NCBI RefSeq assembly: GCF_900100705.1
Contig: NZ_FNCH01000004.1
Span: 1 to 64,000, forward strand
Direction of reading: 5' to 3'
DNA: 64,000 nt
From: Pedobacter terrae
GTDB taxonomy: Bacteria > Bacteroidota > Bacteroidia > Sphingobacteriales > Sphingobacteriaceae
Shown here: positions 1-64,000 of the stretch, one piece after another
How the letters are laid out: each line of letters opens with the position of its first letter
Numbering within the stretch: the stretch's first letter is position 1
The notes under the pieces: model-generated
Told to the model about the DNA's origin: nothing
Database searches by the model: none
The model's input: only the letters and a program-made list of their open reading frames with translations
Translations under genes and position numbers: made by a program

Positions 1-63
1 GAAGTTAAGCCCACCAGAGCCGATGGTACTGCGGTAACACGTGGGAGAGTAGGTCGGTGCCAG
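1..63 (+). rRNA. rrf: 5S ribosomal RNA, 3' part (cut by window edge)
   Basis: The first ~63 bases match the conserved 3' half of bacterial 5S rRNA: the GAAGTTAAGC loop, the GCCGATGGTACTGCGG arm and the GGGAGAGTAGGTCGGTGCCA end. The 5' half lies outside the window, so the left edge is the tail of an rRNA operon on the + strand. The 3' end is placed by similarity and may be off by a base or two. Confidence 0.93.
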
Positions 64-72
64 ATCTTAAAA

Positions 73-104
73 GAAACCCTTCAGCAGAAATGTTGGAGGG
101 TTTT
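73..104 (+). terminator. Rho-independent terminator of the rRNA operon
   Basis: A 14-pair stem (73-86 with 91-104, including several G-U pairs) closes a GAAA tetraloop. The 3' strand runs into TTTT, followed by more T-rich sequence. It starts ten bases after the 5S end, as expected for the end of the rRNA transcript. Confidence 0.85.
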
Positions 105-150
105 CTTGTTTTAAAGCTTTAAGCAGAGAGCAAAGGGCATGGAGCGGTTT

Positions 151-805
151 TTCTACCATTGAGGAGTTAGGAAAAGTTAAGGGTTTGCTCCCGCAGATTA
201 CGCTGAGTTCCACAGAGACCATTCCATCATCCATTCCCCATCTTACTTTGTTTATTCTTCTTCTATCCCCGGTTAAATAGCCCTGATGGGAGCGGTATCT
301 CTTTTGGGATGAGGTTATTTGTGTAACAGATAAAGTTTCCCAAAAGGATAAAGCGTACCGCAGGACGGAACCCAACCTAAGGGTACAGGAAACTGCGCTC
401 CAGAACCAGAAGCCTTTCTACCATTAAGGAGTTAAGAAAAGTTAAGGATTTGCTCCCGCAGATCGCGCTGATCTCCGCAGAGACCATTCCATTATCCATT
501 TCTATTCTTAGCTGGTTTATTCTTCTTCTGTCGCCGGTTAAATAGCCCTGATGGGAGTGGTATCCCTTTTGGGTTAGGTATGTTTGTCTAACAGATGAAC
601 TTTCCCAAACGGATTGCAAGCGTACAGCAGGACGGAACCCAACCTATGGGTAGGAAATTGCGCTCCAAAACTAGGAGCATTTTCTACCATTGAGGAGTTA
701 AGAAAAGTTTAGGGTTTGCTCTCGCAGATTACGCTGATCTCCGCAGAGGCCATTAACAGCCCTGGACCTAACCTAGGGGCACAGGAAACTGCGCTCCAAA
801 AATGA
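151..805. repeat. Three tandem copies of a ~265 bp intergenic repeat
   Basis: Each unit begins TTCTACCATT(G/A)AGGAGTTA: copy A at 151-415, copy B at 416-681, and copy C from 682 to about 805. Copy C lacks the central ~140 bp. Units share a CCGCAGATTACGCTGA-type block, then a structured block beginning AGCCCTGATGGGAGCGGTAT with an inner hairpin (CTTTTGGGA pairing TCCCAAAAG), then GATAAAGCG and a terminal GCGCTCC. Open frames across it on the minus strand differ between copies and do not look like a protein family. The repeat fills the whole gap between the 5S terminator and rlmN. The structured block recurs near 44.3-44.9 kb. Confidence 0.85.
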
Positions 806-841
806 AATAGATTATAATAAAGAATGTTGTTATGATGTTGC

Positions 842-1897
842 TTAAGCGTTCGCTTCTTCCTTAACAGCCAATTGCCCGCAAGCGGCATCGATATCTTTAC
901 CACGGCTACGACGGATGTTGGTATTAATGCCCTGGCTTTTTAAATAATTAGAAAAAGCATCAATCTTATCTCCTTCTGCATTGGTAAAATCGGCAAAAGA
1001 AATAGGGTTATATTCAATCAGATTTACTTTACAGGGAATATGTTTACAAAATTTAGCCAAATCCATGGCATCAGAAATTTCATCGTTAAAATGGTTAAAA
1101 ACGATGTACTCGTAGGTTACCGGATTTTTGGTTTTGGCAAAATAGTATTTTAAGGCCTCGGCCAGTGCTTTTAATGAGTTGGCCTCGTTAATGGGCATGA
1201 TCTCATTACGCTTTTTATCATCAGCGGCATGTAGCGATAATGCGAGATTAAATTTTGCCCCATCATCACCTAATTTTTTGATCATTTTCGCAATACCAGC
1301 GGTAGACACCGTAATGCGCTTATAGCTCATGTTTAAGCCATCAGGAGCAGTGATGCGTTCGATAGACTTTAATACATTGGCATAATTTAAAAGCGGTTCC
1401 CCCATCCCCATGTATACAATATTGGTAAGGGGATTGTTATAATTCTGTTTGGCCTGTTTATCAATCAATACTACCTGGTCATAAATCTCGTCAGCATTTA
1501 GATTACGCTTACGGTCCATATAACCGGTGGCACAAAACTTACAGGTTAAACTGCATCCTACCTGCGAACTCACACAAGCAGTCATACGATCTTCTAAAGG
1601 AATTAAAACGCCCTCTACAATATTGCCATCGGCTAACCTGAAAGTATTTTTAATGGTATGGTCGTTACTGAACTGAGAGTTGTTGACCTGAACGGCATTA
1701 ATAGCAAAAGTTTCGTCCAATACCTTACGGAGATCTTTAGAAAGGTTACTCATCTCTTCAAAACTCGTTGCAGATTTCTCCCAAAGCCACTGGTAAATTT
1801 GCTTGGCCCTAAAAGCAGGCTCTTGCATGGCTACAAGGTGCTGCTGCAATTGAGGTAGATCTAAGGCACGAATATCGGTTTTTTTTGCTGTTACCAT
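842..1897 (-). CDS. rlmN: 23S rRNA (adenine-C2)-methyltransferase RlmN, radical SAM
   Basis: Radical-SAM enzyme that methylates C2 of A2503 in 23S rRNA and, in some bacteria, A37 of certain tRNAs. The protein has the N-terminal region typical of the family (RALDLPQLQQHLVAMQEP) and the iron-sulfur motif CSLTCKFCATG (CX3CX2C). It also shows the GMGEPLLNY motif, LALSLHA and a C-terminal RRSRGKDIDAACGQL segment with the catalytic cysteine. The length of 351 residues is normal. I take the ATG at 1897: an upstream in-frame TTG at 1906 lies inside a promoter-like TACCTTTG box (1904-1911, minus strand), so that TTG is probably not translated. The gene stands alone beside the repeat array. Confidence 0.95.
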   Translation of the reverse strand: MVTAKKTDIRALDLPQLQQHLVAMQEPAFRAKQIYQWLWEKSATSFEEMSNLSKDLRKVLDETFAINAVQVNNSQFSNDHTIKNTFRLADGNIVEGVLIPLEDRMTACVSSQVGCSLTCKFCATGYMDRKRNLNADEIYDQVVLIDKQAKQNYNNPLTNIVYMGMGEPLLNYANVLKSIERITAPDGLNMSYKRITVSTAGIAKMIKKLGDDGAKFNLALSLHAADDKKRNEIMPINEANSLKALAEALKYYFAKTKNPVTYEYIVFNHFNDEISDAMDLAKFCKHIPCKVNLIEYNPISFADFTNAEGDKIDAFSNYLKSQGINTNIRRSRGKDIDAACGQLAVKEEANA

Positions 1898-1903
1898 TTG
1901 TTG

Positions 1904-1934
1904 CAAAGGTACTTAAAAACCAGTTAAGCTGAAA
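1904..1934 (-). promoter_or_regulatory. Candidate Bacteroidota promoter for rlmN
   Basis: On the minus strand TTTC (1931-1934) and TACCTTTG (1904-1911) are separated by 19 bases, close to the TTTG-N19-21-TAnnTTTG form. The box ends only six bases before the ATG at 1897, so the message would have almost no leader. Confidence 0.5.
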
Positions 1935-1985
1935 GACTAAAGCTAAAAGGCTATTAATCAGTGCATAATTTTACAATTAATTAGC

Positions 1986-2960
1986 TTATCTTCCTCTGCC
2001 TCTTGTGTTTGGCTTACCTGAACGTTTACCTTTTGCTGGTTTCGAATTTCTGTTTCCGCTATTACTTTTGCCGGTAGGTTTTGTACCTGAATGACCAGTT
2101 GCTTTTTTGATGTTAGATTTTTGCGTAGCGGGTTTAGGTTTGAACGCTTTTTTAGGCTGTTCTGCGCTCAGTTCGGGAATTTCCTCCCAACTTTCTGTTT
2201 TTTTCCTGGCAGCGCTTTTTGTTTTCGTTTTAGCTTCTGAAGATGAATTTTCGATACTTTTGGTAATGGCTTTCATCTCTTCTTCGGTAAGTTCCCTAAA
2301 TTCTCCTGTTGGGATGCCTTTAAGGCTGATATTCATGATGCGTGTACGCTCAAGTTTGGTTACTTCATAGCCGAAATGCTCGCACATTCTTCTAATTTGC
2401 CTGTTAAGACCTTGAATCAGGATAATATTAAAAACGAAGGTGCTAATCTGGCGTACTTTGCATTTACGGGTATTTACGCCCAAAATGGGAACACCGTTAC
2501 TCATTTCAAAGATAAAATCTTCGGTAATGGGTTTATTAACCGTAACTACATATTCTTTTTCGTGCTTATTTCCTGCCCTTAAAATTTTGTTAACGATATC
2601 GCCATTGTTGGTTAAGAAGATCAGACCTGAAGAATCTTTGTCCAATCTACCAATAGGAAAGATTCTTTCACTGTGGTTAACATAATCAACAATGTTATCC
2701 CGTACGCTCCCTTCGGTTGTGCTGGTAATCCCAACAGGCTTATTAAAAGCAAGTAGGATAAAATTACTTTCTTCTTTAGGTTCGATATTATGGCCGTTAA
2801 CCATCACTTTATCTCCTGCAAAAACCTGATCGCCTATTTTGGCTCTTTTTCCGTTAATAAAGACCGTTCCCTTTTCAATATATCGATCTGCTTCACGGCG
2901 TGAACATAATCCACTTTCACTGATAAATTTATTTAAACGGGTTGCAGCATTATTGTTCAT
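1986..2960 (-). CDS. rluF: RluF-like 23S rRNA pseudouridine synthase with basic tail
   Basis: An S4 RNA-binding domain (about residues 7-55, [20 protein letters not shown]) is followed by an RsuA/RluB/RluF-type pseudouridine synthase domain. Its catalytic motif is [18 protein letters not shown], with Asp in RLDKD. The LDKDSxGLIFLTN form and [15 protein letters not shown] resemble RluF (23S U2604) more than RluB, but substrate assignment from motifs alone is tentative. After about residue 230 comes a ~90-residue Lys/Arg/Ser/Pro-rich low-complexity tail ending [11 protein letters not shown], a frequent addition in this phylum and likely to bind RNA. It lies 27 bp downstream of the interrupted FMN reductase on the same strand. 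Confidence 0.85.
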
Positions 2961-2987
2961 ACTGCAATTTTACGGAAATAAATTGTG

Positions 2988-3509
2988 TTATTCATGCTCC
3001 ATACTGGCAACAAAAGAATGGACGAGGCTTCTAAGCGAGTCTGAAGTTTCATTTTCTATAATCACCGCTTCGCTTGTAATTTTAGCTTTCGCAAAGGAGA
3101 TGAGCATAGGCGATATCCTCGCTTCAATTACGGTTAAAGTATCGATAATAGATTGATAGGCTTTTTCGCCCTAGGTTGACGCAACAAGCGCTAAAACAGG
3201 CTTTCCTGAGAATGATGCAGAACTCACTGTCCAATCGAGTAGGTTTTTTAACGAACCAGGTAGCCCCATTGCATATTCCGGTGTAGAAATGATGATGCCA
3301 TCTGCTAATTGGATGCTTTTACGAAGATCACGAACAATCTGCGGTGGATCTACCGAATCTAAATCAGGATTGAAATGTGGGATGTCTGCAATGGATGGAA
3401 AGTTTGTTACCATATCCTCTTCACCTAAAAGCCGCGCGATAGCAGTAATGTAAAGTGCGTTAGTTGAAATGGCTTTAGTGCTTCCTGAAATGGCCAATAT
3501 TTTTTTCAT
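2988..3509 (-). pseudogene. NAD(P)H-dependent FMN reductase interrupted by in-frame UAG
   Basis: The flavodoxin-like fold is clear: MKKILAISGSTKAISTNALY (FMN phosphate loop) and IISTPEYAMGLPGSLKNLLDW. The first 112 residues end ...LALVAST at a TAG (3171-3173). Reading on in the same frame gives about 60 sensible residues (GEKAYQSIIDTLTVIEARI... to SMEHE) before a TAA at 2988-2990. The restored length of ~173 residues is the normal family size. The stop sits where relatives have S-T-x-G-E/G-K-A. A single base change such as TCG or TTG to TAG would explain it. It is either a recent nonsense mutation, a base-call error, or a suppressed stop. No other frameshift is seen. Confidence 0.85.
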
Positions 3510-3625
3510 GGCTAAATCTAGTAAAGCAAAAATAAAATATCAAGAAGGCCTCGTAATCCGGCAGTCATTTCAAAAAGGCCATCAAAACGCGCGGTTTCGA
3601 TGGCCTCATTTGAACGTATTGCGCG

Positions 3626-4150
3626 CTAAAAATTTTGGTCATCTGCACTTGGTCCGTAACTGCCTGGGATAGGAATATCAAGTAATCTTAAATAAACGCC
3701 CAGCTGTGCCCTGTGATGAGTAGTTTGGCTAAGGGAATGGCGGATGGTTTCATATTTAGAATAATCGGCCAAAACTTGTTTGCCCATACTCAATACCCAA
3801 CGTCCATTTAAATCCTCTTCTGTTGCTTTTTCCAATTCAGTTTTTCCTTTGTTATAATTTTCTTCCAGAATTTTAACCAGGTCACCAACATTTTCTATAG
3901 GTTTTTCTACATAAGGTGCTGTTTCGAAATCCAGTCCATCAGAAGTTAAGGCTAGAGAAACCCAGCTCGGCAGATCAGCAATATGAACCGCTAATGATTT
4001 CAACTTCATGCTTTTTTCGTGTGGAGCCCAGTCAAATTTTTCTACTGGTACAATCGCCAGGAACTTTTTTGTAATATTAAATTCAGCTTCTAATTCTTTC
4101 AATAATAAATTAATAATATCCATATTTTTCGGTTTCGTTTTTTCTGCCAT
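3626..4150 (-). CDS. DinB-family protein (putative metal-dependent hydrolase/transferase fold)
   Basis: A four-helix DinB/YfiT-type protein. Visible family features are FDWAPHEKSM, LAVHIADLPSWVSLAL (first metal-ligand histidine) and SLSQTTHHRAQLGVYLRLLDIPIPGSYGPSAD (last two histidines). Members bind a divalent metal; in Bacteroidota most have no known substrate, and some use bacillithiol or similar thiols. I start at the ATG at 4150 (MAEKTKPKN, 174 residues). Longer starts at 4186 and 4210 exist, and family alignments often start near MDIINLL. It is 49 bp downstream of the WYL regulator on the same strand, so the two are probably cotranscribed. Confidence 0.85.
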   Translation of the reverse strand: MAEKTKPKNMDIINLLLKELEAEFNITKKFLAIVPVEKFDWAPHEKSMKLKSLAVHIADLPSWVSLALTSDGLDFETAPYVEKPIENVGDLVKILEENYNKGKTELEKATEEDLNGRWVLSMGKQVLADYSKYETIRHSLSQTTHHRAQLGVYLRLLDIPIPGSYGPSADDQNF

Positions 4151-4259
4151 GTGTAATTCCATAAGTAATAAATCAGCGATGCTCATGATTTTTAATGTTT
4201 GTTTACACAAAGAAAACGCTGGCCACTGACAACCCTATGGCAGCCTAGAAAAAATGTTT

Positions 4260-4949
4260 TTAATAATTTACAGGAAGTAGTTGCATATAGTCACTTAGCG
4301 GCATGTGCTGTGTTTTTTTGAAAGGTACACTTAAGTTTTTAAGGCAGATTATTCTCGTAAGATTGAAATCACGATATTCATTCCGATGGTGGCACCACGC
4401 AATTAAATGCCAGCTAAAAGCATAGAAAATCAAACCAATCGGCTCAACTTCCCGTAGGCTCACCTCTTCCTTATTATTTTTATAGTTCAGTTCAATGAGG
4501 TGTTTTTCGGCAATGGCGTGCTGAATAATCGACAGGTATTCGAAATTAAAATTTAACCTCTGCGGAATCTGTAATTTAATATGTTGATTTAAAGTTTCGA
4601 GCTTTTCTTTCTGGCCGGTTTTTAATACTGCCTTTACTTTTGTTAAAGCGGTAGAATAATGCGTACGGATAGAATTATCGGCAAATCCATTCACTAAACT
4701 TTCAACCAGTAGCAGGGCATTGGCCTCATCCATATTAAAAGAAACAGGTGGCAGAAAATAACCCTGTACCAGATAATAACCTTTATGCTGTTCAAAACTT
4801 ACCGGTATTCCTTGTTCGCCTAATGCTTTAATATCTCGATAAACGGTACGCACGCTCATATCAAACCGTTCTGCAATTTTTTCGGCAGTAATGTATTTTT
4901 TAGATTGGAGCAAGGTTAAAATTCCGAAAAGGCGGTCGATACGATTCAT
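4260..4949 (-). CDS. YafY-type HTH/WYL transcriptional regulator
   Basis: An N-terminal HTH_11/DeoR-like winged helix (residues 1-55: KYITAEKIAERFDMSVRTVYRDIKAL) precedes a WYL-type ligand-sensing domain (about 135-205: ELNYKNNKEE ... REVEPIGLIFYAFSWHLIAWC). With 229 residues it is shorter than WYL proteins with the full WCX extension. It likely controls itself and the downstream DinB gene; such small WYL/DinB pairs are common in Bacteroidota. The ligand is unknown. Confidence 0.88.
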   Translation of the reverse strand: MNRIDRLFGILTLLQSKKYITAEKIAERFDMSVRTVYRDIKALGEQGIPVSFEQHKGYYLVQGYFLPPVSFNMDEANALLLVESLVNGFADNSIRTHYSTALTKVKAVLKTGQKEKLETLNQHIKLQIPQRLNFNFEYLSIIQHAIAEKHLIELNYKNNKEEVSLREVEPIGLIFYAFSWHLIAWCHHRNEYRDFNLTRIICLKNLSVPFKKTQHMPLSDYMQLLPVNY

Positions 4950-5087
4950 GATTTGTTTTTTGAGGCGATTAAAATTAAAGTTTTTTAATCAATTTTTCTT
5001 GTGGTACGTTATTTGTAAAAGATAAATGCATATCAATTCTTAAGGTTAAACCGTTATGATAATGGATAACCTACACAATCTAAATCA

Positions 5088-7565
5088 ATGGCGGCTGTTA
5101 TTCAAAAAAGATTCTTCCGGGCAATTAAAAGTAAAGTGATCATAGGTTTTTTGTTCGCCTGTTTTGCGCTGCTCCTGGCATGGGGTATCAGTAAGTTTGC
5201 CTTTACCAGGATGCTGGATACCGTTGAAGAAATTTCTGCACCGAACGATCGGTTAAGGATCGTTAATGACCTTTCCCATAAGATAGCCAGATTGGATCAA
5301 TTGCAACGTGATGAAGCTTTTAATAAACAGGGAACCTACAGTTTTCTAAAGGAATCGCGTAGGTTAAGATCGAGTTTAGATACGCTGCGTAAATTATACC
5401 GTGGAGATTCTGCACAGTTGGCAAGGATAAAATCGATTAAAAGTTTACTTTCAGATCGCGATAAACAGTTTGTGAACTACCTGAAGGTGAGGGAAACATT
5501 GGTAAATACCAAATCTTTCTCTGATGAGGTTCGGAAATTGAATGAGCTGGTGGCTACACGCAGCAGACAAACGGATAGTGCGGTATTAACCACCGAAACA
5601 ACCACATCAACTACCACCGTTGCACCTGAAGAAGAACAAAAATCGAGGGGCTTTTTGAGTAAACTTTTTGGTAAGAAAAAATCGGATGTTTATAAAATCA
5701 TTAACGAGGAGTTTAAGGTTAAACGTGATACTTTAAATGCAAAGGCTGAAGATAGTATCATGAAAAGTATGACGGGTTCACTGAAAAATATTGAGCTTGA
5801 ACAACGTCAGAAAAGCCAGAAATTTTTAAAACGGGAGGCCGATTTATCAAGTGCAAGTAATGCCCTAACCGCTAAAATGCTGCAGATCTTAAGAGAGGTT
5901 GAAGGGCAGGCGGTAGCACAGGTAGATTTGAACGGGATCCAGGCCAAAGAAGTAGTTAATGATGGAATTACCCAGATCACAACCATTATTATTATCTTTT
6001 TTCTGTTAACGGTTATTTTGCTGTATTTGATTTTGACAGATATCACAAAAAGCAACAGGTATAGAAAAGAATTAGAACTGGCTAAAGATGAGGCCGAATA
6101 CCATGGTAAAGCCAAGCAGCGGTTCCTATCGAACATGAGCCATGAAATCAGAACCCCACTACAATCTATTTTAGGCTATGCCGAACTGATTACGCAGCAG
6201 GATGTGCCTAACAAAAAAGATGTGGATGCCATTTACCAGTCTTCTATTCATTTACTTCAGATTGTTAACGAGGTATTAGATTATAACCGGATTACTTCGG
6301 GAGAATTTAGCTTTAATAACCAGGTATTTAATATCAGAAAAGCTTTGGAAGAAGTTGTTTCGGTGATGCGGCCATTGGCAGAACAGAAATTACTTCAGTT
6401 GAATACAGCATTTGATCTTGCTGATTTGGAATTTGTAAAAGGTGATGTTTTTAGGCTAAAGCAGATTTTATTTAACTTATTGGGGAATGCGGTGAAATTT
6501 ACTTTGAAAGGCGAAATTAAGCTTACGGCAACTTACAAAAGGCAAGGAGAGGATCTGCACTTCCACTTTACGATAAAAGATACTGGAATTGGTTTTGATG
6601 AAAAAGATATTCCGAAAATATTCAATGAATTTGAGCAGATAGAATCTCCGGAGAAATATATTATTAACCCGACTGGTACAGGATTGGGGCTACCTATAGT
6701 TAAATCTTTGATTGAAACCCAGGGTGGAAGGATTTATGTAAAAAGTAAACCTGGCGTTGGTACCACATTTAATATTTACATGAAATATGAAAATACCAAC
6801 GAACGTATAAATGATGCTTTAGACTTAACGCATTATGTCATTGTAAACCCAGGTACCGTATGGGTAATTGATGACGATAAACTTATTCTGGATTTATGTG
6901 GCATGATTTTTCAGAAAAATAAAATCCCTTACAGGAGTTTTACACAGGTAGCAGATATTCTTCAAACCGAAGCTGATGCTGATTTAAAGTATGTTCTGAT
7001 TGATATGCGAATGCCAGAAATGACAGGCTTTGAACTTTGCCACTTATTGAAAAGGAAACTGCCGCAAAATATTAAATTTTATGCCATTACCGCGCAGGTT
7101 TTACCCGAAGAGCGTGAAATGGTTTTGAGCGAGGGTTTCGATGGTCTGATTATGAAACCGTTTAGGGCAGTTGATATTCTGTCCATTTTCGATAAAACTG
7201 AAATATTGACAAAGCAGCCTGAATTTGATTTTTCTTCTATCGAAAAAATGACTTTTGGTGATCAGGAGCTGTTGGAAAAAATCCTTAATCGTTTTAAACA
7301 AGACTCGATCGATGATTCGGCAGAACTTAAAAAACACCTCGTTGAAAACGATCAGGATAAGAGCAGGTTATTGGTTCACCGCCTTGCCGGGCGTGTAGCG
7401 CAAATGGGCGCTAAGACATTAGCTAATGCCTTTAGAACCTTGGAAATGGAAATAGTAGAAAAAGGTTTAACAGAAAATATTAAATCTGAAGTGTTATTAC
7501 AGATCCACGAATTGGACAATTTAATAGCTTTTATAGAAAAAATCGACTATGCCAATGCCGAATAA
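5088..7565 (+). CDS. Hybrid sensor histidine kinase with receiver and Hpt domains
   Basis: 825 residues. Transmembrane helix 1 is about 17-38 and helix 2 about 292-316. The ~250-residue extracytoplasmic part is helical and contains a low-complexity Thr-rich then Lys-rich stretch (about 165-205, TTETTTSTTTVAPEEEQ). HisKA has SNMSHEIRTPLQS with the phospho-accepting His near 352. HATPase has FNLLGNAVKFT, DTGIGF and GTGLGLPIVKSL. A receiver follows (VWVIDDDKLILD ... LIDMRMPEMTG, Asp near 639), then an Hpt-like domain (LLVHRLAGRVAQMGA, His near 764). The domain order supports an internal phosphorelay. The stop codon directly abuts the stop of the convergent NtrC-type regulator, the likely partner. 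The signal is unknown. Confidence 0.93.
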   Translation: MAAVIQKRFFRAIKSKVIIGFLFACFALLLAWGISKFAFTRMLDTVEEISAPNDRLRIVNDLSHKIARLDQLQRDEAFNKQGTYSFLKESRRLRSSLDTLRKLYRGDSAQLARIKSIKSLLSDRDKQFVNYLKVRETLVNTKSFSDEVRKLNELVATRSRQTDSAVLTTETTTSTTTVAPEEEQKSRGFLSKLFGKKKSDVYKIINEEFKVKRDTLNAKAEDSIMKSMTGSLKNIELEQRQKSQKFLKREADLSSASNALTAKMLQILREVEGQAVAQVDLNGIQAKEVVNDGITQITTIIIIFFLLTVILLYLILTDITKSNRYRKELELAKDEAEYHGKAKQRFLSNMSHEIRTPLQSILGYAELITQQDVPNKKDVDAIYQSSIHLLQIVNEVLDYNRITSGEFSFNNQVFNIRKALEEVVSVMRPLAEQKLLQLNTAFDLADLEFVKGDVFRLKQILFNLLGNAVKFTLKGEIKLTATYKRQGEDLHFHFTIKDTGIGFDEKDIPKIFNEFEQIESPEKYIINPTGTGLGLPIVKSLIETQGGRIYVKSKPGVGTTFNIYMKYENTNERINDALDLTHYVIVNPGTVWVIDDDKLILDLCGMIFQKNKIPYRSFTQVADILQTEADADLKYVLIDMRMPEMTGFELCHLLKRKLPQNIKFYAITAQVLPEEREMVLSEGFDGLIMKPFRAVDILSIFDKTEILTKQPEFDFSSIEKMTFGDQELLEKILNRFKQDSIDDSAELKKHLVENDQDKSRLLVHRLAGRVAQMGAKTLANAFRTLEMEIVEKGLTENIKSEVLLQIHELDNLIAFIEKIDYANAE

Positions 7566-8897
7566 CTATTCTATGCCATAGCGTTCCATTTTGGCATACA
7601 ACGTTTTACGGTCAATGTTTAAGATCTTTGCAGCTTTTGATTTGTTATATCTTACTTTGATCAGCGTTTCTGTAATCAACGCTTTTTCATTCTGTTCGTT
7701 AACAGCCTTTAGGTCTGAAGAATTGCCAGGGGCCGATTGCTGATGAACAGAAATCATCATTTCATCAGGTAGTGCAGTAATCTGGGCAACATCGCCCTGG
7801 CTCAATAAAACCATTCTTTTAATTACATTGCTAAGCTCGCGGAGATTACCCGGCCAATCATAACTCAGCAATAATGCTTTCGCTTCAGCAGAAATACTTT
7901 TAACATTCCGGCCTAAATCGCGATTTGATAAAGTTATAAAATGGTTGATAAACAATTCTAAATCTCCGCCCCTATCCCGTAACGGCGGAAGCTGGATTTT
8001 AAACTCATTTAAACGGTGATATAAATCTTCTCTAAATTCTCCCTGTTGCATACTATTGGCCAGATCATCATTGGTTGCCGTGATGATGCGGACATTAACA
8101 GGGACCTGTTTGGTACTGCCCAAAGGCTGGATGACCCTTTCCTGCAAAGCCCTGAGCAGTTTAATTTGTACTTCGTAACTCAGGTTGCCCACTTCATCTA
8201 AAAACAAAGTTCCCCCGTTGGCGGCCTCAAATTGACCCTTCTTATCATTTAATGCCCCTGTAAATGCGCCTTTAACATGTCCGAATAATTCGCTTGCAGC
8301 TAAATCTTTCGATAATGCACCGCAATCTATGGCAACGAAAGGTTGATTGGCACGTTTGCTCTGCTGGTGCAGGGTTCTGGCTGCAAATTCTTTTCCTGTA
8401 CCACTTTCGCCCTGTATAATTACCGACATATCGGTAGGTGCTACCAAATTAATATGTTCATACAATTTATCTGCAATGGCACTTTTTCCTTTTATAAAAT
8501 CGCTGTTTACTTCTTTTGGTTCAACACTTTTTAAATCCTTTTTGGTTAAGGAATTTTTGATCACCATTAAAAGTTCATCCGGATTAACCGGTTTGGTAAT
8601 GTAATCAAACGCACCTAGTTGAATAGATTTTACCGCAGTACGGACATCGTTAAAGCTGGTCATAATAATTACCGGAATAGAAAGACCTAGATCGCGGAGA
8701 TGGGTAAGCACTTCAAATCCCGTTCCATCTGGCAGGCGGTAATCTATTAAAAGTAAATCAAATGTATTGGTTTCAACTTGCTTAAATGATTGCTTAACTT
8801 GGGTTACAAGCGTAATCTCGTGACCGTTTTTTGTTAAAAAACCATCAAGTAATTGGGCAAATGTGGTATCGTCTTCTAAAATCAGGATTCTCGCCAT
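7566..8897 (-). CDS. NtrC-type sigma-54 response regulator
   Basis: A receiver domain (1-120, phospho-acceptor Asp52 in LLLIDYRLPDGTG, Lys in YITKPV) precedes an AAA+ domain with Walker A GESGTGKE (163-170), GAFTGA (210-215) and Walker B LFLDE (231-235). It ends in a Fis-type HTH (NKSKAAKILNIDRKTLYAKM). GAFTGA means it contacts sigma-54. I start at MARILILEDD (8897) rather than the ATG at 8924, because the latter lies inside the terminator hairpin of the upstream small-protein array. It is convergent with the hybrid kinase with no spacing between stops, so the two may be cognate, though they are not cotranscribed. Confidence 0.93.
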   Translation of the reverse strand: MARILILEDDTTFAQLLDGFLTKNGHEITLVTQVKQSFKQVETNTFDLLLIDYRLPDGTGFEVLTHLRDLGLSIPVIIMTSFNDVRTAVKSIQLGAFDYITKPVNPDELLMVIKNSLTKKDLKSVEPKEVNSDFIKGKSAIADKLYEHINLVAPTDMSVIIQGESGTGKEFAARTLHQQSKRANQPFVAIDCGALSKDLAASELFGHVKGAFTGALNDKKGQFEAANGGTLFLDEVGNLSYEVQIKLLRALQERVIQPLGSTKQVPVNVRIITATNDDLANSMQQGEFREDLYHRLNEFKIQLPPLRDRGGDLELFINHFITLSNRDLGRNVKSISAEAKALLLSYDWPGNLRELSNVIKRMVLLSQGDVAQITALPDEMMISVHQQSAPGNSSDLKAVNEQNEKALITETLIKVRYNKSKAAKILNIDRKTLYAKMERYGIE

Positions 8898-8912
8898 GTA
8901 ACAAAAATAAGA

Positions 8913-8935
8913 AAAGCCGGACATAATCCGGCTTT
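8913..8935 (-). terminator. Terminator of the small secreted protein array
   Basis: A nine-pair stem AAAGCCGGA / TCCGGCTTT with a five-base loop, followed on the minus strand by CTTATTTTTG. It lies between the last array gene and the response regulator, separating their transcripts, and it argues against the upstream start of the regulator. Confidence 0.8.
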
Positions 8936-8966
8936 CTTATTATAGGTAGATGTAATTATTTGGGTT

Positions 8967-9278
8967 TTATTGTACGGGTTTACCGTCTTTATCAATTTTA
9001 ACAGAACCAGTTTCTGCTTCTTTTTTAACATTGATCAGGTAGTATTCTTTTGTCCCCTCTTTCACCGACCAGGCTTCAGTAGCAGTCCATCCTTTATAAG
9101 CATCAGATGCTAGTGCTGTGGTTACTGGAGCAGGTAATTCTTCCAGTTTAACTGGCGTTTTCACTGCACTATCCTGAACTGCAACAATTGCAGCGTTTTT
9201 GATCGTATTTACTTCATTCGCTTGTACTGCTGTGAATCCTGCAAATGCTAAAGTGGCGGCTAAAATGATCTTTTTCAT
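8967..9278 (-). CDS. Small secreted protein, PepSY-like, array copy 3
   Basis: 103 residues with a signal peptide (MKKIILAATLAFAGFTAVQA) and a mature part containing VAVQDSAVKTPVKLEELP, then a YKGWTATEAWSVKEGTKEYY block and a GSVKIDKDGKPVQ end. The pattern of a xLPxxVxxAL helix followed by an A-W-x-V-x-x-G-x-x-x-Y strand and a final D-x-D-G-K resembles PepSY-like/BLIP-like periplasmic proteins. That is a weak, pattern-level match. It is the last of three tandem paralogues reading on the minus strand and is followed by the shared terminator. Compared with the others it has APVTTALASDAYKG. The function is unknown. Confidence 0.85.
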   Translation of the reverse strand: MKKIILAATLAFAGFTAVQANEVNTIKNAAIVAVQDSAVKTPVKLEELPAPVTTALASDAYKGWTATEAWSVKEGTKEYYLINVKKEAETGSVKIDKDGKPVQ

Positions 9279-9357
9279 AATATGATGTTTTTAAATATGT
9301 TCTGTAACTCGTGTTACGTTAAATACTTGTTAATTACTAAGCGTTAACTAATTTTAT

Positions 9358-9669
9358 TTATTGAATTGGCTTACCGTCTTTGTCAAATTTAAGTGAACCA
9401 GTCTCTGCTTCTTTTTTAACATTTACTAAATAATACTCTTTAGTACCTTCTTTTACTGTGAAAGCTTCAGTAGCAGTCCAATCTTTATAAGTATCAGATT
9501 TTAAAGCCGTTGTAATTGGCTCAGGAAGCTCTTCCAATTTAATTGGCGTTTTTACTGCACTATCCTGAACTGCAACAATTGCAGCGTTTTTGATTGTATT
9601 TACTTCACTTGCTTGTACTGCTGTGAATCCTGCGAATGCTAAAGTGGCGGCTAAAATGATCTTTTTCAT
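9358..9669 (-). CDS. Small secreted protein, PepSY-like, array copy 2
   Basis: 103 residues and nearly identical to copy 3 over the signal peptide; the mature part differs at scattered sites (KLEELPEPITTALKSDTYKD, GSLKFDKDGKPIQ). The start is taken at MKKIILAAT (9669), because the upstream ATG would add residues from the conserved spacer. The spacers 9279-9357 and 9670-9747 are themselves close copies, each with ATATGATGTTTT, a GTAACTC(G/A)TGTTACGTTAA element and TTTTATTTATTGAA, so the duplication unit was gene plus spacer. Function is unknown; it is probably periplasmic. Confidence 0.85.
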   Translation of the reverse strand: MKKIILAATLAFAGFTAVQASEVNTIKNAAIVAVQDSAVKTPIKLEELPEPITTALKSDTYKDWTATEAFTVKEGTKEYYLVNVKKEAETGSLKFDKDGKPIQ

Positions 9670-9747
9670 AATATGATGTTTTAAATATGTTTTGTAACTC
9701 ATGTTACGTTAAATACTCGTTAATTACAGAGCGCTAATTAATTTTAT

Positions 9748-10062
9748 TTATTGAACTGGTTTACCATCTTTATCGATTTTAACAGAACCAGTTTCTGCTT
9801 CTTTTTTCACGTTGATTAAATAGTACTCTTTAGTACCTTCTTTCACCGACCAGGCTTCAGTAGCGGTCCATCCTTTGTACGCATCAGATTTTAATGCGGT
9901 TGTTACTGGCTCAGGTAATTCTTCCAATTTAACGGGAGTTTTTACTGCGCTATCTTGAACTGCTACAATTGCAGTAGTTTTAAAATCTTTTACTTCACTT
10001 GCTTTTACTGTTGAGAATCCTGCTAATGCTAATACTGTAGCTGCTAAAACGAACTTTTTCAT
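9748..10062 (-). CDS. Small secreted protein, PepSY-like, array copy 1
   Basis: 104 residues. The signal peptide (MKKFVLAATVLALAGFSTVKA) diverges from the other two, while the mature part is almost the same as copy 3 (YKGWTATEAWSVKEGTKEYY, GSVKIDKDGKPVQ). This mixture suggests gene conversion or selection on the mature protein. It is the promoter-proximal gene. I start at MKKFVLAAT (10062) rather than 33 bases upstream. The 5' flank (10063-10130) differs from the spacers between the copies. No function is recognised. Confidence 0.85.
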   Translation of the reverse strand: MKKFVLAATVLALAGFSTVKASEVKDFKTTAIVAVQDSAVKTPVKLEELPEPVTTALKSDAYKGWTATEAWSVKEGTKEYYLINVKKEAETGSVKIDKDGKPVQ

Positions 10063-10456
10063 AGTATATATTTTAAAATTTAATTTGTGTAACAATACTT
10101 GCTAATGTTTCATAATAATGCCAAACAGAATATTTTTATTAAATTATTGATTATCAATGTCTTGTTCTTGTGCCAAAGTTTTAATATTGTGGAGTTTATC
10201 CACATTTTGTGGTGAATAACAACACGTTTTGCAGTCTTTCCTATTGAACGCTATGGTTTAGGATTGCTTTTTTTGCCTTCAGATGTAACCATCTGCCAGA
10301 TTTTAATCTTTGGAGTGGCATTGCCATTTACAATTCTACTACAGCGTTCATTTAGCTGTCAGATACTAACATCTGATAGCACATCGGTTGACAGCACGAA
10401 AAAAGTTTCGATTTTTTAAAATGAAGATTTTTTTCTATCATTGCAGCCCGATTAAA
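10063..10456. other. 394 bp intergenic region upstream of the small-protein array and tRNA-Thr
   Basis: No gene is visible. It must carry the promoter of the minus-strand array and that of tRNA-Thr. For the tRNA, TATCATTG at 10436-10443 is one base off the TAnnTTTG consensus. Two small inverted repeats are present: AGATG/CATCT near 10279 and TCAGAT/ATCTGA near 10359. I see no clear sigma-54 promoter here despite the neighbouring NtrC-type regulator. Confidence 0.6.
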
Positions 10457-10529
<73 letters not shown>

Positions 10530-10642
10530 CTTTTTTAGCAATCTAATTTCTTAGGATTGGTAATTTCAAAATCACTTCATGACCAGATAGAGCAGGCTTA
10601 GAAAATATTTTATTTGATCCGATTATTCCATTAATTTGCGAT

Positions 10643-11809
10643 ATGTTAAAATACTTTTCAGCTGATTGGATCTTTCCTGTTTCATCCCTGCCAATTAAAA
10701 ATGGAGTAGTGGCAGTAACGCCAGATGGCGAAATAAAAGAAGTCTTCGCCGAAAAAGATTATTTAAATCTTGATTTGGAGATCATTAAGTATAACGGAGT
10801 AATCGTTCCTGGCTTTGTTAATACCCATTGTCATTTAGAATTATCGCACATGTTGGGTCAAATTCCTGAGCAAACGGGTTTGGTAGAATTTGTACAGCAT
10901 ATTATTAAAAGCAGAAATGGCGATGCCAGCCGGATAGATTTGGCGATGCAACAAGCTGATCAGCAAATGTTCGATAATGGAATTGTGGCTGTTGGCGATA
11001 TTTCCAACCAGATCTCGTCTAAAAAAATAAAAGAAAAAAGTAAGATCTATTATCACACCTTTATAGAGGCTTTAGGTTTTAACCCTGAACGTGCAGCTGT
11101 TATAATGGATCATTTGAAAGAAATCAAAAATGATTTTGAACCCCTGCATGCAACGATAGTTCCACACGCGCCTTATACCGTTTCACCTGAACTCTTTGAA
11201 TTAATTAGGCAAGAGGCCGAAAAATCAAATGCATTTATCAGTGTGCACAACCAGGAAACTGTTGATGAAAATGTTTTTTTTGAAAGCAAAACTGGCGGTT
11301 TTCTAAAGCTTTATGAGTTTTTAGGCATGGATATCGATTTTTTTGATCCAACGAACAAAACATCATTAAAAACCTGGCTGCCTTATATTAAAAAACAAAA
11401 AACTTTACTCGTACATAATACGGTTACGAATAAAGCAGATGTTGAATTTGCTAAACAAAGTAATCCCAATCTGTATTGGTGCCTTTGTCCGCAGGCCAAT
11501 TTGTATATCGAAAACGCATTACCTGATGTTGATCTGTTAATGGACGAAACTGTAAACATCACCTTAGGAACAGATAGTTTGGCCAGCAACCATCAACTTA
11601 ATATCTTGTCAGAGATGCAGACATTGCAGAAATACAAGCAAGTTCCTTTTGAAAAGCTATTAAGCTGGGGAACTATAAACGGAGCAAAGTTTTTGGAGCT
11701 TGATCAGCAAATGGGAACAATAGAGGTTGGCAAAAAGCCAGGATTGAATTTAATCCAGCTAACGGCTGATTTTATAATTGAAAGCGACCAGGTTAAGCGG
11801 TTGATTTAA
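10643..11809 (+). CDS. Amidohydrolase (chlorohydrolase/deaminase-like)
   Basis: 388 residues of the metal-dependent TIM-barrel amidohydrolase family. Metal ligands are visible in VNTHCHLELSH (HxH), VPHAPYTVS, ISVHNQETVDE and LGTDSLASNHQLN (catalytic Asp). An N-terminal beta-sandwich strand region (GVVAVTPDGEIKEV) and a C-terminal GTIEVGKKPGLNLIQL segment are typical. Closest relatives by motif are SsnA/TrzA/S-adenosylhomocysteine or aminofutalosine deaminase-like enzymes. The substrate cannot be fixed from sequence. It stands alone downstream of tRNA-Thr. Confidence 0.85.
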   Translation: MLKYFSADWIFPVSSLPIKNGVVAVTPDGEIKEVFAEKDYLNLDLEIIKYNGVIVPGFVNTHCHLELSHMLGQIPEQTGLVEFVQHIIKSRNGDASRIDLAMQQADQQMFDNGIVAVGDISNQISSKKIKEKSKIYYHTFIEALGFNPERAAVIMDHLKEIKNDFEPLHATIVPHAPYTVSPELFELIRQEAEKSNAFISVHNQETVDENVFFESKTGGFLKLYEFLGMDIDFFDPTNKTSLKTWLPYIKKQKTLLVHNTVTNKADVEFAKQSNPNLYWCLCPQANLYIENALPDVDLLMDETVNITLGTDSLASNHQLNILSEMQTLQKYKQVPFEKLLSWGTINGAKFLELDQQMGTIEVGKKPGLNLIQLTADFIIESDQVKRLI

Positions 11810-12129
11810 ATGATTATCCATTTTTCTAATAACTTTAGAAATCGTTTTTTTAAAGGATAAACTTATTCGCCCTAAGTTTTTAGGTTATATGAATCTTTGT
11901 ACATTAATAAGCATTTTTTAATGTACAACGTATCGGTTTCAATCTTTTTAATTCGATTTTAGCTTTTAACCTTAAAAATTTAGTTTTTTAAGGTTAATTT
12001 TAAATTAGCCAACGGATGGGGATTCTTGAAAAGAGAAGTTTAGGCAAAGGCCACTATTTTCTTAATTTAGATCTTTCAGAATAACTTGATACTCATTATT
12101 CGCCTATCATTTATAAAGTAAATTTCCTT
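11810..12129. other. 320 bp intergenic region with AT-rich inverted repeat
   Basis: No coding potential was recognised. It contains a perfect 13-base inverted repeat (11966-11978 and 11985-11997, arm TTAACCTTAAAAA, six-base loop). Being AT-rich and not followed by a long T-run, this could be a weak terminator for the amidohydrolase or a regulator site upstream of the nitronate monooxygenase. Confidence 0.6.
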
Positions 12130-13086
12130 ATGAACCCCATCTGTAAACTATTTAATATTAAATACCCTATTATCCAGGCTGGAATGGTTTGGTGTAGCGG
12201 CTGGAAACTAGCTTCAGCGGTTTCGAATGCGGGAGGCCTGGGCATTATTGGAGCAGGTTCGATGTACCCTGAAGTGTTAAGATCGCATATTCAAAAATGC
12301 AAATTAGCTACTCATCAGCCCTTTGGTGTTAATATTCCATTGCTTTATCCTGATATTCAGCAAATTATAGATGTTGTAATTGAAGAGCAGGTGAAAATTG
12401 TATTTTCTTCTGCCGGTAATCCAGCAACCTGGACCAGTTTTTTAAAAGAAAGGGGTGTTACAGTCGTTCATGTTATTGCGAATACAAAATTTGCCATAAA
12501 AGCGCAGGAAGCCGGTGTTGATGCGATTGTTGCCGAAGGTTTTGAGGCGGGAGGGCATAATGGGAGAGAAGAAACCACTACCATGTGTTTAATCCCGATG
12601 ATTAAAGAGAAGGTTAAAATTCCGGTAATCGCGGCTGGGGGTATTGGGAGCGGAAAAGCCATGCTGGCTGCATTTGCCTTAGGTGCCGATGCGGTCCAAA
12701 TCGGTTCGGCTTTTGCGTTAGCCGAAGAATCATCTGCTCACGAAGCATTTAAACATAAAATTATTGCTGCTACTGAAGGCGACACTAAACTGGCGATGAA
12801 AAAACTGGTTCCGGTAAGGTTATTGAAAAACGAATTTGCCGATGCTGTTGCCAATGCTGAAGCTGAAGGAGCAAGTCGTAATGAGCTTTCAGAACTTTTG
12901 GGCCATGCCAGAGCAAAACTGGGGATGTTTGAAGGCGACACAGCAAACGGTGAACTCGAAATCGGTCAGGTTTCGGCAATGCTTAGAGAAATCAAACCTG
13001 CGGGGGCTATTCTGGAAGAAATATGGAAGGAGTTTAAAAGCAAATTAACCCAGCTTGCGCAGATACAAAACGAATTGGGTAGTTAG
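12130..13086 (+). CDS. Nitronate monooxygenase-like flavin oxidoreductase
   Basis: 318 residues of the FMN-dependent NMO/2-nitropropane dioxygenase/FabK family. Motifs are YPIIQAGMVWCSG, SNAGGLGIIG, PFGVNIPLL, EGFEAGGHNGREETTT, IPVIAAGGIGSGKAM and GADAVQIGSAFAL (phosphate binding). FabK-type enoyl reductases share this fold, so the real substrate is uncertain; nitronate oxidation is the default family role. It is convergent with the small HTH gene. Confidence 0.85.
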   Translation: MNPICKLFNIKYPIIQAGMVWCSGWKLASAVSNAGGLGIIGAGSMYPEVLRSHIQKCKLATHQPFGVNIPLLYPDIQQIIDVVIEEQVKIVFSSAGNPATWTSFLKERGVTVVHVIANTKFAIKAQEAGVDAIVAEGFEAGGHNGREETTTMCLIPMIKEKVKIPVIAAGGIGSGKAMLAAFALGADAVQIGSAFALAEESSAHEAFKHKIIAATEGDTKLAMKKLVPVRLLKNEFADAVANAEAEGASRNELSELLGHARAKLGMFEGDTANGELEIGQVSAMLREIKPAGAILEEIWKEFKSKLTQLAQIQNELGS

Positions 13087-13153
13087 ATTGAATATGTATT
13101 GGCAAGAGAGATTTATTTTAAGAAATCGGAGTGAAACGTTATTACCTTCCAAA

Positions 13154-13519
13154 TTACCGATATTGGACTTTTTCGAGCAAAGAAACGGTATGTGAGAGGT
13201 TTTGGATCATTTTATCTTTCAGTTCGATCGTTTTGTTTTTCTCACTGAGCAGGCTTTTTAGTCTTTTAATTTCTTCAGCTGATGCCTGTGTTTCTTTTTT
13301 ATTGAGTTCGGAAAACAGCTTGCCCTTTTCGTAATAACTAAAAAAATTATAGCCCAGTACCTCACTCACAGTGGCCAGTAAAGAAACATCTAAGGTAGCA
13401 CTGTTAATGATTTCCTGCGCTTTGGTTTTGCTGATGGCCATTTTTTCTGCAAATATGGAAATGGGAATCTCTTTGGTCTTCATTTCCTTCCAGATCATCA
13501 ATCCTATATGTACACTCAT
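13154..13519 (-). CDS. Small HTH protein with C-terminal coiled coil
   Basis: 121 residues from MSVHIGLMIW (ATG at 13519; the ATG at 13543 adds eight poor residues). The first ~65 residues look like an XRE/lambda-repressor-like helix-turn-helix (ISIFAEKMAISKTKAQEIIN ... LLATVSEVLGYNFFSYYE). Residues ~75-115 form a heptad-rich coiled coil (EEIKRLKSLLSEKNKTIELK). Proteins of this layout are frequent in Bacteroidota without known function; DNA binding as a dimer is inferred. No linked operon partner. Confidence 0.7.
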   Translation of the reverse strand: MSVHIGLMIWKEMKTKEIPISIFAEKMAISKTKAQEIINSATLDVSLLATVSEVLGYNFFSYYEKGKLFSELNKKETQASAEEIKRLKSLLSEKNKTIELKDKMIQNLSHTVSLLEKVQYR

Positions 13520-13731
13520 TATCGTCTCCGTTTTATAATTCAAATTACCTAAATGTTAATCTATTCCCGAAAAATTAGTGTTAATGATAACCAGTCTAAT
13601 TATAATTCTGTTTATAGTGGAATTCAACTTGCCCTATCTATAGTCAGTTTGGTACCCACATTACCAGGTACTAAAGAATTGTGATAATTCGTTTACCTTT
13701 GCATTTATACATTTCAACTTTACAATAATAA

Positions 13732-14004
13732 ATGAAACACCTCAATATAACAGTAACCGGTAAAGTGCAGGGCGTTGGTTTTAGAGAAACTACTAAAATT
13801 ATTGCCAACCAGATGATGGTAAACGGTTTTGTAAAGAACGAAAAAGATGGATCGGTTTATATCGAAGCAGAAGGCGAAGAGATCTTTTTGGAAGAATTTG
13901 TAAACTGGTGCCATGAAGGGCCTGACCGTTCTCGTGTCGAAAATGTATCGGTAAGCGATGGTGAAGTAAAAAACTATCGTAATTTTGAAGTCTTAAGAAA
14001 ATAA
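13732..14004 (+). CDS. acyP: Acylphosphatase
   Basis: 90 residues, the normal family size. It has the signature [12 protein letters not shown] (phosphate-binding loop and catalytic Arg) and [17 protein letters not shown] (catalytic Asn). It hydrolyses acyl phosphates such as acetyl- or carbamoyl-phosphate in the cytosol. A TACCTTTG box at 13694-13701 is a probable -7 element. The flippase gene follows 77 bp downstream in the same direction. Confidence 0.95.
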
Positions 14005-14081
14005 ATTGCTGAATTGTTGGATTGCTTTATGGCTCTGTCAAGGAGCTGATCTCAATACGCAATACTCAAATCTCAATATTG

Positions 14082-15563
14082 ATGTCTGTATATAAAAAGT
14101 TTCTTGGGCAGACCATGGTTTATGGTATTAGTACCGTTTTCTCCAGGTTGTTCAATTTTATCCTTACGCCCATTTACACCGGTGTTTACCAAAAAGGTGT
14201 TTATGGCATTTTCACAAATATGTATGCCAATGCATCATTAATTAATGCGGTTTTGGCCTTTGGTATGGAAAGTACCTACTTTAGGTATTTGAATAAGTTT
14301 GAAGATAAAAAGCAACAGGTATATAACAATTCATTTCTTTGCATTGCTTTTATTTCATTACTTTTCTTAATTACAGGTTTAATTTTCTCCTCTTCTATTG
14401 CAGGTTATTTGGCAACCAGGGTCTCGGATATTGCAGATTATAAACAGTATGTCAGTTTCTTTCTGTGGATACTTTTTATAGATGCTATTTGTGTAATTCC
14501 TTTTGCGAAATTGAGAGCTGATGGTCAGCCCTTTAAATATAGTATTGCCAAGTTTTTAAATATCGGTTGTTTTGTTGGTTTTAACCTTGTATTCATATAC
14601 CTAATTCCTGCCAACATAAAACACAATTGGATTGGTGCGGAATGGTTTGCTTCATGGTACAAGCATCAATGGATCGGTTATGTTTTTGTAGCTAACCTTA
14701 TTGCGTCTATTGTTACACTCATTTATTTGCTGCCCGAATTTATGAAATTGCAACTGCGTTTCGATAGTAAACTTTTTAGCAACATGTTTTCTTACAGCTG
14801 GCCAATTTTAGTAGCGAACCTGTCATTTATTGTGAACGAGAACCTGGATAAAATAGTACTTCAAAAACTATTGCCACCTGAAATTGCCGATGGAGAGGTT
14901 GGAATTTATGGTGCTGTGTGTAAAATAGCGATTTTCTTAAGTATTTTTATAACAGCTTTCAGGCTCGGCGCCGAACCGTTTTTCTTCAGCCATGCAAAAG
15001 AGAAAAATGCGAGAGATACTTATGCTACAATTTTGAAATATTTCGTAATCGCCCTATCAGTTCTTTTTATTGCCATTATTGCCAATATTGAGCTACTGAA
15101 ATTTTTTATCCGTAAACAAGAATATTGGGTAGGTTTACCGGCAGTTCCTTATTTGTTATTGGGTTATGTGTGCCTGGGTATTTACATGAATCTATCTATC
15201 TGGTATCGCTTATCTGATCAAACTCGATTCGGACTCTATATTTCTGTAGCCGGAGCGGTAATTACAATTGTGCTCAATGTGATTTTAATTCCGCGATTTA
15301 GCTATATGGGGTCTGCATGGGTAAGTATGTTGGCTTATTTTGTAATGATGGTTTTATCTTATGTTCTCGGACAAAAATATTATCCTATACCTTATAACCT
15401 TAAAAAGATTTTTTCGTATTTAATAATTTCAACTATTATTGTATTCTCTTCATTTTTTGTATTTAATAAAAACATTTACATTGGTAATGCCATGTTAATT
15501 GCCTTTGTTGTAGGTATTGCTTATTTCGAAAAGGGAGATTTAATGAAAATACTTAAAAGGTAA
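14082..15563 (+). CDS. Polysaccharide flippase (MATE/Wzx-like)
   Basis: 493 residues with about 12-14 hydrophobic segments and the MOP-exporter N-terminus (KKFLGQTMVYGISTVFSRLF, FILTPIYTG), plus the conserved central segment SYSWPILVANLSFIVNENLDKIVLQ. It likely flips a lipid-linked glycan across the inner membrane. No glycosyltransferase is adjacent, so it may serve peptidoglycan or a general glycan. I start at the ATG at 14082; the in-frame upstream extension reads like intergenic DNA. It begins a run of envelope genes with dut embedded, an arrangement common in Bacteroidota. Confidence 0.87.
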   Translation: MSVYKKFLGQTMVYGISTVFSRLFNFILTPIYTGVYQKGVYGIFTNMYANASLINAVLAFGMESTYFRYLNKFEDKKQQVYNNSFLCIAFISLLFLITGLIFSSSIAGYLATRVSDIADYKQYVSFFLWILFIDAICVIPFAKLRADGQPFKYSIAKFLNIGCFVGFNLVFIYLIPANIKHNWIGAEWFASWYKHQWIGYVFVANLIASIVTLIYLLPEFMKLQLRFDSKLFSNMFSYSWPILVANLSFIVNENLDKIVLQKLLPPEIADGEVGIYGAVCKIAIFLSIFITAFRLGAEPFFFSHAKEKNARDTYATILKYFVIALSVLFIAIIANIELLKFFIRKQEYWVGLPAVPYLLLGYVCLGIYMNLSIWYRLSDQTRFGLYISVAGAVITIVLNVILIPRFSYMGSAWVSMLAYFVMMVLSYVLGQKYYPIPYNLKKIFSYLIISTIIVFSSFFVFNKNIYIGNAMLIAFVVGIAYFEKGDLMKILKR

Positions 15564-15641
15564 ATGATTAAGATTGGCAATTTTTTCTGATCTCACCTCC
15601 TGAATCTAAAATCTCATATCTCCAATCCCACATCTCGTAAA

Positions 15642-16073
15642 ATGGAAATAAAAATCATCAATACATCAGCACATCCGCTTCCTCAATACGAAACTGCTCA
15701 TGCTGCAGGAATGGATTTAAGGGCAGCGATCACAGCAGAAATAGTACTTAAACCTTTACAGCGCCTTTTGGTACCTACAGGCCTGTTTATTGAACTGCCT
15801 ATTGGCTACGAAGCACAGATCAGACCAAGAAGTGGCCTGGCCTATAAACACGGCATCAGCATTGTAAATTCACCAGGTACCATAGATGCCGATTACCGTG
15901 GCGAAATAAAAGTTTTATTGGTAAATTTATCAGATACAGATTTTAAAATTGTTAATGGCGACAGAATTGCCCAAATGGTAGTGGCCAAGCATGAAACGGT
16001 GAACTGGCAGCCAGTTACAGAACTGGGTGAAACAGCGCGCGGCGAAGGTGGTTACGGACATACGGGGAAATAG
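15642..16073 (+). CDS. dut: dUTP diphosphatase
   Basis: 143 residues with all five trimeric dUTPase motifs: [43 protein letters not shown] and [11 protein letters not shown]. It converts dUTP to dUMP, preventing uracil incorporation. Motif 5 has tyrosine where many enzymes have phenylalanine (GGYGHTG), a normal variant. Confidence 0.97.
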
Positions 16074-16115
16074 TTTCGAGTTCAGTTTCGAGTTCGGAGT
16101 TAATTTTTGGATGTT

Positions 16116-17816
16116 ATGATGTATAAAATGCATTTTCTTATCGGAACTGTTTTCTTTAGCTTTCAGGCTTTGGGGCAGGGAACAGTTACGCCAGGTACCA
16201 ATCGCGATAGCAATATGGTAAAGCAATTATTTTTTGCTGGTCTGCGCGAGAAAATGTCTGAAAATTATGTAGTAGCCGCTACCAATTTCAATAAAATTAT
16301 TGGGTTAGATCCTAATAACCATGCTGCTTACTTCGAACTGGCCAATGCAGACCTACGTTTAGATAAACTTTTGGAAGCTGAACAACACATTAAGCAGGCC
16401 ATTAAAATAAATGCTGGCAATTTATGGTACTGGCGTTTACTCGGCGAGGTATATAAACGCAGCAATAAAATGCCTGAGTTGATCGGGGTATTTAATCAGT
16501 TGATTCGTCTTGATCCTGAAAACGATGCCTATTATTTTGATAAGGCCAACGCGCAGTTTTTGGCTAACCAGCCAGATGCGGCTAAGAAAACCTACGTTGA
16601 AATTCAAGGTAAATTTGGCGATTCAAGGGATCTGGTAAACGCCAGAAAGAGACTGCAAGCTAACGGCAGTGCTACTACTGAAAGTGATATTGTAAAATTA
16701 TTGGAAGGCAACCAGGCCGATGTAAAGAACTATTTATATGCTGCAGGTTTGCTTTTGCAGAAGGGAAATGATCAGGAAGCATTAAAAGTGTTGACCAAAG
16801 CACAGCAGCTGGAGCCAGATAATTTTGAGGTGAACTTAGCTTTGGCCGATATTTACCGCAGTCAGAAAAATGATGAGGCCGCATTTTCGTCCTTAAAACT
16901 GGCTTTTCAAAGCAATGAAATGCCACTTGTAGAAAAGGTGAAGATTATTGCCGCACTTTTTCCGAAAATGAACCAGCCTGTTGTTGCTAAAAATGTAACC
17001 GGACTAAGTAAGTTAGTTGCAGAGAAAAACCCAACTGAAGCAAAAGCATTAGCGCTTTATGGCGATGTGCTTTATCAGCAGAATAACTTAAAAGAAGCAT
17101 TGATCCAATATCAGGCGGCATTGAAACTTAATGAACAGGTTTACATCGTTTGGGAACAGGTGATTAACATTCAAACATTGCTTGGGCACTATGATGAAGC
17201 CATAAAAGTTGGCGATGAGGCTTTAACTATTTATCCCAATCAGGCCAGTTTATATTATTATATGGCTTATGCCTTGTTTAAAACCGGTAAATATGAGTCT
17301 GCCCAAAACAACTTAAAAACATCTTTACAGTTAGATGTGGATAATAAAAGCCTGCAAGCACAGGTTTATGCACTTCAGGGCGATGTCTACATCAGCCAAA
17401 ATAATTTTGGCCAGGCAAAAACAGCTTTCGAAAAAGCCATCGTGCTGGAGCCTGATAATTACCTCATCATGAATAACTATGCCTACTATTTGGCATTAAG
17501 AAATGACGACTTAACAAAGGCAGCTAAATATGCGGAAACTGCAGCCCTTGCCATGCCAAATAATCCCTCAGTTGCGGATACTTATGCCTTTATTCTGTTT
17601 AAACAGCAGAAATACGATCTGGCGAAAACATGGATTGAAAAAGCTTTACAAAACAATAGCAATAAGAATGGTGTTTACTTGGAGCGATATGGAGATATTC
17701 TTTTTTTGAAAGGTGAAAAAGATGCTGCATTAATGCAATGGCAAAAGGCAAAAGAGACCGGAAACGGATCAGAAGTATTAATTAAAAAGATCAATGAAAA
17801 GAAATATTTTAAATAG
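16116..17816 (+). CDS. Secreted TPR-repeat protein
   Basis: 566 residues from ATG 16116 (a TTG at 16107 is also open). A short signal sequence (MMYKMHFLIGTVFFSFQALG) is followed by at least nine tetratricopeptide units, e.g. AAYFELANADLRLDKLLEAE, EVNLALADIYRSQKNDEAAF and YYYMAYALFKTGKYESAQNN. It probably scaffolds envelope assembly. Its 3' end overlaps the next lipoprotein gene by 23 bp, so the two are translationally coupled. It sits in the dut - TPR - lipoprotein - EnvC-like order. Confidence 0.88.
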   Translation: MMYKMHFLIGTVFFSFQALGQGTVTPGTNRDSNMVKQLFFAGLREKMSENYVVAATNFNKIIGLDPNNHAAYFELANADLRLDKLLEAEQHIKQAIKINAGNLWYWRLLGEVYKRSNKMPELIGVFNQLIRLDPENDAYYFDKANAQFLANQPDAAKKTYVEIQGKFGDSRDLVNARKRLQANGSATTESDIVKLLEGNQADVKNYLYAAGLLLQKGNDQEALKVLTKAQQLEPDNFEVNLALADIYRSQKNDEAAFSSLKLAFQSNEMPLVEKVKIIAALFPKMNQPVVAKNVTGLSKLVAEKNPTEAKALALYGDVLYQQNNLKEALIQYQAALKLNEQVYIVWEQVINIQTLLGHYDEAIKVGDEALTIYPNQASLYYYMAYALFKTGKYESAQNNLKTSLQLDVDNKSLQAQVYALQGDVYISQNNFGQAKTAFEKAIVLEPDNYLIMNNYAYYLALRNDDLTKAAKYAETAALAMPNNPSVADTYAFILFKQQKYDLAKTWIEKALQNNSNKNGVYLERYGDILFLKGEKDAALMQWQKAKETGNGSEVLIKKINEKKYFK

Positions 17817-18585
17817 TGTATTCCTGTTGGGCGCAGTAATTTTTGTTTCGGCATGTAAGCCTAAAAAAGAAATTGTAGTGGCTCCGCCAACCAAAACGGA
17901 AACCAAAACAGATAACTCTAAAGCAGAAGCCTTAACCTTATTAAATAGCAAACAACTTAAATTTAATACGCTTTCGCTTAAAGCAAAAGCAACTTTGGAT
18001 ATTGCCGGCGATGCAAATGATGTAACCATGAATTTCAAAATGAAAGACAAGGAGACCATTTGGGTAAGTATTACCGCATTAGGTGGAATGGCAGAGGTGG
18101 CCAGGGCTTTAATTACGCCAGATAGCATCAAGATCATGAACCGGATGAAAAGCGAATACCTTAAAAAACCGTTCAGTTATATTTATAATTTTACCAACAA
18201 ACAGGTTAATTTTAGTACCCTACAGGCTATTTTAACGGGCAATGCCATGGGAGAGTTTTTAACTGCAGAATCAGATGTTAAACAGGAAAATGGTGTTTGG
18301 GTAGTTTCCGGAAGCAAATCAGCTTTAGACTACAGACTGCTTTTTAATACACTTTTTAAAGTATCTGAAACGAATTTAAATGATGCTAAAAACGGTCAGG
18401 CTTTAAAAGTTACCTATACTGACTATCAAAAACTAAACGAATCTTTATTTCCTAGTGCCTTAAAAATCAAAACGCTATCTAAAGCGAAAACCATAAATAT
18501 CGATCTTCAATTTGTGAAAATTGATGGCAATGTTCCGGTAGATTTTCCGTTTAATGTACCGAAGAGGTTTACAGTTGTAAAATAA
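17794..18585 (+). CDS. DUF4292-like lipoprotein
   Basis: 263 residues with a lipoprotein signal (MKRNILNSVFLLGAVIFVSAC, lipobox VSAC). The mature part is LolA/LolB-like in pattern: LKAKATLDIAGDANDVTMNF, DKETIWVSITALGGMAEVAR, LITPDSIKIMNRMKSEYLKK. The length and neighbourhood between a TPR protein and an EnvC-like protein match the DUF4292 family of Bacteroidota. A role in lipoprotein or outer-membrane traffic is an inference. The start overlaps the TPR gene. Confidence 0.82.
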   Translation: MKRNILNSVFLLGAVIFVSACKPKKEIVVAPPTKTETKTDNSKAEALTLLNSKQLKFNTLSLKAKATLDIAGDANDVTMNFKMKDKETIWVSITALGGMAEVARALITPDSIKIMNRMKSEYLKKPFSYIYNFTNKQVNFSTLQAILTGNAMGEFLTAESDVKQENGVWVVSGSKSALDYRLLFNTLFKVSETNLNDAKNGQALKVTYTDYQKLNESLFPSALKIKTLSKAKTINIDLQFVKIDGNVPVDFPFNVPKRFTVVK

Positions 18586-18764
18586 CTTCATTACAGTTAC
18601 TATTTCATTCTATTGCCAAACAGATCTGCTGCTTTGCACCAGGCTATTTGGCAATCTCTGCATTATATGAAGATTAAGTGAAGAGCATTCTGTAATAAGT
18701 AATAATGACTTTACTATCTCAATTTTAATGCTTTTTACTGTAAAAATTTTATACTTTTGGCTTA

Positions 18765-20060
18765 ATGAAGCTACAAAAACTCCTATTTATCTTTTTTTTA
18801 AGTTTGTTAACGCTTTCTGCGGTTGCACAAACTGAAAGCCAGCTCAGAAGGAAAAAAGAAGCTATACAACGTGAAATCGAACAGCTTCAAAAGAATTTGA
18901 ATAAAACTGCTAATGGTAAAAAGCTTACCATACAGCAGATTAATACCATAAATGCCCAGATTAGGTTGCGCCAGGATAAAATTGGCACCATTAACTCTGA
19001 AATAAAAAATCTGGATAACCAAATCTCTCAGAACACAAATACCGTACATACATTACAAGGTCAGTTAGGTGATCTTAAAAAAGAATATGCAGGAATGATC
19101 CGCTTTGCACAACGGAATAGAAACTCGTACGACAAAATGATGTTCATTTTTGCAGCAAAGGATTTTAATCAAGCTTACAAACGGATTAAATATTTACAGC
19201 AGTTTAGTCAGTACCGTAAAAAACAGGCTGGCTATATAGAAAATACGCAGCAAGACCTGAACGGAAAGATTAAAGTGTTGGATAAAACACTTAGAGAAAA
19301 AAGCGACCTCCTGAAAGAACAGGAAAGAGAGCGTGAGCGTTTAAGTAAAGATAAGAGTAAACAATCTGTTGAGTTAAATAAGCTGAGCAAAGACGAAAAA
19401 CAGTTTAGGCAGGATATTAACAGCCGCAAAAAACAACAGGCGCAGATAGACAGGGCCATTAGGGCAGCCATTCAACGTGCCATTGAAGAGGCAAGAAGAA
19501 AGGCGGAAGAAGAGGCAAGAAGGAAAGCAGCAGAAGAAGCAAGAATTGCTGCCGCTAAAGCTAAGGCCGAAAATAAACCTGCACCGGCAACTCCTGCTAC
19601 ACCAACGGCCAAAGCCAAATCGACCGGAGAATTGCTAACGGCAACTCCAGAGACGGCAAGACTGTCGGCAGGCTTTGAAAATAACAGAGGAAGGTTACCT
19701 TGGCCGGTGTCAACAGGAACAATAACCGAAAGGTTTGGCCTGCATAAGTTAGACCAGGCAAGTTATACCAACGATGGTGTAGATATTACAACAACAGATG
19801 GTGCAGCGGTCAGAGCAGTATTTGCAGGTAAAGTTGCAGCAGTACAGGTAGTGATGGGTAGAACGGTAGTACTGATCAACCATGGTGAATACTTTACGGT
19901 ATACCAGAATTTAAAATCGGTTAGTGTAAGTGTTGGTAATTCTGTTGATACCAAACAAACCATCGGAGTTGTTGCCAATACTGGTGATGATGCGGTTTTA
20001 AAGTTTCAGATTAGAAGAGGGCAGGCCGCTTTAAATCCTGAAGCCTGGATTAGTAGGTAA
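18765..20060 (+). CDS. EnvC-like murein hydrolase activator with degenerate LytM domain
   Basis: 431 residues: a signal peptide (1-21, ending AVAQ), a long coiled coil (about 22-245, charged and Gln/Arg/Lys-rich, with EEARRKAEEEARRKAAEEAR), an Ala/Pro linker, and a C-terminal M23/LytM fold (about 300-431). The Zn ligands are absent: the usual HxGxD is NDGVDI and the usual HLHFE is LKFQIR. As in E. coli EnvC this fits an activator of amidases during cell division, not a hydrolase. A TACTTTTG box lies at 18752-18759. Confidence 0.88.
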   Translation: MKLQKLLFIFFLSLLTLSAVAQTESQLRRKKEAIQREIEQLQKNLNKTANGKKLTIQQINTINAQIRLRQDKIGTINSEIKNLDNQISQNTNTVHTLQGQLGDLKKEYAGMIRFAQRNRNSYDKMMFIFAAKDFNQAYKRIKYLQQFSQYRKKQAGYIENTQQDLNGKIKVLDKTLREKSDLLKEQERERERLSKDKSKQSVELNKLSKDEKQFRQDINSRKKQQAQIDRAIRAAIQRAIEEARRKAEEEARRKAAEEARIAAAKAKAENKPAPATPATPTAKAKSTGELLTATPETARLSAGFENNRGRLPWPVSTGTITERFGLHKLDQASYTNDGVDITTTDGAAVRAVFAGKVAAVQVVMGRTVVLINHGEYFTVYQNLKSVSVSVGNSVDTKQTIGVVANTGDDAVLKFQIRRGQAALNPEAWISR

Positions 20061-20106
20061 AAGAATAGTTTTTAAAATGTCTATATTTGTATAAATTATA
20101 TTAGTG

Positions 20107-20469
20107 ATGTATCAAGGCACGTTATTAGAGTTTTTAAACATGGGTGGATCGGAGATCGTACTCATTTTAGTGGTAGTTCTGTTATTGTTCGGTGGTAAAA
20201 AATTACCTGAACTGGCAAGAGGACTGGGGAAAGGGATCAGGGAGTTTAAAGATGCCTCTGATGGTGTAAAGCGTGAAATTCACAGAAATATTAATGCTAT
20301 GGACTTAGATAAAGAAGAAGCGGAAGAAACAGCTGTAAATACCCATAGTGAACGTCATCACCCAACAGAAGAATTACCTGTTGATGAAAAGGTTGAGCCA
20401 GGTGTGCCACATATCGATCTGGCAAAGCCTACGGATGAAAAAATTGTAACTGACAAAGAAAAAGCTTAA
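20107..20469 (+). CDS. tatA: Sec-independent translocase subunit TatA/TatE-like, long acidic tail
   Basis: 120 residues. One N-terminal membrane helix ([20 protein letters not shown]) is followed by the amphipathic helix with the [20 protein letters not shown] signature of TatA. The tail of about 70 residues is acidic and His/Pro/Glu-rich and is not needed for the family. I use ATG 20107 over the GTG at 20104. A TATATTTG box at 20082-20089 may be the -7 element. A second TatA gene follows after 11 bp; no tatC is in the window. Confidence 0.9.
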
Positions 20470-20480
20470 ACAAAAAAATC

Positions 20481-20681
20481 ATGTTAAATACAACAATAGC
20501 AGCAATGCTTGGAACACCAGAAATTATCATTATTGCGGTAGTGGTATTGTTATTATTTGGTGGTAAAAAAATTCCTGAACTGATGAGGGGTTTAGGTAAA
20601 GGTGTTAAAGAATTTAAAGATGGTAAAGATGGGGTTGATGGCGATCAGGTAGATCCATCTAACCGTGATAAAACCGTTTAA
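20481..20681 (+). CDS. tatA: Sec-independent translocase subunit TatA, short form
   Basis: 66 residues with the same membrane helix and [20 protein letters not shown] amphipathic segment, and a short Asp/Lys-rich end. This is the canonical TatA size. It forms a tandem pair with the longer paralogue upstream, so both forms are made together. TatA polymerises to build the pore for folded Tat substrates with TatC. Confidence 0.92.
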
Positions 20682-20698
20682 TTGCAATAATTTTAGTT

Positions 20699-22117
20699 TT
20701 GAAGAAATACAGCTCTCTGAAAGAGATTCAAACACTCATTTCGCAAAAGCAATTAACTTTACCCGATTTATTGGCTTATTATTTTAAGCAAATTGAAAAT
20801 AATGAACACCTCAATGCATTCAATGAGGTGTTTTTTTTATCGGCCGAAGTTCAGGCGAAAGCGGTACAGCAAAAAATAGAAAATGGTACTGCAGGTAAAC
20901 TTGCAGGGATGGTAATCGGTATTAAAGATAATATCTGTTATGAAGGCCATATTGTTACGGCATCATCAAAAATGCTTGATGGATTCGTATCTCCATATTC
21001 TTCAACAGTTGTGCAACGTTTATTACAGGAAGATGCCGTTATTATCGGCCGTTTAAACTGTGATGAATTTGCTATGGGCGGTTCTAATGAAACCTCATAT
21101 TTTGGGCCTGCTAGAAATGCAGCAAATCCTGAGCTTGTTCCGGGCGGTTCTTCAGGAGGCTCGGCTGTAGCAGTGCAGGCCGATATGTGTTTATCTGCCT
21201 TAGGTACCGATACCGGTGGATCGGTAAGACAACCTGCTGCATTTTGCGGTCAGATTGGACTTAAGCCTACATACGGGCGTATTTCGAGGTATGGTGTTAT
21301 CGCTTATGCTTCCTCTTTCGACCAGGTTGGCCCTATTACCTCTTCAGTAGAAGATGCAGCTTTGCTTTTACAGGTTTTAGCTGGTGCAGATGATTACGAT
21401 TCAACAGTTTCTGCTCTTACAGTACCTGATTATCCTGTTCTGTTGAATGAACAGAAAAAACATAAGATAGCGGTATTAAAGGAAACGATAGAAAGCGAGG
21501 CGCTTGATCCCGAAATTAAATCTGCTATATTAAAATCAATTGAGCAGCTGAAAGCTGATGGGCATACTGTAGAGTATGTTTCTTTTGATCTGCTGGATTA
21601 TCTGGTTCCCGCCTATTATATTTTAACAACAGCCGAAGCTTCTTCAAATCTTTCGCGTTATGATGGTGTGCATTACGGACACCGTAACGTGGAAGCAAAA
21701 TCCCTGAATGAACTTTATAAATTATCCCGCGCCGAAGGTTTTGGCGAAGAAGTAAAACGACGCATCCTTTTAGGTACTTTTGTTTTAAGTGCAGGATATT
21801 ACGATGCTTATTATCAAAAGGCACAGCAGGTGCGTCGGTTGATCAGAGAAAAAATGGATGCTTTGTTTCAGGAGTTTGATTTAATTCTTTCTCCTGTGGC
21901 ACCAACAGCAGCTTTTAAAATAGGTGATCATCTACAAGATGCACTGGTGATGTACATGGCTGATATTTTTACCGTATTACCATCTTTAAGCGGAAATCCG
22001 GCAATTGCTTTGCCAATAGGCAATAATGCTGCGGGTTTGCCGTTAAGTATACAATTTACAGCCAAACATTTTGAGGAAGATAAGCTTTTGGCTTTTTCTC
22101 AGGCATTTTTATCATAG
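20699..22117 (+). CDS. gatA: Asp-tRNA(Asn)/Glu-tRNA(Gln) amidotransferase subunit A
   Basis: 472 residues of the amidase-signature family: catalytic Lys in GMVIGIKDNICYEG, GRLNCDEFAMGGSNE, the Ser-cis-Ser-Lys region VPGGSSGGSAVAV, and TDTGGSVRQPAAFCG with the nucleophile Ser. It generates ammonia from glutamine for GatB to amidate mischarged tRNA. The start appears to be TTG at 20699 (KKYSSLKEIQ follows); no ATG fits better. It begins 17 bp after the second tatA and is probably cotranscribed. Confidence 0.95.
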   Translation: MKKYSSLKEIQTLISQKQLTLPDLLAYYFKQIENNEHLNAFNEVFFLSAEVQAKAVQQKIENGTAGKLAGMVIGIKDNICYEGHIVTASSKMLDGFVSPYSSTVVQRLLQEDAVIIGRLNCDEFAMGGSNETSYFGPARNAANPELVPGGSSGGSAVAVQADMCLSALGTDTGGSVRQPAAFCGQIGLKPTYGRISRYGVIAYASSFDQVGPITSSVEDAALLLQVLAGADDYDSTVSALTVPDYPVLLNEQKKHKIAVLKETIESEALDPEIKSAILKSIEQLKADGHTVEYVSFDLLDYLVPAYYILTTAEASSNLSRYDGVHYGHRNVEAKSLNELYKLSRAEGFGEEVKRRILLGTFVLSAGYYDAYYQKAQQVRRLIREKMDALFQEFDLILSPVAPTAAFKIGDHLQDALVMYMADIFTVLPSLSGNPAIALPIGNNAAGLPLSIQFTAKHFEEDKLLAFSQAFLS

Positions 22118-22323
22118 TTTTATCGTCATTGCGGGTTACGAAGCAATTTAATGCAAAAGGCATTATAGTAAGTATGGCAATGGCATTTTATTAACTGTTT
22201 TTCCAGGCGTCGTCTGGAAGGTTCGCAGGTTCTTAACTTTCCTTGATATGGAAAGAAAAAGGAATCTGTATAAAGGTTTGTGAGGACACAAACACGGTTA
22301 ATGAAAGTTTGAACCAATAGCCC
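22118..22323. other. Intergenic region with a remnant of a CGTCATTGCG repeat
   Basis: From 22124 the sequence reads CGTCATTGCGGGTTACGAAG, resembling a short repeat that is widespread in intergenic DNA of many bacteria. The rest shows no gene. Confidence 0.4.
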
Positions 22324-23727
22324 ATGATTAAAAAATTACTTTTTGCTTCAATTTGTGCTTGTTTAGGATACGTTTCTTCCTCGTCTGCGCAACAAACACT
22401 CAAACTGGATAGTCTTCCGAAGATTCATAACAACATCTTTATCAATACCGATACTGTAGCTGTACCGGTTGTTTCTGAAAACCCATTAACCATGGGGCAA
22501 AACTTTATCTACAAACTCAGGTTAGATTCTATTGCGAAAACGGTACCGCTTCCCTACAACGAATACGTTCAGCAGTATATCGATATTTATGCCAAGCGTA
22601 AGGATATGTTTGGTAAAATGATCGGTTTATCAAGCTATTACTTCCCGATTTTTGATAAGGCTTTAAAAGACTATAACATTCCGCAGGAAATAAAATACCT
22701 TACTATTGTAGAATCGCAGATGAATCCGCATGCGATTTCAAGAGTAGGGGCAACAGGCATCTGGCAGTTTATGTTCGGTACGGGCAAGGCCTATGGTTTA
22801 AAGATGGATAACTTTGTAGATGAACGCAAAGATCCAATTCAGGCCAGTTATGCTGCTGCAGCTTATTTTAGAGATGCTTTTGAAGAACTTGGCGACTGGC
22901 TGTTAGCCATTGCCGCTTACAACTGTGGAAAGGGTAATGTGAACCGGGCTATTGATAAAGCGGGATCGAGGGATTTTTGGGTAATCAGGCAGTTTTTACC
23001 TAAGGAGACCAGAAATTATGTGCCTGCCTTTATCGCTGCGGTTTATGTAATGAATTATTCCCACAAACACCAGATTACGGCACAGGCTTCGAGCATGTTT
23101 TTGAAAACCGACACGGTGCAAACTACCCGTTTTGTATCCTTAGCTACCCTGGCCAAAGCGCTTAATATTGAAGAACAAGCCATATTGGCCTTAAACCCAT
23201 CGTACAAGAAAAAGATTGTTAACGGCACGGATGAGGATCCCAAGCGTATTGTAATGCCTAAATTAAGGGATATTGATTATGCAGGTATTTACGACGTGCT
23301 GAATAACCACGATATCGATGTTGACATGAAAGTGGTGGCTGCCAGTACGGACGATGTAAGGGATTTAAGCAAGCAAAAGAACAAAGTGATAGCTACATCG
23401 GCCGTGGTTTATCATAAAGTTACCTCAGGACAAAGTTTAACAATGGTTGCCGACAAATACGGTGTAGAAGTACAGGATTTACGGGTTTGGAACGGTTTAA
23501 AAAGCAAAACTCTTGTGCCTGGACAAAGATTAAAGATTTATGCCAAAAACCGTACACCGTTAAAAGCACCATCATCGTTTTTAAGTTACAAAGTGAAAAC
23601 AGGCGATACCTTATCAGAAATTGCAGAAAAATTTGATGGGGCAACTGTCCAAAGTATCAGAAGGGACAACCGTTTATCAAAAGCAGGTTTGCAGGTTGGT
23701 ATGATATTGAAAATTAGCAAGGGATAA
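22324..23727 (+). CDS. Lytic transglycosylase (MltD-like) with two LysM domains
   Basis: 467 residues. Signal peptide (to about 22), then an SLT lysozyme-like domain (about 110-250) with the catalytic Glu in YLTIVESQMNPHAIS and the family motif GATGIWQFMFGTGKAYGL, plus AAYNCGKGNVNRAI. Two LysM domains follow (about 363-408 YHKVTSGQSLTMVADKYGVE and 421-466 YKVKTGDTLSEIAEKFDG) and bind peptidoglycan. It cleaves glycan strands in the periplasm. Confidence 0.93.
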   Translation: MIKKLLFASICACLGYVSSSSAQQTLKLDSLPKIHNNIFINTDTVAVPVVSENPLTMGQNFIYKLRLDSIAKTVPLPYNEYVQQYIDIYAKRKDMFGKMIGLSSYYFPIFDKALKDYNIPQEIKYLTIVESQMNPHAISRVGATGIWQFMFGTGKAYGLKMDNFVDERKDPIQASYAAAAYFRDAFEELGDWLLAIAAYNCGKGNVNRAIDKAGSRDFWVIRQFLPKETRNYVPAFIAAVYVMNYSHKHQITAQASSMFLKTDTVQTTRFVSLATLAKALNIEEQAILALNPSYKKKIVNGTDEDPKRIVMPKLRDIDYAGIYDVLNNHDIDVDMKVVAASTDDVRDLSKQKNKVIATSAVVYHKVTSGQSLTMVADKYGVEVQDLRVWNGLKSKTLVPGQRLKIYAKNRTPLKAPSSFLSYKVKTGDTLSEIAEKFDGATVQSIRRDNRLSKAGLQVGMILKISKG

Positions 23728-23862
23728 AACTTCAAACCGGTCCAAGGTATTTACTTATCGATCAGGTATTTCTGAAAATTGCATCTTAATATTTGGTTTA
23801 ATCTATTTCGTTTTACCGGTAGATTAGTTTCGCATCTGGTTTAATTTATGAACAGCTTTTTA

Positions 23863-23894
23863 TTTTAAGCCTCATAAAAAGAATTGTACCTTTG
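23863..23894 (+). promoter_or_regulatory. Candidate promoter of the malic enzyme gene
   Basis: A TTTT (23863-23866) and TACCTTTG (23887-23894) separated by 20 bases fit the Bacteroidota housekeeping promoter. The ATG is 23 bases downstream of the box. Confidence 0.55.
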
Positions 23895-23917
23895 CGCCGT
23901 CACTAATAAGTTACTTA

Positions 23918-26239
23918 ATGAGTAATACGAATAGAAAGCAAGATGCGTTGGATTACCACTCGCAAGGCCGTCCGGGAAAGATACAAGTAGTACCTACTAA
24001 ACCTACAACATCACAAAGGGATTTAACCCTGGCATACTCTCCAGGAGTTGCTGAGCCTTGTTTGAAAATAGCAAACAATAAAGAGGATGTTTATAAATAT
24101 ACCGCTAAAGGTAATTTAGTTGCCGTAATCAGTAACGGAACAGCCGTTTTAGGCCTGGGCAATATTGGCCCCGAAGCAGGTAAACCGGTAATGGAAGGTA
24201 AAGGCCTTTTATTTAAAATATTCTCCGACATTGATGTTTTCGATTTGGAGCTGGATACTGAAAATGTAGATGATTTTGTGAAAATCGTTAAAGCTTTAGA
24301 GCCTACTTTCGGAGGGATTAATCTTGAGGATATTAAGGCTCCTGAATGTTTCGAGATCGAGCGCCGTTTAAAACAGGAGATGAACATCCCGGTAATGCAC
24401 GATGATCAGCATGGAACAGCCATTATTTCTGGGGCAGCATTATTAAATGCCTGTGAAATCCAGAAAAAGAAAATAGATAAAATTCAGGTTGTGGTAAGCG
24501 GCGCGGGTGCTGCAGCAGTTTCCTGCTCTAAAATGTACCTGAGTTTGGGTGTTAAAAAAGAGAATTTGGTCATGTTTGATATCAATGGTTTAATTGATAT
24601 ACACCGTACCGATCTGGACGATATCCGCATGAGTTTTGCCACCACCAGAACAGGTATTTCTAATATTGGAGAAGCCATGAAAGGGGCTGATGTATTTATC
24701 GGACTTTCGGCAGCAAATGTCATTTCTCCGGACATGTTAGTGGGGATGGCCAAAAATCCGATTGTTTTCGCAATGGCGAATCCAAATCCGGAAATTGCCT
24801 ATGAACTCGCAATAAAAACCCGTAAAGATCTGATCATGGCTACCGGCCGGTCTGATTATCCGAACCAGGTGAACAACGTACTGGGTTTTCCTTATATTTT
24901 TCGCGGAGCGCTTGATGTTCGGGCAACCAGTATTAATGAAGCCATGAAAATAGCTGCAGTTAAGGCCATTGCCGAACTGGCTAAAAAATCTGTTCCGGAA
25001 GCAGTTAACCTGGCTTATAATGCGCGTAACTTAAAATTCGGGCGGGATTATATCATTCCAAAACCTGTTGATTTTAGGTTAATTACCGAAGTATCAACTG
25101 CTGTAGCAAAAGCCGCAATAGAAAGTGGTGTGGCCCGAAAAATCATTACCGATTGGGATGCCTATAACGAAGAATTAAGGAAACGTTTAGGTTTGGATGA
25201 TGCCATCATGAGAGCGGTAACCACCAAAGCGAAAATGGATCCTAAACGGGTGGTGTTTGCAGAGGCTGATAATTATAAAATTTTAAAAGCTGCCCAGATT
25301 GTAAAAGATGAGAATATTGCCATTCCTATCCTGTTGGGCAATCGAGAGAAAATACAAGCCATTATTGATGAGCATGCGTTGGAGCTTGGAGGGGTAGAGA
25401 TCATCGATCAGATGCAGAATCCTGAAAAAACACAACAATATGCAGACGCACTTTTCAAAAAACGCCAGCGCAAGGGGGTTTCTTCCATGCGCGATGCGAC
25501 AAAACTATTGAGAGACCGTAACTATTACGGTGCTTCGATGGTTGAATTTGGTGAGGCTGATGCCATGATTTCGGGTTTGACCAAAAATTATGGCGCTACC
25601 ATTAAACCTGCGCTTCAGGTAATCGGTGTAGAGCCAGGTGTTAAACGCGTTGCAGGTATGTATATGATGATGACCAAAAAAGGTCCTGTTTTCTTTGGCG
25701 ATACTACTGTAAACGTAGAACCAACTGCAGAAGAACTGGTAGATATCACCTTGTTGATCGATAAATCTGTTAAACAGTTTAACATTAAACCGCGCATTGC
25801 TTTATTATCATATTCAAACTTTGGTTCTAATGATGGGATAACACCAAACAAAGTAAGGGAAACCGTGAGGCTTCTTCATCAAAATCATCCGGAAATTGTA
25901 GTGGATGGCGAAATGCAGGGAAACTTTGCCATTAACAACGAACTGTTGCAGGATAATTTTCCATTTAGTACGTTGGCAGACGCCCCGGCCAACACTTTAG
26001 TGTTCCCAAATCTGGAGTCAGGGAACATTGCATACAAATTGTTACAAGAGCTCGGCGGTGCCGAAGCCGTAGGTCCGATCCTGTTGGGACTGAATAAACC
26101 TGTTCATATTGTTCAATTAGGCAGTTCTGTACGCGAAATCGTTAATATGGTTACCATAGCTGTTGTAGATGTGCAGGCAAAAGAAGAAATTGCAACATCG
26201 AAACGAAAAGGTATATTTGGGAAAACAACTAAAAAGTAA
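23918..26239 (+). CDS. maeB: NADP-dependent malic enzyme with phosphotransacetylase-like domain
   Basis: 773 residues, the size of the MaeB type. The N-terminal malic enzyme domain has [34 protein letters not shown] and [16 protein letters not shown]. The NAD-binding domain has [17 protein letters not shown]. The C-terminal part (about 430-760) is a PTA/PTB domain ([35 protein letters not shown]), which in this family is usually regulatory, binding acetyl-CoA. It decarboxylates malate to pyruvate with NADPH formation. ruvA starts 6 bp downstream. Confidence 0.96.
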
Positions 26240-26245
26240 TATTAC

Positions 26246-26830
26246 ATGTACGCCTATATTGATGGTAGATTGACTTTTAAAAACCCGGCTTATGTTGTGG
26301 TTGAAGCCGGAGGTATAGGCTATCATATAAACATATCATTAAACACCTACAGCGCTTTGGGCGATGCAGAAAGATGTAAATTATATACCTGGCTGCATGT
26401 AAAAGAAGATGCACACACTTTATACGGCTTCGCTGATGAGGGCGAACGCCGTTTATTTTTACATTTAATTTCGGTATCGGGTATTGGCCCGAACACGGGG
26501 CGAATGATATTATCTTCCATTACTCCCGTTGAGATTCAAACTGCAATTGTTAAGGCAGATTTGCCACTTATACAGCGAATTAAAGGCTTAGGCGCAAAAA
26601 CCGCACAACGCCTGGTTTTAGAGCTACAAGATAAATTAAAAAAAGAAGGGGTAGATTCATTAATTTCTATGCCTCAGCACAATACTGTTAAAGATGAAGC
26701 GTTATCAGCACTGGTAATGCTCGGATTCGCCAAACAAACCGCCGAAAAAACTATCGATCAGATATTAAAAGTAACAGAAGGAAGCCTTTCGGTAGAGCAA
26801 CTAATTAAACAAGCTTTGAAAACTTTATAG
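26246..26830 (+). CDS. ruvA: Holliday junction branch migration protein RuvA
   Basis: 194 residues: N-terminal OB fold (MYAYIDGRLTFKNPAYVVVE), tandem helix-hairpin-helix motifs (VSGIGPNTGRMIL, IKGLGAKTAQRLVLEL with an acidic pin region between) and the C-terminal RuvB-binding domain (DEALSALVMLGFAKQTAEKT). It binds four-way junctions and loads RuvB. It is 6 bp downstream of maeB and 10 bp upstream of sprA, so the three may be cotranscribed. Confidence 0.96.
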   Translation: MYAYIDGRLTFKNPAYVVVEAGGIGYHINISLNTYSALGDAERCKLYTWLHVKEDAHTLYGFADEGERRLFLHLISVSGIGPNTGRMILSSITPVEIQTAIVKADLPLIQRIKGLGAKTAQRLVLELQDKLKKEGVDSLISMPQHNTVKDEALSALVMLGFAKQTAEKTIDQILKVTEGSLSVEQLIKQALKTL

Positions 26831-26840
26831 ATTAACGCCT

Positions 26841-29800
26841 TTGAAGAGAATATCTACATTTCTGTTTCTCATCCTTCTCTTTTTAATTGCTTCTCAAACT
26901 ACTTATTCTCAAGTTGTTCCAAGCAAAACGGATACCATTAAGCCGAAAAATAATTTCAGCTTACGCGAAAAAGAACAATTAGGACTTAGTCCTGCAGTTA
27001 ATCCATTTTATCCATCTCCAAGTAATTTAAAACGTGTTGTAGAATACGACGCGAAAAATAAACGTTATATAGTTAAGGAACTGATAGGCGAAAATTTTGT
27101 TTTAAATACCCAATATTTAACTATTGATGAGTATCAGCGCCTGGTAAACAGCGAAATAAAAAGGGGTAACTGGCGTAGCATTTCCAATGCAGAAGTGAGC
27201 GATTACAGAAGTACGGGCATTATTCCAAAAATCCAGGTAAATAGTAAAGCTTTTGAAAAACTTTTTGGTGGTACAACGATTGATATCCAGCCCCGTGGAG
27301 AAGCCGAGCTTACTTTTTTAGGCAGGATAAATAAAAATGAAAATCCGCTTTTTAACGAAAGGCAAAGGGTACAAACCAATTTCGATTTTAACCAAAGGAT
27401 CCAGATGGATCTGGTTGGAAATATTGGTACCAAGCTAAAAATTAAAAGTAATTACAATACCGAAGCACAGTTTGATTTTGAAAATCAGATTAAATTGGAT
27501 TATACTGGAGGCGTAGATGATATTATTCAAAAAATAGAAGCGGGTAACGTAAGTTTACCCTTAAATACTTCATTAATTACCGGAACACAGGCGCTTTTTG
27601 GTATAAAAACGCAGCTCAAATTCGGACGTTTAAACGTAACAAGTGTTTATACACAACAAAAATCGCAATCCAGAGAGATCAAAATTACAAATGGCGCACA
27701 GCAAAATACCACTACGTTAAGTATTGATAACTACGAAGCCAATAAACACTATTTCCTGTCGCAATATTTCAGAAATAATTATAATAGAAACCTGGCTAAC
27801 GCGCCCATTATTACTTCTCCCATCCAGATTACCAAAATTGAAGTTTGGATTACCAATAAAGCTGGAAATACAACCGACTCCAGAGATGTACTGGGTTTGA
27901 TGGATTTGGGCGAAAATGTTCCCTTCAATAATAATTTAATTACCGGGGGGACTTCTGGTCTGCCGGCTGGAACCACCGCTACTGGTTTCCCGCAACAATC
28001 AAACAACCTGATCTCGCAGTTAAATGCTTATCAGGGCGGTGCCATCAGACAAACCAATTCTAATGCAGTTCTTTCTTTCTTCCAAACAACACCCGCCAAT
28101 ACCAGCAATACAGACAATTTTGCCAAATTGGTTTATGCCAGAAAGTTAACAGAACGCGAATTTACCTTTCAGCCACAACTGGGTTATTTATCATTAAACA
28201 ACCCGTTAAATGCCGATGAGGTGTTAGCCGTTGCCTACCGCTATACCTATAATGGAGTGGAGTATCAGGTTGGTGAGTTTTCTACCGATATTTCTTTTGA
28301 TGCGGCTAATCCTAAAATGCTTTATGCCAAATTATTAAAGAACGAAACGACTAAGATCCAGTTGCCCACATGGGATCTGATGATGAAAAATATTTATTCT
28401 ATCGGCGGGTACCAGATCAGCAGTCAGAATTTTAAACTGGATATTTACCGCATTGATAATGAAACGGGTGTGGATAATCCGGTAATGACCGAAGGTCAGA
28501 ACACCGCTAACAAGCAGTGGATTGCCTTAACCGAATTCGATCGCCTCAATCAGCAAAATGAGCGGAGACCCGATGGGGTTTTCGATTTCGTGGCTGCCAA
28601 CAATGCTTTTGGATCTTATTCTACGGCAAGCAATGCCAACCAGGCCAGTATGTTCGGTACAGGCAGCAATGGGCAGACCTCATTGGTTACCAATACCAAT
28701 TCGGGTTACATCACCATCGATCCGGCAAATGGGAGGATTATTTTTCCTGTGATCGAACCCTTTGGTAAAGATTTGGCTGCAAAGTTTTTGCCAAGCGAAC
28801 AGGCATTAATCAATAAATATACGTTTACCGCGCTTTACGATTCAACACAAACCATTGCGAGGCAACTGTTTCAAAACCAAAACAGGTATACGATTAAGGT
28901 AAATTACCAGTCTGATATTTCTTCTGAGTTCAGTTTAAATGCCATTAATGTTCCGGAAGGATCGGTAAAGGTTTTTGCAGGAACGATGCCCTTGACCGAA
29001 GGTGTTGATTTCACCGTCGATTACCAGGGCGGGCGGGTGAGCATTATCAACCAGGCACTTTTGGTATCTGGTCAACCGATTAGAATTACCACAGAAAATA
29101 GCGAAACCTTTGGTCTGCAACAGCGGTCACTTTTCGGAACCCGTTTAGATTATCGTGTAAACAATAAACTAAATCTTGGGGGTACAATCATGAACCTGAC
29201 CGAAAAACCTTTAACCCAAAAGGTAAACATCGGTGAAGAACCCATTTCCAATACCATCTGGGGAGCAGATATTAACTATAGTTCACCCTCACGGTTTTTA
29301 ACCAAACTGGTTGATAAACTTCCTTTCATTTCAACCAAAGCACCATCAAGTGTAACATTTTATGGTGAATTCGCGCAACTTATTCCTGGTCACCCAAGAG
29401 CGTTGAATTTTGCAGGCAGTAAAAACGGAGTAAGTTATTTAGATGATTTTGAGGCCTCCAGATCGGTAATTGATTTAAAGAGTGCGATTGCCTGGCAGCT
29501 ATCTGGTACACCACAGCTTTTCCCGGAATTTAATAAATCTAACGACTTATCATACGGTTATAACCGCGCAAGAATTGCTTTTTACAACATCGATCCAACT
29601 TTTTATAATTCGGCAGCTTCTACTACACCCGCCAATATCAGAGGAAACCGTACAGAACTTTCCAATCATTATGTAAGAGAGGTAATTGAGCAGGAGGTTT
29701 TTCCATTCAAGGAAACGGCAACCGGACAGGCTTTAAACATTACCACTTTGGATGTAGCTTATTATCCAACCGTTAGGGGGCCTTACAATTTCCGTACAAC

Positions 29801-32800
29801 TGATTTTAGGCCAGATGGAAGTTTATTGCAGCCCAGAAACAATTGGGGTGGTTTTCAGCGTAAAATAGAAACCAATGATTTTGAAGCCTTAAATGTTGGC
29901 TTTATTGAATTTTGGGTAATGGATCCATTTATTTATAAGCCAAATTCGGCTGGTGGTGATGTCTATTTTAACCTGGGGAATATTTCGGAAGATATCCTTA
30001 AAGACGGTAGAAAATCATTAGAAAATGGTTTGCCAGATACAAACGATCCGGGCAAATATGATGAAACGGCGTGGGGGCGGGTGCCGAAATTACAACCGGT
30101 TGTGCAGGCTTTCGATAATAATCCCAATTCGCGTAGGGCACAGGATGTAGGTTTGGACGGGTTATCTGATGCTGATGAAAAGATCAAATTTGCGGCGGCA
30201 ATTACTCAGATTAAATCGCAACTGAATGCAACAGCTTCAACGGCTCTTGATGCCGATCCATCATCAGATAACTATACTTATTTCAGAGGACCGACGCTAG
30301 ATCAGATTAATGCAGGTATTCTTAAACGTTACGAAAAGTATAACGGAACGGAAGGAAACTCTAAAACTTCGCAGCAGTCGCAAGAAGAATTGGGACTTGA
30401 AAATTCTGCTTCTACTTCACTACCAGATGGGGAAGACATCAACCGCGATAATAACATGACGCAAAGTGATGAGTATTTTCAATATAAAGTTTCAATGCGC
30501 CCGGGGGATTTAAATGTTGGACAGAATTTTATTACCGATAAAGTAACCTCGCAGGTAAAACTGGCCAATGGAAATACGCAGGCCGTTTCATGGTATCAAT
30601 TCAGAATCCCGATCAGTCAATATCAAGATCGGGTAGGTGGTATCCAGGATTTTAAATCTATCCGTTTCTTTAGGATGTTTATGACCAATTTTGCTGATAC
30701 TGCCGTAATGCGTTTTGCGAAGTTGCAATTGATCCGTGGGGAATGGAGGGAGTTCAATGCTGCTAACCAGGCTTCGCAGGTAATTGTAGATCCATCTTTA
30801 CCAGCACTTACGCCAGATAATTCTACTATTGAAGTTTCAACGGTAAACATCGAAGAAAATGGAAAACGTTCGCCAATTCCATATGTAACGCCGCCAGGTA
30901 TTCTTCGCGAGCGCGACTATAGTAACTATCGTGGCGATACACGTTTAAATGAGCAATCGTTATCGGTTACCGTAAAATCATTAAGAGATGGCTACGGCAG
31001 AGCGGCATTTAAAACAGCCTACAGCGATTTCAGATCTTACAAACATCTGGAAATGTTTATTCATGCTGAAGCGGTTAATAATCAGATTTTAAACGATAAC
31101 GATGTTGCAGCATTCTTACGGATCGGAACCGATAACCAGGATAATTATTATGAATATGTAATTCCGTTAAAGGTGACCAATCCAGGTACAAGAGATGCCG
31201 ATGCCATTTGGCCAGAAGCCAATAGAATGGATATTAACTTAACGCTTTTCCAGAATGCAAAGCTGGCCCGTAACGTAGCCAAGCAAGCTAACGGACAGCC
31301 ATGGCCTACAAATGTGCCATTTACCTATACCGACGGAAATAGAATAATTGTAGTTAAAGGGCAACCTGATATGAGCAAGGTTAGGGTATATATGGTGGGT
31401 GTTAAAAATCCGCTTCGTGCCGCCAATAATGAACAAAATGATGATGGCCTTGATAAAAATGCACTGGTTTGGTTTAACGAGCTAAGATTAACTGAATTTG
31501 ATGAAAGAGGTGGTTGGGCGGCAACTGGAAGATTAAACTTAAAATTGGCCGATTTTGCTGATGTAAATATTTCAGGAAGTAAATCTACAATTGGTTTTGG
31601 ATCTATCGATTCGAAAGTAAGTGAGCGGAACCGTGCAGATAATGTATTGCTTGATGTTTCTTCAGCGATGGAGTTGGGTAAGTTTCTGCCACAAAAATCG
31701 GGGGTAAAAATCCCGATGTTTGTGAGTTACTCTAAACAGGTTTCTACACCACAATACAATCCAAGGACACCAGATATCGAACTCAAAAATGCTTTATCAC
31801 AATCTACTAAAGAACAAAAAGATTCGATTTTAAATTTTGCACAGGATTATACGATTAGAAGGGGCATCAATTTTACCAACGTTAGGAAAGATCGGATCAA
31901 TACCAGTAAACCTGCCCGACTTTGGGATATCGAAAATTTTGCAGCAAGTTATGCTTATACCCAATATAATCATCGCGATTTTATTAATCAAAACAGTATT
32001 CAGAATACCTATAGAGCTTCGCTACAATACAATTATGCCAGAGAAGCCAAAACAATAGCACCTTTTCAAAAGATTATAAAATCGAACATGCTGACTTTGT
32101 TAAAGGACTTTAACTTTAGTATTTTTCCAAGTGCCATTAATTTCAGGATAGATGTAGACCGTTTGTATTCGGAAAATACCTTACGTAACAACGATCCGAA
32201 TAATACCATCGGGATTTACCAGAATGGTTACGGTACCACCTTTAACAAAAACTTTACCATGAGCCGTGTTTATGGTATTGCCTGGAACCTTACCCGTTCG
32301 TTACAGTTGGATTTTAATGCCACAAATTATTCTATTATTGATGAACCTGATGGCCGAATTGACGGTATAAAACGCGACACCGTTTGGCAAAACCTAAAAC
32401 GCTTAGGGCGTACAACCGATTATAACCATAATTTAAACGTTACCTATAATTTACCGATTGATAAGATACCAGGGCTAAACTGGGTGACCGTTAAAACCCG
32501 CTATGGTACCAATTTTAACTGGCAGACTGAGCCGCTTTCTACCTTGCTCGATCCGAATATAAATTTGGGTAACACCGTACAGAATAGCCGGACCGTTCAG
32601 GTGAACCCAACACTAAACCTCACCACGCTGTACAACAAATTTGGCTTCATCAGGAGTGCCGGCAATGATGATGGGAGCAAAGCGAAGAACTTTTTTATTA
32701 ATATCTTAACCAGTTTAAAAAATGTTAATGCCAGCTTTGTACAAACAAAAGGTATTTTTCTACCGGGTTATATGCCAACAACACAGTTTTTTGGCCTTGA

Positions 32801-34037
32801 TAGGGCCACTGGTGCACCGGGTTTAGGTTTTGTTTTTGGTAGTCAGCGCGATATCCGCGAGATGGCACTTGGCAATGGCTGGTTAACAAACGATACCTTA
32901 CAGAACCAGTTATATGTAAATACATTGCGTGAAGATTTTCAGTTTACGGGTTTGTTAGAGCCTTTTAAAGATCTGCGGATTACGCTAAAAGCGAATAAAG
33001 CACAAACGAGAAATTTCAGTACCAATTTTAGGTACGTAGCCAGTGTATCGTCGTTTGAGAATCTGAGTGCAATTACCACGGGCGATTACAGCGTATCATA
33101 CATCGCGCTGGGCACAGCATTTAAAGAAAGTAATTCTACAATTATCTCAGGCTTATTTAATCAGTTCATGGCCAACAGGATGATTATTTCCAGAAGACTG
33201 GGTGCAGAAAATCCAAATTCGGGCGGCATTAGTGGAGGCTATGCTGATGGGTATAGCAAAGAGAGCCAGGATGTAATTATCTCTGCTTTTATGGCTGCGT
33301 ATTCAGGTAAAGATGCTGGCAAAACCAAAATGAATGCCTTTCCTAAAATACCACTTCCAAACTGGAGTTTAACTTATAGCGGCTTAACACGTATTCCTTT
33401 TATTGCCGATAAATTTTCATCTGTTGATATCCGTCATGGCTATCGCTCGGCTTATAATATCAATGGCTTTAACTCTTTATTGCGTTATCAGGAAACCAAT
33501 GGTGCCGTTAGCAGTAGAGATGTAAATAACAATTTTTTACCAGAATATCAGTTTGCCCAGGTCACCATTTCTGAATATTTTTCTCCGTTGGTTGGTGTCG
33601 ATACCAGGTTTAAAAATAACCTCACCGCTTCTTTCGAATTAAACCGGTCGCGTTTGTTGGGTCTTAGCTTATCAAACAGTCAGTTGGCGCAATTATCAGA
33701 AAACAATATGGTGTTGGGCCTGGGCTACCGCACCAATAAATTCCGTTTCCCGTTTGGATGGTTTAAAAGCCTGAAAATGGATAACAACATGGATTTTAAA
33801 TTGGATGTGGCCATCCGTGATAATAAAACGGTTATCTATCGTGCTGATATTACCGAAGCAGAAGTATCTTCAGGAGCCAAGAATATTACCTTAAGGCCAA
33901 GTGTAGATTATGTGTTAAATCAGAAATTCAACATTAAATTATTTTACGATTCAAACATTACAAAACCTTATACCTCGCAAACCTTTAATACTTCTTTCAG
34001 TAATTTTGGCTTCAGTTTAAGGTTTACGTTGAATTAA
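26841..34037 (+). CDS. sprA: Type 9 secretion outer-membrane translocon SprA/Sov
   Basis: 2398 residues, the size typical of SprA. Signal peptide (RISTFLFLILLFLIASQTTYS), then a very long protein of repeated amphipathic strands. Recognisable family segments are TTIDIQPRGEAELTFLGRIN, FDFNQRIQMDLVGNIGTKL and SVTFYGEFAQLIPGHPRALN, followed by YLDDFEASRSVIDLK and NWVTVKTRYGTNFNWQ; it ends in an aromatic/hydrophobic strand. SprA forms the large beta-barrel through which T9SS cargo leaves the cell and is needed for gliding in gliding species. The start is TTG at 26841. Other T9SS genes are not in the window. Confidence 0.95.
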   Translation: MKRISTFLFLILLFLIASQTTYSQVVPSKTDTIKPKNNFSLREKEQLGLSPAVNPFYPSPSNLKRVVEYDAKNKRYIVKELIGENFVLNTQYLTIDEYQRLVNSEIKRGNWRSISNAEVSDYRSTGIIPKIQVNSKAFEKLFGGTTIDIQPRGEAELTFLGRINKNENPLFNERQRVQTNFDFNQRIQMDLVGNIGTKLKIKSNYNTEAQFDFENQIKLDYTGGVDDIIQKIEAGNVSLPLNTSLITGTQALFGIKTQLKFGRLNVTSVYTQQKSQSREIKITNGAQQNTTTLSIDNYEANKHYFLSQYFRNNYNRNLANAPIITSPIQITKIEVWITNKAGNTTDSRDVLGLMDLGENVPFNNNLITGGTSGLPAGTTATGFPQQSNNLISQLNAYQGGAIRQTNSNAVLSFFQTTPANTSNTDNFAKLVYARKLTEREFTFQPQLGYLSLNNPLNADEVLAVAYRYTYNGVEYQVGEFSTDISFDAANPKMLYAKLLKNETTKIQLPTWDLMMKNIYSIGGYQISSQNFKLDIYRIDNETGVDNPVMTEGQNTANKQWIALTEFDRLNQQNERRPDGVFDFVAANNAFGSYSTASNANQASMFGTGSNGQTSLVTNTNSGYITIDPANGRIIFPVIEPFGKDLAAKFLPSEQALINKYTFTALYDSTQTIARQLFQNQNRYTIKVNYQSDISSEFSLNAINVPEGSVKVFAGTMPLTEGVDFTVDYQGGRVSIINQALLVSGQPIRITTENSETFGLQQRSLFGTRLDYRVNNKLNLGGTIMNLTEKPLTQKVNIGEEPISNTIWGADINYSSPSRFLTKLVDKLPFISTKAPSSVTFYGEFAQLIPGHPRALNFAGSKNGVSYLDDFEASRSVIDLKSAIAWQLSGTPQLFPEFNKSNDLSYGYNRARIAFYNIDPTFYNSAASTTPANIRGNRTELSNHYVREVIEQEVFPFKETATGQALNITTLDVAYYPTVRGPYNFRTTDFRPDGSLLQPRNNWGGFQRKIETNDFEALNVGFIEFWVMDPFIYKPNSAGGDVYFNLGNISEDILKDGRKSLENGLPDTNDPGKYDETAWGRVPKLQPVVQAFDNNPNSRRAQDVGLDGLSDADEKIKFAAAITQIKSQLNATASTALDADPSSDNYTYFRGPTLDQINAGILKRYEKYNGTEGNSKTSQQSQEELGLENSASTSLPDGEDINRDNNMTQSDEYFQYKVSMRPGDLNVGQNFITDKVTSQVKLANGNTQAVSWYQFRIPISQYQDRVGGIQDFKSIRFFRMFMTNFADTAVMRFAKLQLIRGEWREFNAANQASQVIVDPSLPALTPDNSTIEVSTVNIEENGKRSPIPYVTPPGILRERDYSNYRGDTRLNEQSLSVTVKSLRDGYGRAAFKTAYSDFRSYKHLEMFIHAEAVNNQILNDNDVAAFLRIGTDNQDNYYEYVIPLKVTNPGTRDADAIWPEANRMDINLTLFQNAKLARNVAKQANGQPWPTNVPFTYTDGNRIIVVKGQPDMSKVRVYMVGVKNPLRAANNEQNDDGLDKNALVWFNELRLTEFDERGGWAATGRLNLKLADFADVNISGSKSTIGFGSIDSKVSERNRADNVLLDVSSAMELGKFLPQKSGVKIPMFVSYSKQVSTPQYNPRTPDIELKNALSQSTKEQKDSILNFAQDYTIRRGINFTNVRKDRINTSKPARLWDIENFAASYAYTQYNHRDFINQNSIQNTYRASLQYNYAREAKTIAPFQKIIKSNMLTLLKDFNFSIFPSAINFRIDVDRLYSENTLRNNDPNNTIGIYQNGYGTTFNKNFTMSRVYGIAWNLTRSLQLDFNATNYSIIDEPDGRIDGIKRDTVWQNLKRLGRTTDYNHNLNVTYNLPIDKIPGLNWVTVKTRYGTNFNWQTEPLSTLLDPNINLGNTVQNSRTVQVNPTLNLTTLYNKFGFIRSAGNDDGSKAKNFFINILTSLKNVNASFVQTKGIFLPGYMPTTQFFGLDRATGAPGLGFVFGSQRDIREMALGNGWLTNDTLQNQLYVNTLREDFQFTGLLEPFKDLRITLKANKAQTRNFSTNFRYVASVSSFENLSAITTGDYSVSYIALGTAFKESNSTIISGLFNQFMANRMIISRRLGAENPNSGGISGGYADGYSKESQDVIISAFMAAYSGKDAGKTKMNAFPKIPLPNWSLTYSGLTRIPFIADKFSSVDIRHGYRSAYNINGFNSLLRYQETNGAVSSRDVNNNFLPEYQFAQVTISEYFSPLVGVDTRFKNNLTASFELNRSRLLGLSLSNSQLAQLSENNMVLGLGYRTNKFRFPFGWFKSLKMDNNMDFKLDVAIRDNKTVIYRADITEAEVSSGAKNITLRPSVDYVLNQKFNIKLFYDSNITKPYTSQTFNTSFSNFGFSLRFTLN

Positions 34038-34041
34038 GCAA

Positions 34042-34443
34042 TTAAAGTTTTTGTGCGGAGAATATTCTGCTAAATAGATATGCAGTAAAAAACATAGGGG
34101 CATAGCTGAACAATAGATAATCAAAACTGTTGAAATGCATCATTCCGCTGATGAGCAGAGACAGCAGAAAGAGCACAGTTGAATATGTTATTGGCCTGTT
34201 ATTGATAAGTCTCTTATCGTTCTGTTTTTCTTCGAAGTAGTGCTTTATCGTAATCACCACAGCAATTATTGCTATAAAGATAAATACGTGGGTAAAGGGT
34301 AGGTTAAAACTGAAATTATAATTTTGTGGCTTAATTAGCATGATCAATCCGATATAGCCGAATCCGGTTACCATTGTTACCGGAACAGAAACAACCAGGG
34401 TCGCTGGACATACTTTTAACGTATAAATACTTGAAGATTTCAT
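34042..34443 (-). CDS. Small membrane protein, four predicted helices
   Basis: 133 residues from MKSSSIYTLKV (ATG 34443; 34467 is also open). Hydrophobic segments lie near residues 15-35 (VVSVPVTMVTGFGYIGLIML), 47-65 (FIFIAIIAVVITI), 82-100 (VLFLLSLLISGMMHF) and 105-125 (YLLFSYAPMFFTAYLF). No family is recognised. Its stop is 4 bp from the sprA stop in convergent orientation. Confidence 0.65.
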   Translation of the reverse strand: MKSSSIYTLKVCPATLVVSVPVTMVTGFGYIGLIMLIKPQNYNFSFNLPFTHVFIFIAIIAVVITIKHYFEEKQNDKRLINNRPITYSTVLFLLSLLISGMMHFNSFDYLLFSYAPMFFTAYLFSRIFSAQKL

Positions 34444-34551
34444 ATTGAGGGTTAATTCGTAATTCAATATAGATAAAATCTTTAAATTTAATTATCCCCC
34501 GTTAGACCGATTGACAACATTCGATTTTTCTGATAAGTTAATTTTTCAGCC

Positions 34552-34583
34552 ATTGCGAATGGATAAACTAAATTGTATTTTTG
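34552..34583 (+). promoter_or_regulatory. Promoter of gcvH
   Basis: ATTG (34552-34555), a 20-base spacer and TATTTTTG (34576-34583) fit the Bacteroidota consensus. It is 71 bases before the ATG. Confidence 0.6.
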
Positions 34584-34654
34584 AGGCACAAACCGTAATA
34601 AACATTTGTCAAACGGAATTTGATCAATAACTTATTTTCAAAACATATAAAATA

Positions 34655-35035
34655 ATGAATTTTCCATCAGAATTAAAGTACACTAAAGACCACGAGTGGG
34701 TTAGAGTTGAAGGTAACGAAGCTTTTATCGGCGTAACCGATTTTGCACAACGCGAACTAGGTGATATCGTGTATGTTGATATTAACACTGTAGGTAGCGA
34801 AGTGGCTAAAGAAGAAGTTTTCGGTACTGTAGAAGCGGTTAAAACTGTATCTGATTTATATATGCCAGTTACCGGAACCGTATTGGAAGTTAATGCTGAA
34901 TTAAATGATAACCCGGAATTGGTTAACTCTGATCCTTACGGACAAGGCTGGATGGTTAAAGTATCTTTAGCTGATGCGGCTGAAGTTGATGGTTTATTAA
35001 CAGCAGAAGCTTACCAGGAACTGGTAGGTGCTTAA
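34655..35035 (+). CDS. gcvH: Glycine cleavage system H protein
   Basis: 126 residues, normal for GcvH. The lipoyl-bearing lysine is Lys63 in [19 protein letters not shown], with [20 protein letters not shown] at the N-terminus. It shuttles the aminomethyl group between GcvP, GcvT and Lpd in glycine oxidation. The other gcv genes are not nearby. It overlaps the following VanZ-like gene by 8 bp. Confidence 0.97.
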
Positions 35036-35447
35036 TCCTGATATTTTGTACAAAACACTAAAACAGCAAAAATGGGCCATTCTTTGGACGGTTGTTGTTT
35101 TGGTGTTTTGTAATATGCACATTTCCGATTCTGTTGGGAAAAGTGGCTTTTTTTTCGAGGGCTTTGATAAAATGACCCATATGGGCTTTTTCTTTGTCTT
35201 ATCAGTTCTACTCTTTTCTGGCAAGATTAAATATCAGCATCACTACGCTATTCAAAAATTAACCATTTTTAAGATTTTATTCATCAATGCCATCATCGGT
35301 GGTGGAATAGAGTTACTGCAATGGAAAGTTTTCACCTACCGGTCTGCAGAATGGTGGGATTTTGCCTGCGATATGTTAGGCGCATCAATGGCTGTTTTTA
35401 GTTATGTATTGCTTCATAAATTAAATTTCAATGAAAACGAAAATTAG
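35028..35447 (+). CDS. VanZ-like membrane protein
   Basis: 139 residues with four membrane helices and the VanZ-family pattern: [34 protein letters not shown], here abbreviated by KMTHMGFF, and a later [17 protein letters not shown]. VanZ in enterococci lowers teicoplanin susceptibility; in Bacteroidota the role is unknown. The start is GTG at 35028, overlapping the end of gcvH, which suggests coupling (TTG 35046 is the alternative). Its 3' end overlaps a tiny lipoprotein gene by 17 bp. Confidence 0.8.
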
Positions 35448-35556
35448 CATCATCTGTGTAATTGCAGCAGTAGCACTAAGCGGATGCAGTATTTTTAAAA
35501 AAGACTGTAACTGCCCAAAAGTGTACTACAAAAGTTATCCTTCACCACAAAAATAA
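35431..35556 (+). CDS. Tiny lipoprotein, 41 residues
   Basis: An ATG at 35431 opens a 41-codon frame to TAA at 35556. It has a clean lipoprotein signal: [20 protein letters not shown] with lipobox LSGC at residues 16-19, followed by IFKKDCNCPKVYYKSYPSPQ. The mature peptide is only ~23 residues with two further cysteines (CNC). It overlaps the VanZ-like gene by 17 bp, an operon-like junction. The signal is too orderly to be chance. Function unknown. Confidence 0.75.
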   Translation: MKTKISIICVIAAVALSGCSIFKKDCNCPKVYYKSYPSPQK

Positions 35557-35677
35557 TTCCTTTCTGGTCGGCCTTCCTTTCGATCTGATGATCTCCCCTT
35601 TCAGGCTGTATTTAAAATGTTACCAAGCTTTTAACACACCTTAACAAACCTTTCGGTGTTTGCGTAGTCTGATAGCT

Positions 35678-35685
35678 TAGTTTTG
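35678..35685 (+). promoter_or_regulatory. Possible -7 box upstream of the first outer-membrane protein
   Basis: TAGTTTTG matches TAnnTTTG 21 bases before the ATG. An upstream TTTG is present, but at a spacing of 15, shorter than usual, so the match is partial. Confidence 0.4.
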
Positions 35686-35705
35686 TATTAATACCTAATT
35701 TTTTA

Positions 35706-38519
35706 ATGAAAAGAAATGTTCAGCGCGCGATACTTATTGTGCTCCTATTTTGTGGATATATCGCCCAGGCTCAAAATACGGGCTCGATAAGCGGTAAAGT
35801 AATTAACGCGAAAGATAAAAAGCCGGTTGATTTTGCGACAATTGCAATTAAAAGTTTAAAAGATTCGAGTGTTGTGGCGTCCGGTCAAACCAATCCTGAT
35901 GGAAGCTTTAGCTTTAAAGCCATAGCGCCGGGTAAGTATAGGATTTATTCGGCCTTTTTAGGTTTAAAAACGGTAACCAAAGATATTGAAGTGGCTAAAG
36001 CAGCTGTTAATGCCGGCGAAATTGCCATGGTTGATGATGGGGTTGATTTAAAAGATGTTAACGTTACGGCAAGCATTCCGGTGGTTGTAAAAACAGATAC
36101 TATCGAATTTGATGGAAAATCGATCAAGGTTAGGGAAAATGCTGTTGTCGAAGACATGTTGAAAAAACTTCCTGGAGTTGAAGTAGCAAAAGACGGAAGT
36201 ATCAAAGCCCAGGGCGAAACCGTTACCAAGGTTAAAGTAGATGGTAAAGAGTTTTTTGGAACAGACCCTTTACTGGCGACAAAAAACTTACCCGCCGATA
36301 TGGTTGATAAGATTCAGGTAATTGATGAGATGTCTGAGCAATCTCAATTTTCTGGTGTTGATGACGGTACAAGAAATAAAATCTTAAACATTACAACTAA
36401 AGCCGGAATGAAAAAGGGCTATTTTGGGAATAGTACAGCTGGATACGGTACACAGGATCGTTATGATGCAAGTTTAAATGTAAACAAGTTCGATAATGAC
36501 CAGCAATTTAGTTTTATTGGTCAGTTCAATAACGTAAATAAGCAGAACTTCGGACAGGGTAATGGTGCAGGGAACGGTTTTGGTGGAGGTGGTCGGGGTA
36601 ATTTTGGAGGTGGCGGTAGTGGTGCTGGCAGTGGCGGAATTACAACTACAAATGCTGCAGGCTTAAACTTTGCAGATACCTATAAAGATGGTACCCAAAT
36701 TCAGGGAAGTTACTTTTTTAATAAATCGGCTGTTACAAACCAGCAGACAAGTTTCACTCAAAATTTATTGGGAAACAGGATTACTACTGTCGCGAACAAT
36801 GCGGATAATAATACGGACAGGATCAACCATAGGTTTAACTTTATGATCGATACCAAGCTGGATTCATCGACAACAATTAAAATCCAGCCAAACGTATCCT
36901 ATACCGAAAGTGATGCAACAAACCTGAGCGATTATACCCGAAATTTGATCCAGTCCACAACTGTCGGAGATCAGCGCTATATCAGCAACAGTACCACGCC
37001 GAACATCACGAATAACCTGTTGATCCGTAAAAAGTTCAAAAGACGCGGTAGAACATTGTCGCTTAATGTTAACACGAGTATCAATAATAACGATGCCGAT
37101 AATTATAATTACATATCTGAAACGAATACCATTAACAGCACGCCAACGGCTAGTTTGACCGATCAGTTGAATAAGGTAAATACAAATTCTATTAATAATA
37201 CCTCCAGATTGGTATATACAGAGCCATTATCTAAAACAACGAGTCTAGAATTTAACTATCAGAATGGATATAGCCATGATAACCAGGGCCGCCAGGTATT
37301 GGATTTCAACTCAGCAAGCGGGCAATATGACCTGGTTAATCTGGATTATAGCAATGTTTATGAGAACCAAACTTTAACAAACGCTGCAGGGCTAAGCTTT
37401 ACAACCAACGAAAAGAAATATAACTGGAACATTGGTTTAGCCGCACAACAAACCAATCGCGAGAATACCAACCTTACAACTGGTTTGGTGAGAACACAGA
37501 ATTTCATCAACTTAACGCCTTCGGCAAATTTCAGATATAATTTCAGCAATTCCAGAAGATTAAATATCCGTTACAGAGGAACAACCCAACAGCCAACTAT
37601 TAATCAGATACAGCCAATACTTGATAATACCAATACACAAAGTGTTTTTGTTGGTAATCCTGAATTAAAGCCCCAGTTTAACAACAATTTAAGCATCAAC
37701 TATAATAATTTCGATTTCGCTAAAAGCAGAATGTTCTTCGCTTTTTTAAGTTTGAGTCAAACTTTTAATGCCATTGGTAACAGTAGCCAATTGGTAACTG
37801 ATCAAAGTGATAAGGATTTCGGTAAAATCAGAACGACCTATGTTAATGTTGACGGAGTTTATTCGGGTAATGCAAGTATCAATATGGGGGTTCCAATTTT
37901 ACCTGAACGTAAATTGACCCTGAATGCATCGTTAAATGGAAACTACAATAGGAATGTGAATTTTACCTCGGGTGATAATAACACTACTGATCTCGTGAAA
38001 AATATCACAAATTCCTGGTCGGTTACCAACAAATATAATTTTGTAACCAACTTTGATAAGTTTGACCTCACCGGGGGTATTTCCGGTACCTATAACAGGG
38101 CAACTTACTCTGCCCAGCCAAACTCAACCACCAACTATTATACGCTAAATCCCAGTTTTGATATCAGTTACTTGTTTCCCGGAAATATCCGTTTAGCGGT
38201 AGATTTAGATTATATCAAAAATACAGGCAGGGGTGAAGGATTTAATACCGAATATACTTTGGTAAATTCTTATATCAGCCGCCAGTTCTTTAAAAACAGG
38301 GGCACATTTAAAATTGCAGTTAACGATGCTTTTAACCAAAACCAGGGCATAAGCAGGACCGCAGCAAATAATACGATTACAGATTTAAACTATAACGTGT
38401 TAAAACGCTATTATATGTTCTCCTTTACTTATTCGTTATCCCGTATCGGTGGAAAAACCATGAGTGGCGATATGCAGATGCCAGGCCAACGCGGTGGTGG
38501 TGGCCGTCCGAGGATGTAA
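35706..38519 (+). CDS. Outer-membrane beta-barrel protein with carboxypeptidase-regulatory and plug-like domains (paralogue 1)
   Basis: 937 residues. Signal peptide (to about 23), a CarboxypepD_reg-like beta-sandwich (about 25-105: GSISGKVINAKDKKPVDFAT), then a TonB-receptor plug-like region (VVEDMLKKLPGVEVAKDGSI, KVKVDGKEFFGTDPLLATKN). A Gly-rich segment (about 278-315) precedes the barrel, whose strands include NYNNFDFAKSRMFFAFLSLS. It ends with ...MFSFTYSLSRIGG followed by a ~20-residue Gly/Arg/Met tail (QRGGGGRPRM). It belongs to the outer-membrane receptor-like proteins of Bacteroidota without a linked SusD. Ligand unknown. A close paralogue follows. Confidence 0.88.
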   Translation: MKRNVQRAILIVLLFCGYIAQAQNTGSISGKVINAKDKKPVDFATIAIKSLKDSSVVASGQTNPDGSFSFKAIAPGKYRIYSAFLGLKTVTKDIEVAKAAVNAGEIAMVDDGVDLKDVNVTASIPVVVKTDTIEFDGKSIKVRENAVVEDMLKKLPGVEVAKDGSIKAQGETVTKVKVDGKEFFGTDPLLATKNLPADMVDKIQVIDEMSEQSQFSGVDDGTRNKILNITTKAGMKKGYFGNSTAGYGTQDRYDASLNVNKFDNDQQFSFIGQFNNVNKQNFGQGNGAGNGFGGGGRGNFGGGGSGAGSGGITTTNAAGLNFADTYKDGTQIQGSYFFNKSAVTNQQTSFTQNLLGNRITTVANNADNNTDRINHRFNFMIDTKLDSSTTIKIQPNVSYTESDATNLSDYTRNLIQSTTVGDQRYISNSTTPNITNNLLIRKKFKRRGRTLSLNVNTSINNNDADNYNYISETNTINSTPTASLTDQLNKVNTNSINNTSRLVYTEPLSKTTSLEFNYQNGYSHDNQGRQVLDFNSASGQYDLVNLDYSNVYENQTLTNAAGLSFTTNEKKYNWNIGLAAQQTNRENTNLTTGLVRTQNFINLTPSANFRYNFSNSRRLNIRYRGTTQQPTINQIQPILDNTNTQSVFVGNPELKPQFNNNLSINYNNFDFAKSRMFFAFLSLSQTFNAIGNSSQLVTDQSDKDFGKIRTTYVNVDGVYSGNASINMGVPILPERKLTLNASLNGNYNRNVNFTSGDNNTTDLVKNITNSWSVTNKYNFVTNFDKFDLTGGISGTYNRATYSAQPNSTTNYYTLNPSFDISYLFPGNIRLAVDLDYIKNTGRGEGFNTEYTLVNSYISRQFFKNRGTFKIAVNDAFNQNQGISRTAANNTITDLNYNVLKRYYMFSFTYSLSRIGGKTMSGDMQMPGQRGGGGRPRM

Positions 38520-38529
38520 TGTTTTCCAA

Positions 38530-38551
38530 TGGTCGGTGGCTCGCCGACCAT
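38530..38551. other. Hairpin between the two outer-membrane protein genes
   Basis: ATGGTCGGTGG/CGCCGACCAT forms a hairpin just after the stop codon of paralogue 1. A related CGGTGGTTTCTCACCGACCG sequence lies near 38613. Confidence 0.45.
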
Positions 38552-38564
38552 CAATATTATAATA

Positions 38565-38590
38565 AAAGCCCCGGCTTTATCCGGGGCTTT
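38565..38590 (+). terminator. Rho-independent terminator of the first outer-membrane protein gene
   Basis: A perfect ten-pair stem AAAGCCCCGG/CCGGGGCTTT with a six-base loop, then CTGTTTTAT. It separates the two paralogous genes into distinct transcripts. Confidence 0.85.
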
Positions 38591-38749
38591 CTGTTTTATA
38601 ACTTTTTTCCTCGGTGGTTTCTCACCGACCGATACCCAATTCTCCGAATTAAATGTACAATTGACATTTATGTATTTCAAATGTTACTAAGGGCAAATAA
38701 ACCTTTCTGAAAGTCTGTTGTCTCTATGCTATAAGCCAAAACTAACCGA

Positions 38750-41515
38750 ATGAAACAAATTTTTACGCTTTTTCTTATTTTCTTATCATTTTATGTTTAC
38801 GCCCAGAAAACCGGCTCGGTAAGTGGAAGGGTAATCCAGTCAAAAGATAAAAAACCGATCGATTATGCTTCTCTTGCTATAAAAAAACTGTCCGATTCGA
38901 GCATGGTTGGTGCGGTAAGTACCTCAGAAGATGGAAAATTTGTTTTCAAAAACCTAAAATCTGGCAGCTACAGGTTATATGCTGCATTTTTAGGCTTAAA
39001 AAATGCTACAAAAGATTTTACTATTACGGACGAAAAAACTGACGTAACGCTAGGCGATATTGTTTTAGAAGGAGGCGCAATTGACCTCCAAACCGTAGAT
39101 ATTAAAGCAGAAATACCGCCGATTGTGGTAAAAAAGGATACCCTTGAGTTTAACGCAAGTTCATTTAAAGTGGTAGAGAATGCTGTAGTAGAAGACTTAT
39201 TAAAGAAATTACCTGGTGTAGAGGTAGACAAAGCGGGAACGGTAAAAGCCCAAGGTGAAACCATTACTAAAGTTAAGGTTGATGGCAAAGAATTTTTTGG
39301 GAATGACCCCTTATTGGCTACTAAAAACCTCCCGGCTGATATGATTGATAAAATTCAGATTATTGATGAGCTTTCCGATCAGGCACAGTTTACCGGGATT
39401 GATGACGGCTCTAGAACCAAAATTATTAATATTACCACCAAAAAGGAGAAGAAAAACGGTTATTTCGGAAACAGCACGGGTGGTTATGGCTCTAACAATC
39501 GATACGACGTAAATGCGAATATCAACCATTTTAATCAAGATAAGCGGTTGAGTGTTGTCGCCCAGTTTAATAATGTGAACAGGCAGAATTTTGGTGGTGG
39601 CCTGGGCGGCGGAGGCGGAAGCGGCGGCCGTAGCGGTATTACGGATACCAAAGCCGGTGGATTTAATTTCTCAGATGTATATGCCGATCAAACTGAAATT
39701 AATTTCAGTTATTTCGTTAATAAATCTGATAACCTCATTTTAAGAAACAGCGTTACCCAAAACCTTTTAGGCAATGTAACCACAGTTTTCAATAATAGCC
39801 AAAATAATACTGCTGATCGTTTAAACCACCGTTTAAACTTTATGGTCGATACTAAACTAGATTCGCTCACTTCGTTGCGGATCCAGCCGAATTTGAGTTA
39901 TACCAATAACGAAAGTGAGAACAATAGTATTTATACCCGCGATTTTGGCACCTATACTACAAGTGGTTCTCAACGGTTAACCAACCATAATACATCGCCA
40001 GCTATCAGCAACAATATTTTATTACGTAAAAAATTTATGCGTCGCGGAAGAACATTATCGCTGAATTTGAACACCAACATTAACGATAACGATGCTGATA
40101 ATTATAATTACAATCCCGAAACACGTGAAAAAGATAGTGTTAAAACAAAAAAGATGATCAACCAGCTAAATGATCAGGAAAGCGAATCTATCAACCAGAA
40201 TACCCGTTTGGTTTATACAGAGCCGTTAACTAAAACGCTTAGCCTCGAATTTAACTATCAGAACGGCTATAACCACAATACCTCCGATCGTTTTACCTAC
40301 GATTTTAACCCCGCCACGCTAAATTATGATTTACTAAATGATTCATTAAGTAACGTTTACGAAAATACCATTTTAACTAATTCAGCCGGTTTCAGTTTCA
40401 ACAAAATGGCCAAAAAATATAATTGGAATGTGGGGATGGCTGTTCAGAATACCGATCGTAAAAACAATAACATTACCCGCGGATTTATATTAAAACAGAA
40501 TGTATTTAACTATACACCTTCCGCCATGTTCAGGTATAATTTTAGTAATAGCAAACGTTTGGTCTTCAATTACCGTGGTAGCACCAACCAGCCATCCATA
40601 CAGCAGTTACAGCCTATTCCGAACAATACCAACACGCAAAGTATCCCATTGGGAAATCCTGATTTAAAACCCGAGTTTAACAACAACCTGCGCATTGCCT
40701 ACAATACGTTTACGCCCGGCAAAAACAGGTCGTTATTTGTAAATGTAAATCTCACCCAAACTTCCAACAAAATTGCCAATAGCAGCAGCTTAATCGAAAA
40801 TGGGGTTAATCAAGGTAAATTTGCTGTGTTGCCTGTAAACGTAAATGGTGTTTATGCCGGATCATTATCCTCTTCATTAAGTTTGCCCATCATGACCGAA
40901 AATAAACTTAATTTCCACATTAACATCAGTGGTAATTATGATCGGGATGTAAACTTTACCAATAACCTAAAAAACATCACCAATAGCTGGTCGATTAACA
41001 ATGGTTACCGTTTGGTTTCCAATTTGGATAAGCTTGATTTAACGGCAGGTGTTAATGGCTCAATAAATAGGGCTACCTATTCTGTTCAGCCCAGTTCTAA
41101 CACGCGCTATTACACTTTTAGTCCAAATATAAGTGTAAGTTATATGTTTCCTGGCGATATCCGATGGTCGGTAGATGCAGATTACAACCAGAATACAGGT
41201 AGGGGAGCGGATTTCGATACGCACTTTACTTTGGTAAATTCATACATCAGCAAACAATTTTTTAAAAATCGTGGCACTTTTAAAGCTGCCGTAAATGATT
41301 TGCTGAACGAAAACCAGGGTGTAAGCCGTACGGCCAATAATAACACGATACGTGATGAAAGCTATAACGTATTGCGGCGTTATTTCATGTTTTCATTTAC
41401 TTATTCCTTAAACCGCATGGGCGGTAAAAACATGATCAGAGAAGGTAATAATCAGGGCAGACGCCGTAATAATAATGGTGGCGACGCATTTGGTGGAGGA
41501 AGACAACGGAATTAG
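38750..41515 (+). CDS. Outer-membrane beta-barrel protein with carboxypeptidase-regulatory and plug-like domains (paralogue 2)
   Basis: 921 residues with the same domain order as paralogue 1: signal peptide, GSVSGRVIQSKDKKPIDYAS sandwich, VVEDLLKKLPGVEVDKAGTV and KVKVDGKEFFGNDPLLATKN plug segments, a Gly-rich linker (GGGLGGGGGSGGRSG) and a long barrel. After FMFSFTYSLNRMGGK comes a tail rich in Asn, Arg and Gly (NNQGRRRNNNGGDAFGGGRQ). The two genes arose by tandem duplication and share long identical segments. Likely surface location; ligand unknown. Confidence 0.88.
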   Translation: MKQIFTLFLIFLSFYVYAQKTGSVSGRVIQSKDKKPIDYASLAIKKLSDSSMVGAVSTSEDGKFVFKNLKSGSYRLYAAFLGLKNATKDFTITDEKTDVTLGDIVLEGGAIDLQTVDIKAEIPPIVVKKDTLEFNASSFKVVENAVVEDLLKKLPGVEVDKAGTVKAQGETITKVKVDGKEFFGNDPLLATKNLPADMIDKIQIIDELSDQAQFTGIDDGSRTKIINITTKKEKKNGYFGNSTGGYGSNNRYDVNANINHFNQDKRLSVVAQFNNVNRQNFGGGLGGGGGSGGRSGITDTKAGGFNFSDVYADQTEINFSYFVNKSDNLILRNSVTQNLLGNVTTVFNNSQNNTADRLNHRLNFMVDTKLDSLTSLRIQPNLSYTNNESENNSIYTRDFGTYTTSGSQRLTNHNTSPAISNNILLRKKFMRRGRTLSLNLNTNINDNDADNYNYNPETREKDSVKTKKMINQLNDQESESINQNTRLVYTEPLTKTLSLEFNYQNGYNHNTSDRFTYDFNPATLNYDLLNDSLSNVYENTILTNSAGFSFNKMAKKYNWNVGMAVQNTDRKNNNITRGFILKQNVFNYTPSAMFRYNFSNSKRLVFNYRGSTNQPSIQQLQPIPNNTNTQSIPLGNPDLKPEFNNNLRIAYNTFTPGKNRSLFVNVNLTQTSNKIANSSSLIENGVNQGKFAVLPVNVNGVYAGSLSSSLSLPIMTENKLNFHINISGNYDRDVNFTNNLKNITNSWSINNGYRLVSNLDKLDLTAGVNGSINRATYSVQPSSNTRYYTFSPNISVSYMFPGDIRWSVDADYNQNTGRGADFDTHFTLVNSYISKQFFKNRGTFKAAVNDLLNENQGVSRTANNNTIRDESYNVLRRYFMFSFTYSLNRMGGKNMIREGNNQGRRRNNNGGDAFGGGRQRN

Positions 41516-41564
41516 ATCATTTCTCGGTAAAAGCTGGATAATTTATATCCTACACGGGGTTATC

Positions 41565-41587
41565 TTATTTGGAATAAATCTAAAGAA
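41565..41587. promoter_or_regulatory. Candidate iron-responsive operator upstream of feoAB
   Basis: An imperfect inverted repeat TTATTTGGA-ATAAA-TCTAAAGAA (seven of nine arm positions pair). A TTTG at 41568-41571 within it and TAACTTGC at 41592-41599, with a 20-base spacer, form a plausible weak promoter, so a bound repressor would cover the -33 element. Assignment to a Fur- or DtxR-type regulator is inference from position and from the target genes. Confidence 0.4.
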
Positions 41588-41613
41588 AGGTTAACTTGCG
41601 CCAAATTTAGCAC

Positions 41614-41829
41614 ATGAAGCTGTCGCACCTAAAAGTAGGAGAAAAGGGAACAATTGTAGCCTTTACAGATTTAGATATGTCTGTGAAGTTAATGGAAATG
41701 GGCTGCTTGCCGGGCGAGGTGGTAGAAGTAGAACGTTTTGCTCCTTTGGGCGATCCTATGGCGATCCGTGTAGCTGGATATCAGCTTTGCTTGCGTAAAA
41801 GCGAAGCCGATGTTATTATTATTCAATAA
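41614..41829 (+). CDS. feoA: Ferrous iron transport protein A
   Basis: 71 residues, an SH3-like FeoA domain: MKLSHLKVGEKGTIVAF, MEMGCLPGEVVEVERFAPLG and MAIRVAGYQLCLRKSEA. It supports FeoB in Fe(II) uptake. feoB begins 11 bp after its stop, so this is a two-gene operon. Confidence 0.95.
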   Translation: MKLSHLKVGEKGTIVAFTDLDMSVKLMEMGCLPGEVVEVERFAPLGDPMAIRVAGYQLCLRKSEADVIIIQ

Positions 41830-41840
41830 AAAAGCTGGGT

Positions 41841-43949
41841 TTGGATATTAAAGTTGCATTAGTTGGTAATCCCAATACAGGTAAATCTACTTTATTTAAC
41901 CGTTTAACAGGGTTAAATCAAAAAATCGGAAACTTTCCAGGCATTACTGTTGATAAGAAAACGGGTTTTACAAAACTCGCAGACGGTAAAGAAGCCGAGA
42001 TTATCGATTTACCAGGAACATATAGCTTATATCCGAAAAGTGCTGATGAAAGCATCGTTTTTCAGGTGCTTGCCGATAAAAAAAACAACAGCCATCCTGA
42101 TGTCATTGTACTCATCGCCGATGCTTCGAATTTAAAGCGCAATATGCTTTTGTATTCGCAAGTGGCAGATCTGGGCATCCCGATCATTTTAGCACTTAAT
42201 ATGATCGATCTTTCTGCTAAGCAGGGGATTGAGATTAATCTGGATAAACTGTCTGAAAAATTGGGGATCCAGGTGGTTTCCATCTCAGCAAGAAATAACA
42301 TTGGGATTGATAAGCTGAAACAAGCCATTGCCAATACCAATAAAATTGCCACGCAGTACCAGGACGTAGATGTGAATTTTCTGGCTCCGGAAGCGATTAA
42401 TGCCATAAAAGCCAGGCTTAATTCCGATAACGATTATTACGCGCTACAAGTGCTGCATCAGCACGAACATTTAACTTTTTTTACCGAAAAGGAACAGGAA
42501 GAAATTGAACATATTGAACAATCACACCATTTCGAATCTGCTAAAATTCAGGCTGCAGAAACCATTGCCAGATATAAACGTCTAAGCACTATTTTATCTG
42601 ATGTGGTTATTGACAATGGCACGGAAAAGAAATTTTCTTTCAGTGATAAACTGGATGCTGTTTTAACACACAAGGTTTGGGGATTTGCTATTTTCTTGCT
42701 TATTCTCTTTGTCATTTTCAATGCGATATTTGCCTGGTCATCCTATCCAATGGAATGGATTGAGACTGGTTTTGGTTTGATGACCAGCACTGGACATGAA
42801 TATTTGCCTGCAGGCATGCTTACCGATTTGTTATTGGATGGCGTAATTGCTGGTTTAGGTGGTATTTTTGTTTTTATTCCGCAGATTGCCATTCTTTTCG
42901 CATTCATATCCATTTTAGAAGATACGGGTTACATGGCCCGTGTTACCTTTATGATGGATAAAGTGATGAGTAAAGTTGGACTTAACGGTAAATCGGTAGT
43001 GCCCATGATCGGTGGTTTAGCCTGTGCTGTTCCGTCTATTATGGCTGCCAGAAATATTGAAAACTGGAAAGATAGAATGATTACCATCATGGTTACGCCA
43101 TTGGTAAGCTGTTCGGCAAGACTCCCGGTATATATTTTAATTATTTCCTTAATTATACCTTCTAAAACCGTTCTTGGCATTTTTAACCTGCAAGGTTTGG
43201 CGCTAATGGTAATGTACCTGGTAGGCATTGTTGCTGCGGTGCTGGTAGCGTGGGTAATGAAATTTATCATTAAAACGAAGGAAAGGTCTTATTTTATCAT
43301 GGAGTTGCCCGTTTACCGCATGCCAAGGTGGAAAAATGTGTTCTACACCATGTACGAAAAATCGAAAACCTTTGTTTTCGAAGCTGGGAAAGTAATTATT
43401 GCCATTTCCATCATCCTTTGGGTAATGGCTTCTTTCGGACCGGGAAACCGATTTGAAAGTATTGATCAAAAATATGAATCTGCCCTGGCTGATACCACAA
43501 AAAATACCGATCACATTAAAACTTTAATGGCTACCGAGAAGCTGGAAAACTCCTATGTGGGCATTCTTGGGCATTGGATAGAGCCTGCTATCCGTCCTTT
43601 GGGTTACGATTGGAAAATTGGTATTGGTTTAATTACTTCTTTTGCGGCCCGTGAAGCTTTTGTGGGTACAATGGCTACCATTTATAGTGTTGATGGTGGT
43701 GATGAAGATACTTCAACGATAAGAGAGCGTATGTCGGCTTCGGTTAATAACCGTACTGGTCTGCCCGTTTATACTTTTGCTACAGGTATTTCACTGATGC
43801 TTTTTTATGCCTTTGCTATGCAGTGTATGAGCACCGTTGCTATCGTTTACCGCGAAACGAAAGGTTGGAAATGGCCGGTAATTCAGTTGGCTTATATGAC
43901 GGCTATGGCCTATGTTGCTGCGCTGGTGGCTTATCAGCTTTTGAAATAA
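41841..43949 (+). CDS. feoB: Ferrous iron transporter B
   Basis: 702 residues. N-terminal G domain: GNPNTGKST (G1, 9-17), IGNFPGITVDKKTG (switch I), DLPGTYSL (G3) and NMIDL (G4). A linker and about eight membrane helices with two Gate motifs follow (GLACAVPSIMAARNIENWKD, ITSFAAREAFVGTMATIY). It takes up Fe(II) across the inner membrane under GTPase control. The start is TTG at 41841 (DIKVALVGNPN). No FeoC is present, as usual outside Gammaproteobacteria. Confidence 0.96.
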   Translation: MDIKVALVGNPNTGKSTLFNRLTGLNQKIGNFPGITVDKKTGFTKLADGKEAEIIDLPGTYSLYPKSADESIVFQVLADKKNNSHPDVIVLIADASNLKRNMLLYSQVADLGIPIILALNMIDLSAKQGIEINLDKLSEKLGIQVVSISARNNIGIDKLKQAIANTNKIATQYQDVDVNFLAPEAINAIKARLNSDNDYYALQVLHQHEHLTFFTEKEQEEIEHIEQSHHFESAKIQAAETIARYKRLSTILSDVVIDNGTEKKFSFSDKLDAVLTHKVWGFAIFLLILFVIFNAIFAWSSYPMEWIETGFGLMTSTGHEYLPAGMLTDLLLDGVIAGLGGIFVFIPQIAILFAFISILEDTGYMARVTFMMDKVMSKVGLNGKSVVPMIGGLACAVPSIMAARNIENWKDRMITIMVTPLVSCSARLPVYILIISLIIPSKTVLGIFNLQGLALMVMYLVGIVAAVLVAWVMKFIIKTKERSYFIMELPVYRMPRWKNVFYTMYEKSKTFVFEAGKVIIAISIILWVMASFGPGNRFESIDQKYESALADTTKNTDHIKTLMATEKLENSYVGILGHWIEPAIRPLGYDWKIGIGLITSFAAREAFVGTMATIYSVDGGDEDTSTIRERMSASVNNRTGLPVYTFATGISLMLFYAFAMQCMSTVAIVYRETKGWKWPVIQLAYMTAMAYVAALVAYQLLK

Positions 43950-43985
43950 GCAGTGTTTTCGGAGATTATTTTCTAAATTAACGTC

Positions 43986-44006
43986 ATTCCCAACTTGATT
44001 GGGAAT
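43986..44006. terminator. Hairpin after feoB, likely terminator or repeat element
   Basis: ATTCCCAA-CTTGA-TTGGGAAT is a perfect eight-pair hairpin 36 bp after the feoB stop. The surrounding GTCATTCCC...GGGAATCTTAATGC is the type of short repeat seen elsewhere in intergenic DNA of this phylum, and TCTTAATGC recurs in the duplication downstream. No T-run follows directly. Confidence 0.5.
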
Positions 44007-44086
44007 CTTAATGCAATAAAAAATTTTGTTTCCTACCTGAATGTAATACAGATGCTCAAAAACGAATTATTTAAAGCGTTTGTCAC

Positions 44087-44781
44087 CTTGAGGGGTAATT
44101 TATTGAATAAAAATCAATATGGTAGACTGATAAAAACAAACCCTTAGGAATAATCTTAATGCCAGCGTTTTAAGACTAGCTTCGCTGAGCATTTCGTGGT
44201 TCCCGAATGTGCGAGAATGGTAGCGTAGTCTGAGGGCCTCCAATAAGCATGATGATTAAGATTGGGAGAGCATGGCCTGTATAGCTATCTATGTTTCTTC
44301 CCGCTTTCCGTTTTATCCCGATGAAAAATCGGGATGTTCACTCTAATCGGGTCTATGTGGCCCATGGGGTGGTTCTATTTTTGGCTGGGTGCTTAACTAC
44401 ATAAGCTACTGCTCTAGGTATAATAACGCTCTTCTTCATGCTCTTAGTTATTCCTCCTTGAGGGATAATTTATTGAATAAAAATCAATATGGTTGACTGA
44501 TAAAAACAAACCCTTATGAATAATCTTAATGCAAGCGTTTTAAGATTAGCTTCGCTGAGCACTTCGTGGTTCCCGCATGTGCGAGAATGGTTAGCGTAGT
44601 CGGAGGGCTTCCAATAAGCATGATGATTAAGATTGGGAGAGCATGGCCTGTATAGCTATCTATGTTTCTTCCCGCTTTCCGTTTTATCCCGATGAAAAAT
44701 CAGGATGTTCACTCCATCCGATTGCTATCGGATCGGGTCTATGCGGCCCATTGGGTGGTGCTATTTTTGGCTGGGTGCTTA
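44087..44781. repeat. Direct duplication of a ~310-325 bp non-coding segment (period ~370 bp)
   Basis: Copy 1 (44087-44395) and copy 2 (44457-44781) align nearly end to end: TTTATTGAATAAAAATCAAT, CAAACCCTTA(G/T)GAATAATCTT, TTAGCTTCGCTGAGCA, AAGCATGATGATTAAGATTG, GGGAGAGCATGGCCTGTATA and GGCTGGGTGCTTA. Copy 2 carries a ~19 bp CCGATTGCTATCGGAT-type insertion with its own small hairpin. Each copy holds the structured module in reverse orientation. A 60 bp AT-rich stretch separates the copies. No transposase or conserved protein is encoded. Confidence 0.85.
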
Positions 44782-44803
44782 TTGCACAAATCTTTGTTCC
44801 TAA

Positions 44804-44870
44804 ACCCGGTAGAAGCGGCAGCCCCCGATTGCAATTCGGGGCTATAGCGGATAACGGGGCTGCTGCTCCC
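44804..44870 (+). repeat. Forward copy of the AGCGG-hairpin-TATAGCGGA-GCTCC module
   Basis: The core reads GTAGAAGCGGCAGCC, a hairpin (CCCCGA/TCGGGG), then GCTATAGCGGATAACGGGG and GCTGCTGCTCC. The same layout occurs in units A and B of the array near 0.3-0.7 kb, and reverse-complemented at about 44298-44351 and 44668-44737. It resembles a repeat often seen between genes in Bacteroidota, from memory and not checked. Confidence 0.6.
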
Positions 44871-44997
44871 GAAACCCTACTGAACGTTCATTTTCAAATA
44901 AGCAATCGCTAAAGGTTTTTACCATATAATATATATCCCGTCATCCAAACGCATGTATGATTACAGAGATTATGGGTTTCACCTTTAGTCTTTCCGA

Positions 44998-45474
44998 TTA
45001 CCCTAGTTCAATCTGTCTCTTAATGCTTTCTTCCAGTGATATTAAAGTCTCTGTCCGTTGAATACCGTTCACTGCTTGTATCTCTTCATTTAAAACATGG
45101 CGCAAATGGTTGGTATCCCTGCAGATAATTTTAGCGAACATACTATAGGCACCTGTAGTATAATGTAATTCTACCACCTCCTTAATTTTGCTCAGTTGTG
45201 CAACCGCATCTTTATACTGGATTCCTTTTTCTAGGTAAATGCCTAAAAAGGCGCAGATATCATATCCAGCCTTTTGCGGATCAATAATCAGGTGCGAACC
45301 TTTTATAATACCCATTTCCTGCAGTTTCTTCATCCTAACGTGTATCGTGCCACCAGAAACAATCAGATCTTTAGCGATTTCTGTATAGGGTTTGGTAGCA
45401 TCCTGCATCAATTGTTTCAATATATCGATATCAAGGTTGTCAATTTCTAAATTGGAATTGTCTTTTTTAAGCAT
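44998..45474 (-). CDS. Lrp/AsnC-family transcriptional regulator
   Basis: 158 residues: N-terminal AsnC-type HTH (LDIDILKQLMQDATKPYTEI, GTIHVRMKKLQEMGIIKG) and C-terminal RAM/Lrp effector domain (YDICAFLGIYLEKG, HYTTGAYSMFAKIICRD). Such proteins sense amino acids and form octamers. It is divergent from the tRNA-like pair, so the 156 bp between them holds both promoters. Confidence 0.93.
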   Translation of the reverse strand: MLKKDNSNLEIDNLDIDILKQLMQDATKPYTEIAKDLIVSGGTIHVRMKKLQEMGIIKGSHLIIDPQKAGYDICAFLGIYLEKGIQYKDAVAQLSKIKEVVELHYTTGAYSMFAKIICRDTNHLRHVLNEEIQAVNGIQRTETLISLEESIKRQIELG

Positions 45475-45547
45475 ATTTTTGAATTATGATAAGCGAATTT
45501 AATAAAATTTATCAATATTATAAAAATAAAATTAAATGTTTAAAATA

Positions 45548-45579
45548 TTTGCAAGGTATTGGTTGTTCCTTTACATTTG
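45548..45579 (+). promoter_or_regulatory. Near-consensus promoter reading into the tRNA-like pair
   Basis: TTTG (45548-45551), exactly 20 bases, then TACATTTG (45572-45579): a full match to the Bacteroidota housekeeping promoter. Transcription would start near 45586, about 45 bases before the first tRNA-like gene, and nothing else lies between. Confidence 0.7.
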
Positions 45580-45630
45580 TATCAAGCAATTAACAAAAAG
45601 GAAACGTTCTTTCAAAATTGCATAACACAA

Positions 45631-45740
45631 TGTAGGGTGGTGAAACAGGCAGACACACCTCCTTGTCTCGGTGGCGGAGAATAATGGGAATACCAGTAAT
45701 GGCTAACCACTCCTTGAAGGTTCGATTCCTTCCCCTACAG
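45631..45740 (+). tRNA. tRNA-like gene 1: leucine-type body, GUC at anticodon position, 41-base variable region
   Basis: A 110-base cloverleaf can be drawn: acceptor TGTAGGG/CCCTACA, bases 8-9 TG, D-arm GTG/CAC with loop AAACAGGCAGA (the GG for loop contacts kept). The anticodon arm is CCTCC/GGTGG with loop TTGTCTC, and the T-arm is GAAGG/CCTTC with loop TTCGATT. The discriminator base is G and CCA is not encoded. The D-arm is that of bacterial tRNA-Leu, but the anticodon position reads GTC (Asp). The anticodon stem has a U-U mismatch, and the base 3' of the anticodon is T rather than a purine. The variable region contains a GGAG/CTCC stem. It may be a divergent tRNA, a tRNA-derived RNA or a decayed gene. 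Confidence 0.6.
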
Positions 45741-45817
45741 CTGTTTCAGTTTGCAGTAGCCGGTATACAGTTAGCAATAACTGAGAATTGAAAACTGCTT
45801 ACTGATAACTTTTGAAA

Positions 45818-45962
45818 TGTTGGGTGGTGAAATTGGCAGACACGCCTCCTTGTCTCGGTGGTGGGGAATAATGGGACAAACGCAGTTTATTGGGTTGACC
45901 ACAAATTAATTTTTTGAACTGTAGCTAACTACCCCTTGAAGGTTCGACTCCTTCCCCAACAG
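45818..45962 (+). tRNA. tRNA-like gene 2: leucine-type body, GUC at anticodon position, 76-base variable region
   Basis: Same layout as the first gene, 77 bp downstream: acceptor TGTTGGG/CCCAACA (A-U pair swapped to U-A), D-arm GTG/CAC with loop AAATTGGCAGA, anticodon arm CCTCC/GGTGG with loop TTGTCTC, T-arm GAAGG/CCTTC with loop TTCGACT, discriminator G, no CCA. The variable region is 76 bases with a GGGG/CCCC base stem where gene 1 has GGAG/CTCC, and an inner CAGTT/AACTG stem. Paired changes in acceptor and variable arm indicate that structure has been kept. Amino acid identity cannot be assigned. Confidence 0.6.
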
Positions 45963-45992
45963 CATTTTTTATGAATAATAAGTTAGTTAATC

Positions 45993-46025
45993 GAGCAATC
46001 CTGGATAGGTTGCTCTTTTTATTTT
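45993..46025 (+). terminator. Terminator after the tRNA-like pair
   Basis: GAGCAATC/GGTTGCTC stem (eight pairs, one U-G) followed by TTTTTATTTT. It closes the transcript that starts at the promoter near 45.55 kb and separates it from the LacI-type gene. Confidence 0.75.
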
Positions 46026-46096
46026 AGACCATTTTTTCATATCCATCCTATATTTGTCTGATATATTGTTATATTACCCATCAAATTTATTTCGTT

Positions 46097-47122
46097 ATGC
46101 CTGTGATGAAGAAACGCATTTCAATTAAAGATATCGCCAGACAATTAAATATCTCTATTACCACGGTGTCGTTTGTGATTAATGGAAAAGCAAGAGAAAA
46201 AAATATTAGTGAATCGCTTACCAAAAAGGTTTTAGACCTTGTGGCTGAATTAAATTATCAGCCCAATGCCCTTGCTACTAGTTTAAGAACAGGTAAAACA
46301 AAAATTATAGGTTTCCTGGTTGATGATATTTCAGAACCTTTTTTTGCTGGCATAGCACGCCGGATTGATGAAATTGCCTCTAGCCTTGGTTATAAAATCC
46401 TTTTTAGCAGTACCAGAAACGATACCGAAAAAGCAATAGAGCTGCTGCAGATTTTTAAAGACAGGCATGTTGATGGTTACATTATGGCCTTGCCTGAGGG
46501 TTTGGAGGAAGAAGTTAAAAAATTGATTCAGACAGATGCTCCTGTAGTACTGTTTGATCGGTATGTGCCGGATGTTAAAACAGATTATGTGATTATCGAC
46601 AATGAGAATAGCTGTTATGAAGCCACCGAGCACCTGATAAAAAATAACTATAAAAATATCGGTTTTGTCACCATTGATACCTTACAGCAACAGATGGTAG
46701 ACCGTTTGGCTGGTTACGAAAGCGCTGTCAGAAAATATAACTTGCCGGCAATTGTAGAGAAGATAAAATATGTAAATTCTGCAGAATCAATTGAGGAAAT
46801 GATCAAGTTTTTTAAAGCAGAGAAGCAGCTTGATGCTGTAGTGTTTGCCGCTAATTATATTTGTTTGGATGGCTTAAGAACTTTGAGAAAATTAGGGATT
46901 AAGATTCACCAGGATATAGCTGTTGTTTCCTTTGATGATTTCGAAATTCTTGAATTTTGTGAGCCCCCGGTTACAGCCGTAGCACAGCCTCTTGAATCCA
47001 TTGCAGAAAACGTGATGAAGATTTTGTTGAAAAAGCTAAAAAAAGCTGGAAAGTCTATCGAAAATACGCAGGTATCGCTGCCTACCGTTTTAAATGTTAG
47101 GGGATCAAGCGCGAAGAAATAA
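46097..47122 (+). CDS. LacI-family transcriptional regulator
   Basis: 341 residues. N-terminal LacI HTH (SIKDIARQLNISITTVSFVI, hinge region NYQPNALATSLRTGKT) and a periplasmic-binding-protein-like effector domain (IIGFLVDDISEPFFAGIARR, VDGYIMALPEG, VPDVKTDYVIIDNE, IAVVSFDDFEI). It probably responds to a sugar. No transport or catabolic gene is adjacent, so the regulon lies elsewhere. M4 (46106) is an alternative start. Confidence 0.93.
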   Translation: MPVMKKRISIKDIARQLNISITTVSFVINGKAREKNISESLTKKVLDLVAELNYQPNALATSLRTGKTKIIGFLVDDISEPFFAGIARRIDEIASSLGYKILFSSTRNDTEKAIELLQIFKDRHVDGYIMALPEGLEEEVKKLIQTDAPVVLFDRYVPDVKTDYVIIDNENSCYEATEHLIKNNYKNIGFVTIDTLQQQMVDRLAGYESAVRKYNLPAIVEKIKYVNSAESIEEMIKFFKAEKQLDAVVFAANYICLDGLRTLRKLGIKIHQDIAVVSFDDFEILEFCEPPVTAVAQPLESIAENVMKILLKKLKKAGKSIENTQVSLPTVLNVRGSSAKK

Positions 47123-47134
47123 GGCACAAAAAAA

Positions 47135-47158
47135 GGGAATGAATTGATACCCATTCCC
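47135..47158 (-). terminator. Terminator of pyrH-frr
   Basis: Stem GGGAATG/CATTCCC with a ten-base loop, followed on the minus strand by TTTTTTTGTG. It lies between the convergent frr and LacI-type genes and may serve both. Confidence 0.75.
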
Positions 47159-47181
47159 GATCTCTTTATATTTTAAGCAGG

Positions 47182-47745
47182 TTAAACTGTCATTACATCT
47201 TTTTCTTTAGCTTCGGCGTGTTTATCAACCTTGATGATATAAGCGTCGGTTAGCTTTTGTACTTCGCCTTCACCTGTTTTAATTTCGTCATCAGAAACAC
47301 CTTCACCCTTTAATTTTTGAATTTTGGTGTTGGCATCTTTACGGATATTACGAACGGTAATACGGCCTCTTTCGGCTTCTTCCTTCACTTTTCTCACCAA
47401 ATCTTTTCTGCGTTCTTCTGTTAAAGGTGGCACAACCAGGCGAATAACAATACCATCGTTTTGTGGGTTGATACCAATATTGGCTACCTGAATAGCTTTT
47501 TCAATTGGCGTTAAAAGTGATTTTTCCCAAGGTTGGATGACGATTGTTCTGGCGTCTGGCGTATTAATACTGGCTACTTGTGACAATGCTGTAGCTGCGC
47601 CATAATAATCTACGAAAATACCATCCAACATTCCAGCTGACGCTTTACCAGCCCTGATTTTTGTTAATTCAGATTCACAATGATCGATGGCTCTGTCCAT
47701 TGCAGATTGAGCATCTATTAATTGTAATTGTATGAGTTCGTTCAT
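47182..47745 (-). CDS. frr: Ribosome recycling factor
   Basis: 187 residues, the normal RRF size. Family segments: ALSQVASINTPDARTIVIQPW, NDGIVIRLVVPPLTEERRKD and RGRITVRNIRKDANTKIQKL. It splits post-termination ribosomes with EF-G. It lies 38 bp downstream of pyrH, the conserved pyrH-frr pair. Confidence 0.98.
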   Translation of the reverse strand: MNELIQLQLIDAQSAMDRAIDHCESELTKIRAGKASAGMLDGIFVDYYGAATALSQVASINTPDARTIVIQPWEKSLLTPIEKAIQVANIGINPQNDGIVIRLVVPPLTEERRKDLVRKVKEEAERGRITVRNIRKDANTKIQKLKGEGVSDDEIKTGEGEVQKLTDAYIIKVDKHAEAKEKDVMTV

Positions 47746-47783
47746 AATTGTGTGTATTCTACAAAATTAATAATTTTTATTCC

Positions 47784-48488
47784 TTATTTAACCAGGGTTC
47801 CAATAGGTTCGCCATTGGCGATTTTCATGAAATTGCCATGTTTGTTCATATCAAACACAATAATCGGTACTTGGTTTTCTTCGCAAAGGGTAAAAGCTGT
47901 CATGTCCATTACATTAAGGCCTTTATCATATACTTCCCTAAAAGAAATCTCTTCGTATTTAGTAGCCAATGGATCTTTTTCAGGATCTGCCGTATAAATT
48001 CCGTCAACACGTGTTCCTTTTAAAACAACATCCGCTTTGATCTCTATAGCGCGTAAAGCTGCAGCAGAATCGGTTGTAAAGTATGGGTTCCCGGTTCCTG
48101 CGCCAAAAATAACCACACGGCCTTTTTCTAAATGGCGAACGGCCCTTCTGCGGATAAATGGCTCACAAATCTGCTCCATTTTAATAGCGGTAAGTAAGCG
48201 GGTTTTAATGCCAACTTTTTCTAAAGCATCTTGCAGGGCCATAGAATTGATTACCGTAGCTAACATGCCCATGTAATCAGCCTGCGCCCTGTCCATCCCA
48301 CTTTTTTCGGCGCTCAGGCCTCTAAAAATATTTCCTCCTCCAATTACGATTGCGATTTCTAGTCCTTTATCGTGTACGGCTTTAATATCTTCAGCGTATT
48401 GCTTAACGCGTTCATTATCAATACCATACTGTTTTTCGCCCATTAGCGATTCTCCGCTAAGCTTAAGTAGGATGCGTTTATATTTCAT
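47784..48488 (-). CDS. pyrH: UMP kinase
   Basis: 234 residues of the amino-acid kinase family: [30 protein letters not shown], RDxM-like [40 protein letters not shown] and [14 protein letters not shown] (as [14 protein letters not shown]). It phosphorylates UMP to UDP for RNA and cell-wall precursors. First gene of the pyrH-frr pair. Confidence 0.98.
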
Positions 48489-48611
48489 GGCCCCAAAAAT
48501 ATTAACAATTTTTTAATACCTAGCTATGGTTTTTGATAATTGATGTAAATATTTAAATAGAAATACTGATTTTAAAAAAAAGGAGCAATATGTAAAAATA
48601 CTGCTCAGCTA

Positions 48612-49574
48612 TTAATTGACTATTAAGCGCCTTCCTTGTTGCGGAAAAATTAATTTTAAGCCTTTTACATTCTCAGCAATCAATTGTTGCTTTACTTTTT
48701 CTGCTGTTTGCTGAGGTGGTTTGGTATGCGTTACAATAAACGAAACTTTCTTAAATGCTTTTTCATTGGTTAAAGCTTCCAGTTTAGACAGTTCACTAAA
48801 GAAAAGTCTCGGTGTAAGGTGCCCGAATAATTGTTTGTCTGGCTGTTCGTTTGGGAAAGATACCTCCAGGAATATGGCTTTCAATTGGCCCGAATTAATG
48901 AGCGGTACTATTGCTTGCCATAGCTTAAAGAGTTTATCTGATTTTTCAATTTCATCGGCTCCGGTGTCTCCCAGGTAAAGTACATCACTATTCCCATGGC
49001 TGATGATAAAAGCCGTGCTTTTGTAAGGATGACCATGGCTCAATTCAAAGGCTTTCACCTTCATTTCTGTGTCGGCTAGCGGATAAGTATTGCCTTCGAT
49101 CAGGGGGAAATAAGTATACTTTTTTAACTGTGGTTGTTCGCCTTCATTGGCAAAATTAGCCCAGGCATCCCAGGTAAAATATTTATCCCTTAAAATGTTA
49201 AGTACGGAAGGTATGCCATAGATCTTTTTTGCGGTATCAGCGGGGGAGTTGATTATTAAACCGGCTACATGGTCTAAATGCGCATGTGAAATCAAATAAC
49301 CTTTAATCTGTTTACGTTGGATTTCTTCACTTATGCCTTTAAGTGATTGATGATCGATTGCTTTTTGAATACCAGCATTTATGGTGCCTGCATCAAGACA
49401 GACATATTTATTACTGCCTTTAGGAGCAATCATATAAGATGACAAATTACTCTCATCATCGCCACCCTTCACGCCAAGTGGTATGATGGTAAAAGCGGTA
49501 TTTATCTGTTGCCCCCGGGAATAAATGGCACAAAGGGATAAAAACAATAGAATGGAAAATGTTTTTTTGAACAT
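48612..49574 (-). CDS. Secreted metallo-beta-lactamase-fold hydrolase, class II cyclic nucleotide phosphodiesterase-like
   Basis: 320 residues with a signal peptide (MFKKTFSILLFLSLCAIYSRG). Metal ligands: HAHLDHVAGL, LSHGHPYKSTAF, DVLYLGDTGADEIE and FIVTHTKPP. The layout LGVKGGDDESNLSSYMI and the spacing of the motifs resemble yeast PDE1-type class II cAMP phosphodiesterases, which occur in Bacteroidota as exported proteins; substrate not proven. It starts 10 bp after nagA in the same direction, so an nagA-linked role in the periplasm is possible. Confidence 0.8.
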   Translation of the reverse strand: MFKKTFSILLFLSLCAIYSRGQQINTAFTIIPLGVKGGDDESNLSSYMIAPKGSNKYVCLDAGTINAGIQKAIDHQSLKGISEEIQRKQIKGYLISHAHLDHVAGLIINSPADTAKKIYGIPSVLNILRDKYFTWDAWANFANEGEQPQLKKYTYFPLIEGNTYPLADTEMKVKAFELSHGHPYKSTAFIISHGNSDVLYLGDTGADEIEKSDKLFKLWQAIVPLINSGQLKAIFLEVSFPNEQPDKQLFGHLTPRLFFSELSKLEALTNEKAFKKVSFIVTHTKPPQQTAEKVKQQLIAENVKGLKLIFPQQGRRLIVN

Positions 49575-49584
49575 GATAAATGAA

Positions 49585-50676
49585 TTATATCGTTTCGCCT
49601 TTAAATATGACCTCTTTTAAGTTTAAATGATCGTCAATGATCAATAAGTTTGCTTGTTGTCCAGTTTCTATCTTAGCGGTTAGGTTTTCAATGCCAATTA
49701 ATGTGGCTGGATATGATGTTCCCATTTTTATCGCTTCATTTAAACTGATACCGCAATGTAATGCGCAGTTTTTAACGGCAGCTAACATCGTAAGCGACGA
49801 ACCTGACAGGGTACCATCGGGCATGACAAATTTATTTCCTTTTTTTATATGTTGGTATGGACCCGTTGAACAGGCCGTAACGGCATCAGTGATGAGAAAT
49901 AAACGTTCTTTTAATATTTTCTGTGCAAATTTAATCACTTCAAAATCTACGTGCTGCCCATCGGCAATAATACTGGCCATAGCCTTATTATGACTAAAAA
50001 CGGCAGTTGGTATCCCAGGCTCACGATGGTGGATGGGACTCATGGCATTAAAAAGATGGGTAGTGGTTTGGATACCTCTATTATAAGCGGCTGTAGCTTC
50101 TTCAAATGTCGCATTGCTATGCCCAAGCGAAACCACCACACCATTATCCAGCAGGTATTGAACTACTTCCTCATCCTGCAACTCTGGGGCAATGGTCATC
50201 ATTTTAATCACACCATCCCCAAAATCAATTAGTTTCTTAATCTCATCAATTGAAGCCTTTCGTACAAACGCAGGCACGTGGGCACCTAACCGTTTTGGAT
50301 TCAAAAAAGGACCTTCAAGGTGTAATCCCAGGCAGTTCTTTGCAGTTGATCGATGTGCTTTGGCTGCTTTGATACACTCATCAAAAACTTCCGGTGAATT
50401 TGTGGCCATACAGGCTAAAAAACCTGTAGTTCCTTTTTTTAGCAGGTCATCTTCCATGATGCTTAATGATTCTACAGTTGGATCGGCAGAAAATAACCTA
50501 TCGCCTGCACCATAAATCTGTAAGTCTATGAAACCAGGTATAACCAGCGAAGATCCATTTTCTTTGCTGCTGCTTTCGCTAATGTCTGAAATGATAGCGC
50601 CGTCGATTGCGATGTCTCGGTTCTTTATTAAAATATCGTCCTGAAAATAAGAGGCATTTTGGATTACTTTAGGCAT
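49585..50676 (-). CDS. nagA: N-acetylglucosamine-6-phosphate deacetylase
   Basis: 363 residues of the amidohydrolase superfamily: IPGFIDLQIYGAGDRLFS, GLHLEGPFLNPKRLGAH, VSLGHSNATFEEA, TTHLFNAMSPIHHREPG and LFLITDAVTACS (catalytic Asp). The HxH of many amidohydrolases is replaced here by IDLQIYG; NagA enzymes of this sort bind one metal. It deacetylates GlcNAc-6-P during amino-sugar recycling or catabolism. Upstream gene of a two-gene unit. Confidence 0.93.
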   Translation of the reverse strand: MPKVIQNASYFQDDILIKNRDIAIDGAIISDISESSSKENGSSLVIPGFIDLQIYGAGDRLFSADPTVESLSIMEDDLLKKGTTGFLACMATNSPEVFDECIKAAKAHRSTAKNCLGLHLEGPFLNPKRLGAHVPAFVRKASIDEIKKLIDFGDGVIKMMTIAPELQDEEVVQYLLDNGVVVSLGHSNATFEEATAAYNRGIQTTTHLFNAMSPIHHREPGIPTAVFSHNKAMASIIADGQHVDFEVIKFAQKILKERLFLITDAVTACSTGPYQHIKKGNKFVMPDGTLSGSSLTMLAAVKNCALHCGISLNEAIKMGTSYPATLIGIENLTAKIETGQQANLLIIDDHLNLKEVIFKGETI

Positions 50677-50820
50677 ATCAATATGTTTGAATAGATTAAG
50701 CTTAGGTTCAAAGTTAAATATTGTAGCTATATAATAGGTTTTTAATTAATGCTGATAGTTTCAAAATGACAATTATTATTGGAATGATGTGTATGATCTA
50801 AAATTTTAAGGCATAAAAAA

Positions 50821-50840
50821 AGCCCCAATTTCTTGGGGCT
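50821..50840 (-). terminator. Terminator of the ribosomal protein/EF-Ts operon
   Basis: A perfect eight-pair stem AGCCCCAA/TTGGGGCT with a TTTC loop, followed on the minus strand by TTTTTTATG. It is 22 bp after the tsf stop. Confidence 0.88.
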
Positions 50841-50862
50841 TTTAAATATGTTTTATAAATGC

Positions 50863-51708
50863 TTATGCACCTAGTTGTACACGTTTGAAAGCTGTTACTG
50901 TTAAACCTTTAGCCGTATTATCTAAAAATTTACGAACATCCATAGAACCGTCTTTAACAAACTCCTGGTTTAATAAAGTACTGTCTTTGTAGAATTTGTT
51001 CAATTTACCAGCAGCAATTTTCTCCACCATTTCTTCTGGTTTGCCTTCTTGACGGATAACGTCTTTAGCAATCTCGATTTCGCGTTCGATAGTAGCCGGA
51101 TCAACACCATCTTTATCAACAGCAACTGGGTTCATTGCAGCAATTTGCATCGCAACATCTTTACCCGCTTCAGTAATATCTGCGCCATTAGCACCTGCAA
51201 ATACTACTAAAACACCCATTTTACCGTTAGAGTGGATATAAGAAACGATTTTTTCACCAGAAATATTTGCATATTCCTGAATAACGATTTTCTCTCCGAT
51301 TTTACCGGTTAATTCAGTAATGGTTTCAGCAACTGTACGTCCATCTTCCAAAGTGATCGCTGATAATTCTTCAGTAGTAGCAGGGTTGTTGGCAACTGCT
51401 GCAGCTAAAACAGCTTGAGCTAAATTACGGAAATCTTCAACTTTAGAAACTGGTTCGGTTTCACAAGCCAAAGCCACTAATTTACCATTAGTACCGTCTG
51501 CTGAAACAGCGATTGATACCAAGCCTTCAGAAGTAGCATTACCAGAACGGGCAGCAGATACTTTTTGACCTTTTTTACGTAATAAATCAACGGCAGCTTC
51601 GAAATCGCCATTAGCTTCTAATAAAGCTTTTTTGCAATCCATCATACCAGCACCAGTTTGTTGGCGTAGTTTATTTACATCTGCGGCAGTAATTTGTACT
51701 GTAGACAT
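50863..51708 (-). CDS. tsf: Translation elongation factor Ts
   Basis: 281 residues. N-terminal UBA-like part (VNKLRQQTGAGMMDCKKALL) with the family signature, then the core with ALACETEPVSKVEDFRNLA and GKIGEKIVIQEY and the C-terminal KDSTLLNQEFVKDGSMDVRK. It exchanges GDP on EF-Tu. The last gene of rplM-rpsI-rpsB-tsf, with a 128 bp gap before it. Confidence 0.98.
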   Translation of the reverse strand: MSTVQITAADVNKLRQQTGAGMMDCKKALLEANGDFEAAVDLLRKKGQKVSAARSGNATSEGLVSIAVSADGTNGKLVALACETEPVSKVEDFRNLAQAVLAAAVANNPATTEELSAITLEDGRTVAETITELTGKIGEKIVIQEYANISGEKIVSYIHSNGKMGVLVVFAGANGADITEAGKDVAMQIAAMNPVAVDKDGVDPATIEREIEIAKDVIRQEGKPEEMVEKIAAGKLNKFYKDSTLLNQEFVKDGSMDVRKFLDNTAKGLTVTAFKRVQLGA

Positions 51709-51836
51709 TTTATTTCCTTTTTAAATTTTACAATCTTGTTATAACAATTACAGGTTACAAGTTACAAGCGCCAAGTTAAACTCATGTTAAGCCAACTTAA
51801 AACCTGAAACCAGTAACCTGCAATTAAAAAATATTA
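51709..51836. other. 128 bp spacer between rpsB and tsf
   Basis: Noncoding. It contains CAGGTTACAAGTTACAAGCG and, about 40 bp on, CAGTAACCTGC, so an imperfect CAGGTTAC/GTAACCTG pairing is possible. It could adjust the S2/EF-Ts ratio by attenuation or processing; this is inference. Confidence 0.4.
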
Positions 51837-52670
51837 CTATTCTTCTGTTTTAGTTTCTTCTGATGCTGACGCTTCAACTTCTGCCTCAGCAGCTTTTTTA
51901 CGTCTTGGCTCTTTTGCTTCCGGAGCATCAGCCGCAGCTTTAGCAGCTACCGCTTCTTTTTCAGCCTCATCATCTTTTTCGCGTTTACGTTCATCTAAAC
52001 CTTCTTCAATCGCTTTGATAATTACATCAGTAATTAAAGAGATAGATTTTGTAGCATCATCATTCGCAGGGATTGGGAAATCGATGTTAGAAGGATCAGA
52101 GTTAGTATCAACCATCGCAAAAGTAGGGATGTTTAATTTTAACGCTTCAGTTACCGCGATGTGCTCTTTCTTAACGTCGATTAAGAATAAAGCTGCAGGT
52201 AAACGGTTTAAATCAGCAATACCACCTAAAAGTGATTCTAATTTAATACGCTCACGTTGAATCATTAAACGCTCTTTTTTAGATAAGATCGAATAAGTAC
52301 CGTCTTTAGTCATTTTATCGATGTTAGACATCTTTTTAATTGACTTGCGAACAGTAGCAAAGTTAGTTAACATACCACCTAACCAACGTTCAGTTACGAA
52401 AGGCATGTTTACTTTTTTAGCTTGTTCAGCTACGATTCCTTTTGCTTGTTTTTTTGTTGAAACAAATAATACTTTACGACCTGATTTTACGATTTGTTTA
52501 ATCGCAGCGGCAGCTTCTTCAGTTTTGGTTAAAGTTTTATTTAAATCTATAATGTGAATTCCATTACGCTCCATGAAAATGTAAGGAGCCATTTTTGGAT
52601 TCCATTTACGGGTAAGGTGACCAAAGTGTACACCTGCATCCAATAAGTCTTGATAAGTTGTTCTTGCCAT
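51837..52670 (-). CDS. rpsB: 30S ribosomal protein S2
   Basis: 277 residues: TYQDLLDAGVHFGHLTRKWN, FMERNGIHIIDLNKTL, VTERWLGGMLTNF and ADLNRLPAALFLIDVKKEH. The last ~45 residues are an Ala/Glu/Lys-rich tail beyond the usual S2 end (KAAADAPEAKEPRRKK), typical for this phylum. Confidence 0.98.
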   Translation of the reverse strand: MARTTYQDLLDAGVHFGHLTRKWNPKMAPYIFMERNGIHIIDLNKTLTKTEEAAAAIKQIVKSGRKVLFVSTKKQAKGIVAEQAKKVNMPFVTERWLGGMLTNFATVRKSIKKMSNIDKMTKDGTYSILSKKERLMIQRERIKLESLLGGIADLNRLPAALFLIDVKKEHIAVTEALKLNIPTFAMVDTNSDPSNIDFPIPANDDATKSISLITDVIIKAIEEGLDERKREKDDEAEKEAVAAKAAADAPEAKEPRRKKAAEAEVEASASEETKTEE

Positions 52671-52688
52671 TGTCTTTGCCTCCTGTGA

Positions 52689-53075
52689 TTAACGTTTACT
52701 GAATTGGAATTTCTTACGAGCTTTAGCACGTCCTGGTTTTTTACGCTCAACCATACGCATATCACGCGTCATTAGGCCTTTAGCACGTAATGCAGGTTTT
52801 TTCTCCGCATCTAGTTCAACAATCGCTTTAGCAATAGCTAAACGAACAGCTTCTGCTTGTCCTTTTACTCCACCACCTTGTACATTTACAGTGATATCAT
52901 AACGGCCCGTAAGCTCAGAAACTTCTAAACTTTGGTTTACGATATATTGCAATGGTAAAGTTGGGAAATATTCTTTGTGATCTTTACCGTTAACGGTAAT
53001 TGCGCCAGCACCATCTTTTAAGTAGATACGTGCCACAGCTGTTTTTCTTCTTCCTGAAGTGTTAGTAACTGACAT
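52689..53075 (-). CDS. rpsI: 30S ribosomal protein S9
   Basis: 128 residues: SGRRKTAVARIYLKDGAG, VQGGGVKGQAEAVRLAIAKA and the basic end MVERKKPGRAKARKKFQFSK, which reaches the P site. It starts 3 bp after the rplM stop. Confidence 0.98.
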   Translation of the reverse strand: MSVTNTSGRRKTAVARIYLKDGAGAITVNGKDHKEYFPTLPLQYIVNQSLEVSELTGRYDITVNVQGGGVKGQAEAVRLAIAKAIVELDAEKKPALRAKGLMTRDMRMVERKKPGRAKARKKFQFSKR

Positions 53076-53078
53076 TTC

Positions 53079-53522
53079 TTAAAGTTTAATGGTTTTTGGA
53101 GATTGAGCTGCATGAGGGTGATTTTCACCTGCATACACAAAAAGATTGGTGTATAATTTTTTACCCAATTTAGTTTTCGGTAACATACCACGTACCGCTT
53201 TCTCGATTACACGTTGAGGGTGTTTCGCCATTAACTCCTTAGGAGAAATAAAACGTTGACCACCTGGATAACCAGTATAAGAAACATATTGCTTTTCGCT
53301 GAATTTGTTTCCTGTCAATTTAACCTTGTCTGCATTGATAACAATTACATTATCACCGCAGTCTACGTGTGGGGTGTACTCAGGCTTGTTTTTACCACGG
53401 ATGATCATAGCGATCTTCGATGACAAGCGCCCCAAAATCTCGCCTTGCGCATCAACAACAATCCACTGTTTGTTAACAGTTTTCGCATTGGCCGAGACAG
53501 TTTTGTAACTTAACGTATTCAC
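53079..53522 (-). CDS. rplM: 50S ribosomal protein L13
   Basis: 147 residues: VVDAQGEILGRLSSKIAMII, DCGDNVIVINADKVKLTGNK, YTGYPGGQRFISPKELMAKH and AVRGMLPKTKLGKKLYTNLF. First gene of the four-gene translation operon. Confidence 0.98.
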   Translation of the reverse strand: MNTLSYKTVSANAKTVNKQWIVVDAQGEILGRLSSKIAMIIRGKNKPEYTPHVDCGDNVIVINADKVKLTGNKFSEKQYVSYTGYPGGQRFISPKELMAKHPQRVIEKAVRGMLPKTKLGKKLYTNLFVYAGENHPHAAQSPKTIKL

Positions 53523-53576
53523 TTGCTTGTATTTAATTTATTAAACAATTTATTATTCCCATTAAATTTGGGACTG

Positions 53577-53607
53577 CAAAGATAGATAGAATACTTTTAT
53601 TATCAAA
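53577..53607 (-). promoter_or_regulatory. Promoter of the rplM-rpsI-rpsB-tsf operon
   Basis: On the minus strand TTTG (53604-53607), 19 bases, then TATCTTTG (53577-53584): a full consensus match. The leader before the L13 start is about 50 bases and could host autoregulation by L13 as in other bacteria; no such structure was demonstrated here. Confidence 0.7.
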
Positions 53608-53719
53608 TAGTTGTGTTAAATAAATTATGAGAATAAGGCATAATATTTTCAAACCTCAATTCTAAATCATAAAAAATCATATATTTAGAACGCTTAAACA
53701 AATTAATTAATCAGTTCGA

Positions 53720-54517
53720 ATGAAGTACTTTATTCTCGCCTCAATAGCTTTTTGTTTGTTTTTTCAATCCTGTAAGAAGAGTGATAATTCATCACAGAAT
53801 TGTAGGGTAACTGCTATAAGAACTGCTATTACTGGTCAATTCAACAATACCGTTAGTGGTCCATTTTATAATAATGCTAATTTGGATTACGATGGTTTGG
53901 GCAACCTTAAAAGCCTTACATCTTCATCTGATACTGGTGGTGTATCTGATTTTATAGTGAAATATACAAAAGATACCGTTAAAATTATAACCAAACGCTA
54001 TGGTGATTATATCTATATTTTAGATGCGAAGAATAGGATAGTGAAAGCCAAATTTGGACATGCTCAAAGTTTTGAATTTACTTATAACGACGAGGGGCAA
54101 ATTGGTACTGCGACCGTTTCACAATTCGAAAAATATAGTTTTACTTATGCTAATGGCAATTTAGTAAAGGTAAGGAATGAGCCGTATGCACCAGGAGAGC
54201 AATCGCTTACTTACGAGTTTATATACGATTTGAACGAGGCTGCCGTTGACGTCATTTACGATACTAATCCTATTTCATATATCTTCCCGAAACCATCGTT
54301 GCTTCCTGCCGCATCTTTTTTTGGTATAACAAGTAGAAATAGACTCAAGGGGGTAAATGTAACGGCTGAAGCATTAAAATATAACTATTTGGACAAAAAT
54401 AGTTATTCATTGACCTATATAAAAGAACTGGATAAGCTTGAATCACTTAAAGTTGTTGCTATTAATACATATATTACCCGCAGTACTGATTATAATTTTG
54501 CATATACATGTGATTAA
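53720..54517 (+). CDS. Lipoprotein of unknown function with YD-like repeats
   Basis: 265 residues. Lipoprotein signal MKYFILASIAFCLFFQSCKK (lipobox FQSC). The mature part has strand pairs such as LDYDGLGNLKSL, DAKNRIVKAKFGHAQSFEFT, YNDEGQIGTATVSQFEKYSF and TYANGNLVKVRNE, which resemble the YD/RHS-type beta repeats of Bacteroidota lipoproteins of the DUF4595 kind. No partner gene. Outer-membrane or surface location inferred. Confidence 0.7.
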   Translation: MKYFILASIAFCLFFQSCKKSDNSSQNCRVTAIRTAITGQFNNTVSGPFYNNANLDYDGLGNLKSLTSSSDTGGVSDFIVKYTKDTVKIITKRYGDYIYILDAKNRIVKAKFGHAQSFEFTYNDEGQIGTATVSQFEKYSFTYANGNLVKVRNEPYAPGEQSLTYEFIYDLNEAAVDVIYDTNPISYIFPKPSLLPAASFFGITSRNRLKGVNVTAEALKYNYLDKNSYSLTYIKELDKLESLKVVAINTYITRSTDYNFAYTCD

Positions 54518-54537
54518 AATCGTTGTGGTTAAATAAT

Positions 54538-55071
54538 CTATAAATCATCAGGCATATAACCAATCCTTTTTCTCGGCTCAGTTTTCTTGTCGATGAGTTT
54601 ATCCAGATAGGTAAAAACCAGTTCGATGTTTTTATCCTGATTGCTCACTTTTTGTTTAATTTCTTCGATTTCAAGTTTAAGCTCACCGCTGTCGATAATG
54701 AACTGACGTATGCGCGAGAAAATCCTGACAATCTGGATATTCACCTGAATGGCCTGTTTGCTGTTTAATACACTTGAGAGCATGAGGATCCCATGTTCGG
54801 TGAAGACAAAGGGAAGTTTCCTTCTTCCACCCCAACTTGAAGTCGCAATTTGCGACTTCAAGTTTAGCCACTCTTGATCAGTAAGTTGAAACATGAAATC
54901 CTCAGGGAATCTATCAGGATTTCTACCAACCTGTTCATTGAGACGTTTAGTTTCTACGCCATATAACTCCGCCAGATCACTATCCAGCATTACTTTTAAG
55001 CCTCTTAACTCGTAAATTTTATTAACTACGATATTGTCAGGGATGATAGGAAGCATCTGTTTGGCTGTCAT
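54538..55071 (-). CDS. ORF6N-domain DNA-binding protein
   Basis: 177 residues. N-terminal ORF6N domain (about 10-95): IYELRGLKVMLDSDLAELYG, VETKRLNEQVGRNPDRFPED, LPFVFTEHGILMLSSVL. A C-terminal helical/coiled segment follows (LKLEIEEIKQKVSNQDKNIE). ORF6N domains come from phage antirepressor-like proteins and are very common as single genes in Bacteroidota; the function is unsettled. Inside the coding sequence lies a perfect 14-base inverted repeat (54834-54864). No other phage gene is nearby. Confidence 0.88.
   Translation of the reverse strand: MTAKQMLPIIPDNIVVNKIYELRGLKVMLDSDLAELYGVETKRLNEQVGRNPDRFPEDFMFQLTDQEWLNLKSQIATSSWGGRRKLPFVFTEHGILMLSSVLNSKQAIQVNIQIVRIFSRIRQFIIDSGELKLEIEEIKQKVSNQDKNIELVFTYLDKLIDKKTEPRKRIGYMPDDL
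54834..54864. repeat. Perfect 14-base inverted repeat inside the ORF6N gene
   Basis: AACTTGAAGTCGCA, a three-base ATT loop, then TGCGACTTCAAGTT. It encodes the LKSQIATSS region of the protein. So stable a hairpin in the message is unusual within a coding region. Confidence 0.9.
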
Positions 55072-55151
55072 ATCATTTAGGATTTAGATTAAAGATAGTA
55101 AAAATTGTTTTATTTAAAATCAAACTAGAATCTATAAGAATATTATCCTCT

Positions 55152-55814
55152 TCATGTAGCTTTACTGTAACTCTTGTATTCTTTAATCCAATTCCATAGT
55201 GCAAAGCCTGCAATAATGGTAAAAATGAAATATTCAACTCCCATAAATTTAATTCCTTTTAGAAAATAGAGATAAGTAGCTACTACATCAATGATCAGCC
55301 AGATAATCCAACATTCTACTCTTTTCTGGATCATCAGAAAAGTGGTGATTACGCTCATCACAAAAATAAATGAATCAATAAAAGGGTAAGCGCTGGGCAA
55401 ACTAAATAATAGGGGCAACCAGTTGTGGAGCTGACTGGCCAATATGCCTATTAGTAATGTGCCAACAATGCCAATAGCCAATAAGAACAGAAAATGCCTT
55501 AGCGGCATAAAACTGATTTTAAGCTCCTTATTTTTATCTTCTTCTTCGGGCTTTGGATTTGTCCATCGCCACCAGCCCATGATGTTGGTTACAAAAAAGA
55601 AAACCATTAAAAACATATCGGGGTAAAGCTGACTTTGATAATATAGAAAGGCTGATAAAAATACATTCACGATGCCCATTGGCCAGCTCCAAATACTGGC
55701 TTTTGCTGACAGTATAACAGCAAAGATCCCTGTAATAACAGCGAAGAATTCTAAATAGCTCAATTTATAGCCAATAGCAGTGAAAAATATACTGCGGGCG
55801 TCAAAAAAATCCAT
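55152..55814 (-). CDS. pnuC: Nicotinamide riboside transporter PnuC
   Basis: 220 residues with about seven membrane helices and the PnuC core: SIWSWPMGIVNVFLSAFLYY, YPDMFLMVFFFVTNIMGWWR with the conserved W/N-rich helix, and ECWIIWLIIDVVATYLYFLK. It imports an NAD precursor or a related vitamin such as thiamine. The ~100 bp upstream show no recognisable TPP or NAD riboswitch. No nadR or kinase gene is adjacent. Confidence 0.88.
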   Translation of the reverse strand: MDFFDARSIFFTAIGYKLSYLEFFAVITGIFAVILSAKASIWSWPMGIVNVFLSAFLYYQSQLYPDMFLMVFFFVTNIMGWWRWTNPKPEEEDKNKELKISFMPLRHFLFLLAIGIVGTLLIGILASQLHNWLPLLFSLPSAYPFIDSFIFVMSVITTFLMIQKRVECWIIWLIIDVVATYLYFLKGIKFMGVEYFIFTIIAGFALWNWIKEYKSYSKAT

Positions 55815-55961
55815 GTCTATCTGTTAGAAATGTATAAAATGCTAATGTAAATAATTTATTTCCGGCTATTGGTTTTCTATTGGCAAACAATCCAAAAATA
55901 TAGCTGTTATTAAAATGTGAAATGGCTAACCGCCACAATTACTAACCAGCAAATTTCGTTT

Positions 55962-57041
55962 ATGCAGTATCTCGACCATATTTTCGGTTATCCTATACCT
56001 TTGTTTTTTAAGAATCTAATTATTGGTTTAGTAGCAATATCTCTTGGTATTTTAGTCAGGTTTATCATTCACAAAACTTTTATGCTGCTTTCCCGGTGGT
56101 GGGATTTTATCATTATAAAATCGACATCAAAGCACTTAAATAGACCTGTTGCTTTTTTAATACCCTTATTATTTCTTAATTTCTCTTTAACGCTGATGGA
56201 GATGGCACCAACATATCGTCTTCCAATAAATAAAGCAATCGAAATTGCCCTAACGATTATCTTTGCGCTTATTTTAGTGCGGACAATTAATGTTTTTGAG
56301 GATTATTTTTATCTGAAATATGATCTAAACAAAGAAAATAATTTAAAAGAGCGAAAAATAAGGACACAGCTGCAGTTTGTTCGAAAGTTCATTGTTTCGC
56401 TTATCATTTTAGTAACGATTGCTATTATTTTGTTGAGTTTTGAAAGCATGCGTAAAATCGGTGCAGGGCTGCTCACTGGTGTGGGTATAGGAGGGATTAT
56501 CATCGGTTTTGCGGCGCAGAAATCGCTTGGTAATTTATTGGCAGGTTTTCAGATTGCCTTTACGCAGCCAATAAGAATTGATGATGTGTTGATTGTAGAA
56601 GGCGAATGGGGTAAGGTAGAGGAAATTACGCTAACTTATGTGGTGGTTAATATCTGGGACCAAAGGCGGTTGATCCTGCCGATTACTTATTTTATCGAAA
56701 AACCCTTCCAAAACTGGACCCGTGTTTCGGCTGATTTACTAGGAACGGTTTTTTTATATCTTGATTATACCATCCCGGTTGAACCGATGCGGCAGGAATT
56801 AACAAGATTGTTGAATGAAAACCCCTTGTGGGATAAAAGGGTAAATGTTGTACAGGTTACTGACAGTACTAAAGACGGGACCATCGAAGTTCGTTTTTTG
56901 ATGAGTGCCTCCAATTCATCAAGGGCATTTGATTTGAGGTGTTATGTAAGAGAGGCCATGATTGCTTTTATTCAGACTAACTACCCTGAAAGTTTACCGA
57001 AAAAAAGATTAGAACATTGGGACAAGCCTGCGGGTTTGTGA
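55962..57041 (+). CDS. MscS-family mechanosensitive ion channel
   Basis: 359 residues from ATG 55962 (GTG 55917 is open and would add 15). Four hydrophobic segments; the last carries the pore helix pattern GAGLLTGVGIGGIIIGFAAQ, followed by KSLGNLLAGFQIAFTQPIRI, IVEGEWGKVEEITLTYVVV and IWDQRRLILPITYFIEKPF of the MscS beta domain. A small-conductance channel or a relative acting in osmotic downshift. Confidence 0.9.
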   Translation: MQYLDHIFGYPIPLFFKNLIIGLVAISLGILVRFIIHKTFMLLSRWWDFIIIKSTSKHLNRPVAFLIPLLFLNFSLTLMEMAPTYRLPINKAIEIALTIIFALILVRTINVFEDYFYLKYDLNKENNLKERKIRTQLQFVRKFIVSLIILVTIAIILLSFESMRKIGAGLLTGVGIGGIIIGFAAQKSLGNLLAGFQIAFTQPIRIDDVLIVEGEWGKVEEITLTYVVVNIWDQRRLILPITYFIEKPFQNWTRVSADLLGTVFLYLDYTIPVEPMRQELTRLLNENPLWDKRVNVVQVTDSTKDGTIEVRFLMSASNSSRAFDLRCYVREAMIAFIQTNYPESLPKKRLEHWDKPAGL

Positions 57042-57263
57042 TTTTCACTATCTAAAACAACTAAACCATTCTTCGAGTTTGTGTAGCAGAATTTAGGCAA
57101 TAATTAGGACAATGTTTATCGTATCAGTTATTAATTCAACAATAGGATTTTAAAAACTACTTAAAAATAGGTAGTTCTGCTTACCTGAAATCTAGTATTT
57201 TAACTATCACCGCAGGTTCTGGCATTTTTTTGGTACATGTGATAAGAAAAATGACTAAAATCT

Positions 57264-57719
57264 ATGAAAAACATTTCAAAATTATTATCTCTTGCGCTTG
57301 TTCTGTCGTTATTATTTTCTTGTAAAAAAGATTCAGAAACTACACCTTCAAAAAGTGGTAAAACAGCAAAATTTACCATCACTGCAAACGGTGTAAATTC
57401 AACTGATGACTACGTTTCTTTCGTAATTGTAGGTGGTGATACTAAAGGCACTAAAACTATCTGGAAGGTAAATGGCGTGACCAGAAACAACGAAGCTGCT
57501 ATTTCTTTAGGTAAAGATGATTTCACAGGAAGTACCAAAACCTATGTAATTGAGACTGTATTACCAGTTGATGTAATTAGTGCCAGTGCGCAGTGCATTA
57601 ACTTTAATGCCAGTTATCAGATCAGCTATAAAGCAGAGATAGATGGCAAAGTAGTTACCAATGATGATGGTGTTACAGTTGATGTTAACAAAGATTATAC
57701 CCACCAATTTGATTATTAA
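57264..57719 (+). CDS. Small lipoprotein of unknown function
   Basis: 151 residues. Lipoprotein signal MKNISKLLSLALVLSLLFSC (lipobox LFSC) followed by KKDSETTPSKSGK. The mature part is strand-rich (KFTITANGVNSTDDYVSFVI, TYVIETVLPVDVISASAQCI). No family recognised. It is followed directly by a strong terminator, so it is a single-gene unit. Confidence 0.75.
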   Translation: MKNISKLLSLALVLSLLFSCKKDSETTPSKSGKTAKFTITANGVNSTDDYVSFVIVGGDTKGTKTIWKVNGVTRNNEAAISLGKDDFTGSTKTYVIETVLPVDVISASAQCINFNASYQISYKAEIDGKVVTNDDGVTVDVNKDYTHQFDY

Positions 57720-57744
57720 TTGTTCTTAGTAATTCTCTAACTGA

Positions 57745-57771
57745 AGCGGCACAAGTAAATCTTGTGCCGCT
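57745..57771 (+). terminator. Terminator of the small lipoprotein gene
   Basis: Perfect eleven-pair stem AGCGGCACAAG/CTTGTGCCGCT with a TAAAT loop, 25 bp after the stop codon, then a weak T-rich tail. Confidence 0.82.
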
Positions 57772-57828
57772 CATTATTATATTAATCCTCTTAAGCTGTC
57801 ATTCGATTAAGTTGATGCCTCATTCTAA

Positions 57829-57852
57829 CTTTACCAGCTAGTGCTGGTAAAG
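57829..57852. other. Hairpin downstream of tex
   Basis: CTTTACCAGC/GCTGGTAAAG, ten pairs with a TAGT loop. It lies 68 bp after the tex stop, in tex orientation, but lacks a T-run; it may protect the tex mRNA 3' end. Confidence 0.5.
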
Positions 57853-57919
57853 CTATGTTTTATCTGATTGATGATAACACCAGCCAGATGGTAAAACTTA
57901 ATGTACGCTATATTGATGT

Positions 57920-60223
57920 TTATTTGAACATCCCTTTCAACTTCGCCAGTTTCTCTTGTAAATCGCCGTCTGCATCTTTTGGTTCATTACGTGGCTTGAG
58001 GTTTTGTTTATTATTATTATTATTATTATTTGATTTGAAATTCTGCTTAGGTTTCTGATCTTTTGATTCCCGATTTCGGGCTTCCGACTTCGGATTAACT
58101 TCCGTCTTCATTGATAATGAAATCCGTTTGCGGGCTACGTCAACTTCCATCACCGTAACTTCAACTTTTTGATGCACTTTTACTACATCATTTGGGTTAG
58201 CGACAAAACGGTTAGCTAGCTGACTGGTGTGTACCAGGCCATCCTGGTGTACGCCGATGTCAACAAAGGCTCCAAAATTCGTAATGTTGGTTACAATCCC
58301 CGGAAGTTTCATTCCCACTCTCAAATCAGAAACCTCATTTACACCATCAGTAAAACTAAAAGCCTCAAACTGCTCGCGGGGATCGCGGCCTGGCTTAGCG
58401 AGTTCTTTCAAAATATCAGTTAATGTTGGTAAGCCGATTTCATCTGTTACATATTGTTGTAGTTTAATCTGCTTTTGCAATTGTGTGTCTTTCATTAGGG
58501 CAGAAACGGTAGTACCCAGGTCTTTAGCCATCTTATCTACCACAGCATAACGTTCAGGGTGCACACCGCTGGTATCCAAAACATTTTCTGCATTGCGGAT
58601 ACGTAAGAAACCTGCTGCCTGCTCGTAAGCTTTATCACCCAACCGAGGTACTTTCTTTAAGCTTTCGCGGTTCTTAAAAGCACCATGTGTGTTTCTATAA
58701 TCAACAATGTTTTTTGCTAAAGTTGGTCCTAAACCAGAAACGTAGGCTAAGATCTGTTTTGAGGCGGTATTTAATTCTACTCCTACAGCATTTACAGCAC
58801 TGATTACGGTATCATCTAAACTTGCCTGTAATTTATTTTGATCAACATCATGCTGATATTGGCCAACACCGATAGATTTTGGATCAATTTTAACCAGTTC
58901 AGCTAATGGATCCATTAAGCGGCGACCAATTGAAACTGCTCCACGCACAGTAATGTCCTGTGTGGGAAATTCCTCCCTGGCCACTTCTGATGCGGAATAA
59001 ATTGAAGCACCACTTTCGTTAACCATTACTATAGTGATGTGTGGTAAATTCAATGCTCGAATAAAAGCTTCAGTTTCACGTCCTGCAGTACCGTTACCAA
59101 TGGCTATAGCTTCAATATGGTGTTTTTCGCAAAGTTGTTGAACCGTAAATTCGGCATTTTTCACATTTCCCTGCCCGGTATGTGGGTAAATTGCTGTATT
59201 CTCTAACAGTTGACCTTGTTTGTCTAAACAAACAACTTTACAACCTGTACGGAACCCCGGATCTATTGCCATTACGTTTTTTTGTCCCATTGGTGCTGCC
59301 AATAACAATTGACGCGCATTTTCGGCAAAAACCCGGATGGCCTCCTCATCTGCTTTTTGTTTGGTGAAAACCCGAAGTTCAGTTTCCATGGCTGGCTCTA
59401 ACAAACGTTTATAGCCATCTTCTAAAGCCTGCTGCACTTGTTTTGAAGCGGCATTATTACCTAAAATAAACTGGTTTTCTAAGATGGCAATGGCTTCTTC
59501 TGCTGGTGGAAGTGCATCTAATCTTAAAACCAATTCCTTTTCGCCACGGCGCATGGCCAAAACACGGTGCGATGCAGCTGTTTTAACCGGTTCGCTCCAT
59601 TCGAAGTAGTCTTTATATTTAATGCCTTCTTCTTCTTTTCCTTTAATCACTTCAGATTTAAAAACCGCTTTTTCCTGAAAATAAGTGCGCATTTTCGTTC
59701 GCGCCTCTACATTTTCAGAAATCATTTCAGCCATAATATCTCTTGCGCCGGCTAAAGCTTCATCAAGCGAGTTTACGCCTTTTTCGGCATCGATAAATTT
59801 GTGAGCTGATGCATCTAAATCAAAAGTATTTTGCTCGAATATCTGCAGGGCCAATGGTTCTAATCCTTTTTCTTTTGCGACCGACGCACGTGTTTTGCGT
59901 TTCGGTTTATAAGGCAGATAAATGTCTTCAAGAAGAGAAATGGTTTCGGCCTCGTTAATCTGTTTTTCCAGCTCGGGTGTTAACTTGCCTAGTTCGGTCA
60001 TCGATTTTAAAATCGCATCGCGACGTTTATCCAGATCGCGCAACTGCAAAACCCGATCGCGGATGGCAGCTACCTCAACCTCATCTAAACTGCCGGTTGC
60101 CTCTTTACGGTAACGGGAAATAAATGGAACGGTTGCACCTTCATCTAAAAGATTTATGGTTGCGGTTACTTGTTTTTCTGCAACTTTTAATTCGGCTGCA
60201 ATTATTTTATGGTGGGTTAACAT
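57920..60223 (-). CDS. tex: Tex-family RNA-binding transcription accessory protein
   Basis: 767 residues. N-terminal helical Tex domain (VPFISRYRKEATGSLDE), YqgF/RNase H-like domain (MAIDPGFRTGCKVVCLDKQG), helix-hairpin-helix region (LGPTLAKNIVDYRNTHGAFK, VPRLGDKAYEQAAGFLRI) and a C-terminal S1 domain (VTNITNFGAFVDIGVHQDGL). After S1 comes a Lys/Asn/Arg tail with a seven-residue Asn run encoded by a TTA/AAT trinucleotide repeat. Tex binds nucleic acid and affects transcription and translation fidelity. Confidence 0.96.
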   Translation of the reverse strand: MLTHHKIIAAELKVAEKQVTATINLLDEGATVPFISRYRKEATGSLDEVEVAAIRDRVLQLRDLDKRRDAILKSMTELGKLTPELEKQINEAETISLLEDIYLPYKPKRKTRASVAKEKGLEPLALQIFEQNTFDLDASAHKFIDAEKGVNSLDEALAGARDIMAEMISENVEARTKMRTYFQEKAVFKSEVIKGKEEEGIKYKDYFEWSEPVKTAASHRVLAMRRGEKELVLRLDALPPAEEAIAILENQFILGNNAASKQVQQALEDGYKRLLEPAMETELRVFTKQKADEEAIRVFAENARQLLLAAPMGQKNVMAIDPGFRTGCKVVCLDKQGQLLENTAIYPHTGQGNVKNAEFTVQQLCEKHHIEAIAIGNGTAGRETEAFIRALNLPHITIVMVNESGASIYSASEVAREEFPTQDITVRGAVSIGRRLMDPLAELVKIDPKSIGVGQYQHDVDQNKLQASLDDTVISAVNAVGVELNTASKQILAYVSGLGPTLAKNIVDYRNTHGAFKNRESLKKVPRLGDKAYEQAAGFLRIRNAENVLDTSGVHPERYAVVDKMAKDLGTTVSALMKDTQLQKQIKLQQYVTDEIGLPTLTDILKELAKPGRDPREQFEAFSFTDGVNEVSDLRVGMKLPGIVTNITNFGAFVDIGVHQDGLVHTSQLANRFVANPNDVVKVHQKVEVTVMEVDVARKRISLSMKTEVNPKSEARNRESKDQKPKQNFKSNNNNNNNKQNLKPRNEPKDADGDLQEKLAKLKGMFK
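58008..58030. repeat. TTA trinucleotide repeat (about 7.7 units) in tex
   Basis: A 23-base run of TTA units encodes consecutive Asn codons (AAT on the coding strand) in the C-terminal tail. Being a triplet, slippage changes the Asn count without breaking the frame. Confidence 0.95.
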
Positions 60224-60398
60224 ATCCTAAAGGGTGAAATTAAAAGAAGCAAAGCTAATCAGGATTTGCGGTATTTAATGATTTTTAACATGAAGTTTTC
60301 CACCGAAATTTGTGAGTAATTAATCGCTTCGCGTATCAGGATTTTAAAGATGATTGATAAAGGTATCTTACTTTTGTGCGTAAAGTTTTCTCCAAACG

Positions 60399-60725
60399 CT
60401 ATTCTACTTTAATTTTTGTAATTCTGGTAATTAAGTCTAAAGGCTCATTTAAAAGAAGCTTAAAAGCACTTACTCCATTTATAATAGGCAAAATCACCCT
60501 TAAAAGCCTCGATTCCAGTACCAGGGATAAAAACCGATATGTTTGATATACCGATAAATACACTAAAACCTTATGCTGTTTAAGGCTGGCATACCATAAC
60601 TGATTACTTCTCTTGATGCGGATAGGCTTTACGGATAGCTTAGCGGATTTGTTGCAGCAGTTTTGCATTTCAGCAGGGAAATTGGCAATATATTGATCGA
60701 TGTTTTCGGGTTTTAGCTGTTCCAT
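60399..60725 (-). pseudogene. DUF1801/YdhG-like protein, several frameshifts
   Basis: Pieces of one family protein lie in different frames of the minus strand. The start MEQLKPENIDQYIANFPAEM and the end NEPLDLITRITKIKVE are in frame 1. Between them, family-like AIRKAYPHQEK and EVISYGMPALKQHKVLVY are read with frame changes, as is IEAFKGDFAYYKWSK, with TAA stops in the shifted frames. At least three indels are needed to restore a ~115-residue DUF1801 protein (YdhG/frataxin-like fold). The frame open across the region is therefore a mosaic, not a functional protein. Confidence 0.82.
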
Positions 60726-60768
60726 ATCTGATGGTTTTGTAAACTGGAGTTACAAAATTTCTCAAAAA

Positions 60769-61341
60769 CTATTCGCTGATCTGGATATCGTATTTGTGCA
60801 ATAGCCCTGCAAGTCCGGATTTTGAAAAGCTTGCTTTTTTGATCCTGTTGTTATCCGGATCTATGGAATAATTGTAAGCCGTTCTAAAATCTGCTTTTTC
60901 GAGGATGGTTCTGTCGAAACTGGCCTTTAATAAATCGCAGTTATCGAAGGTTGAATGGGTCAGATCGCTTTCTGAAAAATCCACTTCGTGCAATTGTGAG
61001 GATTTAAATGCCGTTTTCTTCAGTTTTAATTTATAAAAGGATGAATGATCCAGTTTACAGTTGTTAAAACTAAATGCCAAACCGAAATCATTACAGTTTT
61101 CGAACCTCAATCCCAACATTTTGCAATCGTTGAAATTTACTTCGTTAAATATGGTTTTGGTAATGCTGGCCATACTTAGGTTGCAAAAAGTGAACTGACA
61201 ATCCAGAAATTTAACACCACTTAAATCTGAATTGGAAAAATCGCAGCTGATGAATTTGCAGTTTTCGTATTCTGCTTTTAGCAATGGGCGTAGGGTGAAA
61301 TCGGCTTTTTCAAAGGTTCGGTCAGATATGTATTCGGACAT
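60769..61341 (-). CDS. Pentapeptide-repeat protein, Qnr-like layout
   Basis: 190 residues made almost wholly of A/C-(D/N)-(L/F)-x-x repeats: FENCNDFGLAFSF, FISCDFSNSDLSGVKFLDCQ, HEVDFSESDLTHSTFDNCDL, LEKADFRTAYNYSIDPDNNR. The right-handed quadrilateral helix ends in a capping segment AGLLHKYDIQI, reminiscent of the C-terminus of Qnr proteins. Many such proteins in Bacteroidota have no known role; protection of gyrase is a possibility only. Confidence 0.85.
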   Translation of the reverse strand: MSEYISDRTFEKADFTLRPLLKAEYENCKFISCDFSNSDLSGVKFLDCQFTFCNLSMASITKTIFNEVNFNDCKMLGLRFENCNDFGLAFSFNNCKLDHSSFYKLKLKKTAFKSSQLHEVDFSESDLTHSTFDNCDLLKASFDRTILEKADFRTAYNYSIDPDNNRIKKASFSKSGLAGLLHKYDIQISE

Positions 61342-61365
61342 GGTGTGGTTGAAGTTTATGCGAAA

Positions 61366-61842
61366 TTATTGATAAAATTTATTTATTGCCTCATACAATG
61401 GTTCAGTATCGTGACCTTGATTTAAACTGTTGTAAAGTTCATTGTTGATCGATTTTTCGAGGACAATGCCTTCTTGAACTCTTAATAGATAGGGAAAGCC
61501 TACCTGATTTTGTATCCGATACAAAATTTTAGATGCAAAGCTTTTCGTGTATTCTGATCTTGGAGTCCTTCCATCAAGAAAAATTATTTTTACATCCTTT
61601 GGCAAGGTTGGTATAATCTGGTTTTCGATAAATTCCTGTGCATGTTTTTTGTTATTGTAACAAAAGAATTTATGTCCATCAATTTTTAGAAGGTAATCAG
61701 TATATAATTTATCAGTTTTCTTTTTTTCAAAATAGTAGTTGATTTTAGAAATCATAATAAATGGCAAGAAAAATAAAAGGAAAAGCACCGCAATTGTGAT
61801 GATGACTGCAATTGTTAGAAAATCATTAATTTTTTCACGCAT
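61366..61842 (-). CDS. Hypothetical membrane-anchored protein
   Basis: 158 residues. One N-terminal membrane helix (about 8-30, LTIAVIITIAVLFLLFFLPF), then a basic segment and a soluble part (DGHKFFCYNNKKHAQEFIEN, KIIFLDGRTPRSEYTKSFAS). No family recognised. It is 24 bp upstream of the pentapeptide-repeat gene on the same strand, so the two may be cotranscribed. Confidence 0.7.
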   Translation of the reverse strand: MREKINDFLTIAVIITIAVLFLLFFLPFIMISKINYYFEKKKTDKLYTDYLLKIDGHKFFCYNNKKHAQEFIENQIIPTLPKDVKIIFLDGRTPRSEYTKSFASKILYRIQNQVGFPYLLRVQEGIVLEKSINNELYNSLNQGHDTEPLYEAINKFYQ

Positions 61843-61930
61843 TTGGCTATCACATTATTCCAAATTATCATTAAATGCAATTTTAAATATAATTTTCAAT
61901 ATCTGAAAGGTGTAAAAAACCAGCAAAAAA

Positions 61931-61956
61931 AATCCCCCAAATTGCTTTGGAGGATT
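61931..61956 (-). terminator. Terminator of pdhB
   Basis: AATCC-C-CCAAA pairing TTTGG-A-GGATT with one mismatch and a TTGC loop, followed on the minus strand by TTTTTTTGCTG. Between this and pdhB a CTTCGACTACGCTCAGACTG sequence resembles a common intergenic repeat end. Confidence 0.75.
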
Positions 61957-61993
61957 TACATGTTTTAGTCTTCGACTACGCTCAGACTGACAA

Positions 61994-62980
61994 TTATTTC
62001 TTAACGTACATTACTTCTTTTACCGCTTTAACTACACGCTCTGCATTAGGTAAGCTTGCTGCGATTAAAGTTGGTGAGTATGGAAGTGGAACATCTGCAC
62101 AGGTAATACGTAAAACAGGCGCATCTAAATAATCGAATGCATGTTTTTGTACCATGAAGGCAATCTCGCCAGAAAGCGAAGCCAATGGCCAGGCCTCTTC
62201 TACCACAACCAAACGGTTTGTTTTTTTAACCGATTCGATAATGGTTGCATAATCAATTGGACGTACGGTACGTAAATCGATCACTTCAACGTTAATTCCT
62301 TCTTTTGCTAATTCTTCTACCGCAGGGTTTACCACGCGGGTTAACATTTTACCAAAAGTTACAATGGTTACATCAGTGCCTTCTTTGGTTACTTTAGCTT
62401 TACCAAGTTCGATATAGTATTCTTCTGCAGGAACGTCGCCTTTATCGCCGTACATTACTTCCGATTCCATGAAAATAACCGGATCCGGATCAAGGATTGA
62501 CTGTTTTAATAAACCTTTTGCATCGTAAGGCGTAGCGGGAACCACCACTTTTAAACCTGGTGTATTTGCGAACCAATTTTCGAAGTTTTGAGAGTGTTGT
62601 GCACCTAACTGGCCTGCGTTACCTGTTGGGCCACGGAAAACCATAGGGCATGAAAACTGGCCACCGCTCATTGATAAGATTTTAGCTGCTCCGTTGATAA
62701 TCTGATCGATCGCAACTAAAGAGAAGTTAAATGTCATGAACTCTACAATTGGAATAAGGCCGGCTGTAGCTGCACCAGTTGCAATACCTGCGAAACCTAA
62801 TTCGGCAATCGGGGTATCGATAATTCGTTTTGCACCAAATTCATCAAGCATACCCTGACTTACTTTGTATGCACCGTTATATTCTGCTACTTCTTCACCT
62901 AATAAAAAAACGCGGTCATCTTTACGCATTTCTTCGCTCATGGCTTCGCGTAGTGCTTCTCTAAATTGGATTTCTCTCAT
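61994..62980 (-). CDS. pdhB: Pyruvate dehydrogenase E1 component, beta subunit
   Basis: 328 residues from MREIQFREALREAMSEEM. Transketolase-like pyrimidine-binding part (RDDRVFLLGEEVAEYNGAYK-like, GIATGAATAGLIPIVEFM, PMVFRGPTGNAGQLGAQHSQ) and C-terminal transketolase domain (VTIVTFGKMLTRVVNPAVEE, NRLVVVEEAWPLASLSGEIA). It forms the thiamine-diphosphate E1 with PdhA. No pdhA or E2/E3 gene is adjacent, so the complex genes are dispersed. A ribosomal-strength promoter lies just upstream. Confidence 0.94.
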   Translation of the reverse strand: MREIQFREALREAMSEEMRKDDRVFLLGEEVAEYNGAYKVSQGMLDEFGAKRIIDTPIAELGFAGIATGAATAGLIPIVEFMTFNFSLVAIDQIINGAAKILSMSGGQFSCPMVFRGPTGNAGQLGAQHSQNFENWFANTPGLKVVVPATPYDAKGLLKQSILDPDPVIFMESEVMYGDKGDVPAEEYYIELGKAKVTKEGTDVTIVTFGKMLTRVVNPAVEELAKEGINVEVIDLRTVRPIDYATIIESVKKTNRLVVVEEAWPLASLSGEIAFMVQKHAFDYLDAPVLRITCADVPLPYSPTLIAASLPNAERVVKAVKEVMYVKK

Positions 62981-63001
62981 TGTAAATTTTAATAACGGTG
63001 G

Positions 63002-63033
63002 CAAATATAATTATTAATCGCTTTGAAACCAAA
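63002..63033 (-). promoter_or_regulatory. Promoter of pdhB
   Basis: On the minus strand TTTG (63030-63033), 20 bases, TATATTTG (63002-63009): a full consensus match, 21 bases before the pdhB ATG at 62980. Confidence 0.75.
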
Positions 63034-63369
63034 GGCTAAAATGCCTATGTTTTGTAATAATTATAAGTGTTTTGACTGATTATTTAGCGGTATTTCAGGT
63101 AGACTTTTTGTCAATTCCTTTAAAGGAGAAATATTATTGGGCAATTATGTTTTTGTTAAGCTTTTTGTATCAATACCCGTACTTTTTCCGAAATATAACT
63201 ACCTCCTGAATTGTCGTCATTTTGAGCGGAGTACATGAAGTCGGAACCACGCAGTGCTCAGCGAAGCTAAATTTATTTAGATCTCTCCCGGCTTGTAGGG
63301 GCAGGCCCATCCGCACAGGCGGGCATTCGGTTTCGTTTCAGTCGAGGTGACAACTATATTTCTTTAGAT
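63034..63369. other. 336 bp intergenic region with an intergenic repeat remnant
   Basis: The first ~180 bp show nothing recognisable. From about 63212 to 63353 a CGTCATTTTGAGCGGAG ... CAGTCGAGGTGACAAC element appears. It has GGAACCACG(C)AGTGCTCAGCGAAGCTAA inside (split here: GGAACCACG and GTGCTCAGCGAAGCTAA), the reverse complement of TTAGCTTCGCTGAGCAC found in both copies of the duplication near 44.2 and 44.55 kb. Confidence 0.6.
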
Positions 63370-63927
63370 TTAGTGGTTTGGGTTCAATAAACCATAAATT
63401 TCACTATCAAGAAACTGGCCTCTAAAATAATAGTCTTGTTTAAAATAAGCTTCCTTTATAAAGCCGTGTTTAATCAGCATCTGTCTCGAAGCATCGTTTT
63501 CTACATTAATGTTTGCGCTGATAGTATGCAGGTTAACTTCATTGAAACCGAAATCGATGGTTCGTTTCAAGGCTTCTGAAATAATTCCCTGTCGCCAATA
63601 ATCGGGATGTAACATATAACCAATTTCCGCCCGATGGTTGGCAAAGTCGGTACGCCAATATCCGATAGAGCCGATCATTTGGTTGGGTTTATCTTTTAAG
63701 GCAATTACCCAGGCAAGGTTGTCGCCATTTTCATAACCATTTCTAAAACGGGAAATAAAATCTTTGACTTCAAAAATATCTTGTGGCCTTTCCCTGTCGA
63801 TATATTTCATCACCGTTTCATTGGTACGCATGGCAAAGAGTACTTCCGCATCGGCAAGATCATGTTCGCGGAGGATCAGGCGCTCAGTTTCGAGTACGGG
63901 AAAATTGGTGAAATTTAGGGTTAGCAT
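63370..63927 (-). CDS. GNAT acetyltransferase, RimJ/RimL-like
   Basis: 185 residues from MLTLNFTNFP. Family pattern: LETERLILREHDLADAEVLF, NLAWVIALKDKPNQMIGSIG, HRAEIGYMLHPDYWRQGIIS (acetyl-CoA loop) and LHTISANINVENDASRQML. Members acetylate protein N-termini, ribosomal proteins or small amines; the substrate cannot be assigned. I start at 63927; the ATG at 63978 would add residues read from repetitive upstream DNA. Confidence 0.9.
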   Translation of the reverse strand: MLTLNFTNFPVLETERLILREHDLADAEVLFAMRTNETVMKYIDRERPQDIFEVKDFISRFRNGYENGDNLAWVIALKDKPNQMIGSIGYWRTDFANHRAEIGYMLHPDYWRQGIISEALKRTIDFGFNEVNLHTISANINVENDASRQMLIKHGFIKEAYFKQDYYFRGQFLDSEIYGLLNPNH

Positions 63928-63948
63928 TTTTAAATTTAAGAGATTAAA

Positions 63949-63988
63949 CGCAAAGCACGCAAAGTTTTCGCAAAGCATGCAAAGCTTT
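63949..63988. repeat. Two adjacent 20-base CGCAAAGC(A)(C/T)GCAAAG units
   Basis: 63949-63968 and 63969-63988 differ at two positions (CGCAAAGCACGCAAAG then CGCAAAGCATGCAAAG). It lies directly upstream of the GNAT gene and runs toward the window edge, so more units may follow. Confidence 0.8.
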
Positions 63989-64000
63989 GTTTTACCATAG

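Follow-up and report, generated by a model that had tools for sequence, protein, structure and literature searches.

The DNA analyzed here, referred to as the window, comprises positions 1-64,000 (forward strand) of Pedobacter terrae contig NZ_FNCH01000004.1. At about 44 kb, the convergent genes feoB (41841-43949, plus strand) and an Lrp/AsnC gene (44998-45474, minus strand) enclose a head-to-head doublet of a structured module that also recurs in an array near the start of the contig. A cmscan search against Rfam identified this module as Flavo-1 (RF01705), a catalogued hairpin motif of the Bacteroidota. Of the five window copies matched by the RF01705 model, two scored above its gathering score of 42 bits, one scored just below it, and two were weaker:

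275-371, plus strand: Rfam Flavo-1 match, 52.4 bits, above gathering (cmscan)
540-638, plus strand: Rfam Flavo-1 match, 45.5 bits, above gathering (cmscan)
44293-44358, minus strand: Rfam Flavo-1 match, 40.8 bits, E 4.9e-7, 1.2 bits below gathering
44664-44730, minus strand: Rfam Flavo-1 match, 22.5 bits, E 0.053
44798-44865, plus strand: Rfam Flavo-1 match, 33.9 bits, E 3.9e-5

We then used a longer covariance model, R1, made from 36 Flavo-1 copies of the P. terrae genome. Each of the five full window copies reached an E value of 9e-8 or better with R1, although some of them are among the 36 copies used to make the model and their R1 scores are consequently not independent. The "guide" and "tail" triplets listed here are explained below and were taken directly from the sequence:

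274-406, plus strand: Flavo-1 copy A, R1 73.9 bits; guide AGC 279-281, tail triplet GCT 397-399
539-671, plus strand: Flavo-1 copy B, R1 69.4 bits; guide AGC 544-546, tail triplet GCT 662-664
753-802, plus strand: partial sixth Flavo-1 copy in the same array as A and B, R1 25.2 bits, E 0.0033
44260-44359, minus strand: Flavo-1 copy, R1 72.5 bits; guide AGA 44354-44352, tail TCT 44269-44267
44631-44745, minus strand: Flavo-1 copy, R1 44.4 bits; guide AGA 44740-44738, tail TCT 44640-44638
44797-44900, plus strand: Flavo-1 copy, R1 55.1 bits; guide AAA 44802-44804, tail TTT 44891-44893
44631-44900, both strands: head-to-head doublet of the two preceding copies, 5′ boxes facing and tails outward
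44088-44781: direct duplication of about 370 bp, with units at about 44088-44395 and 44459-44781 (ends approximate, placed by eye), each carrying one minus-strand Flavo-1 copy

The preliminary description of this DNA had reported one module in two far-apart loci and in both orientations, and had guessed that it might be Flavo-1. The guess was right, and the recurrence is confirmed by the copies matched with Rfam and R1; what does not hold is the restriction to two places, since the covariance-model search that the description had suggested gave at least 150 matches in the genome. The array end of the window begins with what we take to be the end of a 5S rRNA gene (window 1-62); the same presumed end opens two other contigs (L018 1-62 and L019 1-62), the three being identical over these 62 nt, and after it each contig runs into Flavo-1 copies spaced about 250-265 bp apart. 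Within the 44-kb doublet, a short palindrome (44718-44731) sits inside the 5′ box of the minus-strand copy 44631-44745, and palindromes lie at about the same point of the 5′ box at three other places in the P. terrae genome (C18:659, C49:383594, and C33:175786), as though other small palindromes land in the Flavo-1 hairpin.

With R1, the at least 150 matches in the P. terrae genome include at least 141 with an E value of 1e-5 or better; with RF01705, the best 150 of 1260 candidates gave at least 88 matches at E 10 or better and at least 45 above gathering. Two 400-kb blocks from other Pedobacter genomes, fully scanned, contained 46 and 28 copies, which by extrapolation suggests that a Pedobacter genome probably holds several hundred, one of the blocks being a dense part of its chromosome. 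Flavo-1 was present in 74 of 119 sampled Pedobacter genomes, 61 of the 74 having at least 10 among the matches listed (best 36 candidates per genome), and 45 of the 119 had none at E 0.001. Across the class, where the best 11 candidates per genome were considered, it was found at E 1e-5 in 120 of 395 genomes and 56 of 196 genera. Carriage by viruses was considered and rejected: in IMG/VR, 53 viral contigs carry the pattern and two of these have R1 matches. Using ORFs of 100 aa or more as gene stand-ins, we placed 144 of the P. terrae R1 matches: 121 lie between ORFs, 12 at stretch edges, and 11 inside ORFs that are 101-129 aa long and of uncertain reality. A facing 5′ box was found at most 130 nt upstream in 15 of 70 anchored copies, as judged with a loose pattern lacking a chance control. 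A search of the two 400-kb blocks for a self-mobile element, in the form of an ORF between Flavo-1 copies, produced a single 1-4 kb interval with two long ORFs, one of which is presumably KsgA.

The 5′ part of a Flavo-1 copy consists of a T, a triplet (AAA, AGC, or AGA), CC[C/T]G, AT, a purine-rich mismatch, and a 2-bp stem. A second purine-rich mismatch follows, and then a tip whose length and sequence vary from copy to copy. The 3′ part contains the partner strand ending in AGCRGG, a spacer, and the tail TGC-NNN-YC followed by A's; the GCTCC end of the module had been seen correctly in the preliminary description and is now read as the region of the pairing tail triplet. The description had also held that the hairpins vary in sequence while keeping their pairing, and the alignments support this: across the 36 P. 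terrae copies, 94.6% of 429 cells pair, stem and guide-tail counted together, and the covariation score is 0.612, compared with 0.222 for shuffles and at most 0.149 with slid partners. None of 500 shuffles matched either value, and we take the covariation to be real. A wider set of 95 copies, drawn from three species, has 92.4% of its cells paired and a covariation score above that of every shuffle; one of five measures was null, the further pair types in these 95 copies being no higher than in shuffles (255/500). The two innermost modelled pairs fit poorly, with 73.6% of cells paired in the 36 copies and 62.1% in the 95. The A.G mismatch of the stem appears as G.A in 13 of 148 non-redundant copies. 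RNAalifold recovers the stem unaided and adds, as its lowest pair, a C-G pair adjoining the guide triplet, which places that triplet against the foot of the hairpin. Among four window copies, predicted single-strand DNA folding was exceptional in just one, 274-406 (z −3.45); it was alike on both strands.

The new result is covariation between two triplets, one immediately 5′ of the hairpin foot and the other in the 3′ tail, at a distance of 5 to about 35 nt from the hairpin. The Rfam structure lacks this pairing and shows neither the foot triplet nor the tail as paired. In the 36 copies, aligned with MAFFT, the combinations are AAA-TTT in 17, AGC-GCT in 13, AGA-TCT in four, and AGA-GCT in one, with one copy ending before its tail; most of these tails were chosen by a pattern blind to the guide, independently of R1. 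The candidates behind this set comprised 47 with a 5′ box and a recognized tail, 23 with a box and no tail pattern, and 14 without a box. Variant tails are visible in most of the 23 box-only copies. In an R1 alignment of the 138 P. terrae copies scoring at least 40 bits, the foot triplets are AAA (91), AGC (33), AGA (12), AAC (1), and AGG (1), and the combinations are AAA-TTT in 88, AGC-GCT in 33, AGA-TCT in nine, AGA-GCT in three, and others in five. A mutual-information scan was run on 148 non-redundant copies (218 offered, of which 168 passed the anchors), with tail positions supplied by R1, a model that already contains the guide-tail pairing. The two variable guide-tail pairs, at 18.2 and 12.6 sd and 99% and 96% Watson-Crick, ranked among the top seven column pairs, the other five being pairs of the stem. 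No coupling between the 60 nt upstream and the element was seen among the 45 best column pairs of the same copies. Independently of R1, 13 top hits from other genomes, nine of them outside the genus, were found with the tail-free Rfam model, and by eye the tail matches the foot in 12, the exception being L079. The spacing is not fixed: hairpin and tail triplet are about 5 nt apart at six f54 loci and one f22 locus, and 25-35 nt apart elsewhere.

To follow individual copies between species, we collected 24 loci carrying both genes that flank the 44-kb site, where the P. terrae FeoB is 96% identical to that of P. suwonensis. Flavo-1 occurs in 20 of the 24, two being duplicates of others, and is missing from four (L101, L106, L107, and L108); the loci were gathered by similarity to the window, which favors occupied sites. 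Copies lie on both sides in 16 of the occupied loci and on the feoB side alone in four. In an alignment of 37 copies from 18 loci, AGA/TCT was found in 18 of the 22 feoB-side copies (the others being AGC/GCT, AAA/TCT, TGA/TCT, and AGA/CCT, one each) and AAA/TTT in 14 of the 15 Lrp-side copies, the remaining one having a gap. Box type is thus retained on each side while the tip varies; for the most part this reflects simple conservation, and compensatory changes are few. On the Lrp side, identity across 14 loci is 85% and 93% in the boxes, 87% in the tail, 70% in the tip, and 60% in the flank past the tail; in the orthologous feoB-side copies, the innermost modelled pairs are unformed and the stems are otherwise mostly kept. 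Two other Pedobacter genomes (G026 and G106) have about 25 bp in place of 44093-44622.

Between genomes G040 and G051, the matching site was occupied for 14 of the 16 G051 clusters and 14 of the 19 G040 clusters for which occupancy could be judged, the comparison leaving out one and three clusters, respectively; orientation was the same in all six one-to-one pairs, and few sites in the compared blocks were species specific. Retention of most sites by the compared species counts against claiming present mobility. Copy number does change within sites: one site has three copies in P. terrae, one in G051, and four in G040, another has six versus ten alternating copies, and such changes look like local growth and loss. 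Flavo-1 sites are absent in some species, and we found no clean empty site or target duplication in three site alignments, the edges not being clean. In 2-4 Mb of G040 contig 1, Flavo-1 is sparse among the matches listed, with 16 of 111 clusters in 2.0 of 6.4 Mb.

We consider it about an even bet (probability near 0.5) that Flavo-1 is a single-strand DNA element of REP-like character that is inherited vertically and has a putative protein partner. This reading is favored by the combination of a foot triplet at a mismatched hairpin with a complementary site at variable distance, the two changing together, in line with the guide rule for the ends of IS200/IS605 elements (PMC8266576); given the guide-tail rule, a folded single-strand DNA element seems a closer description of Flavo-1 than a small RNA gene. 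The element would act at the DNA level, like REP sequences or the ends of IS200/IS605 elements. One strand, when single stranded, would fold into an imperfect hairpin that has short stems with purine-rich mismatches and a tip that can be exchanged; the triplet abutting the foot on its 5′ side would serve as a guide, pairing with the complementary tail triplet 3′ of the hairpin and so presenting the tail, as a putative cleavage site, to the protein that may recognize it. The most likely candidate for that protein would be an HUH-type nuclease or transposase acting on single strands, or an enzyme domesticated from one. We found no such partner among the RAYT-like and IS200-type genes of P. terrae, which fail the neighbor test described below. 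Further points against this reading are that no clean empty site was found, that predicted folding was exceptional in just one of the four window copies, and that the replication-strand bias expected of lagging-strand elements is absent among the matches from the best 150 candidates of the single-contig genome G040.

The main rival is a structured RNA, with guide and tail forming the outer helix of a small RNA domain, either cis-acting or an sRNA. Covariation alone cannot separate folded DNA from RNA, and an outer RNA helix predicts the same guide-tail covariation; the strength of the covariation, including the A.G to G.A swaps, and the stems mostly kept at orthologous sites also fit an RNA. 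Rfam types the family "Gene; sRNA", a 2022 review places it among the most abundant sRNA families (PMC9029176), and the table of Weinberg 2010 rates it "y" (probably) as an RNA and "n" (probably not) as cis-regulatory (PMC2864571). In the transcriptome of Flavobacterium psychrophilum as described in PMC9723704, Flavo-1 hits fall on several of the 5′ transcribed regions, yet the hits show no clear sense or antisense preference and many lie outside transcribed regions. The signals expected of RNA genes are likewise not apparent in P. terrae. The −7 box of Bacteroidota promoters is TAnnTTTG. Upstream of Flavo-1 this box, the one promoter type sought, was not clearly enriched (6/138 versus 7/138 in the control), nor was a run of five T's after the tail (11/138 versus 7). 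Orientation is near random with respect to ORFs: the ORF on the 5′ side points toward the copy in 68 of 121 cases and away in 53, and clusters lie between convergent (27), divergent (20), or co-directional (44) ORFs. Cis-regulation was rejected on this orientation and ORF context. G-T/G-U pairs account for 15 of 1032 standard pairs (1.5%), compared with four of 62 in the acceptor stems of nine tRNAs from the same data, a small sample. The "repeated ncRNA" of the preliminary description is thus weakened by the unenriched promoter and terminator signals and the near-random orientation, while the covariation is still compatible with it, and we regard a structured RNA as rather unlikely.

That Flavo-1 is the REP or REPIN of a RAYT of these genomes, for example of Bacteroidetes subclass 2.6, which is described as having atypical flanking structures (PMC6006769), appears quite improbable. 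The P. terrae genome has nine Y1_Tnp genes, eight of them RAYT-like (L090-L097). In a scan of seven (all but L093 and L094, near copies of L092), four exceeded the NCBIfam RAYT cut-off (L090, L091, L092, and L095), L096 and L097 fell below it, and L089 passed the IS200 model. Two RAYT-like genes stand in tandem at C34:142412 and 143285. RAYT/Y1 genes, which the preliminary description had proposed looking for, are therefore present, but no Flavo-1 was detected in the roughly 1.5-kb flanks of any of the eight RAYT-like or nine Y1_Tnp genes (one flank being ended by a contig end), where about one match was expected by chance near the eight; the best R1 match in the flanks, at 17.0 bits (E 0.047), skipped over most of the model. 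By eye, seven of the eight adjoin other palindromes. Co-occurrence in the genus sample (both Y1_Tnp and Flavo-1 in 64 genomes, Y1_Tnp only in three, Flavo-1 only in 10, neither in 42) speaks for a link but likely comes from shared ancestry, and class-wide it is weaker, with an odds ratio of 3.3, or 2.3 for genomes with at least five copies. In two of the 10 Flavo-1-only genomes (G037 and G090), counted as Y1 negative, a second model picks up RAYT-like genes at scores under its cut-off, and no Flavo-1 lies beside these genes in the two fetched loci; G099 and G363, rated 100% complete, hold many copies with no RAYT match above noise. A local RAYT/Y1 protein as the cognate enzyme, examined by neighborhood, flank reading, and co-occurrence, is not supported for P. 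terrae. Of the "REP-like" character that had been suggested, the high copy number, intergenic position, some head-to-head pairs, and guide-like foot remain suggestive, and the RAYT link is not supported. A double-stranded or cruciform binding site of a chromosome-organizing protein, without cleavage, would account for many sites between ORFs that are mostly common to species, the lack of an orientation rule, and the sharp differences in presence between species; it leaves unexplained why guide and tail must match while their sequence changes, and we think it unlikely. It is very improbable that Flavo-1 is an inert relic of an old mobile element: the failure to find a partner protein and the few species-specific sites in the compared blocks would suit a relic, but in orthologous copies the boxes and the match of guide to tail are better preserved than the tip and the flank.

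The 2010 publication of Flavo-1 assigned it no function. From the guide-tail rule come a testable criterion for a DNA element and an improved model with which to search for copies. Our broadest proposal, which we put forward tentatively, is that a family ranking with the most widespread of those catalogued as bacterial "sRNA" may consist of single-strand DNA elements, distributed across the Bacteroidota, with a three-letter guide code and matching tails, served by a putative single-strand nuclease distinct from the known RAYTs and IS200 transposases; if true, this would be a new branch of REP/IS200-type single-strand DNA systems, with its own enzyme to find. Titles and abstracts on Flavo-1, RAYT, and REP in Bacteroidetes, mostly from outside subscription papers, contained no link of Flavo-1 to REP/IS200-type elements, nor did the Flavo-1 passages of PMC2864571, PMC9723704, and PMC9029176. 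The table of a 2025 REP survey includes two Flavobacterium genomes (PMC12306157).

Among known systems, the window copies share the boxes, stems, and variable tip of Rfam Flavo-1, and the evidence here for the sRNA class assigned to that family is poor. Integron attC sites also have an imperfect hairpin with a variable terminal part and form tandem arrays, as Flavo-1 does. Flavo-1 resembles REP sequences and REPINs in its many copies between genes, some in inverted doublets, and in a hairpin with a foot motif. GGAG is an alternative REP foot tetranucleotide beside GT[AG]G. Unlike REP/RAYT systems, the 138 copies scoring at least 40 bits have no GTAG or GGAG foot, the unit is longer, the tip is interchangeable, and no RAYT lies beside the copies. 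Doublets appear to be a minority among the Flavo-1 copies judged with the loose pattern, whereas REPINs, as described in PMC3116915, are mostly inverted doublets. The subterminal hairpins of IS200/IS605 elements, according to PMC8266576, likewise have a foot triplet directly 5′ of a mismatched hairpin and complementary to a 3′ site, with complementarity in IS608 being mixed where the Flavo-1 guide forms three Watson-Crick pairs. Flavo-1 differs from IS200/IS605 in having no transposase gene inside it and no clean insertion edges. Its guide and tail are complementary and covary, in the geometry of the IS200/IS605 guide and cleavage site, and by this analogy the Flavo-1 tail may be where a strand is cut.
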